NCBI RefSeq assembly: GCF_015169395.1
Contig: NZ_CP063458.1
Location: forward strand, 6,076,001-6,140,000
DNA length: 64,000 nucleotides
Direction: 5' to 3'
Source of the DNA: Humisphaera borealis
Lineage (GTDB): Bacteria > Planctomycetota > Phycisphaerae > Tepidisphaerales > Tepidisphaeraceae
Below the pieces are notes generated by a model. The model saw nothing but the letters and a program-made list of their open reading frames with translations, was not told the DNA's origin and ran no database searches. Below are positions 1 to 64,000 of this stretch, piece after piece. Position numbers and translations under genes: made by a program. Position 1 is the first letter of the stretch, and each line of letters begins with the position of its first letter.

Positions 1-695
1 CGCCCGCCTTCGGCCGCCGGTTCCCAGAGGGATTCACCTGCCATACGGCCGAGCAGGTCGTCCGCGGGCACGCCAAGGATATCCCCTGCGGCCCGATTGC
101 ATTCGATCACCATGCCGTCGAAATCGCTCACGACGACTCCAGCGGGCAGGGCATCGAACAGCGACTGGTACTGGGCCTGACTCGCGGCCAGTGCCTCGGA
201 GAGTGCAAGTTTCGAGGTGACATCGACCGCAGTGCCGAGGTAACCGGCAGGCTTGCCGTCGGCCGTGCGATGGCAGGTGAGCGTCAGTTCGACCGTGAGT
301 CGGCCCCCGTCCTTGCGGACGTACGTCCAGGTACGTTCGGCCGGATGTGAAGGATCGGCCAGCCGGGCGATCAGTTCGAAGGGTGTGCCGGGGCGATCCG
401 GTCGGTCGGCGCATGCGGCGAGGCGTTGCGTCAGTTCGTCGGAATCGTGGACCGCTGCCAGTGGCTTGCCGATCAGCTCCGCGGCCTGAAAGCCCAGCAT
501 CCGTTCCGCGCCGCGATTAAAGATGTTGATGTGGCCGGCGGCATCCGTGCCTATAACGGCCAGCTCGACCGCGGAGTCCAGAACTGCCCGCAGCTGCGCC
601 TGCGTCGCGGCCAGTTGATCCTGGATCGACGGCGCATGCGACGACTCCACGCGCTGGTCGCGTCGATCATCGGTCGGCTGTAACCCGTCTGCCAC
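1..695 (-). CDS. PAS-domain sensor protein, N-terminal part (truncated by window edge)
   Basis: The minus strand is open from a GTG at 693-695 to the left edge (231 codons), preceded by a purine-rich ribosome site (AGGAAGAGGA). After a short polar leader and a helix (IQDQLAATQAQLRAVLDSAV) comes a clear PAS domain of about residues 38-165 (core TDAAGHINIFNRGAERMLG, then a PAC-like stretch ending GYLGTAVDVTSK). A second PAS begins near residue 180 (YQSLFDALPAGVVVSDFDG). There is no signal peptide or membrane segment, so it probably senses in the cytoplasm. The output domain (histidine kinase, GGDEF or sigma-54) lies outside the window and cannot be told. The GTG start is chosen because the ribosome site sits at the right distance and the region upstream shows no PAS similarity. 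Confidence 0.8.
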   Translation of the reverse strand, partial: MADGLQPTDDRRDQRVESSHAPSIQDQLAATQAQLRAVLDSAVELAVIGTDAAGHINIFNRGAERMLGFQAAELIGKPLAAVHDSDELTQRLAACADRPDRPGTPFELIARLADPSHPAERTWTYVRKDGGRLTVELTLTCHRTADGKPAGYLGTAVDVTSKLALSEALAASQAQYQSLFDALPAGVVVSDFDGMVIECNRAAGDILGVPADDLLGRMAGESLWEPAAEGG

Positions 696-847
696 GAATT
701 TCCTCTTCCTGTCTGCCCGATCCGCAATGCCGAGACTCACTCCGAGTGTCGGCTGTAGCGGGCGGTGCGTTCAGTGGGAACGGGCGAAAGCGGGTATCCC
801 CGACATGGGTCCGATAATCCATCATCGCAGCCCAAGCAGCACGCGAC

Positions 848-1624
848 CTAAAGCACGACAAAGCGCGGCCGAATCTGCTGCCGCACGTAGGTCCGTGTGA
901 TGTCCATGGTCCCGCCGTCGCCGGGCTTTCCGTGCGCAGTCAACCACTGCTGGCCGCGTTCGAAGAACTCATCGAACGCAGCCGGCGACATCTGCTGGGC
1001 AAAGTGGGTATCGCGCCGCAGCGGGATGATGCGGCAGATCGGATCCCCCTTTTTGATCTCGATCCTCTTCTGACTGCGATCCAGTTCCAGCACCGTGTGC
1101 CACGGGTAGCTCGCCGGGAACCAGTCAGTCTCGATCAGCGCCGACATTGCCCGCCAGGGGCGCTGCAGGTTCGGAATGTCCGTCATCAGCAGGATCTCGT
1201 TCGGGTCGGTCTTGAGGAACAGGAACGTGCTGACCTTCACCTGGTGATTGATCGCGGCATAGACATCGTCGCTGATGACGTGCGGCAGCTTTTGCCCCTT
1301 CTGCCAGAACCAGGCGTACTGCTGCGTGAGCGGCCGGCCGATGGGGGCGTCGCCGTCGGCGTCTTCAGCACCGGAATCGACGGACGGCGGGCTCCAGTCG
1401 AAGTCGCTCTCGATGACGAGGTCATCCTCGACTTTCCAGTCGCCGTCACGCTTGCGTACGAGGGTGAGGTCGAAGTTGGCCAGCAGGTCAAAGCCGTAGG
1501 CGTTGGCACCGCGAAGTGGCGGGCACTCCTCCGGCCAGCCCTTGCCGCCGGTATGCTTGATGTAAATGTCCTTCGCCGGCTCGGGGTCGAAAAGGTCCTG
1601 GCGGAACTTAAAATAGTGGAGCAT
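848..1624 (-). CDS. DUF6065 family protein
   Basis: This reads as a 258-residue soluble protein beginning MLHYFKFRQDLFDPEP. The frame is open further upstream, but the extra residues are arginine-rich and look non-coding, so the internal ATG at 1622-1624 is preferred. The body has a beta-rich pattern with WPEECPPLRGANAYGFDLL early, AWFWQKGQKLPHV in the middle, and a C-terminal half with ETDWFPASYPW and KKGDPICRIIPL. From memory this matches DUF6065, a family of unknown function. There is no signal peptide or membrane segment. It stands alone between the PAS gene and a divergent surface-protein gene. No function is proposed. Confidence 0.7.
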   Translation of the reverse strand: MLHYFKFRQDLFDPEPAKDIYIKHTGGKGWPEECPPLRGANAYGFDLLANFDLTLVRKRDGDWKVEDDLVIESDFDWSPPSVDSGAEDADGDAPIGRPLTQQYAWFWQKGQKLPHVISDDVYAAINHQVKVSTFLFLKTDPNEILLMTDIPNLQRPWRAMSALIETDWFPASYPWHTVLELDRSQKRIEIKKGDPICRIIPLRRDTHFAQQMSPAAFDEFFERGQQWLTAHGKPGDGGTMDITRTYVRQQIRPRFVVL

Positions 1625-1887
1625 GTCGGGTCGAAGTGTACCGGCAAAACACGGTCCGGGCTCGCCAGGGCCGGCAACACCCGCCGTACGCCGCGTCAAG
1701 TAGCAGCGACTGATGTCCCTGCCTGTACCCCGCTGAGCGGGCCCGCGGGGCCGGAAAGAACTCCTTCTTTTGCGGCAAATTTCTGCTCCGCATTTGCGGG
1801 CGAGGCGGATAGCTTCACTGAACCAGTCTCTGCCTTGGACCACTTTGGACGTCCCAGGAGCGACGACGACTGACGGAGATCTCGCCC

Positions 1888-3309
1888 ATGACTCGGCCCA
1901 ACTTGCTCGAATCCCTTGAATCCCGACTGCTTTGGTCCGCCGCGCCGGTGCCGGCGGCGGCTTCGCTGCCCGTCGGTTCGGTCCCGCCTCCCTTTGGCGT
2001 CACCTTTGGCGTCGCCGAATCCACCACGATCAACGCGACGGCCGGCAAAGTCTTCGCGGGGCCGGTGGGCAAGATCAAGCAGGTTTCGGTTGCAAACGTG
2101 AAGCTGCTCGCCACGATCGATTGGGGCGACGGGCAATCCTCGCCCGGCTTCGTGTACAAGCTGCCCACCGGCAGCTTCCAGATCACCGGCAAACATACCT
2201 GGAGGTTCGGCGGCACCTATGCCGTCACCGTGAGCGCGTGGGGCGTCCCCGATGCACCGCCCGGCGTTCCCGTCCCTGCGATCGCCTACCCGTTTCCGAC
2301 GATCTTCAGCAAGGCGATTGTCGAAGGGCCGGCCGCACCGCAGCCGTTCAAAGGCACCGGCGTCACGCTCAATCTGACGGCCGGGGCGTCATTCAACGGA
2401 TCGGTCGGCGGCTTCGAACTCGCAAATTCGCCGACGATCGGCGCTCTCTCGGCGAGCATCGATTGGGGCGACGGCACATCGTCCGCAGGGACGGTCGCCA
2501 AGTCGTCCGGCGGCGCCTACCTCGTGAACGGTACGCACATCTATGACAGAGCTGGCACGTTCGCGATCAAGACGACCATCAAATCCGGCCCGCCGATCGG
2601 TCCCGGCCCGCAACCCCTCTTCCCGTCGCGCGTCCTCGGCACGATCGAGAGCAAGGCTGTCGTCACGTCCGGCACCCCGGTGGACCAGGGAACGGCAACG
2701 CTGGTGTCCGGACTGCTGACCGTCCGCGGCACCAACCTTGCCGACAAGATTGACATCACCCAGATCCCCGGAGCGGCTGGGGCGACGGCGGAGAAGGTTG
2801 TCGTCCGGATCAACACGCAGACGTTTTCCTTCAGCGCCTCGGCAGTGAAGAAGGTCGAGGTTTACGGTCGCGGCGGGGCGGACGACATCAACCTGCACGG
2901 CGAACCTCCGCCCACGCCCATCATCGATCCTCCGCCGCCATTCCCCATCCCTGTGGGAACCGGCCTCAGCATTCCGCTGCCCAGCATCGGGCTGCGCGTC
3001 GCCGCCACTGTCTACGGCGGCTGGGGCGACGACACCATCCTCGGCGGCCGGAGCAATGACACCCTGCTCGGCGGACGGGGCAACGACCAGCTCAACGGCG
3101 GGCTCGGCACTGACAAACTCTTCGGCGACGACGGCAATGACTCCCTCACCGCCTCCCCCGGCAACGACAGCGCCTATGGCGGAGCCGGATTCGATATCGC
3201 GATTGTCATCGGCACCGGCGTCCCGCCCCCGCCCGACAGCCCGCCACCCGTGTTCTACTTCTTCGGCTACGTCGATCCCGACGTCGAAGTGGTCGCCATT
3301 CCGCCGTGA
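1888..3309 (+). CDS. LEPR-type sorted surface protein with PKD-like and RTX repeats
   Basis: The 473-residue product starts with [18 protein letters not shown], a form of the planctomycete LEPR-XLL N-terminal motif found on secreted or surface proteins. Two PKD-like beta-sandwich modules follow: one from about residue 70 ([10 protein letters not shown] ... [13 protein letters not shown]) and one from about residue 190 ([10 protein letters not shown] ... [11 protein letters not shown]). A proline-rich linker leads to glycine/aspartate-rich RTX nonapeptides at about residues 375-430 ([30 protein letters not shown]), which in this class bind Ca2+ outside the cell. I see no enzymatic domain, so a structural or adhesive surface role is the likely reading. 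Its expected location is extracellular. Confidence 0.85.
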
Positions 3310-3442
3310 ACTGACGCGGCTCAGGCCGCCGCCCGGCGGGCAACAGGAGTAGATGGTATGGGTATCATCCGTTGAACGCTTTCATATCCGCGTTCACCGT
3401 GATGAAATCCATGCGATTCGACTCGCGCCGATCGGCCTAACC

Positions 3443-6145
3443 ATGCGCTGTTTTCACGTCGCAGCACTTGCGATCACCGTTCTATCCGCCGCCGCTTCGG
3501 CAGCGCCGATTGATTACGCCCGGCAGATCAAGCCGCTGCTCCACGAAAAGTGCAACGCCTGCCACGGGTCGCTCAAGCAGAAAGCGGGTTTGCGAACCGA
3601 TGCCGTGCAGTTGCTGCGTGCCGGCGGCGACGGCGGGGCGGCCATCGTCGCGGGCAAACCGGATCAGAGCCTGTTGATTCATGCCGTGGAAGGAACCCAC
3701 AACGCTCAGAAGATGCCCAAGGACGGTGCGGCGCTTTCAGCCGAGCAGATCGGACTGCTGCGCGACTGGATCGCACAGGGCGCGATCGCCGAATACGAGG
3801 TGGTTCCGCTGAGCCCCGCCGAACACTGGGCGTTCAAGCGACCGGTGCGACCTGCGGTATCCGCTGTCAACACACCGGCGGGCGAGGTTCGCAATCCGAT
3901 CGATGCGTTCATCGAATCCGACCGGGCACGCCTGGGGTTGTCGCCTCTGGCCGAGGCACCGAAACACCTGCTTTTGCGACGCGTGTATCTCGACCTTGTC
4001 GGCGTTCCACCCACGCCGGCAGAGATGGACGCCTTCCTCGCCGACGGCTCCCCGAGCGCCTACGAAAGCGTTGTCGACCGCCTGCTCGCCGACAGTCGCT
4101 ACGGCCAGCGGTGGGGGCGACACTGGATGGACGTCTGGCGGTACGCCGACTGGGCCGGGTACGGGAAAGAGATCCGCGAAAGCCGACGCGGCATCTGGCG
4201 GTGGCGCGACTGGATCATCGAGTCGCTTAACGCCGACCGGCCCTACGACGAGATGCTACGGCTGATGATCGCCGCAGATGAGATCGTCGGATCGACTGGC
4301 GCAAGCAGTTCCGGGGTCGCCACACCTTTCAACACCGCCGACCTTCGCGCCGGCGGATACCTGGCGCGGAGCTGGTTCAAGTTCAACAAGAACGTCTGGA
4401 TGGACAATACGGTCGAGCACTTCGGCAAGGCATTTCTAGGCCTGACCCTCAACTGCGCCCGGTGCCACGACCACAAGTACGACCCGATCGAACAAGCCGA
4501 GTACTACCAGCTGCGTGCGTACTTCGAGCCGATTGACGTCCGCTCCGATCCCGTCCCTGGCCTGCCCGACCCCGAGCAGGACGGCATCGCGATGGTGTAC
4601 GACAAGGATGCCGCGGCACCGACCTACCTGCTGCACCGCGGCGACGAGAAGCAGCCGGTCAAAGACCGCCCGATCGCCGCCGGAACACCTGCGATCTTCG
4701 GAAATGCCGAGCCGATTCGGCCGGTGAATCTCGCGGCGGCGGCCTGGTATCCGGGCTTTCGTGACGGCGTCCGGAAAGACCTGCTGGCCAAAGCGACGGC
4801 GGCCGTAGAGGCCGCCCGCGCCGAGGCAGACAAAGCGGCCGCGAACACCAAGGACCTTGCCCGCGCAAAGCAGGCCGCTGCAGAAGCAGAGCTCGTCGCC
4901 GTCGCAGCCCGCCTCGAGGCCGATGACGCCGGCTACTCGTCAGATACGACACCCGATCGACGCAAGGCTGCGGCCGAGGCGGCCCAAAAATCCGAGCGTG
5001 CTGCGGCCGTCGCCAGGGCCGAGGCGACGGTGCTTGCCGCAGAACAAGCACTCGCCGAGGCCCAGGCCGCAACCCGACCAGCGGCCACTCGGCCGGCTCC
5101 AAAACCAAAGAAGCCTGCCGAAGACAAGGCCAAGGCCGTCGCCGACGCCCGCAAAGCACTGGATACCGCCAAGGCAGACCAGGGCAAGCCGCTCGACGGC
5201 AAGTACACCGCGCTGACCGCAACCTATCCCACAACGAGCACCGGTCGTCGAACGGCGCTTGCCGCGTGGGTGACATCGCCGAAAAATCCGCTGACCGCCC
5301 GCGTCGCGGTCAACCAGATCTGGATGCGGCACTTTGGCAATCCGCTGGTGCCGACCGAGTTCGACTTCGGCCTCAACGGCAAGCCGCCGACCCACCCGGC
5401 CTTGCTCGACTGGCTCGCCGTCGAGCTGGTGGAGCGTGGCTGGTCGATGAAAGCCATCCATCGGCTCATCGTCACCTCGGCGACTTATCGTCTCTCCTCC
5501 GGCGGCACGGCAGATGACGGACCTTACGCCGCCAACGCCAAGATCGACCCAGACAACATCCGCCTGTGGCGTGCCAACGTCCGGCGAATGGACGCCGAGG
5601 TCGTCCGAGACAGTCTGCTTTCAGTCACGGGCAACCTGGACGCTTCGCTCGGCGGGCCGGAACTGGACGAAGGTGCTTGGCAAAGCAGCACGCGACGAAG
5701 TCTGTACTACCGCCACGCGTACGAAAAGCAGGGCGTCTTCGCTTTGGTGTTTGACGGCCCTTCGCCGACCGAGTGCTACCGGCGGGTCGAAACCGTAACG
5801 CCGCAGCAGTCGCTGGCGCTGGCCAACAGTGCACTCGCCGTCTCGAACGCGCGGCATTTGGCGGCGGAACTTGCCAAACAAGCGTCACCCGGCGACGGCG
5901 AGACGGGCTTTATCCAGTCCGTTTTCACCCGCGTATTGAGCCGATCGCCGACGGCCGACGAGCTCGCAACGTGTACGACCTTCATTGAAAAGCAGTCAGC
6001 ATTGCTGAAGGACGCAAAGGCACTCAAACCGCACGATGGAATAGAGAAAGCCACCGTCCCGGCGGCAACGGATCCGGTGCAGCGTGCCCGGGAGAATCTC
6101 GTGCAGGTGCTGCTGAATCACAATGACTTCGTGACGATTCGTTGA
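3443..6145 (+). CDS. Planctomycete cytochrome c-type protein with DUF1549 and DUF1553
   Basis: This is a 900-residue secreted protein. The start MRCFHVAALAITVLSAAA gives a normal signal peptide; the open frame reaches about 30 codons upstream but without one. A haem motif CNACHG lies at about residues 37-42 in a PSCyt1-type domain. DUF1549 follows (LDLVGVPPTPAEMDAF, RYGQRWGRHWMDVWRYADWAG) with a second C-x-x-C-H site (NCARCHDHKYDP). An Ala/Lys/Glu-rich stretch at roughly residues 450-590 looks coiled-coil. The C-terminal DUF1553 includes NQIWMRHFGNPLVPTEFDFG and ATYRLSS. These proteins are nearly always paired with DUF1501 proteins, as with the next gene 99 bp downstream. They are thought to be periplasmic; their substrate is not established. 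Confidence 0.92.
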   Translation: MRCFHVAALAITVLSAAASAAPIDYARQIKPLLHEKCNACHGSLKQKAGLRTDAVQLLRAGGDGGAAIVAGKPDQSLLIHAVEGTHNAQKMPKDGAALSAEQIGLLRDWIAQGAIAEYEVVPLSPAEHWAFKRPVRPAVSAVNTPAGEVRNPIDAFIESDRARLGLSPLAEAPKHLLLRRVYLDLVGVPPTPAEMDAFLADGSPSAYESVVDRLLADSRYGQRWGRHWMDVWRYADWAGYGKEIRESRRGIWRWRDWIIESLNADRPYDEMLRLMIAADEIVGSTGASSSGVATPFNTADLRAGGYLARSWFKFNKNVWMDNTVEHFGKAFLGLTLNCARCHDHKYDPIEQAEYYQLRAYFEPIDVRSDPVPGLPDPEQDGIAMVYDKDAAAPTYLLHRGDEKQPVKDRPIAAGTPAIFGNAEPIRPVNLAAAAWYPGFRDGVRKDLLAKATAAVEAARAEADKAAANTKDLARAKQAAAEAELVAVAARLEADDAGYSSDTTPDRRKAAAEAAQKSERAAAVARAEATVLAAEQALAEAQAATRPAATRPAPKPKKPAEDKAKAVADARKALDTAKADQGKPLDGKYTALTATYPTTSTGRRTALAAWVTSPKNPLTARVAVNQIWMRHFGNPLVPTEFDFGLNGKPPTHPALLDWLAVELVERGWSMKAIHRLIVTSATYRLSSGGTADDGPYAANAKIDPDNIRLWRANVRRMDAEVVRDSLLSVTGNLDASLGGPELDEGAWQSSTRRSLYYRHAYEKQGVFALVFDGPSPTECYRRVETVTPQQSLALANSALAVSNARHLAAELAKQASPGDGETGFIQSVFTRVLSRSPTADELATCTTFIEKQSALLKDAKALKPHDGIEKATVPAATDPVQRARENLVQVLLNHNDFVTIR

Positions 6146-6244
6146 GCCGTCGGGCCTGCGGTAGGAGCATGTAGCCGTACCCGTGTCCGACGACAGTGCC
6201 AGTGTAACCGACGGGCAAGCGCTCTTGCCCACGATACAACCATC

Positions 6245-7741
6245 ATGGCCCACGACCCCTCCTGCCGCCGATTCCCGCGCCGAACCCTGCTCGCCAATCT
6301 CGGCATGGGCGCGACCGGTATTGCGCTGGCGGATCTGCTGCATTGCGACGGCGTAGCCGGCGCGGCGACGCCGGCGGCCGCGGACAACGTCAAGTCCGCC
6401 ATCACCGCCGGGCTGCCACACTTCGCGCCGCGGGCCAAGCGCGTCATCTGGTTGTTCATGGTGGGCGGGGTGTCGCACCTGGAAAGCTTCGACCCCAAGC
6501 CCGAGCTCAACAAATACGCCGGCAAGGAAGTGAAGGATACGCCGCACAAAGCGGTGCTCGAAAGCCCGCTAACCAGGAACGTCCGCATCGCCGTTCAGAA
6601 CGATGCCAACGGCCACATCCGGCCGACGCTCTACCCGCTGCAGATCGGCTACAAAAAGCGCGGCCAGTCGGGTATCGAAGTCAGCGACTGGTTCCCCCAC
6701 GTCGGCGACTGCATCGATGACATCGCGGTCGTGCGGTCGATGTGGACCACCAACGACAACCACGGCGGGCAGCTTCAGTTTCACACCGGCCGGCATTCGC
6801 TCGAAGGGCCTTTCCCCACGATCGGCTCGTGGGTGCATTACGGGCTCGGCAGCGAGAACGAGAACCTGCCGCGGTTCGTCGTCCTCGGTACACCGCTGGC
6901 CGACTGCTGCGGCGGACAGAACGGACACGGCTCCGATTACCTGGGCCCCGAGCATCGCGGTATTCGTCTGAACGCCGACCCGAAGAACCCGATCCCTTTC
7001 GCCGCGCCGCCGGTCGGCGTGTACCGCGAAGAGCAGGAAGCGCAGTTCGACCTGCTTCGCGAGCTCAACGGCTACGCCGCCGTCGAATACCCGGCCGACG
7101 ACGCGTTGCGGGCTCGTATCAAGTCGTACGAACTCGCGTTCCGCATGCAGGCGGCCGTCCCCGAATCGATGCGCTTCAGTGATGAAAGCGCCGCAACGCG
7201 AGAACTCTACGGCCTGGACAACGGCACCACGCGGCCCTTCGGCGAACTCTGTCTCGCCGCGCGTCGCTTGGCCGAGCGTGGCGTGCGCTTCGTGCAGGTC
7301 TATCACGGCAGCAACGGCGGGGCGGGTGCGTGGGATGCGCACAGCAACCTCAAAACCGGCCACGCGAACCTCTGCGCCCAGACCGACAAACCGATCGCCG
7401 GCCTGCTGAAAGACCTCAAAAGCCGTGGCCTGCTCGACGAGACACTGGTCGTCTGGGGCACCGAGTTCGGCCGAACCCCCGGAGCGCAAGGCGGCAACGG
7501 CCGCGACCACCATCCCTTCGGATTCAGCGTCTGGCTGGCGGGCGGCGGCGTGAAGGGCGGCACCGTCCATGGCGCGACCGATGAGATCGGCTTCCACGCC
7601 GTCGAACATCGTCACTACGTCACCGACCTTCACGCCACCGTGCTGCATCAGCTCGGCCTCGACACCCGCCGGCTCAACATCCCCGGCCGCAAACGGCTGG
7701 AGATCGATTACGGATCGCCGATGCGTGACATCCTGGCGTAA
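6245..7741 (+). CDS. DUF1501 domain protein (Tat-type signal)
   Basis: The 498-residue product has the N-terminus CRRFPRRTLLANLGMGATG, a twin-arginine-like export signal. The DUF1501 body follows: VIWLFMVGGVSHLESFDPKP near residue 63, HGGQLQFHTGRH near 178, GVRFVQVYHGSN in the middle, and TLVVWGTEFGRTPGAQG with NGRDHHPFGFSVWLAGGG near the C-terminus. The family is sulfatase/alkaline-phosphatase-like in fold. It lies directly downstream of the DUF1549/DUF1553 gene on the same strand, the usual planctomycete pairing, so the two probably act together outside the cytoplasm. The biochemical reaction is not known. Confidence 0.93.
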   Translation: MAHDPSCRRFPRRTLLANLGMGATGIALADLLHCDGVAGAATPAAADNVKSAITAGLPHFAPRAKRVIWLFMVGGVSHLESFDPKPELNKYAGKEVKDTPHKAVLESPLTRNVRIAVQNDANGHIRPTLYPLQIGYKKRGQSGIEVSDWFPHVGDCIDDIAVVRSMWTTNDNHGGQLQFHTGRHSLEGPFPTIGSWVHYGLGSENENLPRFVVLGTPLADCCGGQNGHGSDYLGPEHRGIRLNADPKNPIPFAAPPVGVYREEQEAQFDLLRELNGYAAVEYPADDALRARIKSYELAFRMQAAVPESMRFSDESAATRELYGLDNGTTRPFGELCLAARRLAERGVRFVQVYHGSNGGAGAWDAHSNLKTGHANLCAQTDKPIAGLLKDLKSRGLLDETLVVWGTEFGRTPGAQGGNGRDHHPFGFSVWLAGGGVKGGTVHGATDEIGFHAVEHRHYVTDLHATVLHQLGLDTRRLNIPGRKRLEIDYGSPMRDILA

Positions 7742-7826
7742 CCGCACTGGCGTGATCACACTGCCAATGTCCGGCCCGCCGATTACGCCGATGGATCGGC
7801 ATTCGTCACGCCGTTAGCATTCCGCC

Positions 7827-10325
7827 ATGGCACGTCTGACACGATTGCTGCTCCGCGAAGACGTGCTCTGGGTGGGTGCGTTGGTCCTCATCCTGCTGTT
7901 CACCGGCCTTTCCGCCGCCGATCGCCCGGAGGAAGTCGCCGTACTCGATACCGCGCGTCAGATGCTCGGCGGCGGGTTTGATCGCTGGATGATTCCCCGT
8001 ATCGAAGGCAGCGCAAGACTCGAAGGACCGCCGCTGGCCTACTGGTTGGCCGCCGGGTCTTACAAGATCTTCGGCGTTCGCGAGTTCGCCGGCCGGCTGC
8101 CGTTCGCGATCGCCGGTTGGCTGACGGCGCTGCTTACATGCCGATTCGCAACACGGCTGTACGGCCGTCGTGCCGGGTGGCTGGCAGGCGTCGGACTACT
8201 GGGAACCTGGCTCTTCGCCCGTCACACCCAACTAGCCGAACCGGACATGCTGGCGGCTTTGTTTGTCACGCTCGGGGTGTACGCAATTCATAACGCGTGC
8301 GATCCGAACAACCCCGCCGGCAAGCCGCGCAGATTGTTTCACATCGCCGGGCTGGCGATCGGACTTACCGCGCTAAGCAACGGGCTGCCGGCGGTCTTCC
8401 CGGTGCTGTTTCTTCTCGGAATCGCCGGCGCGTCCCGCAGCACCCAGCCACTGGTGCGGTTCGTCCGCAGCGGCGCGCCGCTGACAGCTCTCGCCGTCAT
8501 GTTGCCCTGGTTGATCTTCGTCGTTCAGCGTCTCGGCAGCGATGCGCTGTTCATCGAACTGCGTGGCGCGATCTACGGCACCGGCGTTACTGAACCACTT
8601 TACAGCTACGCGCCCTGGCTCGTGGCAGGCCTCGCCCCGTGGACGGGGCTGGCGCTATTGGCATTGATCATTGCCGGCGCACGACTTCCGTACGACCGCC
8701 GCAGTCAGCGGGTCTTCTGGTGGCTCGGCGCGACACTGGTTCCGCTGCTGCTGATCGGAACACACCAGCGACAGTTTCTCCTTCCGGCGCTCCCACCGAT
8801 CCTGGTTCTGACCGGATGGCTGGTCGATCGCTGGCTGCGAATGCCGATGTCCAGCCGGCTCGTGCGGTACTGCCGCCGAGTCGCGGTCGGAACGGCCGCC
8901 TGCCTGGGCGGGGCAATCGCGATTCCTTTCGCAGCCAGTACCGAACGCGGCACCCTCGGCTGGGCAGACGCCGCGGCAGTCGGCGGACTGGTGCTGCTGG
9001 TGGCGGCACTTTTCTGGCTGCGCGTGCGACTTCGATCGACGCCAGCCGCGGGCATCTATCGCACCGTTGTCGCTTCCGGCGTCGCGGTCACCCTGTTGGT
9101 CGGTCTGTGGCTGCCGACGCTCCAACCGATCAACGCCCGGAGCATGTCGCGCCTGCTGACCGACCAGTTCGGGCCGCGACAGTACTGCTTCTATGGCACC
9201 GGCGACCCCGCGCTGGCGTATAGCCTGCGGCGGTCGGCGCCGGTTCTTTCGCAACGCGAACAGCTCGAAGAACTCCTCGTTCGCGAGCCTCGAACGGTCG
9301 TGCTCCTGATCGGCGACAACTCGCAATCACTCCCCGGACTGCCGACCGGGCTCGTCGTCCGTGCGACCTTCAAGCAGGGCGTGCGAACACTGCACGCCTG
9401 CGAGTACGCGCCGGAAATCCTAACGCCGCCGGATGGCGTCATCGTCGGGCGCATCTCGCCGCAGGAACGACAGGTCAACCTGCTCGTCACGGGGGACTGG
9501 GGCCAGGAAACAATCGCGCAAGCCGAAGTCGCCGCGACTATGAGCCTGTACGGCGTCTGGCACCGCCCGCCGATCGACGCGGTGATGTTCGTCGGTGACA
9601 ACTTCTACGTCCCGCTGCGCGACACGAACGATTCGGCGTGGCAGGTACTGTTCGAAAAGCGCTTCCGAACGTCAGACCTGCCGATCCCGTTCTACGCCAT
9701 CCTCGGCAATCACGACTACGAGGGGCACAAAGACGGTGTCCAGTTAGCGTACGCCCGCGAACACCCCGGGACGCGATGGAAGATGCCCGCACGCTGGTAT
9801 CGCGTCGATCTTCCGCCCGATCGCCCGCTCGTCACGGCTCTGATGCTCGACAGCAACCACTCCGACCTTACCCCGGCCGACTGGGCGGCCCAGAAGCGAT
9901 GGCTCGCCGATCAACTGAGCCAGCCCCGCTCGGCCCGATGGACGATCGCGCTGGCGCACCATCCTCTGTTCAGCAACGGCATGCACGGCGACAGCGCCTT
10001 GCTCCAACGGGAGTGGGGCGACCTTCTACAACGCGGAAAGGTCGATTTCTATATCGCCGGTCATGACCACGACATGCAGCACCTCGAGATCCCGGGGTAC
10101 TCGACGCAGTTCCTGGTTTGCGGCGGCGGCGGGGCGGAAATCCGTGCGATGCGCCGCGACGACCGCGGCCCCTTCTCCCGAAGCATGCACGGCTTTACGC
10201 ACCTGCGGTTCGGCGAATTGGCGATGGAAGCCGCCTGCGTCGACCAGCGTGGAAAGCAGGCACACCTGCTGTCGCATCCGCCGGCCTCTGCTTCGTCCAC
10301 TCGCCCGTCCGCCGATCCCCGTTAA
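7827..10325 (+). CDS. Fusion: PMT-type membrane glycosyltransferase with purple acid phosphatase-like domain
   Basis: The 832-residue product has two clear halves. Residues about 1-430 form a polytopic membrane domain of the GT39/ArnT (PMT) type: GPPLAYWLAAGSYKIFG with REFAGRLPFAIAGW, then TQLAEPDMLAALFV and many hydrophobic helices. Such enzymes move sugars from a lipid-phosphate carrier. Residues about 550-800 form a metallophosphoesterase of the tartrate-resistant purple acid phosphatase type. All metal-ligand blocks are present: GDWGQ, GDNFY, LGNHDYEG, AHHPLFSNG and AGHDHDMQHLE. There is no stop or frameshift between them. A short region of uncertain fold (about 440-545) joins the halves. 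The phosphatase would most likely face the periplasm. A role in recycling polyprenyl phosphate or trimming phosphoglycans is inference. Confidence 0.88.
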   Translation: MARLTRLLLREDVLWVGALVLILLFTGLSAADRPEEVAVLDTARQMLGGGFDRWMIPRIEGSARLEGPPLAYWLAAGSYKIFGVREFAGRLPFAIAGWLTALLTCRFATRLYGRRAGWLAGVGLLGTWLFARHTQLAEPDMLAALFVTLGVYAIHNACDPNNPAGKPRRLFHIAGLAIGLTALSNGLPAVFPVLFLLGIAGASRSTQPLVRFVRSGAPLTALAVMLPWLIFVVQRLGSDALFIELRGAIYGTGVTEPLYSYAPWLVAGLAPWTGLALLALIIAGARLPYDRRSQRVFWWLGATLVPLLLIGTHQRQFLLPALPPILVLTGWLVDRWLRMPMSSRLVRYCRRVAVGTAACLGGAIAIPFAASTERGTLGWADAAAVGGLVLLVAALFWLRVRLRSTPAAGIYRTVVASGVAVTLLVGLWLPTLQPINARSMSRLLTDQFGPRQYCFYGTGDPALAYSLRRSAPVLSQREQLEELLVREPRTVVLLIGDNSQSLPGLPTGLVVRATFKQGVRTLHACEYAPEILTPPDGVIVGRISPQERQVNLLVTGDWGQETIAQAEVAATMSLYGVWHRPPIDAVMFVGDNFYVPLRDTNDSAWQVLFEKRFRTSDLPIPFYAILGNHDYEGHKDGVQLAYAREHPGTRWKMPARWYRVDLPPDRPLVTALMLDSNHSDLTPADWAAQKRWLADQLSQPRSARWTIALAHHPLFSNGMHGDSALLQREWGDLLQRGKVDFYIAGHDHDMQHLEIPGYSTQFLVCGGGGAEIRAMRRDDRGPFSRSMHGFTHLRFGELAMEAACVDQRGKQAHLLSHPPASASSTRPSADPR

Positions 10326-10478
10326 CGCCAGCCGACGCCCGCCGGCCATGCCAAACGACGCTGATGCGATCCGACTTTTGAAAGAGCCCGTCGCCACCCT
10401 TGCTTCAACCCGCCTCTTGCCGTATTGTTTCCCGCCCCGTCAGGTGTCCAACTGACAGGGTCAGGCGTAAACCCTGAT

Positions 10479-10550
10479 GGCCCCATCGTCTAGCGGTTAG
10501 GACACGGCCCTTTCAAGGCCGCGACACGGGTTCGATTCCCGTTGGGGTCA
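10479..10550 (+). tRNA. tRNA-Glu (anticodon TTC)
   Basis: A full cloverleaf can be folded. The acceptor arm GGCCCCA pairs with TGGGGTC at the 3' end with one G-U pair. The D-arm lies in the TCGTCTAGCGGTTAGGAC region. The anticodon stem CGGCC/GGCCG encloses loop CTTTCAA with anticodon TTC, and the T-arm ACGGG-TTCGATT-CCCGT is canonical. The CCA tail is not encoded. A hairpin follows about 25 bp downstream. Confidence 0.96.
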
Positions 10551-10573
10551 TCCGCGAATCATCGCAGCGTCAG

Positions 10574-10603
10574 GAAGCCACCGGAACTCCCGGTGGCTTC
10601 TTG
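10574..10603 (+). terminator. Hairpin terminator after tRNA-Glu
   Basis: A perfect 11-bp stem GAAGCCACCGG / CCGGTGGCTTC with loop AACTC is followed by only a short T pair. It lies just downstream of the tRNA and upstream of the BlaI-type promoter, so it probably ends the tRNA transcript. Confidence 0.6.
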
Positions 10604-10662
10604 CGTTGCGCGGCGGGGCCGCAGCCTCGCCGATTCAAAACCTGTCCTCGACATTTTTTCGC

Positions 10663-10719
10663 TTGACGACAGTCGTCGTCGATCCTATCTTTCCGCCATC
10701 GACGACAAGTGTCGTCGAT
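10663..10719 (+). promoter_or_regulatory. Promoter with two palindromic operators for the BlaI-type repressor
   Basis: A sigma-70-like promoter can be read: -35 TTGACG at 10663-10668, a 17-bp spacer, -10 TATCTT at 10686-10691. A short palindrome GACGAC-A-GTCGTC (10665-10677) overlaps the -35 and spacer. A larger palindrome with 10-bp arms ATCGACGACA / TGTCGTCGAT (10698-10719) lies just after the -10. Both share the GACGACA/TGTCGTC half-site. BlaI/MecI repressors bind such dyads in their own promoters, so autoregulation of the two-gene operon is the likely reading. Confidence 0.7.
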
Positions 10720-10753
10720 TTTCGTTCCCGCGCGTTTTCCCAGGAGCTTTCCC

Positions 10754-11200
10754 ATGCCCGATCCCCAGGGCACGCTGACCGCCGCCCAGTACGAGATCAT
10801 GGTCGTCGTCTGGGATGCCGGCGACGCCGGGGTTGGCGTGACCGACATCTGGCAGGCGACCGCCGGCCGGCGGGAGGTCGCCCGGACCACCGTCCTGAAC
10901 CTCGTCGACCGGCTTGAGAAGCGCGGCTGGCTGCGTCGGACGGCCGACGGGAATTCCTACCGCTATACCGCCGCCATCCCGCGCAGCCAGGCCGAATCGA
11001 AACTCGCCTCCGGATTCCTGTCTGAGTTTTTCGACGGCTCGGCGGTGCAAATGGTCCAAAGTCTCCTCGGATCCGACGAACTCTCCGGGGCTGACATCGG
11101 CAAGCTTCGACGCCTGCTCGATGAAGCCTCCAAAGCCAGATCGTCGTCCGCCACCGACGACGCGAAGGGCCAACCGCCGCCGAAGGGAGGCCAATCATGA
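10754..11200 (+). CDS. BlaI/MecI/CopY-family transcriptional repressor
   Basis: The 148-residue protein has a winged helix covering residues about 5-75: LTAAQYEIMVVVWDAG, then the recognition helix region RTTVLNLVDRLEKRGWL and wing RRTADGNSYRYTA. The C-terminal dimerisation part ends in a polar Ser/Lys/Pro tail. The start at 10754 follows AGGAGC and removes a 15-residue upstream extension that would run through the operator. The stop overlaps the start of the M56 peptidase gene by 4 bases (ATGA), so the pair is translationally coupled. In the BlaI-BlaR1 scheme the repressor is cleaved or released after the membrane peptidase senses a signal. No beta-lactamase lies nearby, so the signal here is unknown. 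Confidence 0.92.
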   Translation: MPDPQGTLTAAQYEIMVVVWDAGDAGVGVTDIWQATAGRREVARTTVLNLVDRLEKRGWLRRTADGNSYRYTAAIPRSQAESKLASGFLSEFFDGSAVQMVQSLLGSDELSGADIGKLRRLLDEASKARSSSATDDAKGQPPPKGGQS

Positions 11201-13812
11201 GCTGGCCGACCACCGATGCACTCCTTTCCACCGACCAGGCGCTATTTGCCGTCAGCCTGTCGCTGGCGGTGATCGTCGCCGGCGGGCTGGGGCTGGGTCT
11301 TGCCTGGCTGACCCGGCGACGTCCCGCGCCGCTGCGCTACGGCCTCATGCTCTCGTCGCTCGGTATCGCGGTGCTGTCGCCGCTCCTGACCGTCATCTCG
11401 CAGCAGGCAAAGCTCGGCTGGCTTCGCGTGACACCGCCCGACGTCGCGCCTGCCGTCCACGCCGCCGAGCATCTGCCTGCGTCTGCGGCGTTCGACGGCG
11501 AGACCCTTCCGCCGGCAGTCTCGGCCAAAGTGGTTGCCGTCGCTCCGTCTATGCCGGCCATCCCATGGACGCGCGTTATCGCCACCGCTCTGATCGCCGT
11601 TTGGATCCTGGGCGCCCTGATCTCACTTTGGCGGATCGGCTGGGGCGTGGTCCGCCTGCGGAGGTTCATCCTGACGCTGCGTCCGTGCGAAGACCGGGCG
11701 GCGACCGCACTGCTGCGGCGCGCCGCCGAACTGCTCGCGCTGCGGCGCCGGCCGGCGATGCTCGTCTCGGACGCACTGCCCGTGCCGATGGTGATCGGCC
11801 TGCGTCGGCCGATCGTCGTGCTTCCAGCGCAACTGCCGCGACGGCTCGACACCGAAAAACTCGAAGCCGTCCTGCTGCACGAGACGGCCCATATCGCGCA
11901 TGGCGACCTCTGGGTCGGCCTCTTCCAGCGACTGGCGGGCGCGGCGTTCTGGTGGTGCCCGCTGATCCACAGCCTCAATCGCCGCATCTCCGACCTCCGC
12001 GAAGACATCTGCGACAACTACGTCCTCAACGTGCAGGGAGACGGGCTGAAGCTGGCCGAGGTTCTTGTGGACCTCGCCGAGCTCGCCCAATCGCGCCACT
12101 GGAAACCATTCGTCTGCGCCATGGGCGCGATCGACGAACGCCCCGGCCTGGAACGACGAATCACCCGATTGCTGCAAAGGAGAAACACCATGACCCGCAT
12201 GAATCGAATGGCCCTGGTCGGAACGCTCGGCTCCGGACTGCTCATCGGCGGGGCGATCCTCGCGACGACAGTTCGGGCGGCCGACGAAGCCAAGCCGGCC
12301 GACGACACGGCTGCGTCCAAACCGGCGACGGGCGCCGCGACGATGCTTTCCGCCCCGGACTTCTGGGAAAAGACCGGCGCCGATACCAGGCACGACTTCA
12401 GCGCCGAGACCGCCAACGAAATCCGCCGAGTCGCCGCCGACAAAGCGACCAGTGTCTTGCTGCGGGTCCGGGCGATGAAGCTCGCCTGCGACTTGGCCGG
12501 CGACTCGCGCTCGGCTCCGACACTGTCGGCCGAGGACGTCCGCACGGCCCTTTCGTCCGCGATGAGCCACCTGGAAAAAAATCTCGCCGACGAGACCATC
12601 GGCAAGTTCGCCGCCGAGATGGGCTTTACGCACGTCATCGTCTCTCCGAAAACCAACGATGACGGCACCTGGGTTCTGATCGAGTCGATCGACGAGGCAC
12701 GCCGCGGCGGGCTGAACATCCGCGTCGACCGCAAGACATCGAAGGTGACGAAAGTCGACCACTGGGGAAAAGTCACCGAACGTCTGGTCCCGCCGGCCGC
12801 CGAAGCCGCGGACCAGCCGTTCACCGCAAAGATCGCTCTGAGGCAGACCGACGCCGCGAAAACAACCACCACGCTCCAGGCGACCCTCAAGGGAACGGCC
12901 GGCAAACCCTGGCAGTCGCAACTCAGCGGCAAGCTCAAACAGACCGTGGATCTGACCATCGTCGCGCTACCGCAGACCCAGCCGCAGCAATACTCGGCGG
13001 CCTTCAAAATCACCGAAGGCGACAACATCCTGTCGGCTCCCAGATTGACCGTGCTCGACAACCAGGCCGGCAGCGTGACGATCCAGATGCAGGACGGGTC
13101 GGAGTTGTCGATCGAAGTAACGATCGCCTCGGGCCGTCTGGCGGATCGCGCGATCGGTCACGCACCTGCCGCGGCAGTCGTCCCGGCACCCCGTTTCGTT
13201 GATACCGAAGAGATCAAAGTCGCGATGCGCGAAGCGGCCAGGCGGCTCTTGGAGTTGGATCAGCAGATTGAGGTGGCCCGGCAATCGCTCCTGGAAGGCC
13301 ATCCCAAATTGGTGGCGCTGAAACAGCAGGCCGCCTCGCTCCGCGGCCAGCTCGACGCGATGAAAGGTCAGATGCAAACCAGCGTCGCGCTGGAACCGGC
13401 GGCGGCGCAGGCGCCAAAGGTGCGGGCGACGGAGAACACCTTCGTTGTGAGGACCGCCGAGCTCGAGCTCGTTCGGGCCAGGGTCCGTGCGTCGATGCTC
13501 GACGCCGACGAGCAAACCCGCCGGCGCGGTGAAGCGCAGCTGTCGGACATCGACGTCCAGCAGGCAGAACTGAACGTCGTCCAGGCCAGGACCCGCTACG
13601 AGACTGCCACCGGAACGCGCTACGATCTGCGACGCGCGGAGCTCGAACTGGCCCGAGCCAAGGCGACGGCGGCGGCAACGGGTGCCGACGAGAGCACGCG
13701 AAAAAAGATCGCGGCGCAGCTCGCCGACATCGACGTGCAACTGGCCGAACTGGTGGTCGAACGGGCTCGCCTCCAGTACGAAACGGGGATCGGCGGCAAG
13801 GGCGAGCGATAA
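11197..13812 (+). CDS. M56 (BlaR1-like) membrane metallopeptidase with long non-standard C-terminal region
   Basis: The 871-residue protein begins with membrane helices (about 15-38, 50-68, 128-150). The M56 zinc-peptidase domain has H-E-T-A-H at residues 228-232 and a probable third ligand in LREDICDNYV near 270. A hydrophobic segment at about 335-355 ends at TVRAADEA. Beyond it the protein has no penicillin-binding sensor domain. Instead there is a region with ILSAPRLTVLDNQAGSVTI (about 610-630), reminiscent of secretin cores, then an Ala/Glu/Arg-rich coiled-coil tail with a tandem repeat of about 55 residues (about 755-865). It overlaps the repressor gene by 4 bases and has a good ribosome site (GGGAGG). 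Presumably it derepresses the operon; the input is unknown. Confidence 0.88.
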   Translation: MSWPTTDALLSTDQALFAVSLSLAVIVAGGLGLGLAWLTRRRPAPLRYGLMLSSLGIAVLSPLLTVISQQAKLGWLRVTPPDVAPAVHAAEHLPASAAFDGETLPPAVSAKVVAVAPSMPAIPWTRVIATALIAVWILGALISLWRIGWGVVRLRRFILTLRPCEDRAATALLRRAAELLALRRRPAMLVSDALPVPMVIGLRRPIVVLPAQLPRRLDTEKLEAVLLHETAHIAHGDLWVGLFQRLAGAAFWWCPLIHSLNRRISDLREDICDNYVLNVQGDGLKLAEVLVDLAELAQSRHWKPFVCAMGAIDERPGLERRITRLLQRRNTMTRMNRMALVGTLGSGLLIGGAILATTVRAADEAKPADDTAASKPATGAATMLSAPDFWEKTGADTRHDFSAETANEIRRVAADKATSVLLRVRAMKLACDLAGDSRSAPTLSAEDVRTALSSAMSHLEKNLADETIGKFAAEMGFTHVIVSPKTNDDGTWVLIESIDEARRGGLNIRVDRKTSKVTKVDHWGKVTERLVPPAAEAADQPFTAKIALRQTDAAKTTTTLQATLKGTAGKPWQSQLSGKLKQTVDLTIVALPQTQPQQYSAAFKITEGDNILSAPRLTVLDNQAGSVTIQMQDGSELSIEVTIASGRLADRAIGHAPAAAVVPAPRFVDTEEIKVAMREAARRLLELDQQIEVARQSLLEGHPKLVALKQQAASLRGQLDAMKGQMQTSVALEPAAAQAPKVRATENTFVVRTAELELVRARVRASMLDADEQTRRRGEAQLSDIDVQQAELNVVQARTRYETATGTRYDLRRAELELARAKATAAATGADESTRKKIAAQLADIDVQLAELVVERARLQYETGIGGKGER

Positions 13813-13993
13813 GTGACAGACGGGGTGGCGGCGGCGACGGGACCGTCGAAGATTGCACCTTCGGGTTGAGGCGTAACGCCACGCAAACCCATCATGGTTC
13901 GCACGGTCGCCTGGCTGTCGCATCAGACACGCCATGTCACGCACCCCTTGCGTTCGCGCGCACTCCGCCCCGAAAACGTTCCGCGAACAGGCG

Positions 13994-14025
13994 GCACGGG
14001 TCGCCGGCACTCCGGCGACCCGTGC
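13994..14025. terminator. Perfect 14-bp hairpin between convergent genes
   Basis: GCACGGGTCGCCGG and CCGGCGACCCGTGC flank the loop CACT. It lies between the convergent ends of the M56 peptidase and DUF1501 genes and could stop transcription from both sides, although T-runs are lacking. Its core matches the CACGGGTCGCCGG words of the larger elements at 19423 and 30532, so it may be a minimal member of that repeat family. Confidence 0.55.
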
Positions 14026-14060
14026 TGCAAGCCGTCACTTGGCAGTCATGCCAGGTTCGT

Positions 14061-15335
14061 TCACCCGAACAACGCCGCAATCGGCTTGCCCTGATCGGTG
14101 ATCGGCACCGGGCGGTCGCCGTCGTACAGGTTCTTGGTGTAATCGATCCCCAGCGCCGCGTGGATGGTGGCGAAGAAGTCGGGCACGCTGACGGGGTCTT
14201 TCACGATCTTCTTCGACAACTCGTCGGTCTCGCCATAGGCACCGGTGTGTCTCAGGCCGCCGCCGGCGAGCACGCAACTGAAGCACGAACCCTGGTGCCC
14301 GCGGCCGCCGCCACTGTCGAACTGCGGCGGACGACCGAACTCGCCGGTGATGACGATCAGCGTCTTGTCGAGGAGCTTGCGGCTCTCCAGGTCGATCATG
14401 AGTGCCGACATCGCATCGTCCAGGTCCTTGATTAGCTCGTGCTGTTTCAGGATGCCGGCGTTGTGGACGTCCCAGCCGGTGCCGTTGAGGAAGTTGAGGT
14501 TGTGCGACACTTCGATGAACCGCACGCCCCGTTCGATCAACCGGCGCGACAGCAGGCAGCGCTGCCCGAATTCTCCGCCGTAGCCGGCGCGGAGGTCGGC
14601 CTTTTCCTCGTCCAGGCGGAACGCGCGGGTGAACTCCGGCCCGCTCAGTTTCAGGCTCTGATCGATCGCCATTTCGTAGTCGCGCAGGTGAGAGTCGCTG
14701 GCAGCGCCCTGGTTCTTGCGCAGCGTCGCCAGCAACGATTCGCGGCGACCCTGGCGATCGGCGGTAATGCCTTCCGGCCGCGACAGGCCCGCAGGACCCT
14801 GGCTGGTGTCGGTCAGGTAAAGGTAGCTGTCCCTGGCACCGAGGAAGCCCGGGCCACGGGTGACATTGGGGTACCCGATCAATACGTAAGGCGGCGCGCT
14901 GTCCGCCGCCGCGCCACGCTCGTGCGCGATCATCGACCCCAGCGACGGATAGACCACCGTCCCGCTCACCGGGCGACCGGTGTGCATGCGGTTGGTCGCG
15001 GCGGCGTGCTCGTCGATCACCTCGTGGTTGATCGTGCGAACTGCCGTCACGCGGTCCATCAGCTTCGCGACCTTCGGAAGGTGCTCACAGACCTCCACGC
15101 CTTTCACTGCGGTCTTGATGCTCGGGTAGTACGAGCCGGCGACCTTCTTCTTCGGGTCGCCGAGCGCCTTGGGATCGAAGGTATCGATCTGCGACATACC
15201 ACCGCCGAGCCAGATCGAGATCACGTGCTCGGCCTTGCCCTTGAGCAGGGGGGCGGAAGAGTCGGCGGCGAAGCTGAGTTTTGAAGCCGCGGCAGCCGCG
15301 GCGGCGGAAGCGAGGAATTGTCGGCGGTTGAGCAT
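14061..15335 (-). CDS. DUF1501 domain protein
   Basis: The 424-residue protein starts [20 protein letters not shown], a twin-arginine-type export signal. The DUF1501 core is clear: [20 protein letters not shown] near residue 36, [33 protein letters not shown], and [20 protein letters not shown] with [15 protein letters not shown] near the end. It is shorter than the copy at 6245 (498 residues) and its conserved motifs differ in detail, so the two are paralogues rather than a recent duplication. It lies downstream of the 1235-residue cytochrome c/DUF1553 gene on the same strand, separated by a spacer that is almost entirely an inverted-repeat element. Confidence 0.93.
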
Positions 15336-15363
15336 GATTGCACTTCGATAAAAGCTTCTTCAT

Positions 15364-15574
15364 CCCCTCTCCCCTGTACTCGGGGGAGAGGGTCAGGGTG
15401 AGGGGCCGAACGTCGGGCGTCGTTCCGTTGTAAAGCTCTTGAACTTTGAGAGTTGGAGGATGAACGTTCAACGTTCAGCTTCCAACTCTCATCCGCCGTA
15501 GATCTTCGACTGGCGGCGACACCTCACGTTCGGCCCCTCACCCCAGCCCTCTCCCCCGACTACAGGGGAGAGGG
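15364..15574. repeat. Long inverted-repeat element, CTCTCCCCTGTA family, copy A
   Basis: The left end has CTCTCCCCTGTA, GGGGAGAGGG and CAGGGTGAGGGGCCGAACG. The right end has CACGTTCGGCCCCTCACCCC, CCCTCTCCCC and TACAGGGGAGAGGG, an imperfect inverted copy. A weaker nested inverted pair sits inside (GAGAGTTGGA near 15448 and TCCAACTCTC near 15481). A second copy with nearly the same ends but a different middle lies at 36194-36388. It fills the spacer between two minus-strand genes. Confidence 0.85.
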
Positions 15575-15582
15575 AGCAAGGA

Positions 15583-18500
15583 CTACGGCATCCACACAAA
15601 CTCCCGGTTGTTCACCAGGGTCCAGACCACGTCTTCGTACGTTTCACGCCACTGCTTCTGCAGCCGGGGGTCGGCCGGCGGGCCGGTGCGGGCACGCTGT
15701 TCCATCTCCACCTTGATCACATTGGCTTCCGACACCAGGTGGTTCGACCACGTCACCCGCGACAGAGGCGGCGGGGGCTCGGGCATCTTGATCGCCGACG
15801 CCGGCGTCAATCGCGTGGAGAATCCTTCCGACAGTGCTTCCACCAGCGGCGCTTTCTCCGCCGCCGTCGGCTGGCGACCCAGCACCCGTAGGAACAACGC
15901 TTCGGCGAGCGTCTCCGGCGATTCGGCCTTCACCGCCAGCTCGGCGATGCCGCTGCCCATCGCGGCCCGCGTCGTCCAGACCGACACGATGCTGTTGGCC
16001 AGCACGCCGGGCTGAAGGACGTTCGGATCGGTCTCGCGATCGGTCCGCGGGCTCTGCCGCGATCCGGTCCAGCCGAAGGCTTCGAGCACGTCGGTGACCG
16101 CCTGTGCCCGCGGCAGGCTCAGGCTCGGCCGATCACGCTCGTTCGACAGGCTCGCGAACTCCCACGCCCGCTTCGGATAGCCGAGCGAGATCATCGTGTT
16201 CGCAGGCCGGCGGGCGTCGGGGTCGAAGGTGATTTCCTCGGTTTCGATCGGCTGTCCGCTGACGGCAAACAGCGAATCGACCACCTGCTCGGCGGTCAGC
16301 CGTCGGCGCTCGGGGGCGTTGAAGAATCGCTTCTCGGGGACCGCTGTCAGGTTGTGCCCGGTCGACTGCCGCTGATACGCCTGCGACGTCATGATCGTCC
16401 GCTGCAGTTGCCGCAGGTCGTAACCGCCGGCGACGAACTCGCGGGCGAGCCATTCGAGCATGTCGGGATGGCTGGCGGCGTGGCCTTCCCAATCGTGGGC
16501 GGGCTCGACGATGCCCGCGCCCATCAGCTTCCGCCAGATGCGGTTGGCGATGACCTGGGCGAACCGCTTGTTCTGCGGCGTGGTGATCAGTGCCGCCAGC
16601 CGCTCGCGCGTGTCGGTCGGCTTGATCATCATCGCGTCGAGCGATTCGTCGTCGGTCCGGCCGGTGGCTGCGGCGAACGGCCAGATCGGCTTGATCGGTT
16701 CACCCGGCTTGAGCGTCACCTTGATGAGCGACTCGCGGGCTTTCTTTTCAAAGAATGCCGCCGGCACGGTGCTGCTCTTGGGGACCGACACCGTCTTGCG
16801 CTCGAACATGGCCGCCAGAGCGTACAGGTCCTGCTGCTTGGTGCTGTGGTAGGGGGAATCGTGGCAGCGGGCGCACTGCAGTTCGATGCCCAGGAAAGCC
16901 TCGCCGATGATGTGCCCCTTGGCAGCGAATGGCGCATCGTTGTCGGCCGCCAGGCCGAAGCCGGCGGCGCCGCCTTCACGCTCGCTGCCGCGGAGCAGGA
17001 TCAGCTCCGTCACCATGCGGTCCATCGGTTTGTTGTCGGTGAGTGACTCGTGCAGAAACCACCGGAAAGGCCCGGTGTTGTTCAGGCTCGGCTTGAGCAT
17101 GTTCGGGTTTTCGGCCAGCACGTCCTGCCAGTAGCTCACCCAGTGGTCGGCCCAGCGCGGGTCGGCGAGCAGCTTATCAATCGCCTTGGCTCGTTTGTCG
17201 GAAGATCCGTCGGTCAGGAACGCCCGGAGCTCGGCTTCCGTCGGCGGCACGCCGACCGTGTCGAAGTACGCCCGGCGAAGGAACGCCGCATCGTCCACCA
17301 CCGGCGGAACCGCCACCTGTTCCGGCGAGATCGGCGGGGCGGGCCACGCGGCGCCGTTCTTGATCCAGGCTTCCAGCGTTGCGACCTGCTTCTCGGTCAG
17401 GCCCTTGCCCTGCGGGGGCATGCGGACGTCTTCTTCCTTGCTCTTGATGCGCGCGATCAATTCGCTCGCCGATACGTCACCCGGCACGACCGCAGGCTTC
17501 TCCGATTCACCGGCCTTGAGCGCCGCCTCGCGGGTGTTCAGCCGCAAGCCGCCTTTCTCCTTCTCGCCATGGCAGCGGAAGCACTGCTCGTTCAGCAGCG
17601 GCAGCACCTCGGCGTGGAACTGCTTGGTCTGCGGGGTGACCGCCGACGACTCGGCAATCGCGCGATCGATCTTGGCCTTGATGAACCCGTCGATCGGGTG
17701 CCCGCCGGCGGCGGGCGTGGGGCCGGGGTTCTGCTTCGCCCAGGCCGTCGCCGCCTCGTGCCGCTTCTGCCAGAAGGCATCCATCGTGGCTGCGGCAGTG
17801 CAGCGGGTGACTTCATCGACGACTTCCAGCGACTTCTCCGCAGCCGCCAATCGGTCCTCCACCGCGGCATCGGTCAGCGGGATCGGCGACTGATCGACCG
17901 CCGACGACGACAGCAGGCTGTACGCCTTGCCGTCGGGAGACAGCACGGCGACCAGCGCCTCGCCGGGCTCGGCACGGAACTTCTCCCCGCCGACGATCGT
18001 TTCCAAGATGATCCGGCACTTACCGTCCGGCGGCACGATGGCATCGCCGAACGATTCCTGCATCTCGTAGCCGACCGCCCGCACGCCCGGCAGCGGCGGT
18101 TGCGGAATCGGGCTCACCGGCTGGTGCCCGTCGGTGGAGCCGGAAATCGTCTTGTTACGGACAACAACCTGCCCGTTGACCCAGAGCCGGGCCAAACCGC
18201 GCGTGCGAATGACGAACTTGCGCTCGCCGGGCGTCAGCGTGACATCCGCCGCAAGGCGGGCCAGCACCGGCGCGTCCCAGCTGTCGCGAACGCCCCAGGC
18301 GTCGTATCGGAACGGCAGCCGGTGGAGCAGCGTTTCGTTGGCAGCCCAACGGGCAGTTTCGGGCGGGACTTTCTCGTCGACGTTCAGCCAGCGGTTATGC
18401 GCGGCGAGCCCTTCGTGGAAGGTCGCCAGCACCTTGCCGGCGGGGATCGGACCGACCTCGGGCATGATTTCCGGTGCCGGCTTGGCAACCACTTCGCCGC

Positions 18501-19290
18501 CGACGCGCTTGAAGCGCGACTTCATGACCGAGTCGGCGAGCACTTCGCGATGGATCGCGATGCCGTCGAGCAGGCCGCGGAAGCTGTTGGCCGTGCCGCC
18601 CTGCGAAGCGCCGATCCAGATTGCGTCTTCATCCACGACGGGGGCATCGGTCGTTTCGCCGCCCATGTCCCATTTGCCGGGCAGCGCGTTGCCGTCGATC
18701 CAGCCCTTGATGGTCTTGGGTTCGCCGAACTTGTACGACACCGCGACATGATGCCAGCCGGTATTCCGCGAGAACCCGGTGTTGCTCGTCCAGCGGTGCC
18801 AGTGGGCATCCGACTTGGCGACGCCGGCTGCCGGCTTGGACGCGAACAGGAAGTTGATGCAGGCCTTGCCGCCGCTCTCGCGGATGCGCATGGCCCAGTT
18901 CTGGTTGTCGCGGGGGAAGTTGGCGGCGCCGGTTCGACCCTTACCGATGATGTAGAAGTTCTCGCCGGCCTTGAAGTCGTCGAGCTTGACCCAGGCTTCG
19001 ATGGTGATCGCGTCGCCGTTGGTGAAATCGAACGGGCTGTTGGCACCCGGATCTTCCATGACGAACCGCGCGCCGCCACCGTCGAACTTGACGGCGAGGT
19101 TGTTCGCGTCGGCATCGGGGAACTCCGGCGGCCGGCGACCCGGGACGTCACGATGGACGCCGCCGACGGCGGTCAGCTTGGTGGTCTCCTCCTGTCCGAA
19201 CTCCCAGCGGGCGACCGGAGCGGCAAAGGACTGCCCGCCGAACAGAGCGGCGACCGCGACGACGTGGATGGCGAGGGATGTAAGTCTCAT
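15583..19290 (-). CDS. LamG-like / PSCyt1 / DUF1549 / DUF1553 secreted protein
   Basis: This is a 1235-residue exported protein. The ATG at 19288-19290 (MRLTSLAIHVVAVAALF) gives a signal peptide; 80 upstream codons are open but run into the CACGGGTC repeat. The mature N-terminus is a LamG/concanavalin-like domain (about 25-245: GDAITIEAWVKLDDF, GWIDGNALPGKWDMGG). A beta-rich module at about 290-400 contains LARLWVNGQVVVRN. The PSCyt1-type haem site EQCFRCHGEKEKGGLRLNT is near residue 570. DUF1549 (AYFDTVGVPPTEAELRAFL, CARCHDSPYHSTKQQD) and DUF1553 (ANRIWRKLMGAGIVEPAHDW) follow. It pairs with the downstream DUF1501 gene. The LamG domain suggests carbohydrate contact, which is inference. Confidence 0.92.
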   Translation of the reverse strand: MRLTSLAIHVVAVAALFGGQSFAAPVARWEFGQEETTKLTAVGGVHRDVPGRRPPEFPDADANNLAVKFDGGGARFVMEDPGANSPFDFTNGDAITIEAWVKLDDFKAGENFYIIGKGRTGAANFPRDNQNWAMRIRESGGKACINFLFASKPAAGVAKSDAHWHRWTSNTGFSRNTGWHHVAVSYKFGEPKTIKGWIDGNALPGKWDMGGETTDAPVVDEDAIWIGASQGGTANSFRGLLDGIAIHREVLADSVMKSRFKRVGGEVVAKPAPEIMPEVGPIPAGKVLATFHEGLAAHNRWLNVDEKVPPETARWAANETLLHRLPFRYDAWGVRDSWDAPVLARLAADVTLTPGERKFVIRTRGLARLWVNGQVVVRNKTISGSTDGHQPVSPIPQPPLPGVRAVGYEMQESFGDAIVPPDGKCRIILETIVGGEKFRAEPGEALVAVLSPDGKAYSLLSSSAVDQSPIPLTDAAVEDRLAAAEKSLEVVDEVTRCTAAATMDAFWQKRHEAATAWAKQNPGPTPAAGGHPIDGFIKAKIDRAIAESSAVTPQTKQFHAEVLPLLNEQCFRCHGEKEKGGLRLNTREAALKAGESEKPAVVPGDVSASELIARIKSKEEDVRMPPQGKGLTEKQVATLEAWIKNGAAWPAPPISPEQVAVPPVVDDAAFLRRAYFDTVGVPPTEAELRAFLTDGSSDKRAKAIDKLLADPRWADHWVSYWQDVLAENPNMLKPSLNNTGPFRWFLHESLTDNKPMDRMVTELILLRGSEREGGAAGFGLAADNDAPFAAKGHIIGEAFLGIELQCARCHDSPYHSTKQQDLYALAAMFERKTVSVPKSSTVPAAFFEKKARESLIKVTLKPGEPIKPIWPFAAATGRTDDESLDAMMIKPTDTRERLAALITTPQNKRFAQVIANRIWRKLMGAGIVEPAHDWEGHAASHPDMLEWLAREFVAGGYDLRQLQRTIMTSQAYQRQSTGHNLTAVPEKRFFNAPERRRLTAEQVVDSLFAVSGQPIETEEITFDPDARRPANTMISLGYPKRAWEFASLSNERDRPSLSLPRAQAVTDVLEAFGWTGSRQSPRTDRETDPNVLQPGVLANSIVSVWTTRAAMGSGIAELAVKAESPETLAEALFLRVLGRQPTAAEKAPLVEALSEGFSTRLTPASAIKMPEPPPPLSRVTWSNHLVSEANVIKVEMEQRARTGPPADPRLQKQWRETYEDVVWTLVNNREFVWMP

Positions 19291-19422
19291 GGGATCAGGA
19301 AAAAGTACCCAGTACGCATGTCGTTCGTTGGACCGGCAATTGTCGTTCCCGCGGTCTGTTTTGGGAAGCCATTTCGGCGTTCGTTGTCGGTCTTTACCCG
19401 CGCGGCAGTGTGACGGGTACCA

Positions 19423-19509
19423 CGGGTGCCACGGGTCGGGTACCCCGCAGACCCGTGCGCGAGCTGTGCCGATCTCACGGGTCTCCAGAGTACCGGCGAC
19501 CCGTGGCAC
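19423..19509 (-). repeat. Double-hairpin element, GGGTGCCACGGGTC family, copy 1 (inverted)
   Basis: The outer arms are GGGTGCCACGGGTC and GACCCGTGGCACC; the inner arms are AGACCCGTG and CACGGGTCT. Read on the minus strand, the element aligns closely with 30532-30613, sharing GGTGCCACGGGTCGCCGGTA, GGAGACCCGTG and CTCGCGCACGGGT in the same order. Confidence 0.85.
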
Positions 19510-19580
19510 CAGCTCGCACGCCAATTTCACAACGCTGCTCCAATCACCTCAGACGTCGAGTCACGCGTCAATCGTTCCTG

Positions 19581-19944
19581 CCAAACGAACCCGAGATCGG
19601 ACCTCGAACCTGTGGCTTGACCGGCAGGCAACATTCGCTTGCTTAACCGCCAACCGAACCCGACATCCAACGAGCGACCCTACATTTTGGCCAAACGAAC
19701 CCGAGACGTCCCGCGTTCAATTCGGAGCGTAGGAGCGAGGGCCCGGATTCTGACCCCAGCTATAACGAAACACCCGAGCCGGCAGCGTACCGCAGACCCG
19801 ATACGGCATCCGCCGAACGAACCCGGCGCACGAGCGCTCCACTTCGCGGCGCGGCTAACCGTCTGCAAACATCGTGCTCTGCGCCTTGGTGAAACCGTCG
19901 GCGCACGCCTCTAATCCCGCCAATCCAAAACGCCAAACGAACCC
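19581..19944 (+). repeat. Cluster of five CCAAACGAACCC words
   Basis: CCAAACGAACCC or a one-base variant occurs at 19581, 19650 (CCAACCGAACCC), 19691, 19813 (CCGAACGAACCC) and 19933, all on the plus strand, with starts 41-122 bp apart. The sequence between copies differs, so this is not a tandem array with a fixed unit. Function unknown. Confidence 0.65.
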
Positions 19945-20129
19945 AGCGTTATTCGGCCGTCGTTGCCGACGCCACCCAGATAAGTCCTGGGGCCTGTGCG
20001 CGGCGATTACGGGCGCGACCCGGCAGACCGCGCTGCGACTTCAGAAGTTTGGTATATTTTAAGGCGTCGGCCGTTCTGTGCAACGCTTTTCTGGCGGGGG
20101 CAGCGAGCACTGCCTCTGGCGATCTCGAC

Positions 20130-20855
20130 TTACCGCCCGCCAAGCGCACTCAGCAGCACGCCCACCTCTTCGTCCACTTCGTCGGCGGTCATGGCATACT
20201 CGGCGACGACGCCCCGCAGGATTCGGGAAAAGATACGCTTGGCCGTCTGAAGGGCATTGGCGGCTTGTCCCTCGTCCTTGAACCCCAACCTGCGGATGAG
20301 GTCGTCGTACGCGGTGGGGGTGTCGCCGTCGAACGCCGGGCCGATGACGCGGTCGTCGAACACACCCCAGAGATCGGGCCGGGTGGTGGCCGTCGCGTCG
20401 CGCATGCGATCGATCGCCTGCCGCACAACCTGCCGTGCCCAGCCGGCATCAAACTCGGCCGACGGGTCGGCTTCGCCATCGCCCAGGCGGTCGGCGTGTT
20501 CGGAGATGTCTTCCCCCGACCGGTCGCCGCCGCGCTTTTGCGCCGATTCCTCCCGGAACTGGTCGATCGAATAGCGTTCCAGCGCCGTCATCAGGAAGTT
20601 TCGGAACTTGCCCCGGCCGAGCTCGGCCTTGCCGATCAGGTTTTTCTCAACCACCCGGCTTGCGACAAACCCGCTGACCAGGTCGTCGGCCCGGTCGCGG
20701 TCGATGCGGTACTTGCTGATGACGTAAGTCCGAAACGCCGGCAGATACTTGCGAAGCAAATCGCCCAGGGCATCGCGCTGGGCGACGGAAGGATCCTCGC
20801 CGGCACGAGCGACCAGGGACCAGTGCGTGGTGGGGAAAAGCTGAAACTCGCTCAT
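20130..20855 (-). CDS. ECF-type RNA polymerase sigma factor (planctomycete type)
   Basis: The 241-residue protein starts MSEFQLFPTTHWSLVARAG, the typical opening of a planctomycete ECF group. Region 2 spans about residues 30-95 (LLRKYLPAFRTYVISKYRI, RADDLVSGFVASRVVEKNLI, GRGKFRNFLMTALERYSIDQF). A linker rich in Asp/Glu/Arg follows, and a C-terminal helical region (RRLGFKDEGQAANALQTAKR, VVAEYAMTADEVDEEVGVLL) takes the place of region 4. It has no neighbouring anti-sigma gene in the usual place. Its regulon cannot be read from the sequence. Confidence 0.85.
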   Translation of the reverse strand: MSEFQLFPTTHWSLVARAGEDPSVAQRDALGDLLRKYLPAFRTYVISKYRIDRDRADDLVSGFVASRVVEKNLIGKAELGRGKFRNFLMTALERYSIDQFREESAQKRGGDRSGEDISEHADRLGDGEADPSAEFDAGWARQVVRQAIDRMRDATATTRPDLWGVFDDRVIGPAFDGDTPTAYDDLIRRLGFKDEGQAANALQTAKRIFSRILRGVVAEYAMTADEVDEEVGVLLSALGGR

Positions 20856-21277
20856 GGAGGCGAGTCTATCATGGCAACCCTCAAAGTCCGGAAGAGCTTC
20901 TAAATGCCAACCGTCATCGCCAGTCGTCGGCCGTCAGTCCCGCGGAAAGCCGTTTGCGGAAAGATCGCGGTCGGAAAGCCAGATTCGTCGACTGACTTCG
21001 AATCTCCTGATGAAGACACTGAAGAACCTGTGTTCTGCTCCCCTGCGACCCCCGGCGGATTCTGGCAACAGAGTCCGCCGGGGTGATTTTGTTGAGGAAG
21101 GTGTGCGGACGTGACAGTGCGCATTCCGCTCTTCCTCCTGCCCCAAACAGGTCATCCACCAGGCAGAGCCAGATCGACGCCCCTGCTCCGAACCTCCTGC
21201 TGAATAGAACACATCGCAACGCCGGCAAGTGGCCGACCGACGCGATGACAACTCGCAGAACTCACAGGAGCAGGACC
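20856..21277. other. Spacer between divergent genes; one hairpin, no gene seen
   Basis: This 422-bp stretch separates the sigma-factor gene (minus) from the secreted-protein gene (plus). It carries a perfect 10-bp hairpin CCCCGGCGGA / TCCGCCGGGG (21050-21059 and 21074-21083) followed by TGATTTTG. It looks like a terminator or leader structure, yet no gene precedes it on the plus strand. A 60-codon frame at 20904-21086 ends at the hairpin but has no recognisable features. Confidence 0.5.
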
Positions 21278-22303
21278 ATGTTGAAGAAGATTGCTATCGC
21301 GTGTGCAGGTTTCGTCCTTACCGGCCAGTCCGCATTGTTTGCCCAAACCGCCAACCCGCTGGATGTTCCCAGTACTCCCCCGCAGCCGGTCGTTCTGGCC
21401 CCCGCGTCGCCGATGGTGTTCCTCGGAGAGATCGACGGCATCCCCGTCGTCCTCCAACTCACGGTGACCGGGCAGGACGCGAGCGGATTCCTGATCGTCG
21501 GCGATCAGAAGTGCCCGTTCAGCGGCAAAACCGAAGGCCCCGTCATCGACGGCTCCTGGCAGGCCGCCAGCGGCAAGACCTACAGGCTGCGGATCACCGA
21601 TCGTCGGGATTCGCTCACGCTCGAGACCAACGGCAAGACGTTGTCGCTCCGCCCGGCGAATCGCCCGGTTACGAACCCGCCCGTTACGGCGCCGCCGGCC
21701 ACACAGCCGTTGAACCAGAACAACGTCCCGTTCCCCGCACCCAAGCCGCAGGACAAGGTCCTGCCGCTGACCGATGCGAGCCTCGACAACGTCAGCGACA
21801 AGGTCGGCGAGCACTTCACCGCTCCGCTGCCGGCGGGCTGGCGAATGATGGACGGCCCGCTGGGTGCGTTCATCGGATCGGCCGACGGCAAGAGTGGCTT
21901 CGGCGTCATCGGCCGGCCGCTCGAAGAGACCGAAGGATTCAGCACCTTCGGCGGGAACATGCTTAAAGCGGTCGGCGTGTCCGATCCGACGGTCCTCAGC
22001 ACGGTCGAACTGAAGGTCGATGGTGGCGAAGGCCGCGAGTTGGTCCTTGGTTTCGTCGGCCGGGACAACGTGAAGCGGACTGGTATCTTCCGGATCGTCG
22101 TGCTGAACAACGGCCCTCGGAAGATCGGCATGATCTGGCACGCCGCCACGCCGGACGATCAGTTCCGGGCCGAATGCGGCAAGATGCTGAAGCTGGCGAT
22201 GGCAATCCGAATGAACGCCCAGCAGCCGACGCCCGCTCCGCTGCCCCCTCAGGCCCCGCAGGCCAACGGCGGCAATGAAAACGGCAATCCGCTGAACTTC
22301 TGA
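21278..22303 (+). CDS. Secreted protein of unknown function
   Basis: The 341-residue protein starts MLKKIAIACAGFVLTGQSAL with a signal peptide cut near LFAQTA. The start follows CAGGAGCAGG; open codons further upstream lack these features. Residues about 45-125 form a beta-rich module (FLGEIDGIPVVLQLTV, PVIDGSWQAASGKTYRLRI). A Pro/Thr/Gln linker follows. The C-terminal module at about 170-310 (GEHFTAPLPAGWRMMDGPLG, VLSTVELKVDGGEGRELVLG, KRTGIFRIVVLNNGPRKIGM) resembles PsbP/DUF1795-like folds in its PLPAGW opening, but that is only a weak impression. The tail is Pro/Gln/Asn-rich. A strong terminator follows, so it is probably a single-gene unit. Confidence 0.8.
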   Translation: MLKKIAIACAGFVLTGQSALFAQTANPLDVPSTPPQPVVLAPASPMVFLGEIDGIPVVLQLTVTGQDASGFLIVGDQKCPFSGKTEGPVIDGSWQAASGKTYRLRITDRRDSLTLETNGKTLSLRPANRPVTNPPVTAPPATQPLNQNNVPFPAPKPQDKVLPLTDASLDNVSDKVGEHFTAPLPAGWRMMDGPLGAFIGSADGKSGFGVIGRPLEETEGFSTFGGNMLKAVGVSDPTVLSTVELKVDGGEGRELVLGFVGRDNVKRTGIFRIVVLNNGPRKIGMIWHAATPDDQFRAECGKMLKLAMAIRMNAQQPTPAPLPPQAPQANGGNENGNPLNF

Positions 22304-22335
22304 TCGATCTCGCAGAAGTCCCCGTCAAAGCCACG

Positions 22336-22365
22336 CCGCCCCCGCGAAGCGATTCGCGGGGGCGG
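22336..22365 (+). terminator. Terminator of the secreted-protein gene
   Basis: A perfect 13-bp stem CCGCCCCCGCGAA / TTCGCGGGGGCGG with loop GCGA is followed by TGTTCGTT. It sits 32 bp after the stop codon. Confidence 0.8.
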
Positions 22366-22414
22366 TGTTCGTTCACAGATCAATTGTCGCTGAATACTTA
22401 GGGCAGCTCATGCC

Positions 22415-22504
22415 GGGTGGCATGTGCAAGCGTACTCGCTTGCCCGTGGCGATCGCGATCCGACATTCGCCACGGGCAACGTGGTACTGTTGCCCATGCC
22501 ACCC
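22415..22504. repeat. Imperfect inverted repeat between convergent genes
   Basis: The outer arms GGGTGGCATG and CATGCCACCC enclose a second pair, TTGCCCGTGGCG and CGCCACGGGCAA, around the centre ATCGCGAT. It lies between the end of the secreted-protein gene and the end of the kinase gene and may act as a transcription barrier. Confidence 0.75.
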
Positions 22505-22532
22505 AGCGTCAATGCTTGGATGCGCCAGGCCG

Positions 22533-25500
22533 CTACGTCTGCAACAACGATTCCGCCGGCGTCGCTGCGCCCCGGCCGAATTGTTCGGCAAACGTCGCTT
22601 CGCCGATCGCGGCTTTAAGTGTCATCAGCAGTTGCTCGTGCGCGATACGTTTTCCCTCGGCCAACTTCATGCCCAGGGCATTCCGCAGCTGATCGGCACA
22701 GCCGAGCAACGCCGCCGACCGGGCAGAATCGGTCGCGGCGAGCAGCAACGCGCGAGTCTCCAGCGAGGTGGCGATCCCGCCACGGTCATTGATCGTCAAC
22801 CGCAGATCGGTGCTCGCGGCCGAATGAGCCATCGCGTCGTTCGGATTGCCCTGTTGCAATTCGACGTGGGCCAGGAAATCGAGCTGATCGGCCATGTTCG
22901 CCTTGTCGCCGAACTTTCGGCAGACCGCCAGCGCCGACTCGAGCCGGCTGCGCGCCCCCGACAGGTCGCCTTTGGCCAGCAGGCATCGCGCGATGCCTTC
23001 CTCGGCGTAAGCCATGCCCCATTCCTCGTCCAGCCCCTTTAGGATTTCCAGGCACTTAGTGTACAGCGGCAGGGCGATGTCGGCGTTTCCCTGCTCGACC
23101 TCGAGCTCGCCGAGATTGAGATGCCCGTAAGCGATCCACCGCGTGTCGTCCCGCTTGATGGCAATCGCCATCGACTTGCCGAGCAGTTCGCGGGCCTCCT
23201 GGGGTCTGCCCATCGCGCGGGCGATGTTGCCGATGTTGTTGTAGGAGCCGGCGATCAGCGCCAGGTCGCCGAGAACCAGCCGGACCTGCAGCGCCTGCTG
23301 TCCCAGGTCGTAGGCCTTGCGGAGGTCGCCTTGTTCCTTGGCGAGGGTGCTAAGGTTGTTCAGCGCGGAGGAGACGATCGGCAGTTCGCCCGCCGCGCGG
23401 GCAAGGGCGAGCGCCCGCTCGAACCATTCTGCCGCCCGGCCCGGCTCGCCGAAATAGATCGCGAGCACGCCGCCCGAATCCAGCAGTCGCGCGAGAGTGG
23501 CGTTCTCGGGCGGATTCAGTTGCATGATCGCGTCCACCGTCCGGACGCCCTCGGCCATCATCCCGCGGATGTTCCAGTACTTCGCCAGCGCCGCCCCCAG
23601 CGGGACCGCGATTTCCACCCGCCGATCCTGAATCGAGTGGTCCATCGCCGCCCGCAGGTTGTCGTGGTCGGCGGCGAGAGCGGCGAGGGTTTGCGCCTGT
23701 GTCGGCCCCTGGATCGACTGTACCGAAGTGACCGCAAAATCCTCGAAGAAACGGGCGTGCCGCGTGCGGACGGCTCGGCGTTCGATGGGACTCACCGCCA
23801 GTTTCTCGGCGGCGTACTGGCGGATCGTTTCCAGCATGCGATAGCGGACGACCCCGTCGCGCTCGTCGGCAATGACCAGCGAATGCTCCACCAGTTCGCA
23901 GAGCAGATCGAGTACATCTGCGGCATCGATCGGGACCGCCGCCGAAACGTCGTGAACGAAGTCAGCCTCCGGCTTGAGCGTGACCTCGGGCGCATCGGGA
24001 GCATCGGTCCCGTCGGGCAGGATCGATTCGGCCGCTTCAAATGTGCAACCGCCGGCGAAAACGCTCATCCGCGCCAGCGCCGCGCGGGCGCGGTCGTCGA
24101 GCAGTTCGTAGCTCCAGTCGATCAGGGCCCGCAGCGTCTGTTGACGCGGCAGCAGCGTGCGCGATCCGCCGGTGAGCAGCTTGAAGGCGTCGCCCAGCCG
24201 CTCGGCGATCTGCTGGGCGGACAGCACCTTGGCACGGGCGGCCGCGAGCTCGATCGCCAGGGGAATGCCGTCGAGTCGGCGGCAGATGCGCGCGATTGCC
24301 GGGGCGTTGTCCTGCGACAGGGCGAACCCCGGCCGCACGGCTCGGGCACGCTCGACGAACAACCGGACCGACGGCAGTTGCTCCAGCTCGGCTAACGGCA
24401 CATCGTCGGTGTCGGGCGTTGTCAGCGACGGAACCCGCAGCGCCGTTTCCCCGGGTATGCGCAGCGGCTGGCGGCTGGTGGCGAGTAGACGCAGCTTCGA
24501 GCACCGCTCCAGCAGGTCGGCGCAGAGTTGCGCCGCTGTTTCGATCAGGTGCTCGCAGTTGTCGATGACCAGCAGCGCATCGGCGTCGCGCAGGTGGTCG
24601 GCGAGGATGTCAGCCGCGGATCTGCCGGACGATTCCTTCAACCCCAGAGCCGACGACACCGCGCGGGCCACGGCATCCGGGGTGACGCCTGCGGCGATGT
24701 TTGCAAGCTCCACCATCCACACGCCGGCGGGGAACATCCGCAGTGACCGCCGCGCGGTCTGCAATGCCAGCCGGGTCTTGCCGGTGCCGCCGGGGCCCAG
24801 CAGTGTCGTCAGCCGTGCGGCCGCCAGTGCCGTCGCGATGTCGGCGAGTTCCTGTTCGCGGCCGACGAACGACGAGGTCTCGTGCGGCAGGTTGTTGGGC
24901 GGATCGACCGGGATGGCGACCTTGATCGTGGCCGGAATGGCGGTCGACCGGCCCGCACCATTGGTCAGTGCCGCCGAAAGCGCGTCGGCAAGCTCGGCCG
25001 CGGTCGCGAAGCGATCGGCCGGGCGCTTGGCGCACGCCCGCGCCAGGACCGCCATTAACGCTTCCGGTACGTCTTCGGCAAAGCGGCGGATATCGGGCAG
25101 GGGTTCGTTGATCTGCTGGTGCAGCAGACCGGGAACACTTTCGGCTTCGAACGGCGGCCGGCTTGCCAGCAGGTGGAAGAGGGTGCACCCCAGCGCGTAG
25201 ACGTCCGACAGCGGCGTCGCCGGTTCGCCGCGGCATTGCTCCGGCGACATATAGGTCGGTGTCCCCATGATGCTGCCGGCTTCGGTCAGATCGGACACGG
25301 CGGCAAACTCTCGCGCCAGTCCGAAATCGACCAGCTTCACCTGTCCGGTTGGGGTCCGCATGAGGTTCGACGGCTTGATATCGCGATGGATGATCCCGGA
25401 GCCATGAGCTGCCGCGAGCCCCAACGCCGCGTCCCGCACGGCGGCGGTGGCATCGCGCCAGTCGAGGATGATGTGATGCTGGAGATGGTCGGCAAGGCTC

Positions 25501-25838
25501 CCGCCCGCGAGCCACTCCATCGCGATGAAGACGCGGGCGCGCCGGCGGGTTCCGTGCCGGCCCACCTGGTACACCGCCGCCACGTTCGGATGGCTCAGCT
25601 TCGCCGCCGATCTCGCCTCGCGCAAGAACCGCTGCTGCAGCAGTTCGACATCGGTCCCGGCGGCACCCAGGGCGTCGCGTTTCAATACCTTCACCGCCGC
25701 GTCGCGTTCCAGCTCGACGTCCCAGGCCAGGTACACCACACCCATGCCACCGGCCCCGACGGGGCGCAGCAGCTTGTACTGTGCCATCTGCGAGCCTGGC
25801 GGGAGATCGGGGTCGATGATGGGATCTTCGGACTTCAT
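22533..25838 (-). CDS. Ser/Thr protein kinase fused to STAND-type ATPase and TPR repeats
   Basis: The 1101-residue protein opens with a complete Hanks-type kinase: glycine loop VGAGGMGVVY (27-36), lysine in DAAVKVLKRD (about 50), catalytic HRDIKPSN (151-158), DFGLA (171) and GTPTYMSPEQC. A linker leads to a STAND/AfsR-like NTPase from about residue 315: FVGREQELADIATAL, Walker A GPGGTGKTR, LLVIDNCEHLIETAAQLC, LLATSRQPLRIPGE. The C-terminal about 400 residues are helical with TPR-like units (NNLSTLAKEQGDLRKAYDLG, NNIGNIARAMGRPQEARELL, HLNLGELEVEQGNADIAL). There is no obvious membrane segment between kinase and ATPase, so it is likely cytoplasmic. Kinase input may be gated by oligomerisation of the STAND module; this is inference. 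The spacer to the divergent permease gene is short. Confidence 0.93.
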   Translation of the reverse strand: MKSEDPIIDPDLPPGSQMAQYKLLRPVGAGGMGVVYLAWDVELERDAAVKVLKRDALGAAGTDVELLQQRFLREARSAAKLSHPNVAAVYQVGRHGTRRRARVFIAMEWLAGGSLADHLQHHIILDWRDATAAVRDAALGLAAAHGSGIIHRDIKPSNLMRTPTGQVKLVDFGLAREFAAVSDLTEAGSIMGTPTYMSPEQCRGEPATPLSDVYALGCTLFHLLASRPPFEAESVPGLLHQQINEPLPDIRRFAEDVPEALMAVLARACAKRPADRFATAAELADALSAALTNGAGRSTAIPATIKVAIPVDPPNNLPHETSSFVGREQELADIATALAAARLTTLLGPGGTGKTRLALQTARRSLRMFPAGVWMVELANIAAGVTPDAVARAVSSALGLKESSGRSAADILADHLRDADALLVIDNCEHLIETAAQLCADLLERCSKLRLLATSRQPLRIPGETALRVPSLTTPDTDDVPLAELEQLPSVRLFVERARAVRPGFALSQDNAPAIARICRRLDGIPLAIELAAARAKVLSAQQIAERLGDAFKLLTGGSRTLLPRQQTLRALIDWSYELLDDRARAALARMSVFAGGCTFEAAESILPDGTDAPDAPEVTLKPEADFVHDVSAAVPIDAADVLDLLCELVEHSLVIADERDGVVRYRMLETIRQYAAEKLAVSPIERRAVRTRHARFFEDFAVTSVQSIQGPTQAQTLAALAADHDNLRAAMDHSIQDRRVEIAVPLGAALAKYWNIRGMMAEGVRTVDAIMQLNPPENATLARLLDSGGVLAIYFGEPGRAAEWFERALALARAAGELPIVSSALNNLSTLAKEQGDLRKAYDLGQQALQVRLVLGDLALIAGSYNNIGNIARAMGRPQEARELLGKSMAIAIKRDDTRWIAYGHLNLGELEVEQGNADIALPLYTKCLEILKGLDEEWGMAYAEEGIARCLLAKGDLSGARSRLESALAVCRKFGDKANMADQLDFLAHVELQQGNPNDAMAHSAASTDLRLTINDRGGIATSLETRALLLAATDSARSAALLGCADQLRNALGMKLAEGKRIAHEQLLMTLKAAIGEATFAEQFGRGAATPAESLLQT

Positions 25839-26022
25839 CCGGGTCGGGAGCGGACGGAGCAGACTATAGCCGACAGATGAACGTGCGTCCGGGCCACGGA
25901 CGCCAACACGGACGCCACTCTTGGACGCGTGCCGTCAACCATGGCACAATACTTTGCATGCACGGCGACGGATCGCCTGCGGGGCTGTTGGCTTTCGTCC
26001 AGACTTCTCAACGACACGTCTC

Positions 26023-26811
26023 ATGCGCTTTCTCGGCTGGATCGGCAGCTCCGCGATCGACATCGTTCGCAGGTGGATCTACCTGGCGTCGGTGATCTAT
26101 TCCGTACTGATGCTCGTCAGCCGGCCGACCACCTGGCGACGGACCGTCCGCGAGGTGCTGGCCCGGCAGATCCTTTTCACCGGGGTGGAAGCCGTCCGTT
26201 TCACCGCCGCGATCGCATTCTTCGTCGGCATTGCCGTCGTCGTACAGGCCCAGCTCTGGCTGCAAAAGATCGGCCAGGTGACGGCCGTCGGTCCACTGCT
26301 GGTGGCAGTCATCGTGCGGGAAGTCGGACCGCTTCTGGCCAACGTCATCGTCCTCGTTCGCAGCGGCAATGCTATTACGGTCGAGCTGGCCAACATGCGG
26401 CAGACCGGTGAGCTTCGCGTCCTGGACGCACAGGGGCTCGACCCGCTGCTGTACCTGGTCGTCCCGCGCGTCATCGGCGTGATGCTGTCGGTGTTCTGCC
26501 TTTCGGTGATCCTGATCACGACCTCGCTCCTCACCGGATACATCGTCGCGCTGGCGCTCGACCTGAAAGTCGGCACGCCGGCATTCTTCCTGCGCGGCAT
26601 CCTTAGCGCCATCACCGCAGCCGACGTGCCCAGCGTGGCCGCCCGCTCGCTTCTGCCGGGGATGATCGCCGCGTGCATCTGCTGCACCGAAGGCCTGAGC
26701 GTCGGCGGGGCGCAGACGGATGTCCCCCGGGCCGTGACGCGGGCCGTGCAACGCTCGTTCGTGTCGCTGTTCGTCACGTCGGTGCTGATCTCGGTGGTGA
26801 CCTATGTCTGA
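26023..26811 (+). CDS. mlaE: MlaE/YrbE-family ABC transporter permease
   Basis: The 262-residue integral membrane protein is of the MlaE family, the permease of lipid-transport systems that work with MCE proteins. It shows an amphipathic start, FTGVEAVRFTAAIAFFVGIAVVVQAQ, REVGPLLANVIVLVRSGNAI and ELANMRQTGELRVLDAQGLD (the cytosolic coupling loop), then four to five hydrophobic helices. The start ATG at 26023 gives MRFLGWIG; an upstream extension is open but unlike the family. The stop overlaps the next gene by 8 bases. With the following two genes it forms an MCE import/export cluster in the inner membrane. Confidence 0.92.
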   Translation: MRFLGWIGSSAIDIVRRWIYLASVIYSVLMLVSRPTTWRRTVREVLARQILFTGVEAVRFTAAIAFFVGIAVVVQAQLWLQKIGQVTAVGPLLVAVIVREVGPLLANVIVLVRSGNAITVELANMRQTGELRVLDAQGLDPLLYLVVPRVIGVMLSVFCLSVILITTSLLTGYIVALALDLKVGTPAFFLRGILSAITAADVPSVAARSLLPGMIAACICCTEGLSVGGAQTDVPRAVTRAVQRSFVSLFVTSVLISVVTYV

Positions 26812-27508
26812 CCCCAATACCGCCGACAAGCCCCCGGTGCTCGCGTTCGAGGAGGTCAGCATCGAAATGCCGCAGGGGTTCGATCACGGCATTCGCGGTG
26901 CCAGTTTTGTGCTCAGGCCCGGCGACTGCTGCTTGGTTCGGCTCGAATGGGAGTCCCTCCGCTCGCCCCTGACGGACTTGGCGACCGGGGTTTTGGAACC
27001 CGACAAGGGCATCGTGAAATACGGCGGCACCGACTGGAACCGCATGGGCTTCAGCCAGGCGAACCGCGAACGCGGTAGGGTGGGACGCACCTTCGAAGGC
27101 ATCGGCTGGGTGGCCAATTTGGATGTGGACGAGAACGTCATCCTTTCCGAACGCCACCACACCTGGCGGGCAGACAGCGAACTTTTGCACGAGGCCGAGA
27201 CACTGGCCCGGCAGTTCGGGCTCGAATCGCTGCCGAAGACCCGGCCGTCGCAGACCAAACGCCTGGACCTGGCACGGGCGTCGCTTGTGCGGGCGTTCAT
27301 GGGTTCGCCGACGCTGCTCGCGTTGGAACGCCCGGAGATGTCGGGATACCCGGAAATCATGCCGCCGCTGCTGAAGCAGCTCGCGGCCGCCCGCCAGCGC
27401 GGGGCGGCGGTCCTCTGGCTGACCAACCGCCCCGAGATTTGGCAGGAAGCCGAAGTCCGGCCGACGATACGATTCACGATGTCTGGAGAGACGTTGGTGC
27501 CAGTGTGA
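26804..27508 (+). CDS. Degenerate ABC ATPase (MlaF-like) lacking catalytic motifs
   Basis: The 234-residue protein aligns by eye with MlaF throughout (VLAFEEVSIEMPQGF, GASFVLRPGD, GVLEPDKGIVKYGG, NLDVDENVIL, LARASLVRAFMGSPTLLAL). Every catalytic block is altered. The Walker A position reads CCLVRLEWESLRSPL with no G-x4-GK-S/T. The Q-loop region is RTFEGIG. The ABC signature is replaced by RPSQTKRLDLARA, with no SGG. Walker B ends LALERPEM instead of a D-E pair. The H-loop position is LTNRPE. The frame is intact, length is close to MlaF and the gene overlaps mlaE by 8 bases, so it is not an obvious pseudogene. It is probably a non-hydrolysing structural partner of the permease. Confidence 0.82.
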   Translation: MSDPNTADKPPVLAFEEVSIEMPQGFDHGIRGASFVLRPGDCCLVRLEWESLRSPLTDLATGVLEPDKGIVKYGGTDWNRMGFSQANRERGRVGRTFEGIGWVANLDVDENVILSERHHTWRADSELLHEAETLARQFGLESLPKTRPSQTKRLDLARASLVRAFMGSPTLLALERPEMSGYPEIMPPLLKQLAAARQRGAAVLWLTNRPEIWQEAEVRPTIRFTMSGETLVPV

Positions 27509-27523
27509 ATGCGACGAAGTGCT

Positions 27524-27590
27524 CACGACGGAGGCACGGAGACACGGAGGGCAACGTGCTGCGAGTTGCCCTCCGTGTCTCCGTGGTGAT
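27524..27590. repeat. Inverted repeat, CACGGAGGCACGGAG family, copy 1
   Basis: The left arm has ACGGAGGCACGGAGACACGG then AGGGCAAC. The right arm has GTTGCCCTCCGTGTCTCCGT then GGTGAT. The loop is about 9 bases. It sits between the degenerate ATPase and the MCE gene and recurs at 28801-29002 with a much longer loop. Confidence 0.9.
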
Positions 27591-27647
27591 CCCTCTCCTT
27601 CGCCTCGAAGTCGACTTAACCTTCTGCCGCCGAGAGGATGAATCCAC

Positions 27648-28712
27648 ATGCCCAACAAACCTTTCAAGTTCCGATTCGCCAACGAGCTGGCCGGCGGGTT
27701 AATCCTGCTGGCCTTGCTGGTCATTGGCGTATCGCTGGCGATGAGCGGGCAGGTGCGCGAACTGTTTACGCGCCGTAGCACCATCACGCTCAACCTGCCG
27801 CCGGAGGGTTCGCTCGGTCTGAAGGAAGGTGCCGACGTCGTGATCCTCGGCACCCCGGTCGGGCGGGTGTCGGCGATCGACATCAAGGACAATGGCCGCA
27901 TGACCGCCAGCCTCAGCGTGCGGGCGGACTTCGTGCGGTTCATCTCGGCCGACACCAAAGCCGTCATCCGCAAGGCCCAGCTCATCGGTGACGCGTACGT
28001 GGAGATCCCGCGCAAGGACGGCCGACCGCTGCCGGAAACCGGGGCGACCATGGAAACGTCCGAAGACCGCGCCACTGCCGAACTGGCCGAAACCCTTCTC
28101 AACGACATCCGCGCCGAAGCACTCCCGGCGATCAAAAACCTCCGCGCCGCCGCCGAGGAATACACCAATCTCGCCAAAGACTTGCAGAACCCCGACGGCG
28201 ACCTCAAGCAAGCAATCGCGAACTTCAGCCGGATCGCCGCGGCCGCCGAGAAGGGTGACGGCGTGGTTGCCCGACTGCTGAATGACAAGGCGCTCGCCGA
28301 CCAGATCGCCCAGACCGGCCCGAAGGTGAATACCGCGCTCGACGAGACCAACGGCGTGCTGAAGCAACTGAACAAGACGTCAGCCGCACTGCCCGAGATG
28401 GCCGCGACCGCCAACGAACAACTCAAGCAGCTCCCGACGCTGATCAAACAGATGGAGCTGACGCTCGCCGAGGTGCAGGGGGTGCTGAAGGACCTGCAGA
28501 AGTCGACGAACCAGCTTCCGGACACGGTAAAGTCCATCAACCAGACGGTGCAGGGGCTACCGTCGCTGGTACTGCAGTCGCAGGAGACGATGCGCCAGAT
28601 GCAGCGGCTCGCCGAGAGCGTTCAGAAAAGCTGGCTGGTCGGCGGCGGGGGAAGCACCGAGTCCGACAGCTCGGGTCGAATCCCGCCCGACCGGATCGGA
28701 GGCCCGCGATGA
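27648..28712 (+). CDS. mlaD: MCE/MlaD-family substrate-binding protein
   Basis: The 354-residue protein has an uncleaved N-terminal anchor (ELAGGLILLALLVIGVSLAM, about 13-34). A single MCE domain follows (about 40-125: GSLGLKEGADVVILGTPVGR, then KAQLIGDAYVEI). The rest, to about 330, is predicted mostly helical (LLNDIRAEALPAIKNL, ANEQLKQLPTLIKQMELTL), as in MCE proteins that form long periplasmic barrels or needles. It is preceded by GAGAGGA at a good distance. The last codon overlaps the next ATG (ATGA). With mlaE it should form an inner-membrane lipid or hydrophobic-compound transporter; direction and substrate are not readable. Confidence 0.92.
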   Translation: MPNKPFKFRFANELAGGLILLALLVIGVSLAMSGQVRELFTRRSTITLNLPPEGSLGLKEGADVVILGTPVGRVSAIDIKDNGRMTASLSVRADFVRFISADTKAVIRKAQLIGDAYVEIPRKDGRPLPETGATMETSEDRATAELAETLLNDIRAEALPAIKNLRAAAEEYTNLAKDLQNPDGDLKQAIANFSRIAAAAEKGDGVVARLLNDKALADQIAQTGPKVNTALDETNGVLKQLNKTSAALPEMAATANEQLKQLPTLIKQMELTLAEVQGVLKDLQKSTNQLPDTVKSINQTVQGLPSLVLQSQETMRQMQRLAESVQKSWLVGGGGSTESDSSGRIPPDRIGGPR

Positions 28713-29962
28713 AGATGCGCCTGCTGAAACTACCTTTTAGCGCCTGCCCACAGGGCAGGGTTCTTCTCGCGGATGTTCGCGCCATCATGCCCAAAGAATC
28801 ACCACGGAGGCACGGAGACACGGAGGGCAACCCGATGAGGGAACGGAAGAAGCGGAATCCAGATTGCAGGATTCGAAATGAAGAGCGTGGAAAAAGCGTG
28901 CCTGTCTCCTGCGACGCGACGCACCTCATTCCTCATTCTTCATCCCCCGTTCTTCATCCTTCATTCGCATCTCCCTCCGTGCCTCCGTGCCTCCGTGGTG
29001 ATCTTCGCCGCATTCCATTGCTCATCACCGCGATGCTCGGCATCGTGGCGCTCGCGCTCTCCGGCTGCGGCGGACGGGTTGCTTTGGCTCCGGTGAAGGA
29101 TCTGGAGTTCACGCAATCCATGAACTCCGCCCGCGTCGCATTCGAGCGGGGTCAGATGGCGCAGGCGCTGTTGCTCTTCGAGCAGGCGATGCAGAAGGCG
29201 GCCGCACGCGACGATGCCGCCGACATCGGCGAGGCGGCTTACAACCTCGGCGTCTGCCTTTTTGACGACGGGAAGTTGAACAGGGCCGAATCGGTCCTGG
29301 AGACCGCGCGAATTGAACTCGCCCGCGCCGGCAGGCGAACCGTCGACGTCCGGCTGGTGCAGGCGAAGCTCGCCCGGCGAATCGGCGAATCGGCGAGAGT
29401 GAATGCGGCCGAGATTGCCGGGGAAGTCGCATCCGCCAAGGATGCAACCCAGGCGGAGAAAACCCAGGCGATCACGCTGCTGGCAGAGATCGACCTGGAC
29501 GCCGGGCGGGTCGAGGCCGCAGAAAAGCGGTCGGCCGAAGCGCGCCGGGCGTTGCCGTCGGCCGGGGTCTCTCCGCGGTCTCGCGACGCGATGGAAGCCG
29601 GCATCGTCGGGCTGGAAGGCAGAATCGCCGCCGCCCGCGGCGACCACGCCAAAGCGGCCGTGGCGTTCGACCGCGAGGCGACACTGGCGCAGTCGGGAGG
29701 GCTGTACGGGGAGATGTCGACCGCGCTGCTGGCGGCGGGGCGTTCGCACGAGTCGGCCGGTAACGCGCCGGCGGCGGCCGATCGCCTGTTCCGCGCCGCC
29801 CGCAGCCTGCTCGCCCAGGGCGACCGCCAGCGCGGATACGCCGCCGCCAAGGACGCCGCCATCGCCGCCGATCGCGCCGCCGACCCGGCGTTAGCCGCCC
29901 GTGCCCGCGAGTTGGTGAACGAGGGTTCGCCTGCCGGCAGTCCAGCGACCAAGGCGAGCTGA
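28709..29962 (+). CDS. TPR-like lipoprotein of the MCE cluster, N-terminus disrupted by a repeat
   Basis: The open frame starts with an ATG that overlaps the mlaD stop. Residues 1-105 are translated from an inverted-repeat element (RRHGDTEG, PCLRGD) and are unlikely as protein. A lipoprotein signal appears only at about residues 100-120: IPLLITAMLGIVALALSGCG, with lipobox L-S-G-C. The mature part (about 300 residues) is helical with TPR-like units (ARVAFERGQMAQALLLFEQA, AAYNLGVCLFDDGKLNRAE). True translation may start at ATG 29033, TTG 29018, or the coupled ATG if the repeat is tolerated. It may be the outer-membrane or periplasmic partner of the MCE cluster, analogous in position to MlaC/MlaB or YrbC-like genes, though not homologous. 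No further gene follows in the cluster. Confidence 0.78.
   Translation: MKMRLLKLPFSACPQGRVLLADVRAIMPKESPRRHGDTEGNPMRERKKRNPDCRIRNEERGKSVPVSCDATHLIPHSSSPVLHPSFASPSVPPCLRGDLRRIPLLITAMLGIVALALSGCGGRVALAPVKDLEFTQSMNSARVAFERGQMAQALLLFEQAMQKAAARDDAADIGEAAYNLGVCLFDDGKLNRAESVLETARIELARAGRRTVDVRLVQAKLARRIGESARVNAAEIAGEVASAKDATQAEKTQAITLLAEIDLDAGRVEAAEKRSAEARRALPSAGVSPRSRDAMEAGIVGLEGRIAAARGDHAKAAVAFDREATLAQSGGLYGEMSTALLAAGRSHESAGNAPAAADRLFRAARSLLAQGDRQRGYAAAKDAAIAADRAADPALAARARELVNEGSPAGSPATKAS
28801..29002. repeat. Inverted repeat, CACGGAGGCACGGAG family, copy 2 (long loop)
   Basis: The left end ACCACGGAGGCACGGAGACA continues CGGAGGGCAAC. The right end is CCCTCCGTGCCTCCGTGC then CTCCGTGGTGAT. The interior carries its own purine-rich (AACGGAAGAAGCGGAATCC) and pyrimidine-rich (CATTCCTCATTCTTCATC) stretches. 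It lies inside the open reading frame of the lipoprotein gene, just before the lipobox region. Confidence 0.85.
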
Positions 29963-30033
29963 CCCTTACCGACAGGCATGCTTCCTAGCCGCGTTCTGCT
30001 CCGCTTCTTCACACAGATTTATCAATTTTCGCG

Positions 30034-30063
30034 TTGACAGCGACCCACATCCGCAGGCATATT
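30034..30063 (+). promoter_or_regulatory. Putative sigma-70 promoter of the SnoaL-like gene
   Basis: A perfect -35 TTGACA (30034-30039) is followed after 18 bases by CATATT (30058-30063). The ATG of the gene lies 48 bases further. No operator-like dyad is seen. Confidence 0.45.
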
Positions 30064-30110
30064 GAACCCGAACTTTTAGCGAACTCTCTATCCTTCAACC
30101 GGAGCCTCGT

Positions 30111-30491
30111 ATGTCATTGCGCGAAGTCGGTAAGAAACTCGTCGAACTCTGCCGGAAGGGCCAGAATATTGATGCGATCACGCAGCTTTACTCCAAGGAC
30201 ATCGTCTCGGTCGAGGCGATCGAGGGACAGGGTATGCCGCGGGAGATGCGCGGGATCGACGCCGTGCTGGGCAAGGGCAAGTGGTGGTTCGAGAACCACG
30301 AGATCCACTCGGCCGAGGTCGGTAATCCGGTGTTCCACGGCAACGACCGGTTTGCCTGTGTGATGAAGTACGACGTCACTTTCAAGCCGGCCAATAAGCG
30401 GATGAAGATGGAAGAGATCGCGCTGTACACCGTCGCCGACGACAAGATCGTGCGCGAAGAGTTCTTCTACGACATGGGCGAGATGAAGTGA
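30111..30491 (+). CDS. SnoaL-like / NTF2-fold small protein
   Basis: The 126-residue cytoplasmic protein has the cone-shaped NTF2/SnoaL pattern: an N-terminal helix (MSLREVGKKLVELCRKG), QLYSKDIVSVEAIEGQG, GIDAVLGKGKWWFENHEIHS, then strands with DRFACVMKYDVTF and MKMEEIALYTVADDKIVREE. Acidic and aromatic residues line the presumed pocket. The family contains isomerases, dehydratases and many proteins with no known reaction. It is preceded by a plausible promoter and a CGGAGCC ribosome site. It seems to be a single-gene unit. Confidence 0.85.
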   Translation: MSLREVGKKLVELCRKGQNIDAITQLYSKDIVSVEAIEGQGMPREMRGIDAVLGKGKWWFENHEIHSAEVGNPVFHGNDRFACVMKYDVTFKPANKRMKMEEIALYTVADDKIVREEFFYDMGEMK

Positions 30492-30531
30492 GCGGCGTGA
30501 TCTGCAACTATTGTTAAGGCTGCTCGCGAAC

Positions 30532-30613
30532 GGGTGCCACGGGTCGCCGGTACGCCGGAGACCCGTGCCTGTCGGCCCGACTCGCGCACGGGTTCTGCGG
30601 ACCCGTGGCACCC
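30532..30613 (+). repeat. Double-hairpin element, GGGTGCCACGGGTC family, copy 2
   Basis: The first hairpin is CACGGGTCGCCGGTACGCCGGAGACCCGTG-like in structure: arms CACGGGTC and GACCCGTG. The second has arms GCACGGGTTC and GGACCCGTGG. The outer words GGGTGCCAC and GTGGCACCC pair with each other. It aligns over its length with the reverse complement of 19423-19509. Confidence 0.85.
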
Positions 30614-30665
30614 TACGCCGACAACTACTTTAAGAACTCCAGACCGCACGACCACCTCGGGTTTC

Positions 30666-30795
30666 GATTTAACACGAAGGAACGAAGGCACGAAGGTTCA
30701 CGAAGAAAATGTTGAGTCAGGGCTTTTGAAGCCTGTTCTGATCATCCGACTCTTCTTCGTGGCTCTTCGTGCCTTCGTGCCCTTCGTGTTAAATC
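30666..30795. repeat. Inverted repeat, CACGAAGG family
   Basis: The left arm reads GATTTAACACGAAGGAACG then AAGGCACGAAGGTTCACGAA. The right arm reads TTCTTCGTGGCTCTTCGTGC then CTTCGTGCCCTTCGTGTTAA. Arms are about 43 bases with a few mismatches and a loop of about 40 bases. The word structure parallels the CACGGAGG family. Confidence 0.88.
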
Positions 30796-31119
30796 CGAAC
30801 GCCAGACCACTTGGGATTGCGCAACTGCAGGTGGTTCAATTCGACGAGTTTCTAAGGGGGCTTGCCTAGAACGAGGGTACGTTTGCTTGACTGCGTTGCG
30901 AGGCACCGGAGTCTCCTTCATCTCACGAGAGCGCGGTAATGCCGCGTGCGGGGCCCGAAACGTGTGAAGCGAACCTGAAACGTTGTGAAGCTTGCTCGCA
31001 AGCTCGCGAGCGCCGCAAGTGAACAGTGACTTCTCGACGACTGCTCACCGGCAAGCTTGCCCCAGCGACTTTTCCACCGTGCGCTTGCCCTCGGGAGACA
31101 CTATTCGTCCAATGGGCGA

Positions 31120-32154
31120 ATGAAGCCCCATCGGCCGCAGACGCCCGTGACACCCGCCGCGAATCCGTCCCCGTTTGGCAAGAAGCCGTTCGTCAGCAAA
31201 TCGGGTCCGCGCTCGCCCGCGCCGCAGAATGGTCCTCGTCGCACGGATGGTCCCCGGTCGGGTCCACCCAGGTCGGGTCCACCGAGGACGGGACCGGCAC
31301 GGCCAGGCCCTCACCGCACCGGCGGGGCACCACATGCCGCGCGGCCCGGCGGGCCGGTTCGTTCAGGCAACGCCGGCCGTCAACCATCGGGGCCCGCGAC
31401 CGACTGGTCCGGCGTGGCCGAATGGTACGACCGCCTCGTCGGTGACGAGGGGAGCGAGTACCACCAGAAGGTGGTCTTCCCCGGCGTGCTGCGAATGCTG
31501 CAGGTACAACCGGCCGACGCCGTGCTGGATGTTGCCTGCGGGCAGGGGGCGCTGTGCCGGCTGCTGGAAACCAAGGGCGCAACCGTGACCGGGATCGATG
31601 CCGCCGAGCCCCTCGTCGAAATCGCCCGCCAGCGCGGGCCGACCTGTATCAAGTACCACACCGGCGACGCCCGCGAGATCGAGAAGATGCCGTTCATCGC
31701 CAGCGGCGCTTATGCGTCGGCGGCGTGTGTGCTGGCGATCCAGAACATCCACCCGATCGCGCCGGTGTTTACCGGCGTGGCGCGGGCATTGAAGCCAATG
31801 GGCCGGTTCGTGCTCGCAATGATGCACCCCTGCTTCCGCGGGCCCAAGGAGACGAGTTGGGGCTGGGAGGAAAAAGAAGGCGTCCAGTTCCGCCGGGTAG
31901 ACCGGTATCTCGTACCCCGCAAGACGCCGATCATCACGCACCCTGGCAGCGCACCGGACGTCTACACCTGGACATTCCACAAGCCGATCGAGGCGTACGT
32001 TCGCGCCCTGCGCGGCGCAGGCCTGCTGGTCGACGCGATCGAGGAATGGCCGAGCCACAAAACCAGCGAACCCGGCCCGCGTGCCGCCGCGGAGAACCAG
32101 GCGCGTACGGAGATCCCGATGTTCATGGCGATCCGGGCGGTGAAGATCGGATGA
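31120..32154 (+). CDS. Class I SAM-dependent methyltransferase with Pro/Arg/Gly-rich N-terminus
   Basis: The 344-residue product has two parts. Residues 1-100 are low complexity with repeated GP-x-R units (GPRSGPPRSGPPRTGPARPG), probably disordered and basic. Residues about 105-340 are a methyltransferase: VAEWYDRLVGDEGSEYHQK, motif I AVLDVACGQGALCRLL, motif II GIDAAEPLVEIARQRG, and a later FVLAMMHPCFRG. The methyltransferase domain alone would be about 240 residues, normal for the family. The ATG at 31120 is chosen because upstream codons fall in the repeat spacer; a later start is also possible. The basic tail may bind nucleic acid, which is inference. The substrate is unknown. Confidence 0.85.
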   Translation: MKPHRPQTPVTPAANPSPFGKKPFVSKSGPRSPAPQNGPRRTDGPRSGPPRSGPPRTGPARPGPHRTGGAPHAARPGGPVRSGNAGRQPSGPATDWSGVAEWYDRLVGDEGSEYHQKVVFPGVLRMLQVQPADAVLDVACGQGALCRLLETKGATVTGIDAAEPLVEIARQRGPTCIKYHTGDAREIEKMPFIASGAYASAACVLAIQNIHPIAPVFTGVARALKPMGRFVLAMMHPCFRGPKETSWGWEEKEGVQFRRVDRYLVPRKTPIITHPGSAPDVYTWTFHKPIEAYVRALRGAGLLVDAIEEWPSHKTSEPGPRAAAENQARTEIPMFMAIRAVKIG

Positions 32155-32166
32155 GGATTCGCCCCG

Positions 32167-32265
32167 ATTAACGGTCGCACCGCAGGTGCACTCCTCTGGA
32201 TACGTTAAGCCGTGCAGCGATTCGCTGGCCTTGAAGACGTGCACCTGCGGTGCGACCGCTAATCG
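32167..32265. repeat. Inverted repeat CGGTCGCACCGCAGGTGCA between convergent genes
   Basis: The 19-base arms CGGTCGCACCGCAGGTGCA (32173-32191) and TGCACCTGCGGTGCGACCG (32241-32259) are perfectly complementary, and the match extends outward (GATTAAC with CTAATC) with one mismatch. The loop is about 49 bases. Confidence 0.9.
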
Positions 32266-32285
32266 AAACACGCTGATCAAAACAC

Positions 32286-32316
32286 AATGGGCCTGCCGAT
32301 CGTCGGCAGGCCCATT
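32286..32316. terminator. Bidirectional hairpin terminator
   Basis: A perfect 14-bp stem AATGGGCCTGCCGA / TCGGCAGGCCCATT with loop TCG lies between the convergent ends of the methyltransferase and the beta-propeller genes. It is followed by GCGGTTT on the plus strand and preceded by A-rich sequence that would be T-rich on the minus strand. Confidence 0.75.
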
Positions 32317-32369
32317 GCGGTTTAGCAGTATGGTGGTCACAGGCTGAAAACCTGTGCTACGGCGTTCGA

Positions 32370-34868
32370 TCAGACGAACGACTGCCACACCAGGCTCAGT
32401 GCGGTGTTATTGCCTTCGTCGCTCTCGGCGAACGCGTTGGCGGGGTCAACGTCCACGCCGAGCTGGTACTGGCCGACGGCCAGGTTGCCGGGCAGGGTGG
32501 CGCTGAACTTGACCGTCTTGCTCTTGCCCGGGGCCAGGCTCAGCTTCTGGGTGGTGGTCACCAGGACGGTGCTGCCGTCGTTGACCACGCCGGCGTCGGT
32601 CACGACCAGCGTGATCGGAACCAGATCGTTGAACGTGGTGTTGCCGTTGTTCTTGATCGTCGCGGTCGCCGTGATCGGCAGACCCGCCGTCAGACGGCTC
32701 GGCTTGGAGACGACCGTCGGCTGCAGGTCGCGGAACGGCGGCTGAATCAGCGTCGCGGCGACCGTCGAGCCGGTGTTGTTGGTCTCGTTGCTCTCGGCGA
32801 TCGTGTTGGCGGTATCGGCTTTGATGAGCAGGAAGAAGTTGCCGTTGATGTCGTTGGGGAACGTGAATTTCAACGCCGCCGCGATCGACTTGGTCGGCTT
32901 GAGCTTCTTGACCAGCTTGCTGATGGTGCCGAGGGTGGCATCGCCGGCGTCGAGCGTCCCGTCTGCCGACGTGTAGACCTTAAACTCGACCGTCTTGTTG
33001 GTGAGGGTACCCGGGCCGTTGTTCTGAAGTTTCCACTTCAAAGCGCCCTTGGCACCGCCGATGTAAGACGCCTTGGTCTTGCCCGGCTTGACGATCACCA
33101 GGTCCGGGCCGTTCGGATCGCCGATCGCCAGGGTGAAGGTTCCGAGGCTGGTGCCACCGGCGATGGCGTTACCGGCGGCGTCCTTGATCGCGCCGGCGGT
33201 GGTGGTGACGGTGTACAGGCCGGTGTCGTTGGTGTTAATGCCCGAGGGGAACGCGACCGAGTAAGTCGCGACCGCCGACACACCGGTACCGACCACATTG
33301 ACCAGCGTAGCGGTTTGGGCACTGCCGCCGGCCTTGGTGACCGTCAGATTTCCGACCGTCACGGTGTTCAGGCCGACGTTGTCGGCGAGGTTGACCGTGA
33401 ACTGGAAGGTGGTCGCACCCGGCGTGGCCGACTCGGCCGATCCGACGGTTGCGGTGGGCAGGGTGCTATCGCTGCCACCACCACCGCCGCCGCCACCGAT
33501 GCCCGGACTGTCGGACAGGAAGATGTCCGACTTGCCGTTTGTATCACCCGTGCTGATGTCGCTGGCGTCGGAGGTGAAGACGACGAAATCGCCGTTGCGG
33601 CTGATGAACGGATCGAAGCTGCGGCCGTTGGCGGCGGCACCGCTGGTGTTGATACTCACCAGCGAGATCGGCCCGCGGACCAGGTCGCGGAGGAACACGT
33701 CCTCGCGGCCGTTGGTGTCGCCGTTGATGATGTCGCCCGCCGTGCTGCTGAAGCTCGCGAACGAGCCATCCTGCGACAACGCCGGGAACTCGCTGAAGCC
33801 GCCGGCGCTATTGGTGCCGAAGCGGTTGATGCTCAGCAGCGTGGTCGTGTTGGTCTGGGTGTCACGCAGGAAGACGTCAGAGTTGGCGTTGCCGTCATTG
33901 GACACCAGGTCGGTCGCCTTGCTCTGGAAGGTCACGAACCGTCCATCGCCGCTGATGGAGTTCGAGTCCGAACTGGCGTTGCCGCTGGCGCCGGCCGGGG
34001 TCTGGCTGATCAGGGCGGTGGTGCCGGTCTGCAGGTCGCGGACGAAGGTGTCGCGGGCGTTGTTGGTGTCGCCGCTGGCGACCATGTCCGAAGAGTCGGA
34101 CCGGAACGCGATGTAACGCCCGTCCGAGCTGATCCAGGAGTCGAACGACTGGCTGTTGCCGGCCGCAACGTTGCCCGAGTTGACGCTGATCAGCTTCGTC
34201 GCGTTCGGGGCCAGGCCGAACACGGTTGTGCTGCCCATGTTGCGAACGAACACGTCGTTGTTGTCATTGCCGTCGATGCCGGCGTTCAGGTTGGCGGCGA
34301 AGCTGGTGAACGACACCAGGCTGCCGTCCTTGGAGATGGTCGGCTCGCTGGAGCTGCCCCCGGCAAAGGTGCTCGTCGTGCCGCTGCGGGCACTGACCAG
34401 TTCGATCGCGCCGGTGGCGATGTTGTAGCGGAAAATGTCGTTGTGATTCTGGGTATCGCCGCTGATCAGGTTCGTTGCGCGGCTCACAAACGCGACGTAG
34501 GTGCCATCGGCGTTGATGACAGGCTGCGTCGAGTCCTTGTTGCCGCCTTCACCGGTCGTCGGGTTCTTGCTGACCATGACCGTGGTGCCGGTGTTCCGAT
34601 CGCGAAGGAAGATGTCCTTGTGACCGTTGGTGTCATTGGCGACCAAGTTTGTCGCGAAGCTGCTGAAGACGACATAGCGCCCGTCAGAGCTGACCGACGC
34701 CTCGGCCGAGTCGCCGTTGGCAGCCGCTCCGCCAATGCCGACGCTCACCAGGCCCACGGCAAACAGGCGGCGGTCTTCCAGCGCCTCGGTGATGCTGCGC
34801 TGAACGCGCTTCCGGGACTTGGTCTCAAGACGTGAGCGACTGGTAGAAACCTTCATGCGACTGATCAT
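32370..34868 (-). CDS. Surface protein: LEDRRLF sorting motif, TolB/PD40-type beta-propeller, CARDB repeats
   Basis: The 832-residue protein has a basic N-terminus (SRSRLETKSRKRVQRSITEA) and the sorting motif ALEDRRLFAV near residue 30, a Phycisphaerae variant of LEPR-XLL. Residues about 50-470 are seven or so repeats of about 60 residues built on SSDGRYVVFSSFATNLV-ND-NG-DIFLRD, as in TolB/WD40-like PD40 propellers. A beta-sandwich at about 475-590 (TFQFTVNLADNVGLNTVTVG) and two CARDB-type domains (DLVIVKPGKTKASYIGGAKG; DLQPTVVSKPSRLTAGLPI) follow. It is expected outside the cell. The start at 34868 is supported by GGAGAG seven bases upstream. Confidence 0.9.
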   Translation of the reverse strand: MISRMKVSTSRSRLETKSRKRVQRSITEALEDRRLFAVGLVSVGIGGAAANGDSAEASVSSDGRYVVFSSFATNLVANDTNGHKDIFLRDRNTGTTVMVSKNPTTGEGGNKDSTQPVINADGTYVAFVSRATNLISGDTQNHNDIFRYNIATGAIELVSARSGTTSTFAGGSSSEPTISKDGSLVSFTSFAANLNAGIDGNDNNDVFVRNMGSTTVFGLAPNATKLISVNSGNVAAGNSQSFDSWISSDGRYIAFRSDSSDMVASGDTNNARDTFVRDLQTGTTALISQTPAGASGNASSDSNSISGDGRFVTFQSKATDLVSNDGNANSDVFLRDTQTNTTTLLSINRFGTNSAGGFSEFPALSQDGSFASFSSTAGDIINGDTNGREDVFLRDLVRGPISLVSINTSGAAANGRSFDPFISRNGDFVVFTSDASDISTGDTNGKSDIFLSDSPGIGGGGGGGGSDSTLPTATVGSAESATPGATTFQFTVNLADNVGLNTVTVGNLTVTKAGGSAQTATLVNVVGTGVSAVATYSVAFPSGINTNDTGLYTVTTTAGAIKDAAGNAIAGGTSLGTFTLAIGDPNGPDLVIVKPGKTKASYIGGAKGALKWKLQNNGPGTLTNKTVEFKVYTSADGTLDAGDATLGTISKLVKKLKPTKSIAAALKFTFPNDINGNFFLLIKADTANTIAESNETNNTGSTVAATLIQPPFRDLQPTVVSKPSRLTAGLPITATATIKNNGNTTFNDLVPITLVVTDAGVVNDGSTVLVTTTQKLSLAPGKSKTVKFSATLPGNLAVGQYQLGVDVDPANAFAESDEGNNTALSLVWQSFV

Positions 34869-35346
34869 TGGGCGGCTCTCCGCGAAAAAAGGGGACTTGA
34901 ACTGACAGCTTTCGAATCTGCTGCCAGCATCGGCAGACTTTTACACAGATTGGTTATCGGCCGAACAACTACGAAAGGTGGAATCCGACCTGTCCTGCCT
35001 TGCACAACCAGCAGAACGCCGAAATATACCCCACGGTTCGACGTCCGGCGTTTATCGGCCGTGGGATGACCGTCAGGGAGCAATGGTTTTTCCGTAAGAC
35101 GATGGTGGACAATCCCTTATCGGACTTAAAAGTCGTCGGCTGACACTCGCCGGGCACACCGAACAGCCTTGGCGGCAACTTCCTGTCGTGCCGACATGGC
35201 CACCTGCGATCCATAACTGTTGCCCAGTTTGACAATTCGCCCCAGTTTCAACAAGGCAAATCGGGCCGCTTCACTAAAGAGATACGATTGCTCGCCGAAG
35301 CCAAGCCCCTCACTTACGCTTCTATCGATGGGGTTGAGGTTCAGGT
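34869..35346. other. 478-bp spacer without recognisable gene
   Basis: The stretch lies between the start of the beta-propeller gene and the end of the Nudix gene, both on the minus strand. It is less GC-rich than its neighbours. Its short frames show no family signature, and I see no strong hairpin or repeat. The minus-strand promoter of the propeller gene probably lies in its left part. Confidence 0.5.
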
Positions 35347-36183
35347 TTAACGACCAACCAGGATTCCAGGCGCATCGCCGTTGGCACCAGCGAACCAGCC
35401 TTCTCCCCACGCCGCCCGTCCCTGGAGCAGGAGTGTTGCAATCGCGATCGGTGTGAACTCCCCGGCAACGCCACTTGCCTGGACGGCGGCTTTTACGGCC
35501 GCAGGTTCGGCGGGAATCGCGACAACGTCCCGATGCTCGGCCTGATCGAGCTGCAATTCGACCTGGCCCCGCGAAAGCAATGTCTCAACCCCAAAAATGA
35601 GCTCCGGCTGTCGCAGGCGGGCGTCTTCGGCCAGGCCGATCAGGCGCATTGAGACGATATCCGACGCTCCGACGCGAACTTCCTCGTGCAATTCACGTCG
35701 AACTGCGGCGAAGACGTCGGGAGCGTCTCTTTCGCCATCGCCACTGCCATCGTCCGGTTCGAGCGTTCCCGAAAACGGATGCACCCGCCCCGGGTAGTAC
35801 GCCACCCGCTCATTCCGCCGGCCCAGAAGCAGCCAGCCGTCGGCGGTCAGTAGCGCCGGACTCAGGCCGATCGGATTGGCCAGCACGCCGGGCCCGTACT
35901 GATCGGCCAGTTCCGGGTGAGAGACATTGGTCCCCCAGAACGATTTGTAGCTGGTACGAGACATCCCGATCCGCACGCCGGCGGGCGAGACGTCGAACGA
36001 TTCGAGGCGGCACATCGGGCCGTCGAAGAGGGTGCGGTTGGGGACGGCCAGTGCGGCGGACCAGGCGGCATCGATGACGGACTGGACGGCGTTCGATGGG
36101 GCGAAGCTGCTTTCGATCAGGTGCGCGATCACCTCGTGCGATGACCAGTCGCCAGCAACCCTGATGGAGAGTGATGATTGCAT
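35347..36183 (-). CDS. Nudix hydrolase-like protein (NUDT22-like)
   Basis: The 278-residue protein has a C-terminal Nudix-type domain with a loose Nudix box: HPFSGTLEPDD near residue 135, an insert rich in Asp/Gly, then VFAAVRRELHEEVRVGASDI (about 158-177) with the conserved R-E-x-x-E-E. Before it come YKSFWGTN and LANPIGLSPALLTADGWLLL with GRRNERVAYYPGRVHPFSG, a pattern I recall from NUDT22-like UDP-sugar hydrolases. The N-terminal 90 residues are not recognised. The spacing between the box glycine and the RE-x-x-EE helix is longer than the classical 23-residue motif, so activity is uncertain. It probably acts in the cytoplasm on a nucleotide sugar. Confidence 0.75.
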   Translation of the reverse strand: MQSSLSIRVAGDWSSHEVIAHLIESSFAPSNAVQSVIDAAWSAALAVPNRTLFDGPMCRLESFDVSPAGVRIGMSRTSYKSFWGTNVSHPELADQYGPGVLANPIGLSPALLTADGWLLLGRRNERVAYYPGRVHPFSGTLEPDDGSGDGERDAPDVFAAVRRELHEEVRVGASDIVSMRLIGLAEDARLRQPELIFGVETLLSRGQVELQLDQAEHRDVVAIPAEPAAVKAAVQASGVAGEFTPIAIATLLLQGRAAWGEGWFAGANGDAPGILVGR

Positions 36184-36193
36184 CTGTTCCGGT

Positions 36194-36388
36194 CCTCTCT
36201 CCCCTGTACCCAGGGGAGAGGGCCAGGGTGAGGGGCCGAACGTCGGGCGTCGTTATGATGCGGATGTCTTGAACATCGAACGTCGGAAGTTCACTGTTCA
36301 ACGGTCTGCCACCATCGATCCTCGGCTGGCAACAACGCCTCACGTTCGGCCCCTCACCCCAACCCTCTCCCCTGCGTACAGGGGAGAG
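36194..36388. repeat. Long inverted-repeat element, CTCTCCCCTGTA family, copy B
   Basis: The ends are CTCTCCCCTGTA, GGGGAGAGGG, CAGGGTGAGGGGCCGAACG and, on the other side, CACGTTCGGCCCCTCACCCC, CCCTCTCCCC, TACAGGGGAGAG. The left 30 or so bases match copy A exactly (CAGGGTGAGGGGCCGAACG followed by TCGGGCGTCGTT). The middle differs but has the GAACATCGAACGT / ACTGTTCAACG words also seen as AACGTTCAACGTT in copy A. Confidence 0.85.
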
Positions 36389-36396
36389 CGAGTAGT

Positions 36397-39300
36397 TCAC
36401 ACATCAAAATACTTCGCCTGCGGATGATGCGCCACAATCGCATCGGTGCTCTGCTCGGGCACGAGCATGTAGTTCTCGCTCAACACCACGCCGATCTCCT
36501 GTGGCTTGAGCAGTTCGACGATCTTCGTCCGCTGCTCGAGGTCCGGGCATGCGGGGTAGCCGAAGCTGTAACGGCTGCCGCGGTACTTCTGCTGGAACAG
36601 CTTCTTGATGCTCGGATCGTCCTCGCTGCCGAAGCCCAGTTCCTGCCGCACTCGCTTGTGCCAGAACTCGGCCAGCGCCTCGGCCGACTCGACGCCGAAG
36701 CCGTGCAGGTACAGGTAATCCTGGTACTTGCTCTCGGTACGCAGCTTCTCGGCGACCTCGGTCGACTTGTCGCCGACGGTGACCAGTTGCAACGCCAGCA
36801 CGTCGAACTCACCCGAAGCCTTGGTGCGGTAGAAGTCGCTGATGCAGAGCTGCCTGCGGCCGACCTGGCGGGGGAAGGCAAACCGCATCACCTCGACGGG
36901 CTTGCCGTGCGGGACCAGCTTGCCGTCGCGCATGCCGACGGTGCCGCCGTGGTTCACGCCACAGTCACACTTGATCGGGTGGTTGAACGCTTCGGGTTCG
37001 TAAACGACCAGTTCATCCCCGTCGGCTTGCACGGGGAAGTAGCCGTACACGACCGCGGGCTCCAGGAAGCCTTCGGCCGCCGCCCGCTTCTGCAGGTCGG
37101 CGAAGACCGGGCGGGCCTTGTCGTTCAGGAAAGTTTCGTACTCCTCCGGCGACATCTTGCCCTTGCTCAGGCCCCACTGGCCGGTGAACAGCGCGGTCTC
37201 GTTGATGAAGGGGAAGATGTGCTTGACGTCGATGTTCTTCACCACCCGCCGACCCCAGAACGGCGGGATCGGCACGGGGTTGTCTTTTGCCACGTCAGGC
37301 GCGTCCTTGGCGACGGCACGCATCGTCTCGCCGTACTTCGCCTGCGATTCCTCTCGCTGGCGTTTTCGCTTGATCGCGCGTTCCTTCTGATCGGTCGACA
37401 CCTGCTGCAGCAGCCCGCCGGTGATGGCATCCATCATGTGCAGGCCGTCGAACGCGTCGCGGCAATACAAGAGGGGACCGCCGTACAGGCTCGCCAGGTC
37501 GTCCTCGGCGTAGTCGCGGGTCAGCGCGGCACCGCCCAGCAGCACCGGCACCTTCACGCCGCGGGCATTCATCTCGACCAGGTTCTCGCGCATCACCGCG
37601 ACCGACTTCACTAGCAGGCCGCTCATGCCCACCGCATCGGCCTTCTTCATCTCGGCGGCTTTCAGGATCTCATCCACCGGCTGCTTGATGCCCAGGTTAT
37701 AGACCGTGTAACCGTTGTTGGTCAGGATGATGTCGACGAGGTTCTTGCCAATGTCGTGCACATCGCCCTTGACCGTTGCCAGGACGATCTTGCCCTTGCT
37801 CTGACCTTCCACCTTCTCCATGTACTGTTCGAGATGCGCGACGGATGCCTTCATCGTCTCGGCGCTTTGCAGCACGAACGGCAACTGCATCTGTCCCGAG
37901 CCGAACAAGTCGCCGACGACTTTCATGCCTTCCAGCAGGATGTTGTTGATGATCTCAAGCGGCGTATACGTCGTTCGCGCCACCTCCAGATGATCGATCA
38001 GGGCTCGCTTTTCGCCGTCGATGATGTGCTTCTTGAGGATCTCCTCGATGCTCAAGCCCTCCCACGGATCGGCCTTGACCGCGACAGCCGATGCGCCGTT
38101 GTCGGGGAAGAGACCGATGAAGTGCGTGAGCGGGTCGAAGCCTTCCTTCCGGCGGTCGTAGATCAGTTCGAGCGCCGCGTCCCACTGCTCCTGCGGGATG
38201 CGGTTCTTCGGGAGAATCTTGCTCGCATGGACGATCGCGCTGGTCAGCCCAGCCTCGCGAAGCTCGTGCAGGAACGCGCTGTTGAGCACGATGCGCGACG
38301 CCGGCTTCAAGCCGAAACTGACGTTGCTCAGGCCGACCGTTGTATGACACTTGGGCAACTGCTGGCTGATCAGCCGGGTGCCTTCGATCGTCTCCATGGC
38401 ATTGCGGCGGTCTTCTTCAATGCCAGTGCTGATCGGAAGCACGAGCGGGTCGAACATCAGGTCTTCGTCGCGCAGGCCGAACCGGTCGACCGCCAGGTCG
38501 CGAATGCGCTTGGCGATCGAGATCTTCCGTTCGCGGGTTCGGGCCATCGCCTGCAGCTTGTCTTCGTCGATGCAGCCGGCAACGACCGCCGCGCCGTACT
38601 TGCGGGCCAGCTCGCAGATCTGCCCGAGCTTTTCCTCGCCTTCTTCGAGGTTCATCGAGTTGAGAATGCACCGCCCGCCGGCCAGCTTCAGCCCGGCTTC
38701 CATGACGGCCGGGTTGGTGCTGTCGAGCATGAGCGGGGCGGGCAGCGCGTTGACGTAGCGCCGAACGACCTCGTGCATGTCGCGAACGCCGTCGCGGCCG
38801 ACGAAGTCGACGCAGACATCGAGCATGTGCGACCCGTCGCGCATCTCGTCGCGGGCCATCGACACCAGGCCGTCCCAGTCGTCGGCTTGCAGAAGCGTCT
38901 TGAACTTCTTGGAGCCGTTGGTGTTCGTCCGCTCGGCGACGATGAGGTAACTCTTATCCTGGCGAATGTCTTCGGCGGACATAAGCGAGGAAATTTGCGG
39001 TCGCGGATGGACGTCTCGTGCGGCAGCGCGGTGGCCTGCGGGCGACTGACGACCGGCATTCGGCACGCCAACCGCATCCACGAGCGCCTTGAGGTGCTCC
39101 GGCATTGTCCCGCAGCAGCCGCCGACGATGTTGACGCCGAACTCCGAGACGAACCGCTTCACGCCCTTGGTGAAGTCCGCCGGGTTCATCGGGAAGACAC
39201 TCTTGCCGTCGACCATGATCGGCAGGCCGGCGTTGGGCAGGGCGCTGACCAGCTTCGGCCAGTTCCCTGTGATGTACTTCATCGTCTCGGTCAGTTCGGT

Positions 39301-39993
39301 CGGGCCGAAGGCGCAGTTCAGGCCCAGCACATCGACGTCGGCGAACGGTTCGAACGTGGCGACAAACGCCGACGGGTCGCAGCCTGTCAGCATGTTCTGC
39401 CCGCCGTTGAGGTCGAACGACGCCTGCACCATGATCGGCAGACGTTTGCCAGCCTGCTTCATGGCGCGGTTGGCGGCGGCGATGGCGCACTTGATGACCA
39501 GCATGTCCTGCTGGGTTTCGATCAGCAGCACGTCGGCGCCGCCGTCGATCAGACCGCGGAACTGCTCGAAGTAGCTGTCCTCCATCGTGTCCCAGTCGGT
39601 GTGACCGAGGGTGAGGATCTTGGTGCCCGGGCCGACGGAACCGATGACGTAGCGCGGCCGGTCCGGCGTTTCGTACTTGTCGCAGGCCGCGCGGGCGATC
39701 TTGCACGCGGCGATGTTGTTTTCGTACACCCGGTCGGCCATGTCGGCCTCGGCCATGACGATCTTGTTGGCCCCGAAGGTGTTGGTCTCGACGCCGTCAC
39801 AACCCACGGCCAGGAACGCCTCGTGGATCTCCTGGATGACGTCCGGCCGACTGAAGTTGAGAACCTCGGAGATGTTCTCCTGTCCGAGCCAGTCCTTCTG
39901 GAGGTCGAGCGGGCGGATCTGGAGGTTGGAACCCATCGCGCCGTCGAGGACGACGACACGCTCACGGGCCAGTTCAAGGAAGGGCTTTCGCAC
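36397..39993 (-). CDS. metH: Cobalamin-dependent methionine synthase
   Basis: The protein is about 1198 residues, full length for MetH (5-methyltetrahydrofolate to homocysteine methyl transfer). The homocysteine domain comes first (LARERVVVLDGAMGSNLQI, zinc ligands in LGLNCAFGP and GGCCGTMPEH). The pterin domain follows (YLIVAERTNTNGSKKF, then LMLDSTNPAVMEAGL). The B12-binding module has GDVHDIGKNLVDIIL with the D-x-H-x-x-G base ligand. The activation domain has RYSFGYPACPDLEQR and ends near HHPQAKYFDV. A GTG at 39991-39993 gives VRKPFLELARERV, the usual family opening; an upstream ATG at 40107 would add 38 atypical residues. No cobalamin riboswitch is visible upstream. It stands alone between the CTCTCCCC repeat and a divergent DUF4303 gene. 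Confidence 0.96.
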   Translation of the reverse strand: MRKPFLELARERVVVLDGAMGSNLQIRPLDLQKDWLGQENISEVLNFSRPDVIQEIHEAFLAVGCDGVETNTFGANKIVMAEADMADRVYENNIAACKIARAACDKYETPDRPRYVIGSVGPGTKILTLGHTDWDTMEDSYFEQFRGLIDGGADVLLIETQQDMLVIKCAIAAANRAMKQAGKRLPIMVQASFDLNGGQNMLTGCDPSAFVATFEPFADVDVLGLNCAFGPTELTETMKYITGNWPKLVSALPNAGLPIMVDGKSVFPMNPADFTKGVKRFVSEFGVNIVGGCCGTMPEHLKALVDAVGVPNAGRQSPAGHRAAARDVHPRPQISSLMSAEDIRQDKSYLIVAERTNTNGSKKFKTLLQADDWDGLVSMARDEMRDGSHMLDVCVDFVGRDGVRDMHEVVRRYVNALPAPLMLDSTNPAVMEAGLKLAGGRCILNSMNLEEGEEKLGQICELARKYGAAVVAGCIDEDKLQAMARTRERKISIAKRIRDLAVDRFGLRDEDLMFDPLVLPISTGIEEDRRNAMETIEGTRLISQQLPKCHTTVGLSNVSFGLKPASRIVLNSAFLHELREAGLTSAIVHASKILPKNRIPQEQWDAALELIYDRRKEGFDPLTHFIGLFPDNGASAVAVKADPWEGLSIEEILKKHIIDGEKRALIDHLEVARTTYTPLEIINNILLEGMKVVGDLFGSGQMQLPFVLQSAETMKASVAHLEQYMEKVEGQSKGKIVLATVKGDVHDIGKNLVDIILTNNGYTVYNLGIKQPVDEILKAAEMKKADAVGMSGLLVKSVAVMRENLVEMNARGVKVPVLLGGAALTRDYAEDDLASLYGGPLLYCRDAFDGLHMMDAITGGLLQQVSTDQKERAIKRKRQREESQAKYGETMRAVAKDAPDVAKDNPVPIPPFWGRRVVKNIDVKHIFPFINETALFTGQWGLSKGKMSPEEYETFLNDKARPVFADLQKRAAAEGFLEPAVVYGYFPVQADGDELVVYEPEAFNHPIKCDCGVNHGGTVGMRDGKLVPHGKPVEVMRFAFPRQVGRRQLCISDFYRTKASGEFDVLALQLVTVGDKSTEVAEKLRTESKYQDYLYLHGFGVESAEALAEFWHKRVRQELGFGSEDDPSIKKLFQQKYRGSRYSFGYPACPDLEQRTKIVELLKPQEIGVVLSENYMLVPEQSTDAIVAHHPQAKYFDV

Positions 39994-40230
39994 GGGGTTC
40001 TCGCAGTCAAAGGAAACCGACAACAAATCACGACACCGAATGAATTTGGATCGGCCATACAGGGACGATCGCATCAATCTTGACTCTTCGGCGGCGGAAT
40101 CATCCATCCGTTCATCCGGATCATAGGAAGAAGCAGTCAGAGGTCAAACACCCGGGCTCGCCTACCATACCTGTCCCGGTAGACTACGAGAGGTAATCGC
40201 CCCAACGTCGCGGTTCAATCGGACAGTGCC

Positions 40231-40761
40231 ATGAAAGACCGGTCTTCCATCCGGACCCATCTCGCCGAACAAGTAGCCCGCGAGGTTGCCGATGCCTTTG
40301 AACGCTTCGCCTTGGCGCGCAAAGGCGAGACGATCACCGCACTGGCATTGTGCTCCGTAGATGACGCGGTGCCGCCTTATGGTATGGGCGGAACGCTCTC
40401 AAACATCGGTCCGATCACCGGCAAGCAGAGTACATGGCATGCCGACCCCGCCGACTGGTCTTGGGCTGACCCCGTCCGATGCTACGATTTCGAAGAGATC
40501 ATTGGCGAAATTCTGGACGACAATAACAGGCCGTTTGAAGAACGCGCCGAGGACATCTTTGAAGGAATGGTCGGCGGGCTCAAGAGGTTCGATGGCAGCG
40601 GGAAATTCAGGGGGACATTGCCACGTGAACAGATGCTTTTGATGCTCTGGATCCACGACCCTTTGCCAATCAATTCAGCCAGGGTGATGAGGTGGGTGGC
40701 CCAGTTGAATCCGCCAGCCGTGTCGCAGTGGTTCAACGCAGTCTATCCGTACCGAAATTAG
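40231..40761 (+). CDS. DUF4303-like protein
   Basis: The 176-residue soluble protein has LAEQVAREVADAFERFALAR at its N-terminus, then TITALALCSVDDAVPPYGMG, a Trp-rich middle (STWHADPADWSWADP) and a C-terminal helical part (MRWVAQLNPPAVSQWFNAVY). The layout recalls DUF4303 proteins, often found near polymorphic-toxin immunity genes, but no toxin gene lies here. It is divergent from metH with a short spacer. Function is unknown and the family call is from memory. Confidence 0.65.
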   Translation: MKDRSSIRTHLAEQVAREVADAFERFALARKGETITALALCSVDDAVPPYGMGGTLSNIGPITGKQSTWHADPADWSWADPVRCYDFEEIIGEILDDNNRPFEERAEDIFEGMVGGLKRFDGSGKFRGTLPREQMLLMLWIHDPLPINSARVMRWVAQLNPPAVSQWFNAVYPYRN

Positions 40762-40858
40762 TCGGTCAGTTAGTCTCCCCAAGAACCGAAATGAACCAAT
40801 CGGACCTCACGAACACTTCACCAGCGGTTGTCCAAAATCACACCCTGGAGGTCCTGCC

Positions 40859-42115
40859 ATGCTCACACGTCTCCGTCGCGGCTTCACACTTGTCGAACTT
40901 CTGATCGTTGTGGTAGTCCTGGCGGGCGTCATCGCGTTGCTGCTGCCGGCGCTGAGTAAGGCTCGGAAGTCGGCGGTAGCGTCGAGAATGATGAGCGAGT
41001 ACGACCAGCGGCAGGGGGCCGCTGCTCCATCACGGTCTCCAGCAGCGGCCGGGAGCGACCAATCACAGGCCGGCGAGGGACTGCGGCAACCGGCCGCTGC
41101 TAACATTTCCAGCTTCGAAGCCGACATTACGCTCACGCCACGCCTTTCGGTCGGGACCGCAGAGCCGGAATCGATCTACGAAGCGAAGTTCGCCGCGAAG
41201 CTTAAAGCCGTCGCACCGGCATCGGGCAACGGCAACGTCGGCAACGCGGGCAAAGACAGCGTATACGCCAGGATCGCACTGCCGCTTCCGCCGGAGATCA
41301 TCTCGCTTGCCGACCTGAGCATCATCGTCGACGGCCAACCGAGCGACAGCGACGACATGGGGATGGGTCAGCAGGAGTTGATATGGATGGGAAAATTGTC
41401 GCAAACAATCCCTTCAACGATCGACATCACCTACGCCGCCGTCGGCCGCGGGCTTTACGCGTTGCAGACGCCACCGGGAAAGATCGTCGATCAGTTTAAA
41501 ATCACCCTGACCGCCGCCGGGTCAGACGTGCGCATGCTCGATCTGTCGATGCAGCCCACCGAGCTCAAGCGGGAAAGCGGTCAGACGATCTACACCTGGA
41601 ACTACAAGAAACTGATGTTCGGCCGGCCGATCGCACTCGACGTCTTGGGCATCGCGCCGATCGACCGTCTGGGGGAACTGACCTGGCTCGGGCCCTTGAG
41701 CCTGATCGCGTTCGGCCTGGTCATCGGTCTGGTGGCTTATTCGGCGGGCGCGGTGACGTTCGACCGCTGGGTGCTGCTACTGGTCCTCGGCACCTTCGCC
41801 GGCGCCTATCCGCTGATGTACTTCGCGCAGGAGTTCATCAGCCTGCCGGCGGCGATCGCGACGGCGGGGGGCATCGTCGTCCTTATCATCGGCTTGCGGG
41901 CGATCACGATCATGGGCTTCAAGCTCGGCTTCGCCGGCGTGATGGTCCCGGCCGCCCTGATTATGACCGTCACAATCGCCGCGGCGTTGCGGCCGTCGTT
42001 GCAGGGAATCCTGCTCACAGGCAGCGCGTTGGCGCTATTCGTGCTGGGCATGATGCTCGCCCCGAAACTGAAGTGGCCCGTCACGCAGCCGCCGCTCCCC
42101 GTGCAGGCAGCATGA
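40859..42115 (+). CDS. Prepilin-like N-terminus fused to a polytopic membrane domain
   Basis: The 418-residue protein begins MLTRLRRGFTLVELLIVVVV, a type IV prepilin leader (G-F-T-L-V-E-L cleavage site, Glu+5). A soluble region of about residues 45-255 follows, including STIDITYAAVGRGLYALQTP and SGQTIYTWNYKKLMFGRPI. The C-terminal 150 residues contain five or six membrane helices (LGPLSLIAFGLVIGLVAYSA, WVLLLVLGTFAGAYPLMYFA). The soluble plus polytopic layout resembles CreD-like inner membrane proteins. A normal pseudopilin has only one membrane helix, so this combination is odd. Membrane insertion with peptidase processing is inferred; the frame shows no break. Confidence 0.82.
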   Translation: MLTRLRRGFTLVELLIVVVVLAGVIALLLPALSKARKSAVASRMMSEYDQRQGAAAPSRSPAAAGSDQSQAGEGLRQPAAANISSFEADITLTPRLSVGTAEPESIYEAKFAAKLKAVAPASGNGNVGNAGKDSVYARIALPLPPEIISLADLSIIVDGQPSDSDDMGMGQQELIWMGKLSQTIPSTIDITYAAVGRGLYALQTPPGKIVDQFKITLTAAGSDVRMLDLSMQPTELKRESGQTIYTWNYKKLMFGRPIALDVLGIAPIDRLGELTWLGPLSLIAFGLVIGLVAYSAGAVTFDRWVLLLVLGTFAGAYPLMYFAQEFISLPAAIATAGGIVVLIIGLRAITIMGFKLGFAGVMVPAALIMTVTIAAALRPSLQGILLTGSALALFVLGMMLAPKLKWPVTQPPLPVQAA

Positions 42116-42128
42116 TCCACCTCTTTTT

Positions 42129-42217
42129 ATTCTCCGTTCTTCATTCTTGGTTCTTCATACTTCATTCCGTTCGGAAGCAGACGAAGAGTGAAGAACCAAG
42201 AATGAAGAACGGAGAAT
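42129..42217. repeat. Perfect 29-bp inverted repeat (ATTCTCCGTTCTTCATTC family)
   Basis: The arm at 42129-42157 (ATTCTCCGTTCTTCATTC then TTGGTTCTTCA) is exactly complementary to 42189-42217. The loop is 31 bases. It lies between the convergent ends of the prepilin fusion and the M50 protease and is probably a transcription barrier. Confidence 0.93.
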
Positions 42218-42235
42218 GGTGCGTAGGTCACAACC

Positions 42236-43441
42236 TCACACCCGCGGCGCTTCCCGCATCGGCATCGGCCAGGCCGTCCGGGGCGGCGGGGCGCCTTCGG
42301 CGAGCCGGCGGTTCAGGAACGTCAGCACCGCCTGCGCCTCGGCGATATCTTCGGCGCTGACCAATCCCAGGTACATCTCGCCTTCAAACACCGCGACGAC
42401 CCGTGTCTGCCGCTCTTCCATCACTTTAGTGACCTCGTCCAGCGTCATCGTCGCCTGCACGCGGACGACCGCCTGCTCCTCGCGCATCGCCTCGGTGACG
42501 TAGACGTCGTACAGGCTGGGCGTTTCGGCGAGCCACTTCAGGACGTCTTCTCGCGTGATCACCCCGGCCAGCCGGCCGCGGTTCAGGACGGCAAAGTCGG
42601 GCTGATAGCTGGTCATGATGTGCTCGATGACATGGCTCATCCGGTGTTCCAGCGTCAGCGTGATCGCCGTCTTGTTGTAGGCATCTCCCACTCGACGGGT
42701 CGCTAGCACGGTGCCGGTCTGGGCGGCGGCGGATTCGGCGCCCGCGCCCATGAAGATGAAGAACGCGATGACCGCGAGCATCCATTGCCCGGTGGATAGG
42801 CCCACGAGCGCCAGCACGATCGCCGCCGCCTGACCGACGGTCGCGGCGATGCGGGTGGCCTTAGCGTGCGGCATGCGCATCGCCAGGATCGACCGGAACA
42901 CCCGGCCGCCATCGAGCGGGAACGCGGGAATCATGTTGAACGCGATCAGCATGACGTTCGCACCGATCACGAATCCCAGCATCGCGAACGCCGCGGCGCG
43001 CAGGCTCGAGGCGTCGATCCGAATTCCGCGAGTGCTTTCAAGAATCTGACCGACCGCCGCCGACGTCTCAAAGCCGCCGAGCACAAACCAGACCGGAACC
43101 AGTACGGCCAGGATGGCGACGTTCACCAGCGGCCCGGCGATCGCGATCAGCAGTTCCTGCCGCGGCTTCTCGGGCATCCTGCCCATCACCGCAACGCCGC
43201 CGATCGGCAGCAGAACGATCTCCCGCACCGGGATGCCGAATCGCTGGGCCACCAGCGCATGACCGAACTCGTGCAGCGTCACGCACAGGAACAGCAGCGC
43301 CACCAGCGTGACTGTAAACAGGATGCCCATCGCACCATGGCTGGCACCCTGCATGCCGACGAGCAGGACGATAAAGAAGAACGACCAGTGCACCCGCAGG
43401 TCGATGCCGAAGAAACGTGCGATTCGAAACGCGCCACTCAT
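42236..43441 (-). CDS. Site-2 protease family (M50) metallopeptidase with CBS domains
   Basis: The 401-residue membrane protein has the S2P zinc site FLCVTLHEFGHALVAQRFG (H-E-F-G-H at about residue 57) and a second conserved site AFPLDGGRVFRSILAMRM (N/P-x-D-G type). Five to six hydrophobic segments surround them. The C-terminal part from about residue 245 holds paired CBS units (MSHVIEHIMTSYQPDFAVLN, GRLAGVITREDVLKWLAE, ATMTLDEVTKVMEERQTRVV), which in this family bind adenine nucleotides. Intramembrane proteolysis controlled by energy charge is the family expectation; the substrate is unknown. Confidence 0.93.
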   Translation of the reverse strand: MSGAFRIARFFGIDLRVHWSFFFIVLLVGMQGASHGAMGILFTVTLVALLFLCVTLHEFGHALVAQRFGIPVREIVLLPIGGVAVMGRMPEKPRQELLIAIAGPLVNVAILAVLVPVWFVLGGFETSAAVGQILESTRGIRIDASSLRAAAFAMLGFVIGANVMLIAFNMIPAFPLDGGRVFRSILAMRMPHAKATRIAATVGQAAAIVLALVGLSTGQWMLAVIAFFIFMGAGAESAAAQTGTVLATRRVGDAYNKTAITLTLEHRMSHVIEHIMTSYQPDFAVLNRGRLAGVITREDVLKWLAETPSLYDVYVTEAMREEQAVVRVQATMTLDEVTKVMEERQTRVVAVFEGEMYLGLVSAEDIAEAQAVLTFLNRRLAEGAPPPRTAWPMPMREAPRV

Positions 43442-43688
43442 TCAAGCTCCCATCACGGGCCGGTCGCTCACGGATCTCAACAGATCGGTCGTGAACGCCT
43501 CGGCGTACGCGGCATTGTAGGGTCGGGAGCGACCGACGTCCGCGACGCGGGCCGGGATTGAGCGGTGAAATCGCGGGTCGCGTTTATAGTCGCCTGATGC
43601 GCGATAGCGTGCCTAAAACCTCGGGCCGCGTCGCCATCGACGCGACTGAAACGTTCGCTTTGCGATTCAATCACCGGAGGAAACTGCC

Positions 43689-43952
43689 GTGAACTGCCCC
43701 CAATGCCAAACTTCTCTGGTCATGTCCGAACGCCAGGGTGTCGAGATCGACTACTGCCCACAATGCCGAGGCGTCTGGCTCGACCGCGGAGAACTGGACA
43801 AGATCATCGAGCGCTCATCGATGTCGGACGATGACGACGACCGTGAGATCCGTCAGCACCGCGTAAGCCCCTACGACGGCGACCGAAAAGGCGCGGACTA
43901 TGAACGGTACCCCCGGAAGAAGAAGTCGTTCTGGAGCGAACTGTTCGATTGA
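43689..43952 (+). CDS. Zinc-ribbon (TFIIB-type) small protein
   Basis: The 87-residue protein begins with a GTG codon behind a strong ribosome site (GGAGG). Two C-x2-C pairs, MNCPQCQTSLVMSE and IDYCPQCRGVWLDRGELDKI, form a zf-TFIIB ribbon. The C-terminal half is charged and probably disordered (SDDDDDREIRQH, RYPRKKKSFWSELF). Proteins of this size are common and of unknown role. It stands between the M50 protease (divergent) and the TerC genes. Confidence 0.88.
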   Translation: MNCPQCQTSLVMSERQGVEIDYCPQCRGVWLDRGELDKIIERSSMSDDDDDREIRQHRVSPYDGDRKGADYERYPRKKKSFWSELFD

Positions 43953-44122
43953 AGACGGCCGGGCGGGTAGCCTTTTTGCCAATGCGGTGGGTTCGGCGTC
44001 CTCAATCTTTGCGCTGGATTCCACAGGTGTACTTTCCGAGCCGATACGCGTAGAACGCACCGGTACTACGTGACGGGCCGAGCCGGCCCGTTGGGTTTGG
44101 CCCTCGAAAGACACCTCCGCGC

Positions 44123-45292
44123 ATGCTCTATCTCTGGATCGGATTCATCGCCGCCGTCCTCGTCCTGGTGGCGCTCGACCTGTTCGTGTTCCACCGCAAA
44201 GACGAGGTGATGAGCATCCGGTCGGCTCTCAAATGGTCGGCGTTCTGGATCGCGCTGGCGCTGGTGTTCAACGTCGCGATCTACTTCATGTACGCCGGCC
44301 ACTGGCTCGGGCTGGGGCAGATCAAAACCACGCTGCACCCCAACGGCCTGAACGGGTTTGAGGCGGCGGCGTTGTTTTTCACCGGCTACGTCGTCGAGCA
44401 ATCCCTCAGCGTCGATAACCTGTTCGTGATGGCCGTCATCTTCGGCTACTTCGCGATTCCGCCGAAGTACCAGCACAGGGTGCTCTTCTGGGGCATCATC
44501 GGCGTGCTGCTGATGCGCGGCGCGATGATCGGTATCGGCGCGGCACTGATCTCGAAGTTCTCCTGGATCCTGTACGTATTCGGCGTGTTCCTGCTGTATA
44601 CGGCGTACAAGATGCTGTTCGGCGGGGGTGAATCCGATCCACAGAACAGCGCGATCCTGCGCTTCGCCCGCCGCTTCTTCCCTGTCACGCACGAGTTTCA
44701 TGGTCATCGCTTTGCGGTGCGCGAATCGGAATTGGGCGCGGCCGAGGACATCGACGAGCCCGAGGATGCCAAGACGCCACCCGCTGCTGCCGGACCGTCC
44801 GACGCCGCACCCACCACCGCGGTGCACCATCACGCCAAGCCAGGCTCCAACCGATGGGTGCTGACACCTTTGGCACTTGCGCTCGTGGTGATCGAGACGA
44901 CCGACCTCATCTTCGCCGTCGATTCGATTCCCGCCATCTTTGGTATCACCGACGACCCGTTCCTGGTTTTTACCAGTAACGTGTTTGCAGTCCTGGGGTT
45001 ACGGAGCCTATTCTTTGCATTGGCCGGCATCCTGGAGAAGTTCGAGTATCTCAAGGTCTCGCTTGCGGCCGTGCTGGCACTGGTGGGCGTCAAAATGCTT
45101 GCCAACAAGTGGCTGCACGACATTCCGGGGATCAACTTCTACATGCTGGGGCTGGTCGCGGTCTTCCTGACGGCAGGAATCGTCGCATCCATCAGGAGCG
45201 ACAGGCGAAAACAGGCCAACGCATCGAAGAATCCGGATATGTCATCCCATCCTGCGCCGGCTTCGCCGGTGAAAACCGACCCTCCGACCTGA
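44123..45292 (+). CDS. TerC/Alx-family membrane protein (first copy)
   Basis: The 389-residue membrane protein is of the TerC family, linked to Mn2+ export and metal supply to secreted proteins. Signature parts are VALDLFVFHRKDEVMSIRSA near residue 17, FFTGYVVEQSLSVDNLFVMA near 85-105 with the conserved acidic D, and VVIETTDLIFAVDSIPAIFG with DDPFLVFTSNVFAVLGLRSL in the second half. About eight or nine hydrophobic helices are present. A cytoplasmic linker rich in Pro/Ala/His (about 200-245) divides the halves. Unlike the next copy it is not preceded by a recognisable riboswitch. Confidence 0.93.
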   Translation: MLYLWIGFIAAVLVLVALDLFVFHRKDEVMSIRSALKWSAFWIALALVFNVAIYFMYAGHWLGLGQIKTTLHPNGLNGFEAAALFFTGYVVEQSLSVDNLFVMAVIFGYFAIPPKYQHRVLFWGIIGVLLMRGAMIGIGAALISKFSWILYVFGVFLLYTAYKMLFGGGESDPQNSAILRFARRFFPVTHEFHGHRFAVRESELGAAEDIDEPEDAKTPPAAAGPSDAAPTTAVHHHAKPGSNRWVLTPLALALVVIETTDLIFAVDSIPAIFGITDDPFLVFTSNVFAVLGLRSLFFALAGILEKFEYLKVSLAAVLALVGVKMLANKWLHDIPGINFYMLGLVAVFLTAGIVASIRSDRRKQANASKNPDMSSHPAPASPVKTDPPT

Positions 45293-45384
45293 GATGTTTC
45301 CCGCCTTGAAACACCGCTCGTTTTTGTAACGCCGGTGGAACCGATACTTCGCTAGTGTTCCGGCACGTGCTCGTGCACGAACTT

Positions 45385-45564
45385 TACAACCTGTCATCCC
45401 CTGGTGGGGAGTAGCTACCCCTGTCGGGGTGGGATCGTCGTCAACACGGTGTCGTCATTGACGCCCGGCGATCCCAATCGAAGCCTGTGACGGCATAAGC
45501 GTCGCGCCTTCGTTCGGCAAGACCACCCATTCGGCCAGCGTTGCTGGCCGGGGGTGGTTTTTTT
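45385..45564 (+). promoter_or_regulatory. yybP-ykoY (Mn2+) riboswitch with intrinsic terminator
   Basis: The leader has the hallmark GGGGAGTAGC (45406-45415), a paired element CTACCCC-tgt-CGGGGT, the segments CGTCGTCAACACGG and GTCGTCATTGACGCC, and GGCAAGACC before the 3' hairpin, in the order typical of the yybP-ykoY class. It ends in a strong terminator (ACCACCC and CGGCCAGC pairing with GCTGGCCG and GGGTGGT, then seven T residues at 45558-45564). Mn2+ binding would favour antitermination in this class. It lies 50 bp before the TerC start. Confidence 0.85.
45522..45564 (+). terminator. Terminator hairpin of the Mn2+ riboswitch expression platform
   Basis: The stem ACCACCC-att-CGGCCAGC / GCTGGCCG-GGGTGGT with loop GTT is followed by T7. 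It overlaps the 3' part of the aptamer, as needed for a transcriptional switch. Confidence 0.85.
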
Positions 45565-45613
45565 GTCGAACGATCCCGCCGCCCCGGCGGGACGTCGCGG
45601 ATTGGCTGCCGTC

Positions 45614-46789
45614 ATGCTCTGGATCTGGGTCGGTTTCGTCGCGTTCGTTCTCGTCCTCCTGGCGCTCGACCTGGGCGTCTTCCATCGCAAGGCTCATGTC
45701 GTTTCCGTAAAGGAGGCCCTGGGCTGGTCCGCCGTCTGGATCACCCTCGGGCTGGCTTTTTCAGGATTCGTTTACGTCGCGTACGAAAACCACTGGATGG
45801 GGCTGGGTACGGGCAGCGGCGGGGCGATCGTGGACCAGATGGCCGTCAGTGCGTCCAACCCTCTGGGCCAACTCGACGGCGCGACCGCCACCATCAAATA
45901 CCTGACCGGCTACGTCATCGAAAAGAGCCTGTCGGTCGACAACATCTTTGTCATCGTGATGATTTTCTCGTTCCTGGCGGTGCCGCAGATGTATCAGCAT
46001 CGCGTGCTGTTCTGGGGCATCATCGGCGCGCTCGTAATGCGCGGCCTCATGATCGGCGTGGGCGCGGCCCTGGTGAAGGAGTTCAGCTGGATCTTGTACC
46101 TGTTCGCGGCGTTCCTCATCATTACCGCGATCAAGATGTTGTTTCTCAAGTCGGGTGATCCGGATCCGAGCAAGAACGTGCTGGTCCGGCTGACGCGCCG
46201 AATCTGGCCCGTCACTGATAAGTTTCATGGCCAGCACTTCTTCGTCAAAGCCGGCTCGAACGCGAGCCACGAAACCGCCACCCCCGGATCGATGGTGGAA
46301 AGTGACCCCTCCGTCGAACGGATGGAAAAGGAACGTCCTGGCGTCTGGATGGCGACGCCGCTGTTTCTGGGCCTACTGATGGTCGAATTCACCGATCTGA
46401 TTTTCGCGGTCGACTCGATCCCCGCGATCTTTGCGATCACGACCGACCCGTTCCTGGTCTTTACGAGCAATGTATTCGCGATCCTGGGGCTTCGCAGTCT
46501 CTATTTCGCTCTGGCCGGACTGGTCGACAAGTTCCGCTACCTGAAGGTCGCACTCGCGTTCGTGCTGCTGGTGGTCGGCGTGAAGATGCTCACCCACACC
46601 TGGCTGAAGGAAATGCTCGGCGAGCACTTCAACTTCTACCTGTTGGGTGTCGTGCTGGGCATTCTGGCGCTGGGGGTGATCGCTTCGATCGTCGCGAATC
46701 GCCGTGACGCGCGGAAAGAAGGGGATGCGGGCAAGTCTGAGGGCGCAACGCTCGCGAAGCCCGCACCGCTCAGCAACCCGACGCCCTGA
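45614..46789 (+). CDS. TerC/Alx-family membrane protein (second copy, riboswitch-controlled)
   Basis: The 391-residue protein starts MLWIWVGFVAFVLVLLALDL; frames reaching into the terminator (GTG at 45554) are rejected as the start. Family blocks are GVFHRKAHVVSVKEALGW, YLTGYVIEKSLSVDNIFVIV, LLMVEFTDLIFAVDSIPAIF and TDPFLVFTSNVFAILGLRSL. It is clearly similar to the first copy along its length, so the pair looks like an old tandem duplication. The preceding yybP-ykoY element suggests induction by Mn2+ and a role in Mn2+ efflux. A long hairpin follows the stop. Confidence 0.94.
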   Translation: MLWIWVGFVAFVLVLLALDLGVFHRKAHVVSVKEALGWSAVWITLGLAFSGFVYVAYENHWMGLGTGSGGAIVDQMAVSASNPLGQLDGATATIKYLTGYVIEKSLSVDNIFVIVMIFSFLAVPQMYQHRVLFWGIIGALVMRGLMIGVGAALVKEFSWILYLFAAFLIITAIKMLFLKSGDPDPSKNVLVRLTRRIWPVTDKFHGQHFFVKAGSNASHETATPGSMVESDPSVERMEKERPGVWMATPLFLGLLMVEFTDLIFAVDSIPAIFAITTDPFLVFTSNVFAILGLRSLYFALAGLVDKFRYLKVALAFVLLVVGVKMLTHTWLKEMLGEHFNFYLLGVVLGILALGVIASIVANRRDARKEGDAGKSEGATLAKPAPLSNPTP

Positions 46790-46810
46790 TGACGAATTGC
46801 ATAGAACGGC

Positions 46811-46873
46811 GATCGGACCGGCGACGCTGATCACGCACTCTCGGGCGTGTGATTGACGTCGGCCGGTCCGATC
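46811..46873 (+). terminator. Long hairpin after the second TerC gene
   Basis: GATCGGACCGGCGACG pairs with CGTCGGCCGGTCCGATC (one bulge), with an inner pair ATCACGC / GCGTGTGAT. It is followed by CCGTTTC. It separates the TerC unit from the nuo genes. Confidence 0.65.
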
Positions 46874-46948
46874 CCGTTTCAATTCAATGAGTACGCCGAT
46901 TCCACCATAGTGAAATTCGTCACGATCTCGGATAGCATCCCCCGCGCT

Positions 46949-48535
46949 ATGCCCAAGATCACCGTGGACGGCACTACCATCGACGCCAAGCCGGGCGTGA
47001 TGATTCTTCAGGCCTGCAATGATGCGGGCGTGGAAATCCCCCAATATTGTTATCACCCGGGGCTGTCGATTGTCGCCTCGTGTCGGATTTGCCTGGTGGA
47101 GGTGGAGGGCATTCCCAAGCTCGTTCCAGCCTGCCAGACACCGGTGCGGGACGGCATGGTGGTCTTCGCCAAGAGCTCTAAATCCATCGCCAACCAGAAG
47201 CAGGTCATGGAGTACCTGCTGATCAACCACCCGCTGGACTGCCCGGTGTGCGATCAGGCCGGCGAATGCCTGCTGCAGGACTACAGCTACGAATACGGCC
47301 GCAGCCAGAGCCGTTTTGAGGAAGACAAGCAGAAGAACCCCAAGAAAGATGTCGGCGATAACATCTTCCTGTACGCCGACCGGTGCATTATGTGCACCCG
47401 CTGCGTTCGGTTCACCCGCGAAGTCAGCGGCACAAGCGAGCTGTTCGTCGAGGGCCGCGGCCACAAGGAAGAGATCGCGATCTTCCCGGGTAAGCCGGTC
47501 AACAACAAGCTATCGGGGAACGTCGTCGATCTGTGCCCGGTCGGTGCGCTTCTCGATAAAGACTTCCTGTTCAAACAGCGTGTCTGGCTGCTGAAGGAGA
47601 CGCCGAGCATCAGCCCGGTGGATGCCGGCGGCGAGAACATCTTCCTGCATCACAACGAAGGGGTCGTCTACCGGATCAAGCCTCGCTACAACGCCGAGGT
47701 TAACACCTGGTGGATCAGCGACGACACCCGCTACAGCTACAAGGTGCTGGCCGATGCCAAGCGGCTGAAGGCCGCCCGCAAGCTGGAATACGGCACCCCC
47801 GCTGAAATCGGTTACGGCAAGGCGATCGAAGAAGCCGCCGAGGGACTCAAGAGCGTCGTCTCCGCCGACGGCGAAGGCAGCCTGTACGCACTGCTGTCCC
47901 CGATGATGGCGTGCGAAGAGGCGTACCTGCTGGGCAAGTACATCCGCTCGATCGACCCGCAGGCGGTCCTGGTCCTCGGCCCGGTGCCGACGGCAGCTTC
48001 GGACGACGTCTTCAAACACTACAACACCGGCAAAGAAACCTTCCGCATCAAGGCTGAGAAGGTCCCTAATGCCAACGGCATCCGCCGGGTGATCGACCTC
48101 CTTGGCGGGCCGAAAGCGTCCTTCGACGAACTGGGCAATTACGGCCATCTTCGCGGCGGCTGGATCGTCGGCGGGTACCTGAGCAACTGGCTTCCCGGCG
48201 ATTTGCCCTCGGTGCTCAACGGCGGTTTCCGCGTCATCCAGGACATCCTGCCCAACGCAATCACTGATCGTGCCGATGTGGTTCTGCCGTCGGCAGGCTG
48301 GGCCGAGAAGGCCGGCTGCTGGGAAAACTACGCCGGCAAGATCCAGGCCTTCGCCGCCGCCGTTCAACCGCCTGAAGGTGCCCGGCGTGAAGGCGACGTG
48401 TACTTTAAGCTTCTGGGCCGCAGCGGTTTCTACGACGCCGACGCCGTCCGCGCCGAGATGGGCGGGGCGTTCGCAGACGTCAAGCTGCCGACTGAGAAGG
48501 AAGAAGTGCCGGCATTCGAGTTCGCCGAGCTTTAA
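46949..48535 (+). CDS. nuoG: NADH-quinone oxidoreductase subunit G (short form)
   Basis: The 528-residue protein carries the iron-sulfur part of NuoG: a 2Fe-2S ferredoxin domain (ITVDGTTIDAKPGVMILQAC, CRICLVEVEG, ACQTPV), the His-Cys 4Fe-4S site (LINHPLDCPVCDQAGECLLQ) and a 4Fe-4S site (DRCIMCTRCVRFTREVSG, VVDLCPVGALLDKDF). The molybdopterin-like domain after about residue 220 is short (total 528 against 700-900 in many bacteria), but GWAEKAGCWENYAGKIQ near the end is typical. The ATG at 46949 gives MPKITVDGTT. The gene opens the complex I block; nuoH follows after an inverted-repeat spacer. Confidence 0.93.
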   Translation: MPKITVDGTTIDAKPGVMILQACNDAGVEIPQYCYHPGLSIVASCRICLVEVEGIPKLVPACQTPVRDGMVVFAKSSKSIANQKQVMEYLLINHPLDCPVCDQAGECLLQDYSYEYGRSQSRFEEDKQKNPKKDVGDNIFLYADRCIMCTRCVRFTREVSGTSELFVEGRGHKEEIAIFPGKPVNNKLSGNVVDLCPVGALLDKDFLFKQRVWLLKETPSISPVDAGGENIFLHHNEGVVYRIKPRYNAEVNTWWISDDTRYSYKVLADAKRLKAARKLEYGTPAEIGYGKAIEEAAEGLKSVVSADGEGSLYALLSPMMACEEAYLLGKYIRSIDPQAVLVLGPVPTAASDDVFKHYNTGKETFRIKAEKVPNANGIRRVIDLLGGPKASFDELGNYGHLRGGWIVGGYLSNWLPGDLPSVLNGGFRVIQDILPNAITDRADVVLPSAGWAEKAGCWENYAGKIQAFAAAVQPPEGARREGDVYFKLLGRSGFYDADAVRAEMGGAFADVKLPTEKEEVPAFEFAEL

Positions 48536-48544
48536 CTGGCGCAC

Positions 48545-48623
48545 GTAGGGTCCGCCTTGGCGGACGCCCGGCATGGGATCGCACAGCTTTTGCAACACGG
48601 AAGTCCGCCAAAGCGGACCCTAC
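48545..48623. repeat. Inverted repeat GTAGGGTCCGCC family, abutting nuoH start
   Basis: Arms 48545-48565 (GTAGGGTCCGCCTTGGCGGA then C) and 48603-48623 (GTCCGCCAAAGCGGACCCTA then C) differ by one base in complementarity. The right arm ends two bases before the nuoH ATG, so the nuoH ribosome site region is the repeat. Confidence 0.92.
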
Positions 48624-48625
48624 AG

Positions 48626-50431
48626 ATGACAGAAATCCTTGACTCCATCCTGAAGGACCCCCTCCACTTCATCTACACCCACGTTCCACCGTGGGTGTAC
48701 ATCGCCGCGATCTCGCACTTTGCGATCCTCGGCGTGGTGGCGTACCTGATCCTGCTGGAACGCAAGACCGCGTCGTGGGTTCAGGACCGCATCGGCCCCA
48801 ACCGCGTCGGCCTCGACTTCGGCATTCTCCCGTTCAAGTTTCTCAAGAACGTCAACGGCTTCGGCCAGCCCCTGGCCGACGGCGTAAAGTTCATCGTTAA
48901 GGAAGACTATAAGCCCAAGGGCGTCGACACCGTTCTGTTCACGATCGCCCCGGCGTTCATGGTGATCGTCATCATCATCTCGATCGCCGTCATCCCCTGG
49001 GGCGGGACGTATCAGAACACCAAAGACGTGGATGTAACGGGGACGAAGCAGACCTCGGGCATCGCAGCGATCGACGACAATCTGCCGCCGAGTACGACGG
49101 TCGTCAGTGCCTCCGGCAAGACCGACCTTGCCAAGCAGTCCACGCACTCCGTCTTCGAGATTTCCGGCCCCAAAGGCACCACCGATTACAAGGCCGCCGG
49201 CACCAAGGTGCTGGCGACCTACGAGATTCGCAACGCCGCCGGCCAGGTGCACCGGTATACCCGCGCGATCGATATCAGCGGCTACACCGAACCGTCCGAA
49301 GCGGCCGCCGTTCAAGCACGCCTGCCGGCCGATGCGGTTCTGTTGAAAACCGATGAGAAGGTGTCGATCGACGTCCCCATCGAACTGGTGAAGAACGCAG
49401 ACGGCACGTTCTCGGAAGTCGTCCGTAGCGTCGCCTATCGCTGGGAATTCGCCCCCGGACGGCTTGATATCGGCATCCTTTACGTCCTGGCCGTCCTGTC
49501 GCTCGCCGTCTACGGCGTGGTCGTCGGCGGCTGGGCCTCGAACAACAAGTACTCGTTCCTCGGCGGCCTCCGCGCGACCGCCAATATGATCTCGTACGAA
49601 ATCCCGCTGGGCCTGGCGATCCTGTGCGTCGTGCTGATGTTCGGCACGCTCGACATCGCCAAGCTCGTTGACGGGCAGGCCGGTTATTGGATCGGCGTGA
49701 TCCCCGCCTGGAACTGCTTCAGCCAGCCGTTGCCGTTTATCCTGTTTGTGATCTGCATTCACGCCGAAGCCAACCGCGCCCCGTTCGACACCGCCGAAGC
49801 CGAGCAGGAACTGGTCGGCGGGTATCACACCGAATACTCGGCGATGCGGTTCGCCCTGTTCTTCCTCGCCGAATACGCGGGCATGGTCACCACGTCGGCG
49901 ATCTGCGTTGCGTTGTTCCTGGGCGGCTGGCACCTGCCGTACCTGGACTACCTTTGGCCCGCCATCGGCGGCAACGTCGCCGGCGCGCCGGCGTCGGTTA
50001 CGGACAGCCTGATTGCCTGCCTCGTCCGCACGGGCGTCTTCTTCGGGAAGACCGTCGCCATCATCTTCCTGTTCATGTGGGTTCGCTGGAGCCTGCCCCG
50101 GTTCCGGTTCGACCAGATCATGATCCTGGCCTGGCGTGCCCTGATTCCGATCTCTCTGGCGCTGCTGATGGCAACCGCCGTCACGATTTACCTGACCGCC
50201 GGTCCGACGGCGGCGGGCGAACCGACCTTCGTGAAGCCGATCGCCGGTACGCTGGCTTTGGCGTTGCTCGCGATGAATGTGATCGTGCTGATCGCGACGA
50301 TGTTCATCAGCAAGCTGTTGCCGCAACCGTCACCGACCAACCGCAAGATGCCGCTACCCAACAGCCGTTTCCGAAAGACGCCGTTGCCAGGCAAACCCGT
50401 TGAGCGGATCCCGGTGGCTGCTGCGACGTGA
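48626..50431 (+). CDS. nuoH: NADH-quinone oxidoreductase subunit H with a large insert
   Basis: The 601-residue membrane protein is NuoH by its conserved blocks: ERKTASWVQDRIGPNRVG (about 45-62), NGFGQPLADGVKFIVKED, LYVLAVLSLAVYGVVVGGWA, NNKYSFLGGLRATANMISYE and AEANRAPFDTAEAEQELVGG. NuoH is usually 330-430 residues. The excess is mainly an insert of about residues 128-275 between the second and third membrane helices, with no hydrophobic segment (for example GTKVLATYEIRNAAGQVHRY). A C-terminal tail rich in Pro/Lys follows the last helix. The start has no clear Shine-Dalgarno sequence because the inverted repeat ends two bases before it. NuoH forms the membrane base of the quinone site. Confidence 0.94.
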   Translation: MTEILDSILKDPLHFIYTHVPPWVYIAAISHFAILGVVAYLILLERKTASWVQDRIGPNRVGLDFGILPFKFLKNVNGFGQPLADGVKFIVKEDYKPKGVDTVLFTIAPAFMVIVIIISIAVIPWGGTYQNTKDVDVTGTKQTSGIAAIDDNLPPSTTVVSASGKTDLAKQSTHSVFEISGPKGTTDYKAAGTKVLATYEIRNAAGQVHRYTRAIDISGYTEPSEAAAVQARLPADAVLLKTDEKVSIDVPIELVKNADGTFSEVVRSVAYRWEFAPGRLDIGILYVLAVLSLAVYGVVVGGWASNNKYSFLGGLRATANMISYEIPLGLAILCVVLMFGTLDIAKLVDGQAGYWIGVIPAWNCFSQPLPFILFVICIHAEANRAPFDTAEAEQELVGGYHTEYSAMRFALFFLAEYAGMVTTSAICVALFLGGWHLPYLDYLWPAIGGNVAGAPASVTDSLIACLVRTGVFFGKTVAIIFLFMWVRWSLPRFRFDQIMILAWRALIPISLALLMATAVTIYLTAGPTAAGEPTFVKPIAGTLALALLAMNVIVLIATMFISKLLPQPSPTNRKMPLPNSRFRKTPLPGKPVERIPVAAAT

Positions 50432-50550
50432 TTATGCGCGTTCGGCGCGGATCGACGGATTGACGCTCACCGGCTGCCGAAGAGAACCCACCCCTTCGGG
50501 GATGGCGCTAAACGTGGAAGGTCCTTCGCGTGATGCGCGGAGATTGAATC

Positions 50551-51087
50551 ATGAAAGAATCCGACGTCATCGTCCTGCAAGAACCCAAGCTGTCTCTCTC
50601 GGACCAGTTCTATCTCCCCCAGGTTCTGATCGGCCTGGGGACGACGATGAAGCACATGTTCAACGTCGTCGCGCGAGACAAGCATCTGGTCGTCTCGTAT
50701 CCCGAGGAACGCCGCGAGGATAAGCCCGTCGAAGAGGGCGGCATGTTCCAGCAGACATATCGCGGGGTTCACCGCCTGAACAAGGACGAAGACGGCCGAG
50801 TGAAGTGCGTCGCGTGCTTCATGTGCTCGACCGCGTGCCCGGCCCGGTGCATTCATATCGAAGCCGACGAGTCCCCCTGGGCCGATCGCGAAAAGTACCC
50901 GGCGAAGTTCGATATCGACGAGTTGCGCTGCATCTACTGCGGCATGTGTGAAGAAGCCTGCCCGGTTGATGCGATCGAATTGACGAGCCTGTACGACATC
51001 GTCGGCCTGACTCGCCAGGAAATGATCTTCGACAAGGCGAAGCTGCTGAGGGTGTACGACGAGACGGTCAAGGCTGAGCCGATGTGA
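50551..51087 (+). CDS. nuoI: NADH-quinone oxidoreductase subunit I
   Basis: The 178-residue protein has the two 4Fe-4S motifs of NuoI: CVACFMCSTACPARCI (about 90-105) and CIYCGMCEEACPVDAI (about 130-145), followed by DIVGLTRQEMIFDKAKLL. The N-terminal amphipathic part (LIGLGTTMKHMFNVVARDKH) fits membrane attachment. It passes electrons toward the quinone site. GGAG lies upstream at a good distance. A terminator follows, which ends this nuo block. Confidence 0.95.
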   Translation: MKESDVIVLQEPKLSLSDQFYLPQVLIGLGTTMKHMFNVVARDKHLVVSYPEERREDKPVEEGGMFQQTYRGVHRLNKDEDGRVKCVACFMCSTACPARCIHIEADESPWADREKYPAKFDIDELRCIYCGMCEEACPVDAIELTSLYDIVGLTRQEMIFDKAKLLRVYDETVKAEPM

Positions 51088-51129
51088 TCGGATCTGGCTT
51101 TGTGAGCCACGAAGAATTGCGACGAAAAC

Positions 51130-51172
51130 ACAAGAGACACCACGCCGGATGTGGCGCGGTGTCTCTTGTTTT
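51130..51172 (+). terminator. Terminator after nuoI
   Basis: The stem ACAAGAGACACC / GGTGTCTCTTGT encloses a smaller CGCC / GGCG pair and is followed by TTT. It ends the nuoGHI transcript about 45 bp after the stop. Confidence 0.75.
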
Positions 51173-51210
51173 AGTCGGTACCCATGCCGAAATCTGAAGA
51201 AAACGGGGAC

Positions 51211-51378
51211 CGTGGAGGATAAGCATTTTTGCCTGTCACTCGGGACCAGAACCGGTGTTCGAATTACGGGGATCACGGCTTATTCGCGCAGGGAGTGCGG
51301 ATCTGAAATCGTCGTCCTGGTGAATTCGAATACTGGTTCTGGTTCCGAGTGATAAGCAAGACTGCCGATCCTCCACGA
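51211..51378. repeat. Long inverted repeat between nuoI and the opposite-strand zinc-ribbon gene
   Basis: The left arm words CGTGGAGGAT, AAGC, CACTCGG, CCAGAACCGG, TTCGAATTA are mirrored on the right as GAATTCGAATA, CTGGTTCTGG, CCGAGTG, GCAAG, ATCCTCCACG. Arms are about 60 bases with mismatches. Confidence 0.8.
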
Positions 51379-51412
51379 TGCCTGGAATTCCTCGCGTTGC
51401 GGCAGGGGGTCC

Positions 51413-51913
51413 CTAATGCAGCGAGAGAAACACAAGCACGCCGACCAGCGCCACCAGCAAACCGATCGCCAGCGAGATCAGCCCCCAGGGCAGCGTGCTC
51501 TTGCCAGCGTTCGACAGTTCCGTCTGGGCGTAGACCACTGGCGCATCGTCGCCGGCGTGCGAGGCGACTTCCAGCAGGGCGTTGGGATCGAGATTGCGAT
51601 CCGCGAAGCAGGTCCTGCAGATGATGTCGTCACCATCCTGATAGACCTGGTCTGACGGGTACAGGCTGCGGCAGGTATTGCAGACGTAACCGGGCTCTTC
51701 GCCACGAGCGGCGAGTTTGTCGGCCCAGCAGTCGTGGCAGTAGTACTCGTTGTCGTCGCGAACGCGTTTGGCGTGGGTGATGTCATGGCCGCAGACGGCA
51801 CAAAGTTTGCGCACGGCGGGCAGCACCAGCTCGCCGCAACGCGGGCATCGCGACTCGCGGCGTCCTTCCGGCATGACACCGCGGCAGAGGGGACACTTGG
51901 CCAACACCGGCAT
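51413..51913 (-). CDS. Multi-zinc-ribbon protein with C-terminal membrane anchor
   Basis: The 166-residue protein has CPLCRGVMP, CPRCGELV, CAVCGHDITH with YYCHDCWADK, and CNTCRSLYP with IICRTCFADRNL: five to six C-x2-C knuckles in three or four ribbons. A C-terminal hydrophobic helix (WGLISLAIGLLVALVGVLVF) anchors it in a membrane with the ribbons presumably in the cytoplasm. An upstream extension of the frame is GC-rich and ignored. It faces nuoI end to end. Whether it belongs functionally to complex I is not shown. Confidence 0.8.
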   Translation of the reverse strand: MPVLAKCPLCRGVMPEGRRESRCPRCGELVLPAVRKLCAVCGHDITHAKRVRDDNEYYCHDCWADKLAARGEEPGYVCNTCRSLYPSDQVYQDGDDIICRTCFADRNLDPNALLEVASHAGDDAPVVYAQTELSNAGKSTLPWGLISLAIGLLVALVGVLVFLSLH

Positions 51914-51994
51914 GAGGAACCATCCTGGGCACAGCTGAACAAACGACGCCTCATGATACGCCGTGTCCGGGGCTGGCAGGGGGGTCGCAACGCA

Positions 51995-52023
51995 AGCAGG
52001 GGCGCGGGTGGTCCGCGCCCCTG
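51995..52023. repeat. Perfect 12-bp GC-rich hairpin
   Basis: GCAGGGGCGCGG and CCGCGCCCCTGC with loop GTGGT. It lies upstream of the zinc-ribbon gene, on its 5' side, so it is not its terminator. Role unknown. Confidence 0.7.
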
Positions 52024-52542
52024 CGGGCGTCCGCCGCACCCACTGTCCGAGCGGAACGCCCTGGTTGCGAAATTGCCGCAAACCGAGTGTGGTCGGCTCG
52101 CGACGTGTCGGCCGGTCGGAGGTGGCCGGCCGCTCCAACTGTGACTTACGAATACCTTCGGGGATGAAGATTCCGGCCGGTGCCGTGGTGCGATAACCAT
52201 CGAAGGGGATGAATTTGGGAAGGCGTTCCGGCCCGCCATGGCTAAGGCGGCCGCGCCTTCCGGGTGCAAGATTTCAAGGTTCAGCGACCTCAAGTTGCAA
52301 ACCTCAGCCTTCAAATTTCGAATCTAAGATTCGGTGACGCGCCGGCCGAGTTCAAAGTTCCGCTGTTTTCGACGGAAAGCCTGAAGCCTCCGTCATCGGA
52401 CGTCGCGTCTGGGAATCAGATACGCGATGAGCCTTGCCGGCAGAGCGGCGAAAGCCAGCGCATTTCGGGTGCGAAAGTTCGCGATCATCGGCTTGTCGGG
52501 GCGGGTGCTCGTGAAGGCTTGTGAAATTAGTCACAACCTTTC

Positions 52543-52571
52543 TTGCAAGAACACACCCCCCGTCTTAGACT
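52543..52571 (+). promoter_or_regulatory. Putative sigma-70 promoter for nuoJKLMN
   Basis: TTGCAA at 52543-52548 and TAGACT at 52566-52571 are 17 bases apart. The nuoJ start lies about 210 bp downstream. This would give the second nuo block its own transcript after the terminator behind nuoI. Confidence 0.4.
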
Positions 52572-52780
52572 CCGCCGCCATTCCCGAGGGCCTTGTCTGA
52601 CTGCCATTGGGAAGCGTGACTGTCGCCAGCTTTCAGACGCTCATCCGGTTGTTTTCCCGGACGATGTGCTGAAGGTTGCATGAACCAGAAGATGACTGCC
52701 GGCGCGAACGGCGGAGTGCCAACTCCACCGGATCGACCGTCCGGAACTCACGGCAGCGGACCCGGCGTCCGCATGTAAAC

Positions 52781-53728
52781 ATGCTCGCTGTCTCGTCCCT
52801 TGCCGCTTCCTTCTCCCTGCCAGCCCTGGCCCATTCGGCGCTGGCCGAAGCCTCAACGGCAGCGCCGCTTCTGCCGCCATTGCTGATCCTGCTGCTGTGC
52901 GTCGTGGCGGGAATCGCGACTTCGATGCTGTTGCCATCGAAGCGAACCGCCAACGTCCGCCGTATCGGCGGGGCGGTCCTGGTGCTGGCAGGACTGGCGT
53001 TTGCCGCCATGCTGTTCCACGCGACCTTCGGAGCGGGAACCGAGGCGGCGACCATCTACTTCTGGCCGTTCGCGGTCATCGCCTTGGTATCCGGCGTTCG
53101 CGTCGTCACCCACCCCCGGCCGGTTTACTCGGCCCTTTACTTCGTTCTGACAACATTCGCGTCGGCCGGTCTGTTCGTGCTGCTGTGGGCCGAGTTCATG
53201 GCCGCCGCCCTGATCCTGATTTACGCCGGTGCGATTCTGGTCACGTACGTGTTCGTCATCATGCTGGCTCAGCAGGCAACATCGCCTGACCAGTCGGCGA
53301 CGACCGAGAACGAGTACGACACGATCGCCCGCGAGCCCATCGTCGCGGCGACGGTCGGTTTCGCCATGATGGCGATGCTGCTGTTCGTCATTACCGATCG
53401 GTCCTCGGCGATTGCCAAGGTCGGCGAAGCCGCGATCGGACCGAATGGTAATCTGGTTGCCGAATTGGTCACCAAGGGCGAGTCGACCAAGGGCATCGGC
53501 CGACATCTGTTCGAATATCACCTCGTGAACCTTGAACTGGCAGGTCTGATCCTGACACTGGCGACCATCGGCGCGATCGTCATCACCCGTCGCAAGGTCG
53601 TGACGGCCGATTCGCCCAAGGTCGCCGCCGTGATGTCTACCCCGTATACGCCGATCGACGACAATCCGCACAGCATTCCGGTCTACGGGACGGACAACCC
53701 GAATCAGAAGGCGTACCCGGAAACGTGA
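52781..53728 (+). CDS. nuoJ: NADH-quinone oxidoreductase subunit J
   Basis: The 315-residue membrane protein contains the NuoJ core from about residue 90: YFWPFAVIALVSGVRVVTHP, RPVYSALYFVLTTFASAGLF, EFMAAALILIYAGAILVTYV. Helices near 185-205 and 245-265 complete the five-helix bundle. NuoJ is normally 160-220 residues. The extra N-terminal 85 residues hold a hydrophobic start (VSSLAASFSLPALAHSALAE) and two more membrane segments, and the C-terminal 50 residues are polar. The ATG at 52781 follows a poor ribosome site. It opens the second nuo block. Confidence 0.9.
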   Translation: MLAVSSLAASFSLPALAHSALAEASTAAPLLPPLLILLLCVVAGIATSMLLPSKRTANVRRIGGAVLVLAGLAFAAMLFHATFGAGTEAATIYFWPFAVIALVSGVRVVTHPRPVYSALYFVLTTFASAGLFVLLWAEFMAAALILIYAGAILVTYVFVIMLAQQATSPDQSATTENEYDTIAREPIVAATVGFAMMAMLLFVITDRSSAIAKVGEAAIGPNGNLVAELVTKGESTKGIGRHLFEYHLVNLELAGLILTLATIGAIVITRRKVVTADSPKVAAVMSTPYTPIDDNPHSIPVYGTDNPNQKAYPET

Positions 53729-53730
53729 TA

Positions 53731-53816
53731 AGGAAAGGATGAAGGATGAAGGCCGAAGGATGAATGAGTTGACGTTGGCTCGATTTCATCCTTCAAAATT
53801 CCGCCTTCCTCCTTGG
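53731..53816. repeat. Inverted repeat GAAGGATGAAGG family between nuoJ and nuoK
   Basis: The left arm AAGGATGAAGGATGAAGG plus CCGAAGGATGAA pairs imperfectly with TTCATCCTTC and CCGCCTTCCTCCTT. The right arm ends six bases before the nuoK ATG. Confidence 0.8.
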
Positions 53817-53821
53817 ATTCA

Positions 53822-54130
53822 ATGACCCAGCTCGCCCTCCAACAATACCTGATCGTCGGCGCGATCATGTTCGCCCTCGGGCTCATCGGGTTTATGACCC
53901 GTCGGAACCTGATCGTCATGTTCCTGAGCACGGAACTGATGTTCCAAGGGGTGACCGTCAACCTGATCGCGTTCGGCCATTACCACAACAATCTGTACGG
54001 GCAGGCCTTCACGATCTTTGTCCTAGTGGTCGCCGCCGCCGAAGCGAGTTTGGCGCTGGGCTTGGTCGTGCTGCTGTTCAGGACCAAGAACACGCTGGAT
54101 GCCGACGCGTGGCGAGAATTGAAAGGGTGA
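53822..54130 (+). CDS. nuoK: NADH-quinone oxidoreductase subunit K
   Basis: The 102-residue protein has three membrane helices and the NuoK motif set: YLIVGAIMFALGLIGFMTRR, NLIVMFLSTELMFQGVTVNL (with the conserved helix-2 Glu) and FVLVVAAAEASLALGLVVLL (second conserved Glu). Length is standard. It belongs to the proton-pumping arm. It can start at ATG 53822 or TTG 53813; ATG is preferred. There is no clear ribosome site, the preceding bases being the pyrimidine-rich arm of the repeat. Confidence 0.94.
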   Translation: MTQLALQQYLIVGAIMFALGLIGFMTRRNLIVMFLSTELMFQGVTVNLIAFGHYHNNLYGQAFTIFVLVVAAAEASLALGLVVLLFRTKNTLDADAWRELKG

Positions 54131-54134
54131 AGAC

Positions 54135-54238
54135 AAGTAGGCAGTACGCAGTAGGCAGTGGGCAGAGAAATCAGCCAGCTGCCAATCGCGAAGACTGCCA
54201 CTCTTCACTGCGTACTGATTACTGCCTACTGCCTACTT
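54135..54238. repeat. Inverted repeat GTAGGCAGTACGCAGTAGG family between nuoK and nuoL
   Basis: The left arm AAGTAGGCAGTACGCAGTAG then GCAGTG pairs with CACTGCGTACTG, ATTACTGCCTACTGCCTACT on the right. The right arm ends about three bases before the nuoL ATG. Confidence 0.88.
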
Positions 54239-54241
54239 TTT

Positions 54242-56356
54242 ATGGATTTCGCCCTCCAATATCCTTACCTGATCCCCTTGCTCCCGCTGATCGGGGCGAT
54301 CATCGCCGGGTTCTTCGGGGCCAGGTTCCTCAAGGGTCAGTCACACTGGCCGATCTGGCTGGGCGTCGGTGCGGCGGCGGTGCTGTCACTCACCTTGCTC
54401 GTCCATGCCCTTGGCCTTCACGAAGAACCCCTCAAGTTCTCCTACACCTGGTTCCAGTGGATCAAGCTCGGCGGTTCCGCCGACGGTGCCCTCGGCCAGC
54501 CGGGTAAGTCGTTCCTGGTCAACTTCGGCTACTACTTCGATCCGCTCACGAGCGTCATGCTCGCGGTGGTCTGCGGGATCGGTTTCTTCATTACCGTTTT
54601 CGCCGCCGGCTACATGAAGGGCGAAGGCGGTTACTACCGGTTCTTTGCCTACCTCGGGCTGTTCATCTTCATGATGACCAACCTGGTCATGGGCGAGAAC
54701 CTGATCATGCTCTACCTGGGGTGGGAAGGCGTCGGCCTCTGCTCCTACCTGCTGATCGGCTACTATTACGACAAGCCCGCCGCCCGCGAGGCCGCCAAGA
54801 AGGCGTTCCTTGTCAACCGCATCGGCGACTTCGGTTTCGCGCTGGGCATCATGCTTTGCTTCTCGGCATTCGGCACGGTCAGCTACTTCGGCGATCCGGC
54901 CGTGGCCGGTGACGGCCTGCTGGAGATGGCCGCCGCGGGCAACCTGACTGAGTACCAGACCTGTGCGCTGACCTTCATTCCGTTCCTGTTGATGGTAGGT
55001 GCGTTCGGCAAGAGCGCCCAGTTCCCGCTGTACGTCTGGCTCCCCGACGCCATGGAAGGCCCGACCCCCGTGTCGGCGCTGATCCACGCCGCCACGATGG
55101 TGACCGCCGGGATCTACATGATCGCCCGTTGCGGTTCGCTGTTCGTTGGCAACGAGGCAGCGATGATTACCGTTGCGGCCGTCGGCGCTTTCACCGCGAT
55201 CTTCGCCGGGTTCATCGCCCTGCGGCAGTTCGACCTGAAGAAGGTATTCGCCTACTCGACGGTCAGTCAGCTCGGCTTCATGTTCGTCGGTGTCGGTGTG
55301 CTGGCACCCGTTGCCGCCGTCTTCCACCTGGTTACCCACGCGTTCTTCAAGGCACTGCTGTTCCTGTCATCCGGCGTGGTGATGCACGCGATGAACGGCA
55401 TCCTCGACCTGCGGCAGATGTCCGGTCTGAAGGAAGTGCTGCCGAAGACCCGCTGGCTTATGCTTATCGGTTGCCTGGCGCTGGCGGGCATGGTGCCGTT
55501 CAGCGGGTTCTTCTCGAAGGACGAAATCATCCACGCCGCCGAGCATGGTGCGCTTCATGGCCACATCGGCCGGCTGATCCTCACCGTCGTGTTGCTGGCG
55601 ACGGCGTTCATGACCGCCTACTACACGTTCCGCCTCTACTTCCGCGTCTTCGAAGGCCCGCTGAAGGTTCCTGAAGCCCCGGCGGATGCCCACGGGCACG
55701 GCGGACATGGACACGACGATCACGGGCATGGCGGTCACGACAGCCATGGTCATGGTGACCACGGCCATCACAACCACGAGCCGATGATCATGATCGCGCC
55801 GTTGGCTGTTCTCGCCGTCGGCGCGCTCCTCGCCGGCTTTCTCAACTGGCCTGTGCACGGACTAGGCCATTTCCTTGGGGAGAGCGAATCGTTCAAGCTC
55901 GCCTACAAGGTCGCCAGTGCCCGCTTTGCCGAACTCGACCCGGTTCCGATGGGCCAGCCAAGCTCCGAGGCCCATGGCCTGGTGAATGCCGTGATGGTGA
56001 TCAGCTTTGTGATCGCCGCCCTGGGTATCTTCACAGCTTACGTCTTCCACCTGAAGGACCGGGCACTGGCCGACCGCAAGGCCGCCGGCATGCCCGCCGT
56101 CACCAGCCTGCTCGACGGCAAGTTCTGGGTGGATGAGATCTTTATCGCCGGTATCGTGGAGCCCCTGCGGATGTTCGGCAAGGTGCTCTGGAACATCGAC
56201 AAGTACCTCGTGGACGGCATCGTCGCCGCCGTCGGATGGACCCCGCAGCTCGGCGGCTGGGTGCTGAAGCTCGGTGTGCAGCGGGGAAGCCTGCAGGGTT
56301 ACGCCGCCGCGATGCTGTTCGGTGTGGTTGTGATTCTGGTGCTGGTGTTCATGTGA
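54242..56356 (+). CDS. nuoL: NADH-quinone oxidoreductase subunit L with His-rich loop
   Basis: The 704-residue antiporter-like subunit has the classic NuoL blocks: FVNFGYYFDPLT-like SFLVNFGYYFDPLTSVMLAV, LGWEGVGLCSYLLIGYYYDK, AQFPLYVWLPDAMEGPTPVS, LIHAATMVTAGIYMIARCGS, AYSTVSQLGFMFVGVGV. A loop of about residues 480-515 is extremely His/Gly/Asp-rich (13 His in 33 residues: HGHGGHGHDDHGHGGHDSHG continues similarly). The C-terminal amphipathic and terminal helix region follows (FWVDEIFIAGIVEPLRMFGK). The ATG at 54242 lies right behind the inverted repeat; an upstream frame through the repeat is not used. Confidence 0.95.
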   Translation: MDFALQYPYLIPLLPLIGAIIAGFFGARFLKGQSHWPIWLGVGAAAVLSLTLLVHALGLHEEPLKFSYTWFQWIKLGGSADGALGQPGKSFLVNFGYYFDPLTSVMLAVVCGIGFFITVFAAGYMKGEGGYYRFFAYLGLFIFMMTNLVMGENLIMLYLGWEGVGLCSYLLIGYYYDKPAAREAAKKAFLVNRIGDFGFALGIMLCFSAFGTVSYFGDPAVAGDGLLEMAAAGNLTEYQTCALTFIPFLLMVGAFGKSAQFPLYVWLPDAMEGPTPVSALIHAATMVTAGIYMIARCGSLFVGNEAAMITVAAVGAFTAIFAGFIALRQFDLKKVFAYSTVSQLGFMFVGVGVLAPVAAVFHLVTHAFFKALLFLSSGVVMHAMNGILDLRQMSGLKEVLPKTRWLMLIGCLALAGMVPFSGFFSKDEIIHAAEHGALHGHIGRLILTVVLLATAFMTAYYTFRLYFRVFEGPLKVPEAPADAHGHGGHGHDDHGHGGHDSHGHGDHGHHNHEPMIMIAPLAVLAVGALLAGFLNWPVHGLGHFLGESESFKLAYKVASARFAELDPVPMGQPSSEAHGLVNAVMVISFVIAALGIFTAYVFHLKDRALADRKAAGMPAVTSLLDGKFWVDEIFIAGIVEPLRMFGKVLWNIDKYLVDGIVAAVGWTPQLGGWVLKLGVQRGSLQGYAAAMLFGVVVILVLVFM

Positions 56357-56438
56357 GAAGTCAGGAGTTCAACCTGGGAGCCGGAAGGAAATCCTTTCGC
56401 TCTCTTCTAACTCCTCGCTCCTAGCTTCTAACTCCTTG
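56357..56438. repeat. Weak inverted repeat AGTCAGGAGTT family between nuoL and nuoM
   Basis: The left words GAAGTCAGGAGTTCA, CTGGGAGC, GGAAGGA face right words TCTTCTAACTCC, CGCTCCTAG, CTTCTAACTCCTT. The pairing is looser than in the other spacers but the same purine-then-pyrimidine order is seen. Confidence 0.6.
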
Positions 56439-58091
56439 GATTTCATGCTCCTCGTTCTCCTCATCATCCTCCCGCTGATCGGCGCGATCGCCTGTGCGTA
56501 CTCACCCAAGCCCCTGGCCAAGGCCGTTGCGTTGGGATTCAGCGTTGCCACGCTTGTGTTCGGCATCTACGTCGCGCTGGAGTTCTATGCCGGCAAGACG
56601 CTCACTTTCGAAGGCCCGGCCGCCGCTTCGCTCGGCTTTACCTTCAAGCTGGGTGTTAACGCAATCAGCCTTTGGCTGATGGTCCTGACGGTGGGAATCA
56701 CGCCGCTGGCGATCGCCGCCAGCTTTGACTCGATCAAGGATCGTGAGAAAGAGTATTACGCCTGGATGCTCGCCCTCCTGGTGGCGATGAACGGTGTATT
56801 CCTCGCGAAGGACGCGCTGCTGTTCTACGTCTTCTTCGAACTCACGCTGGTGCCGATGTTCTTCATCATCGGCATCTGGGGCGGCCCCGATCGCCGCTAT
56901 GCCGCCAACAAGTTCTTCCTGTTCACGTTTGCCGGCGGCGTGCTGACCCTCGCCACGGTCGTTTTCGTCGGCATCAAGTACGGCACGTTCGACCTCGATC
57001 TGCTCATCAAGTACGCCCAGCAGGGCGGGACCGTCGCGGGTCACTTTGTCCCCAAACTCACCGATACAGAAAAGTTCTGGGTGTTCCTCGGCTTCCTCGC
57101 CGGTTTCGCCGTCAAGGTGCCGCTGTTCCCAGTTCACACCTGGCTGCCGCTGGCACACACCGAAGCCCCGACGGCCGGCTCGGTCATCCTGGCCGGCGTG
57201 CTGCTCAAGCTCGGCACTTACGGCATTCTCGCCGTCGCGATCCCGATCGGCCTGATCAACGCCGACGGAACCAGCCCGTTCAAGACCACCATCCACGTGC
57301 TCGGTGTGCTGTGCGTCATCGGCGTCATCTACGGTGCTTTGGTCGCGTGGGTGCAGCAGGACATCAAGAAGCTGGTCGCCTACTCGTCAGTTTCCCACTT
57401 GGGCTTCTGTGTGCTGGGCATGCTGGCGTTGAACGACATCGGCATGCAGGCGTCCGTCCTGTACATGATCAACCACGGTATCAGCACCGGCGCGATGTTC
57501 CTGTGCATCGGCATGATCTACGACCGCTACCACACCCGTGACATCAATGCACTGTCGGGATTGGCCAAGCGGATGCCCATCCTCGCTTTCTTCTTCGTCT
57601 TTTTCGTGATGTCGAGCATCGGCCTGCCGGGGCTCAATGGTTTTGTCAGCGAGTTCTTCACGATCCAGGGCGCGTTCTACAGCCCGTACCTTGGCCCCTG
57701 GTTTGGTGCGTTTGCCGCAACCGGCGTCGTGCTGGGCGCCGTGTACATGCTGCACATGACCGCCAAGGTCATCATGGGCCCGCTCAAGACCCCGCTTGAC
57801 GTCGAAGCACAGGCCGGCGGTCATGGCGATGGTCATGGGCATGGCGGACATGGCCATGGCGACGCACACGGTTCACACCCCATCCCCGGCGACATTGGGA
57901 TGCGTGAGATCGGTATTCTCATTCCGCTGGCGATCGCGGCGATCGTGCTTGGCGTGCGACCCGGTTTCGTCAGCGACAAGATGCTCGAACCCCTGGCACA
58001 GATCCGCGGCGGAAGCGCCACCGTCGTAAAGGTGGCCGATGTACCGGCCAAGCCAGAAGCAAAGCCGGTCGTGACGCTGAATGAGCGATGA
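56436..58091 (+). CDS. nuoM: NADH-quinone oxidoreductase subunit M with His-rich loop
   Basis: The antiporter-like NuoM is 551 residues if it starts at TTG 56436 or 548 from ATG 56445. Key blocks: YAWMLALLVAMNGVFLAKDA, FYVFFELTLVPMFFIIGIWG (conserved Glu in helix 5), VKVPLFPVHTWLPLAHTEAP, LVAYSSVSHLGFCVLGMLAL. A His-rich loop near residues 460-485 (GGHGDGHGHGGHGHGDAHG) parallels the loop of NuoL. The tail ends in a Lys/Pro-rich stretch. TTG gives MDFMLLV, close to the MDFALQY of nuoL. Confidence 0.94.
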   Translation: MDFMLLVLLIILPLIGAIACAYSPKPLAKAVALGFSVATLVFGIYVALEFYAGKTLTFEGPAAASLGFTFKLGVNAISLWLMVLTVGITPLAIAASFDSIKDREKEYYAWMLALLVAMNGVFLAKDALLFYVFFELTLVPMFFIIGIWGGPDRRYAANKFFLFTFAGGVLTLATVVFVGIKYGTFDLDLLIKYAQQGGTVAGHFVPKLTDTEKFWVFLGFLAGFAVKVPLFPVHTWLPLAHTEAPTAGSVILAGVLLKLGTYGILAVAIPIGLINADGTSPFKTTIHVLGVLCVIGVIYGALVAWVQQDIKKLVAYSSVSHLGFCVLGMLALNDIGMQASVLYMINHGISTGAMFLCIGMIYDRYHTRDINALSGLAKRMPILAFFFVFFVMSSIGLPGLNGFVSEFFTIQGAFYSPYLGPWFGAFAATGVVLGAVYMLHMTAKVIMGPLKTPLDVEAQAGGHGDGHGHGGHGHGDAHGSHPIPGDIGMREIGILIPLAIAAIVLGVRPGFVSDKMLEPLAQIRGGSATVVKVADVPAKPEAKPVVTLNER

Positions 58092-58221
58092 ACGATTGCA
58101 ATTGACCTGGAGCTGAACGGATTGCTCCACGTTCTCTTCTTCGCGTTCTTCGTGCATTTGTGATGAAAACGAACTTTCAGTAAGCGTCGGCTGCAAAAGC
58201 GAGAAACGTAAAAGCGACACA

Positions 58222-59901
58222 ATGGACCTCCTCAACGCACTGGCTCCCGAACTCGTCCTCATCGCCGTCGCGTGCGTGCTGTTCTTCCTCGGCACTTCGC
58301 ACAAGCCGTCGATGCGCCGGCTGTCGGCGCTGATCGCATTCGCGACGCTCGTTGCCATATTCCTTTGGCAGGGCTTCTCGTTTTTCCATGGGACTGCGTC
58401 AACGCTGAGAGATCCGTTCAACGTCGTGCATGTCACGCCGATGTCGATCTTCGTGAAGACGCTCGTCTCCGGCGTCGGCGCGGTCCTTGTTCTGCTCGCC
58501 TGGCCTGGCAATCGCGACGCCACCGGTTCCGGCAGCCTGAACGTCGGTTCTGATGTTGGCGAGTACTTCGGCCTGGCGCTGCTCGCGTTTGCCGGCGTGT
58601 TCCTCGTCTCCTCCACCAACGACATCATCCTCCTGTTCCTGGCGATCGAACTGGCCGCCATCCCGACCTACATCATGGTCAGCATCTCGCGGCCGCTCCC
58701 GGTCGCGCAGGAAGCCGGCGTCAAGTACTTCTTCTTGGGCGCGATGGCCGCCGCTGTCATGCTCTTCGGCTTCAGCTACGTCTACGGCGGCACCGGCCAC
58801 ATTAGGCTCGACGCGATCTCCGACGTCATCAACCAGACCCGCAACGGCAACGCCTGGGCCGTGCCCCAGATCAACTCGTTTCTGCTGATGGGGCTCATCG
58901 TTCTGCTCGCCGGCTTCGCATTCAAAATCGCCGCAGTGCCGTTTCATGCCTACGTCGGCGACGTCTACCAGGGCGCGGCCACACCGCTGACGGCACTTCT
59001 TGCTTTTGTCCCGAAAATCAGTGGCTTCCTTGCGATCATCAAGATTCTCTCGGCCGTCGGCGGGGCCCACTATGTGCTGCCGCCGGTCGTCGGCACGGTG
59101 CTATGGGTGGTCGCCGTCCTGACGATGACGTTCGGCAACGTTCTGGGCCTGCTCCAGCTCAACATCAAACGTGTCTTCGCGTACAGCTCGATCGCTCACA
59201 GCGGTTACATGCTGGTCGCGGTGACGGCACTGGTGATGGCCGCTCCGCAGCTTGCCGCGACGGACCCGGCCGCGGCGACCAAAGTCCAGTTGTCGGCTCT
59301 GCAGGGTATTCTGTTCTACATCGCAGCATACGGCCTGATGAACGGCGGGGCGTTCGGCATCCTCATGCTGCTGCCGACGCGGGCGCACAAGCAGATGGGT
59401 GATAGCGAGTTCCCGCCCGTCGCCACCACCGCCGAAACCTTCGAAGACCTCGCCGGCCAGGGCCGCAAGCATCCGTTGCTGGGGCTTGGCATGGCGATCT
59501 GCTGCTTCTCGCTGATCGGCCTGCCGCTGACGGTCGGCTTCTTCGGCAAGTTCTACCTCATCGCTCCTGCCCTAAAGGCGAACCTCATCGGGCTCGTCGT
59601 GATAACGATGATCAATGCCGCGATCTCCGCGGCTTACTACCTGAAAATCGTCTCCACCATGTTCATCCGCCCGCTGCCGGCTGATGAAGCTTCCTCCGCC
59701 GATGCGTCTCCCCGTTCGCTCCCGCTGTCGCTGGGCGTGGGGTTGTCTGTGGCCGCGACGCTGGTGCTCGGTATCGCGTTGCCCTGGACCGACGCATTCA
59801 CCGGGCGAATCGGCACAGCCGCGGGCATCGTTGCCGCACCGGTCGCCGCGCCCGTCGTTCAGACGCCGCCGGTCCTTCCGGCCGAAGCATCGCTGCGCTA
59901 G
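58222..59901 (+). CDS. nuoN: NADH-quinone oxidoreductase subunit N
   Basis: The 559-residue antiporter-like subunit has the NuoN blocks VSSTNDIILLFLAIELAAIP, YFFLGAMAAAVMLFGFSYVY, AGFAFKIAAVPFHAYVGDVY, QGAATPLTALLAFVPKISGF and FAYSSIAHSGYMLVAVTALV. It ends the complex I genes in the window. The C-terminal region after about 480 is a polar loop plus one hydrophobic helix and a Pro/Ala tail. The 130-bp spacer behind nuoM contains no strong repeat. There is no His-rich loop here, unlike NuoL and NuoM. Confidence 0.95.
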   Translation: MDLLNALAPELVLIAVACVLFFLGTSHKPSMRRLSALIAFATLVAIFLWQGFSFFHGTASTLRDPFNVVHVTPMSIFVKTLVSGVGAVLVLLAWPGNRDATGSGSLNVGSDVGEYFGLALLAFAGVFLVSSTNDIILLFLAIELAAIPTYIMVSISRPLPVAQEAGVKYFFLGAMAAAVMLFGFSYVYGGTGHIRLDAISDVINQTRNGNAWAVPQINSFLLMGLIVLLAGFAFKIAAVPFHAYVGDVYQGAATPLTALLAFVPKISGFLAIIKILSAVGGAHYVLPPVVGTVLWVVAVLTMTFGNVLGLLQLNIKRVFAYSSIAHSGYMLVAVTALVMAAPQLAATDPAAATKVQLSALQGILFYIAAYGLMNGGAFGILMLLPTRAHKQMGDSEFPPVATTAETFEDLAGQGRKHPLLGLGMAICCFSLIGLPLTVGFFGKFYLIAPALKANLIGLVVITMINAAISAAYYLKIVSTMFIRPLPADEASSADASPRSLPLSLGVGLSVAATLVLGIALPWTDAFTGRIGTAAGIVAAPVAAPVVQTPPVLPAEASLR

Positions 59902-60601
59902 ACCGTCGCCTACCAAGCACGTCCATACGCGAGCAAACTTCGAGGCGTATCTGGCATTGGGCGAGCCGTCCACGCTGGACACTGTGCCGAACCCCCGTGA
60001 ATAGTCCCGGGTTGAGCGTCCAGAACGCCGCAACGGAACCCGACTCCCCTCAAGACACCTGCTTCGGCACCGTAATGGCGCACCGTCATGGCTCGGGCTG
60101 CGCCGCTAACGCCAATCGCCAACGGCGGACGATGGGGCTTGCGCTTGAATGGAGCCCTGGGCCGTTCATCTCCCAAGCCGACCACGCCAATTGTTCAACG
60201 CTGGCACACCTCGTAATTAACCGTTTGCCATTTCATTCTTAATCAAATGCTTGCATTCGGCCCCATAATCCCGTCGCTCCGGCGTCGATATGGGCAGAGT
60301 CTGTCGATCGCATGGGAAACGCAGGCCTAAGGGCGTGGTTATCGGAACCAGATCACAAGTGGACGTAAATTGTGACCGGTAACGGCCACTTCTGCCGAAC
60401 AAAAAACCAGCGGAGCGAGGTGTCGGACGGTGCGACAGTGATGAGATCGTCCGACAGACGGTGCGGCGGGCCTGATTGCCTGCCCGCCACCAGATTATCA
60501 ACCAAGAGCAAATTTCGTCCTTAGAGCCGGAACGGCGGCGAGTGGTTCGCCCCGTCGTCTTCCAAACCCGGCCCGCGGACGCGAGGGAACAGGAGAGTAC
60601 G
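59902..60601. other. 700-bp spacer between nuoN and the porin gene, nothing identified
   Basis: Short frames on both strands lack family signatures and are not conserved-looking in codon use. It is locally AT-richer near 60230-60260 (CATTCTTAATCAAATGC) and 60395-60410. Promoters for the porin gene must lie in it but I cannot choose one with confidence. Confidence 0.5.
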
Positions 60602-61933
60602 ATGATTTCGTCCAAGCGTCGGTCGATTCCGGCCATCATGGCGGGCGCGCTGAGCCTTACGGGCGTCGCCGCATTCGGTCAGCAGACCCAGCCCAACCAG
60701 CAGGAACTGCTGGACACGGTCAAGGCCCTTCAGGCCAAGGTCGCTCAGCTCGAAGCCAAGCAGGAGCAGGCCCCGGTCGCCACCTACGGCGCCGACAAGG
60801 CCGTCGCCGACCGCACGGTCGCCGATGTCCTGGCTGATGCCAACAAGCGCAGCCAGCTCATGGCCGAAGGCGGCCTCACGGCCGGCTGGCTCAAGGGCAA
60901 GCCCGTCATCCAGAGCGAAGACGGCAAGTTCACCCTTCACCCCTACTTCCAGCTCCAGTTCCGCGGCGTCGCGAACTACCTGGATGAATCGCCGAGCACC
61001 GGTGACGAAGACTTCGACAGCGGCTTTGAAGTCCGCCGCCTGAAGTTCGGTCTCAACGGCAAGTACGCCGAGTTCGACTACCGGTTCCTGTGGGTCACCA
61101 ACCGCGCCGGTGGTGCCGTTACCCTGGAAGACGTGGAAATCGGCTACAAGCTGAACGACACGATGCGTGTCTACGCCGGTCAGTTCAAGGACCCGGTCCA
61201 CCACGAAGAACTCGTCAGCAGCACGCGCCAGATCGCGGTCGACCGCTCGCTGGTCAACGAACTGCTCGGCGGCGGCTTCCTCGACCGTGTTCAGGGCGTC
61301 GGCCTGTCGTACGAAAGCGGCCCGCTGTACGCAACCGTCGTCCTCCACGACGGTGCCAACTCCGACAACACCAACTACCAGGGCAGCGCAACCCAGGAGT
61401 GGGGCGGAGCCGGCCGCGTCGAGTACACCGTCTACGGTGACAAGAAGCAGTACGCCGATTTCTCGGCCATGGGCAACAAGGGCGACATGCTCGTCATCGG
61501 TGCCGGCGGCGACGCCACCGGCCGTTCCGGCGACAACGTGTTCAGCTACACCGTCGACGCCCAGTGGGAAAACGCAGCCGGCCTCGCCATCTACGGTGCC
61601 GCGCTCGGTCAGACCATCATCGGTCACGGCGATGAAGACAACGATTCCAACTTTGGTGCCGTCGCCCAGGTGTCCTACCTGCTCCCGGATTCCAAGTGGG
61701 AAGTCTTCGGTCGTGGCGGCTGGATTCACAACGAATCCAACGCCGACAACGACGACGATCTGTTCGAACTCACTGGCGGCGTGAACTACTACTTCTACAG
61801 CCACAACGCCAAGCTCACCGCCGACGTCACCGTCCTCCCGAACGGCTCCCCGGCCGATTCGGGCCTCGGCTACCGCGATTCTGGCACCGAGATGCAGATC
61901 GTCGGTCGCGTTCAGTTCCAGCTCGCATTCTAA
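60602..61933 (+). CDS. Phosphate-selective porin O/P-like outer membrane protein
   Basis: The 443-residue protein has a signal peptide (MISSKRRSIPAIMAGALSLT, cut near AFGQQ), a short coiled-coil (NQQELLDTVKALQAKVAQLE, about 28-50) and a beta-barrel of the OprO/OprP type: FTLHPYFQLQFRGVANYLDE, FEVRRLKFGLNGKYAEFDYR, RVYAGQFKDPVHHEELVSST, and a final strand ending in Phe (VGRVQFQLAF). The start is preceded by AGGAG. Barrel strands are rich in Tyr/Phe/Asp alternation. An N-terminal coiled-coil before the barrel suggests trimer or peptidoglycan contact. Codon use in this gene is strongly biased to C-ending codons, as expected for a highly expressed gene. A strong terminator follows. Confidence 0.92.
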   Translation: MISSKRRSIPAIMAGALSLTGVAAFGQQTQPNQQELLDTVKALQAKVAQLEAKQEQAPVATYGADKAVADRTVADVLADANKRSQLMAEGGLTAGWLKGKPVIQSEDGKFTLHPYFQLQFRGVANYLDESPSTGDEDFDSGFEVRRLKFGLNGKYAEFDYRFLWVTNRAGGAVTLEDVEIGYKLNDTMRVYAGQFKDPVHHEELVSSTRQIAVDRSLVNELLGGGFLDRVQGVGLSYESGPLYATVVLHDGANSDNTNYQGSATQEWGGAGRVEYTVYGDKKQYADFSAMGNKGDMLVIGAGGDATGRSGDNVFSYTVDAQWENAAGLAIYGAALGQTIIGHGDEDNDSNFGAVAQVSYLLPDSKWEVFGRGGWIHNESNADNDDDLFELTGGVNYYFYSHNAKLTADVTVLPNGSPADSGLGYRDSGTEMQIVGRVQFQLAF

Positions 61934-61962
61934 GCGGCAAACGAACTGACTTCTGAGCGATG

Positions 61963-62006
61963 CAAGCCGTGCATGGCGCGATCACGCGTCATGCACGGCT
62001 TGTTTT
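61963..62006 (+). terminator. Terminator of the porin gene
   Basis: A perfect 13-bp stem CAAGCCGTGCATG / CATGCACGGCTTG with loop GCGCGATCACGCGT is followed by TTTTC. Confidence 0.85.
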
Positions 62007-62089
62007 CATTCGTGAAGAAGCGGCTCGTTCATTGGCGACCGGCGCTTCCTTCGTGGACAAACCCCTTCGCTGACATATCCTTCACAACC

Positions 62090-63166
<1,077 letters not shown>

Positions 63167-63193
63167 CCGCTTTACCGAGAACTCGAACTGCCG

Positions 63194-63532
63194 TCACCTC
63201 GCGAGCACGTCCAGCAGCGTACCCAGCATCTGATCGCCGGTCTTGAGCAGTTTCGCGTTCGCCTGATAGAGGTGTTTGTCGCGGATCAGATTGACCGTCT
63301 CGCCGACCAGGTCGACGTTCGACGTCTCCAAACCTTCTTCGTCGATCCCCGCCGGCGTTTCGTCGAGGGTGACGGAATCCACCCGCACGCCGGCCGGCTC
63401 GACCGGCGTCAGATTCGCCCGGCGGGCCTGATACCCCGACGTATTGAGGTTCGCGATGTTCCCAGCCGTCACCGCAATCCGCGCCGAGGCGGCGGACAAT
63501 CCACTGGCGGCGATGTCGAGAACGGAGAACAT
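63194..63532 (-). CDS. Flagellar rod protein, FlgC-like
   Basis: The 112-residue protein opens MFSVLDIAASGLSAASARIA with VTAGNIANLNTSGYQARRAN, the N-terminal flagellar rod motif (N-x-A-N-x-N/T). The C-terminal half has SNVDLVGETVNLIRDKHLYQ and ANAKLLKTGDQMLGTLLDVL, the matching coiled-coil of FlgC/FlgG-type proteins. FlgC is usually about 135-150 residues, so the central beta domain is very short. No other flagellar gene lies in the window, so its context does not confirm a flagellum. Confidence 0.82.
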   Translation of the reverse strand: MFSVLDIAASGLSAASARIAVTAGNIANLNTSGYQARRANLTPVEPAGVRVDSVTLDETPAGIDEEGLETSNVDLVGETVNLIRDKHLYQANAKLLKTGDQMLGTLLDVLAR

Positions 63533-63648
63533 TCCACCTCCGACATCGGATGCCGCGAGCCGCCGGTCAAACCCTTCCGGTCAGCAAGTTGTTATCAGAC
63601 CTCAACCCGTACCGCGGCAGCGTCCAAACGGTCTGTTATTGATTCTCC

Positions 63649-63677
63649 ATGACATGCCATCCCCCAAGCGATATAAC
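63649..63677 (+). promoter_or_regulatory. Putative sigma-70 promoter of the Hsp70-family gene
   Basis: ATGACA at 63649-63654 and TATAAC at 63672-63677 are separated by 17 bases. The gene start lies about 50 bp downstream, with AAAGGACGGG as ribosome site. Confidence 0.5.
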
Positions 63678-63727
63678 CGCCAATCCGCATTGGCACTCTG
63701 AACGTACGTAAAGGACGGGAAACAGCA

Positions 63728-64000
63728 TGGCAGGCCGACTGGCAGTCGATTTCGGAACGTCCAACACCCTCGTCGCCGTCTGGGACGCCGAGCAGGGCGA
63801 AGCATTGCCGCTGTTGCTCCCGGACCTGTCGCGCAATCTCGCGGTGCACAGCCCGCAGGGCGATTTTGCCGAAGTGCCGCTGGTTCCGTCGCTCATCCAT
63901 TACGTCGACGAATCGCAGAAGTGGATCGGCCAGCAGGTGTTCGACCAGGATCTCTACGAGCACCCGCAGACTTTCCGGTGGAGCAAGCGGTATATCAGCC
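63728..64000 (+). CDS. Hsp70-family protein, N-terminal part (truncated by window edge)
   Basis: 91 codons are visible. The start MAGRLAVDFGTSNTLVAVWD holds the phosphate-1 loop of the actin/Hsp70 ATPase fold (D-F-G-T-S-N-T). It continues with VPLVPSLIHYVDESQKWIGQ, equivalent to the DnaK PS-x-V and vG..A region. DnaK usually reads GIDLGTTNS, so this is probably a DnaK-like paralogue rather than DnaK itself. The remaining domains are outside the window. Confidence 0.85.

Follow-up and report, generated by a model that had tools for sequence, protein, structure and literature searches.

In E. coli, the REPs of the malE-malF spacer are intercistronic mRNA-stability elements. GTAG-REPs have been described with a placement near gene ends, where their TAG supplies stop codons (PMC3733652), i.e., the same arrangement as we report below. 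Furthermore, arrays of the heptamer TAACTGA are known from Beggiatoaceae and Cyanobacteria, from a study that also cites long simple sequence repeats (PMC4679880). In the BOGUAY genome, 169 of the TAACTGA sets are direct and one is indirect (PMC4679880).

Here, we investigate inverted repeats (IRs) in the spacers of a nuo operon. The window, i.e., the whole analysed stretch of 64,000 nucleotides, corresponds to positions 6,076,001-6,140,000 of G000, a genome of 7.19 Mb in a single contig. Based on Pfam, nuoG, H, I, J, K, L and M are recognised within it. On the plus strand we find nuoH (48626..50431; 601 aa), nuoK (53822..54130; Oxidored_q2), nuoL (54242..56356; Proton_antipo_M/N) and nuoM (56445..58091; Proton_antipo_M, Oxidored_q5_N). 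A long central insertion splits the NADHdh match of NuoH into two stretches, and the relatives L155 and L156 are likewise split. NuoL carries a His-rich stretch (window 55698-55780; HGHGGHGHDDHGHGGH...), and two TerC-family genes lie side by side just upstream of nuoG (window 44123-46789). The nuoI-nuoJ spacer is 1.7 kb long (window 51088-52780) and contains a minus-strand ORF (51413-51826) as well as a terminator-like hairpin after nuoI (51130-51169).

The original prediction placed IRs directly before the starts of nuoH, nuoK, nuoL and nuoM. These IRs are real: their arms could be located, and all four spacers fold far better than mononucleotide shuffles, with z-scores of -5.6 (H), -4.4 (K), -6.3 (L) and -5.1 (M). 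In total, 16 IRs with a score of at least 15 are found window-wide compared to 0-1 in Markov sequences. The spacers were said to be successive, which does not hold. That is, the four IRs occupy G-H, J-K, K-L and L-M, the IR scan of the H-I and M-N spacers finds none there, and the I-J spacer holds another IR (51211..51377; score 32.5) with 55-bp arms (51211-51265 and 51323-51377), which is part of a different multicopy family (cluster of 11 in the own-genome sample introduced below).

The four elements are of two kinds. The nuoG-nuoH spacer element (48545..48623; IR score 18.5) is formed by two GTAG-tagged REPs arranged as a head-head dimer. Its arms, i.e., GTAGGGTCCGCCTTGGCGGAC (48545-48565) and its inverse (48603-48623), each consist of GTAG followed by a GTCCGCC..GGCGGAC stem, the second one being inverted. 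They are separated by a loop of 37 nt, which lies within the 20-100 bp spacing of such dimers, and many close +/- pairs of the nuoH word are present in G000. The elements before nuoK, nuoL and nuoM are hairpins of degenerate 7-base words. Before nuoK, the words are AAGGATG, arranged in an imperfect hairpin (53735..53814; array 53735-53764). Before nuoL, the arms (54135-54169 and 54204-54238 of the element 54135..54238) are built from AGTAGGC/AGTACGC. The nuoL-nuoM spacer (56357..56444) holds an imperfect hairpin of GGAGTTA-like words. A tandem repeat finder reports period-7 arrays with 4.3-4.4 copies in the nuoK and nuoL arms, such that both elements are heptamer tandem repeats with a 7-nt unit, several copies and many loci. 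Their arms are not themselves tagged palindromes, and the nuoL arm has no hairpin inside. The nuoM words are too degenerate to be classified as heptamer tandem repeats, and, judged by reading the sequence, the nuoM arms are not tagged palindromes either. Since their arms are imperfect, the nuoK and nuoM hairpins reach ungapped IR scores of only 11 and 7, respectively, though both spacers fold strongly. With regard to the starts, the 3' arms had been placed 2-6 bases from the ATG for nuoH, nuoK and nuoL. This fits nuoH (2 nt before the ATG at 48626) and nuoL (3 nt, ATG at 54242), while the nuoK hairpin ends 7 nt from its ATG (53822). The arm before nuoM does run into the start as claimed, i.e., the folded base reaches the ATG (56445) at a distance of 0 nt.

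The nuo hairpins match no known structured RNA family, as Rfam covariance models (gathering score, whole window) match only a tRNA (10479-10550). Considering intrinsic terminators, a scan for hairpins with loops of 3-8 nt, which does not cover the large hairpins, yields 17 sites vs. 10.8 in shuffles. On the plus strand it reports none in G-H, J-K and K-L, and in L-M a single weak site, which is an inner hairpin (56382-56399). A short T run directly follows the nuoL hairpin. Within this loop range, we find no clear case of a nuo hairpin acting as terminator.

The copy numbers of the nuoH, nuoL and nuoK words were determined for at most two mismatches, with the reversed pattern as control, which gives 0-3 matches across these words. 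The body of the nuoH word is found 293 times in G000 (152 forward, 141 reverse, 0 control). The nuoL triple word shows 92-124 matches, where overlapping matches within arrays are counted (3 control), and the triple word AAGGATG of nuoK has 26. An intact triple GGAGTTA, i.e., the nuoM word, is present in 0/26 family genomes. Besides, the heptamer GTAGGCA forms long one-sided arrays at G000:C1:650428-650498 and 1986987-1987078 (8-11 overlapping matches), which have no evident inverted partner among the listed matches.

The distribution within G000 was studied on a sample of 100 stretches of 20 kb plus the window (2.06 Mb, 29% of the genome), for which genes were called with a simple home-made hexamer model with uncertain starts and IRs were detected without gaps. 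Co-directional spacers contain IRs in 306/874 cases, convergent ones, where no start is near, in 92/248 and divergent ones in 39/205. Strong IRs from a smaller first sample are intergenic in 287 of 301 cases and lie in genes in 14, with genes covering about 80% of the sequence. Palindromes are presumably eliminated from genes and thinned out where a spacer bears a promoter. Where a co-directional spacer of the 2.06-Mb sample contains a single element, 188 elements are nearer to the stop and 84 nearer to the start (p=2.6e-10), and 3' arms that end at most 12 nt from a start are depleted (42 observed vs. 76 expected under uniform placement). Given this preference for the stop side, we reject selection for start placement as a general rule, and the placement elsewhere in the genome speaks against a required role of the repeats at starts. 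The only exception are heptamer hairpins in tight spacers, which lie close to the stop as well as to the start. For the motif GTAGGGTSSG, 29/122 sites in the own-genome sample supply the TAG stop codon of the upstream gene (e.g., L063, L131, L132).

These data also bear on the function first proposed, namely that the hairpins mask or position the ribosome sites of nuoH, nuoK, nuoL and nuoM and tune subunit ratios, with the purine-rich 5' arm acting as Shine-Dalgarno (SD) and the pyrimidine-rich 3' arm as anti-SD sequence. The polarity as such is correct. Its SD/anti-SD sense is not, because an IR is strand-symmetric and the same bias is found between convergent genes (purine-first arm in 25 vs. 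7). Likewise, it is literally true that no SD remains between arm and start, but this is ordinary because only 37% of the ATG genes in the genome are preceded by an SD 4-mer (12% background; 63% without). The hairpin bases at 0-7 nt from the ATG would fit a hidden site. Still, the predicted openness of the ATG with and without hairpin is little changed for nuoH (0.38/0.35), nuoK (0.57/0.59) and nuoL (0.60/0.69), such that the folding model does not support hidden start codons for these three genes. For nuoM, the predicted openness is 0.31 with compared to 0.87 without the hairpin, and according to the model a hidden start codon is possible there. Considering also the genome-wide depletion at starts as well as hairpin-free relatives, which are discussed next, we regard control of the ribosome site in this form as highly improbable.

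For the comparison with relatives, 20 family members were considered and hairpins were recognised by visual inspection of the listed spacers. About half of them have no hairpin at J-K or K-L, at L-M it is missing from more of them, and their spacers are often 3-20 nt long. For instance, the J-K spacer is repeat-free and 3-9 nt long in G008, G024, G016, G011 and G004. With a hairpin it spans 93-112 nt, as found in G001, G002, G023, G022, G021, G017 and G013, and in weaker form in G006. The presence at K-L and L-M is just as patchy. Mapped onto a NuoJKLM tree, hairpin presence must have changed at least 5, 7 and 3 times at J-K, K-L and L-M, respectively, and is therefore not explained by simple vertical inheritance, which dismisses the idea of one ancient hairpin per junction. 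An empty site is provided by the congeners G002 and G023, where the K-L spacer of G002 has a hairpin insert of ~140 nt vs. 8 nt (CAACCATT) in G023. That so many relatives have repeat-free nuo spacers argues against a requirement for the repeats.

The words differ between genomes, too. The J-K word AAGGATG is found 26 times in G000 vs. once in G001, and AAGTNTG 40 times in G001 vs. 0 times in G000. The word AAACGTG is present in G002, G023 and a few other genomes, and AAAAAGG in G021 and G004. That is, different genera show different words at nuoJ-K, and each tested genome draws on its own pool. For G000 and G001, flanks and register of the J-K spacer align but the words differ, and the K-L words are common to both. 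Independent re-insertion and in-place overwriting of words both fit the J-K data.

IRs are found in 19/71 of the relatives' nuo spacers vs. 7/80 neighbouring spacers (p=0.005), which is not a clean control because some short contigs contain only nuo genes. In analogy to known intercistronic elements, the hairpins might stabilise mRNA, i.e., protect it from 3'-exonucleases, such that the amounts of the nuo segments become unequal. Both the strong folding inside the operon and the stop-side bias would be in line with this, as would the higher frequency in nuo spacers. However, convergent gene pairs and spacers unrelated to nuo often contain such elements as well, and the nuo spacers of many relatives do without a hairpin. 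We thus consider such a role quite unlikely.

Since the hairpins belong to repeat families that are dispersed by the hundreds, and relatives lose or swap them, they resemble inserts that the operon tolerates more than inherent controls of translation. The reading we favour, with a probability of roughly two in three, is that the nuo spacers hold dispersed palindromic repeats (a GTAG-REP dimer and heptamer hairpins) that recurrently colonise gene ends, are tolerated as they are compact, and serve no required function. This agrees with the second option of the original prediction, i.e., neutral mobile repeats in tolerant operon spacers. Copy number, dispersion, the word pools specific to each lineage and empty sites all support this option. 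Accounting for the individual elements, the one before nuoH would be a GTAG-REP dimer, a type of element that REP-associated tyrosine transposases mobilise. Those before nuoK, nuoL and nuoM would be formed by degenerate heptamer words, drawn from a pool that each genome has amplified independently. A new copy may settle or survive just 3' of a stop codon. Because operon spacers are tight, an insertion next to the stop then also adjoins the next start. It would be tolerated because both arms form one compact hairpin, such that the stop, the start and any SD remain near one another in the folded RNA. In the long run, a copy may disappear, return or have its words replaced with others from the pool of its genome.

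For REP-type elements, spreading by transposition is plausible, as 11 Y1 (Y1_Tnp, RAYT-like) transposase matches are present in G000, some of them flanked by REP-type repeats. The loci L169, L164 and L171 have a REPtron-like organisation with the Y1 transposase between REP-type repeats (CGCTCCGC..GGCTAACC; GTGACACGGGC..; CATTCTTG). The nuoH REP word GTAGGGTCCGCC is found at none of the 11 loci (~1.5 kb on each side). The same holds for heptamer IRs, and we therefore discard a RAYT as mover of the heptamer elements. That no transposase adjoins a heptamer element at these loci counts against the favoured reading.

Further observations that it does not readily explain concern the heptamer hairpins in tight spacers, i.e., spacers of <40 nt when empty. 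Here, the heptamer class was set after looking at the data, gene starts are predicted, and the p-values given here and above stem from several tests on the same data and are uncorrected for multiple testing. Heptamer hairpins are enriched in tight (26/168; 15.5%) vs. loose (23/706; 3.3%) co-directional spacers (p=4e-8), and also compared to tight convergent ones (6/91; 6.6%; p=0.047). Most of them begin at most 20 nt after the upstream stop, and the distance from 3' arm to ATG has its mode at 7-8 nt. At nuoJ-K, it is 6-9 nt in the seven relatives with a clear hairpin. When the hairpin ends 3-14 nt before the start, an SD immediately precedes the 5' arm in 8/18 cases vs. 32/318 elsewhere (p=4e-4) and vs. 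19/115 among others within 20 nt of the stop (p=0.011). With joined flanks, an SD is present in 16/44 cases, which is about the genome average of 37%, compared to 9/44 in the linear sequence. An example is G023, where the stop is followed by AAGGAG, the hairpin, about 6 nt and the ATG.

These numbers point to an alternative in which a heptamer hairpin between SD and ATG is looped out, folding restores a distance of ~7 nt, and the structural spacer may set the efficiency of re-initiation. They are small, however, and neither nuoH nor nuoL has a clear SD before the arm. Over all element classes, the SD displacement is significant when unmatched (13/44 vs. 16/203) and lost once elements are matched for stop distance (10/36 vs. 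8/59, p=0.11), such that we dropped it as an all-class effect and retain it as suggestive for the heptamer class only. Compensatory changes are informative as well: in homologous hairpins of two congeneric pairs, three double changes keep the pairing and one breaks it. This favours looping out over mere tolerance if it results from selection, but it could also be due to template-switch repair of quasi-palindromes. Considering furthermore that many relatives dispense with the hairpins, we rate a looped-out ribosome site as unlikely. A weaker form of ribosome-site control is nevertheless kept alive by the heptamer hairpins in tight spacers and the SD often found before their 5' arm. Somewhat more doubtful is an extension of this idea, in which heptamer hairpins would be a word-free structural feature of tight operon junctions. 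Here, the stem position (5' arm after stop/SD, base ~7 nt before the ATG) would be kept while the word is overwritten repeatedly from private pools, and SD and start would be apposed by looping out.

Following the favoured reading, the operon spacers of this planctomycete family are colonised by many hairpin-repeat families, some with genome-private heptamer words, and the striking arrangement in a core respiratory operon is explained by repeat colonisation, with no need to assume regulation. The same junction with different words, along with congeneric empty sites, provides a natural experiment that can test the neutrality of compact hairpins between SD and start. If looping out were true, it would reveal a ribosome site that tolerates, or even uses, long structured inserts.

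Compared to the REPs of the E. coli malE-malF type, the nuo elements are alike in being hairpins between co-transcribed genes near the upstream stop, and differ in that any effect on RNA or protein levels is hypothetical for them. The closest counterpart of the nuoH element are GTAG-REPs, with which it shares the terminal GTAG, the self-complementary body and, as in head-head dimers or REPINs (PMC3733652; PMC3116915), inverted copies (here 37 nt apart). Also alike are the hundreds of copies, the position near upstream gene ends and the use of TAG as stop. We assign it to no named family, and unlike in those systems, none of the 11 Y1 loci shows a transposase flanked by the nuoH word. The heptamer elements resemble the TAACTGA arrays (PMC4679880) with regard to the 7-nt unit, the intergenic location, lineage-restricted words, a frequent position just before starts and the scarcity of SDs. 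In contrast to TAACTGA, two inverted arrays of the nuo heptamers form a single hairpin, and many different words are in use per genome.
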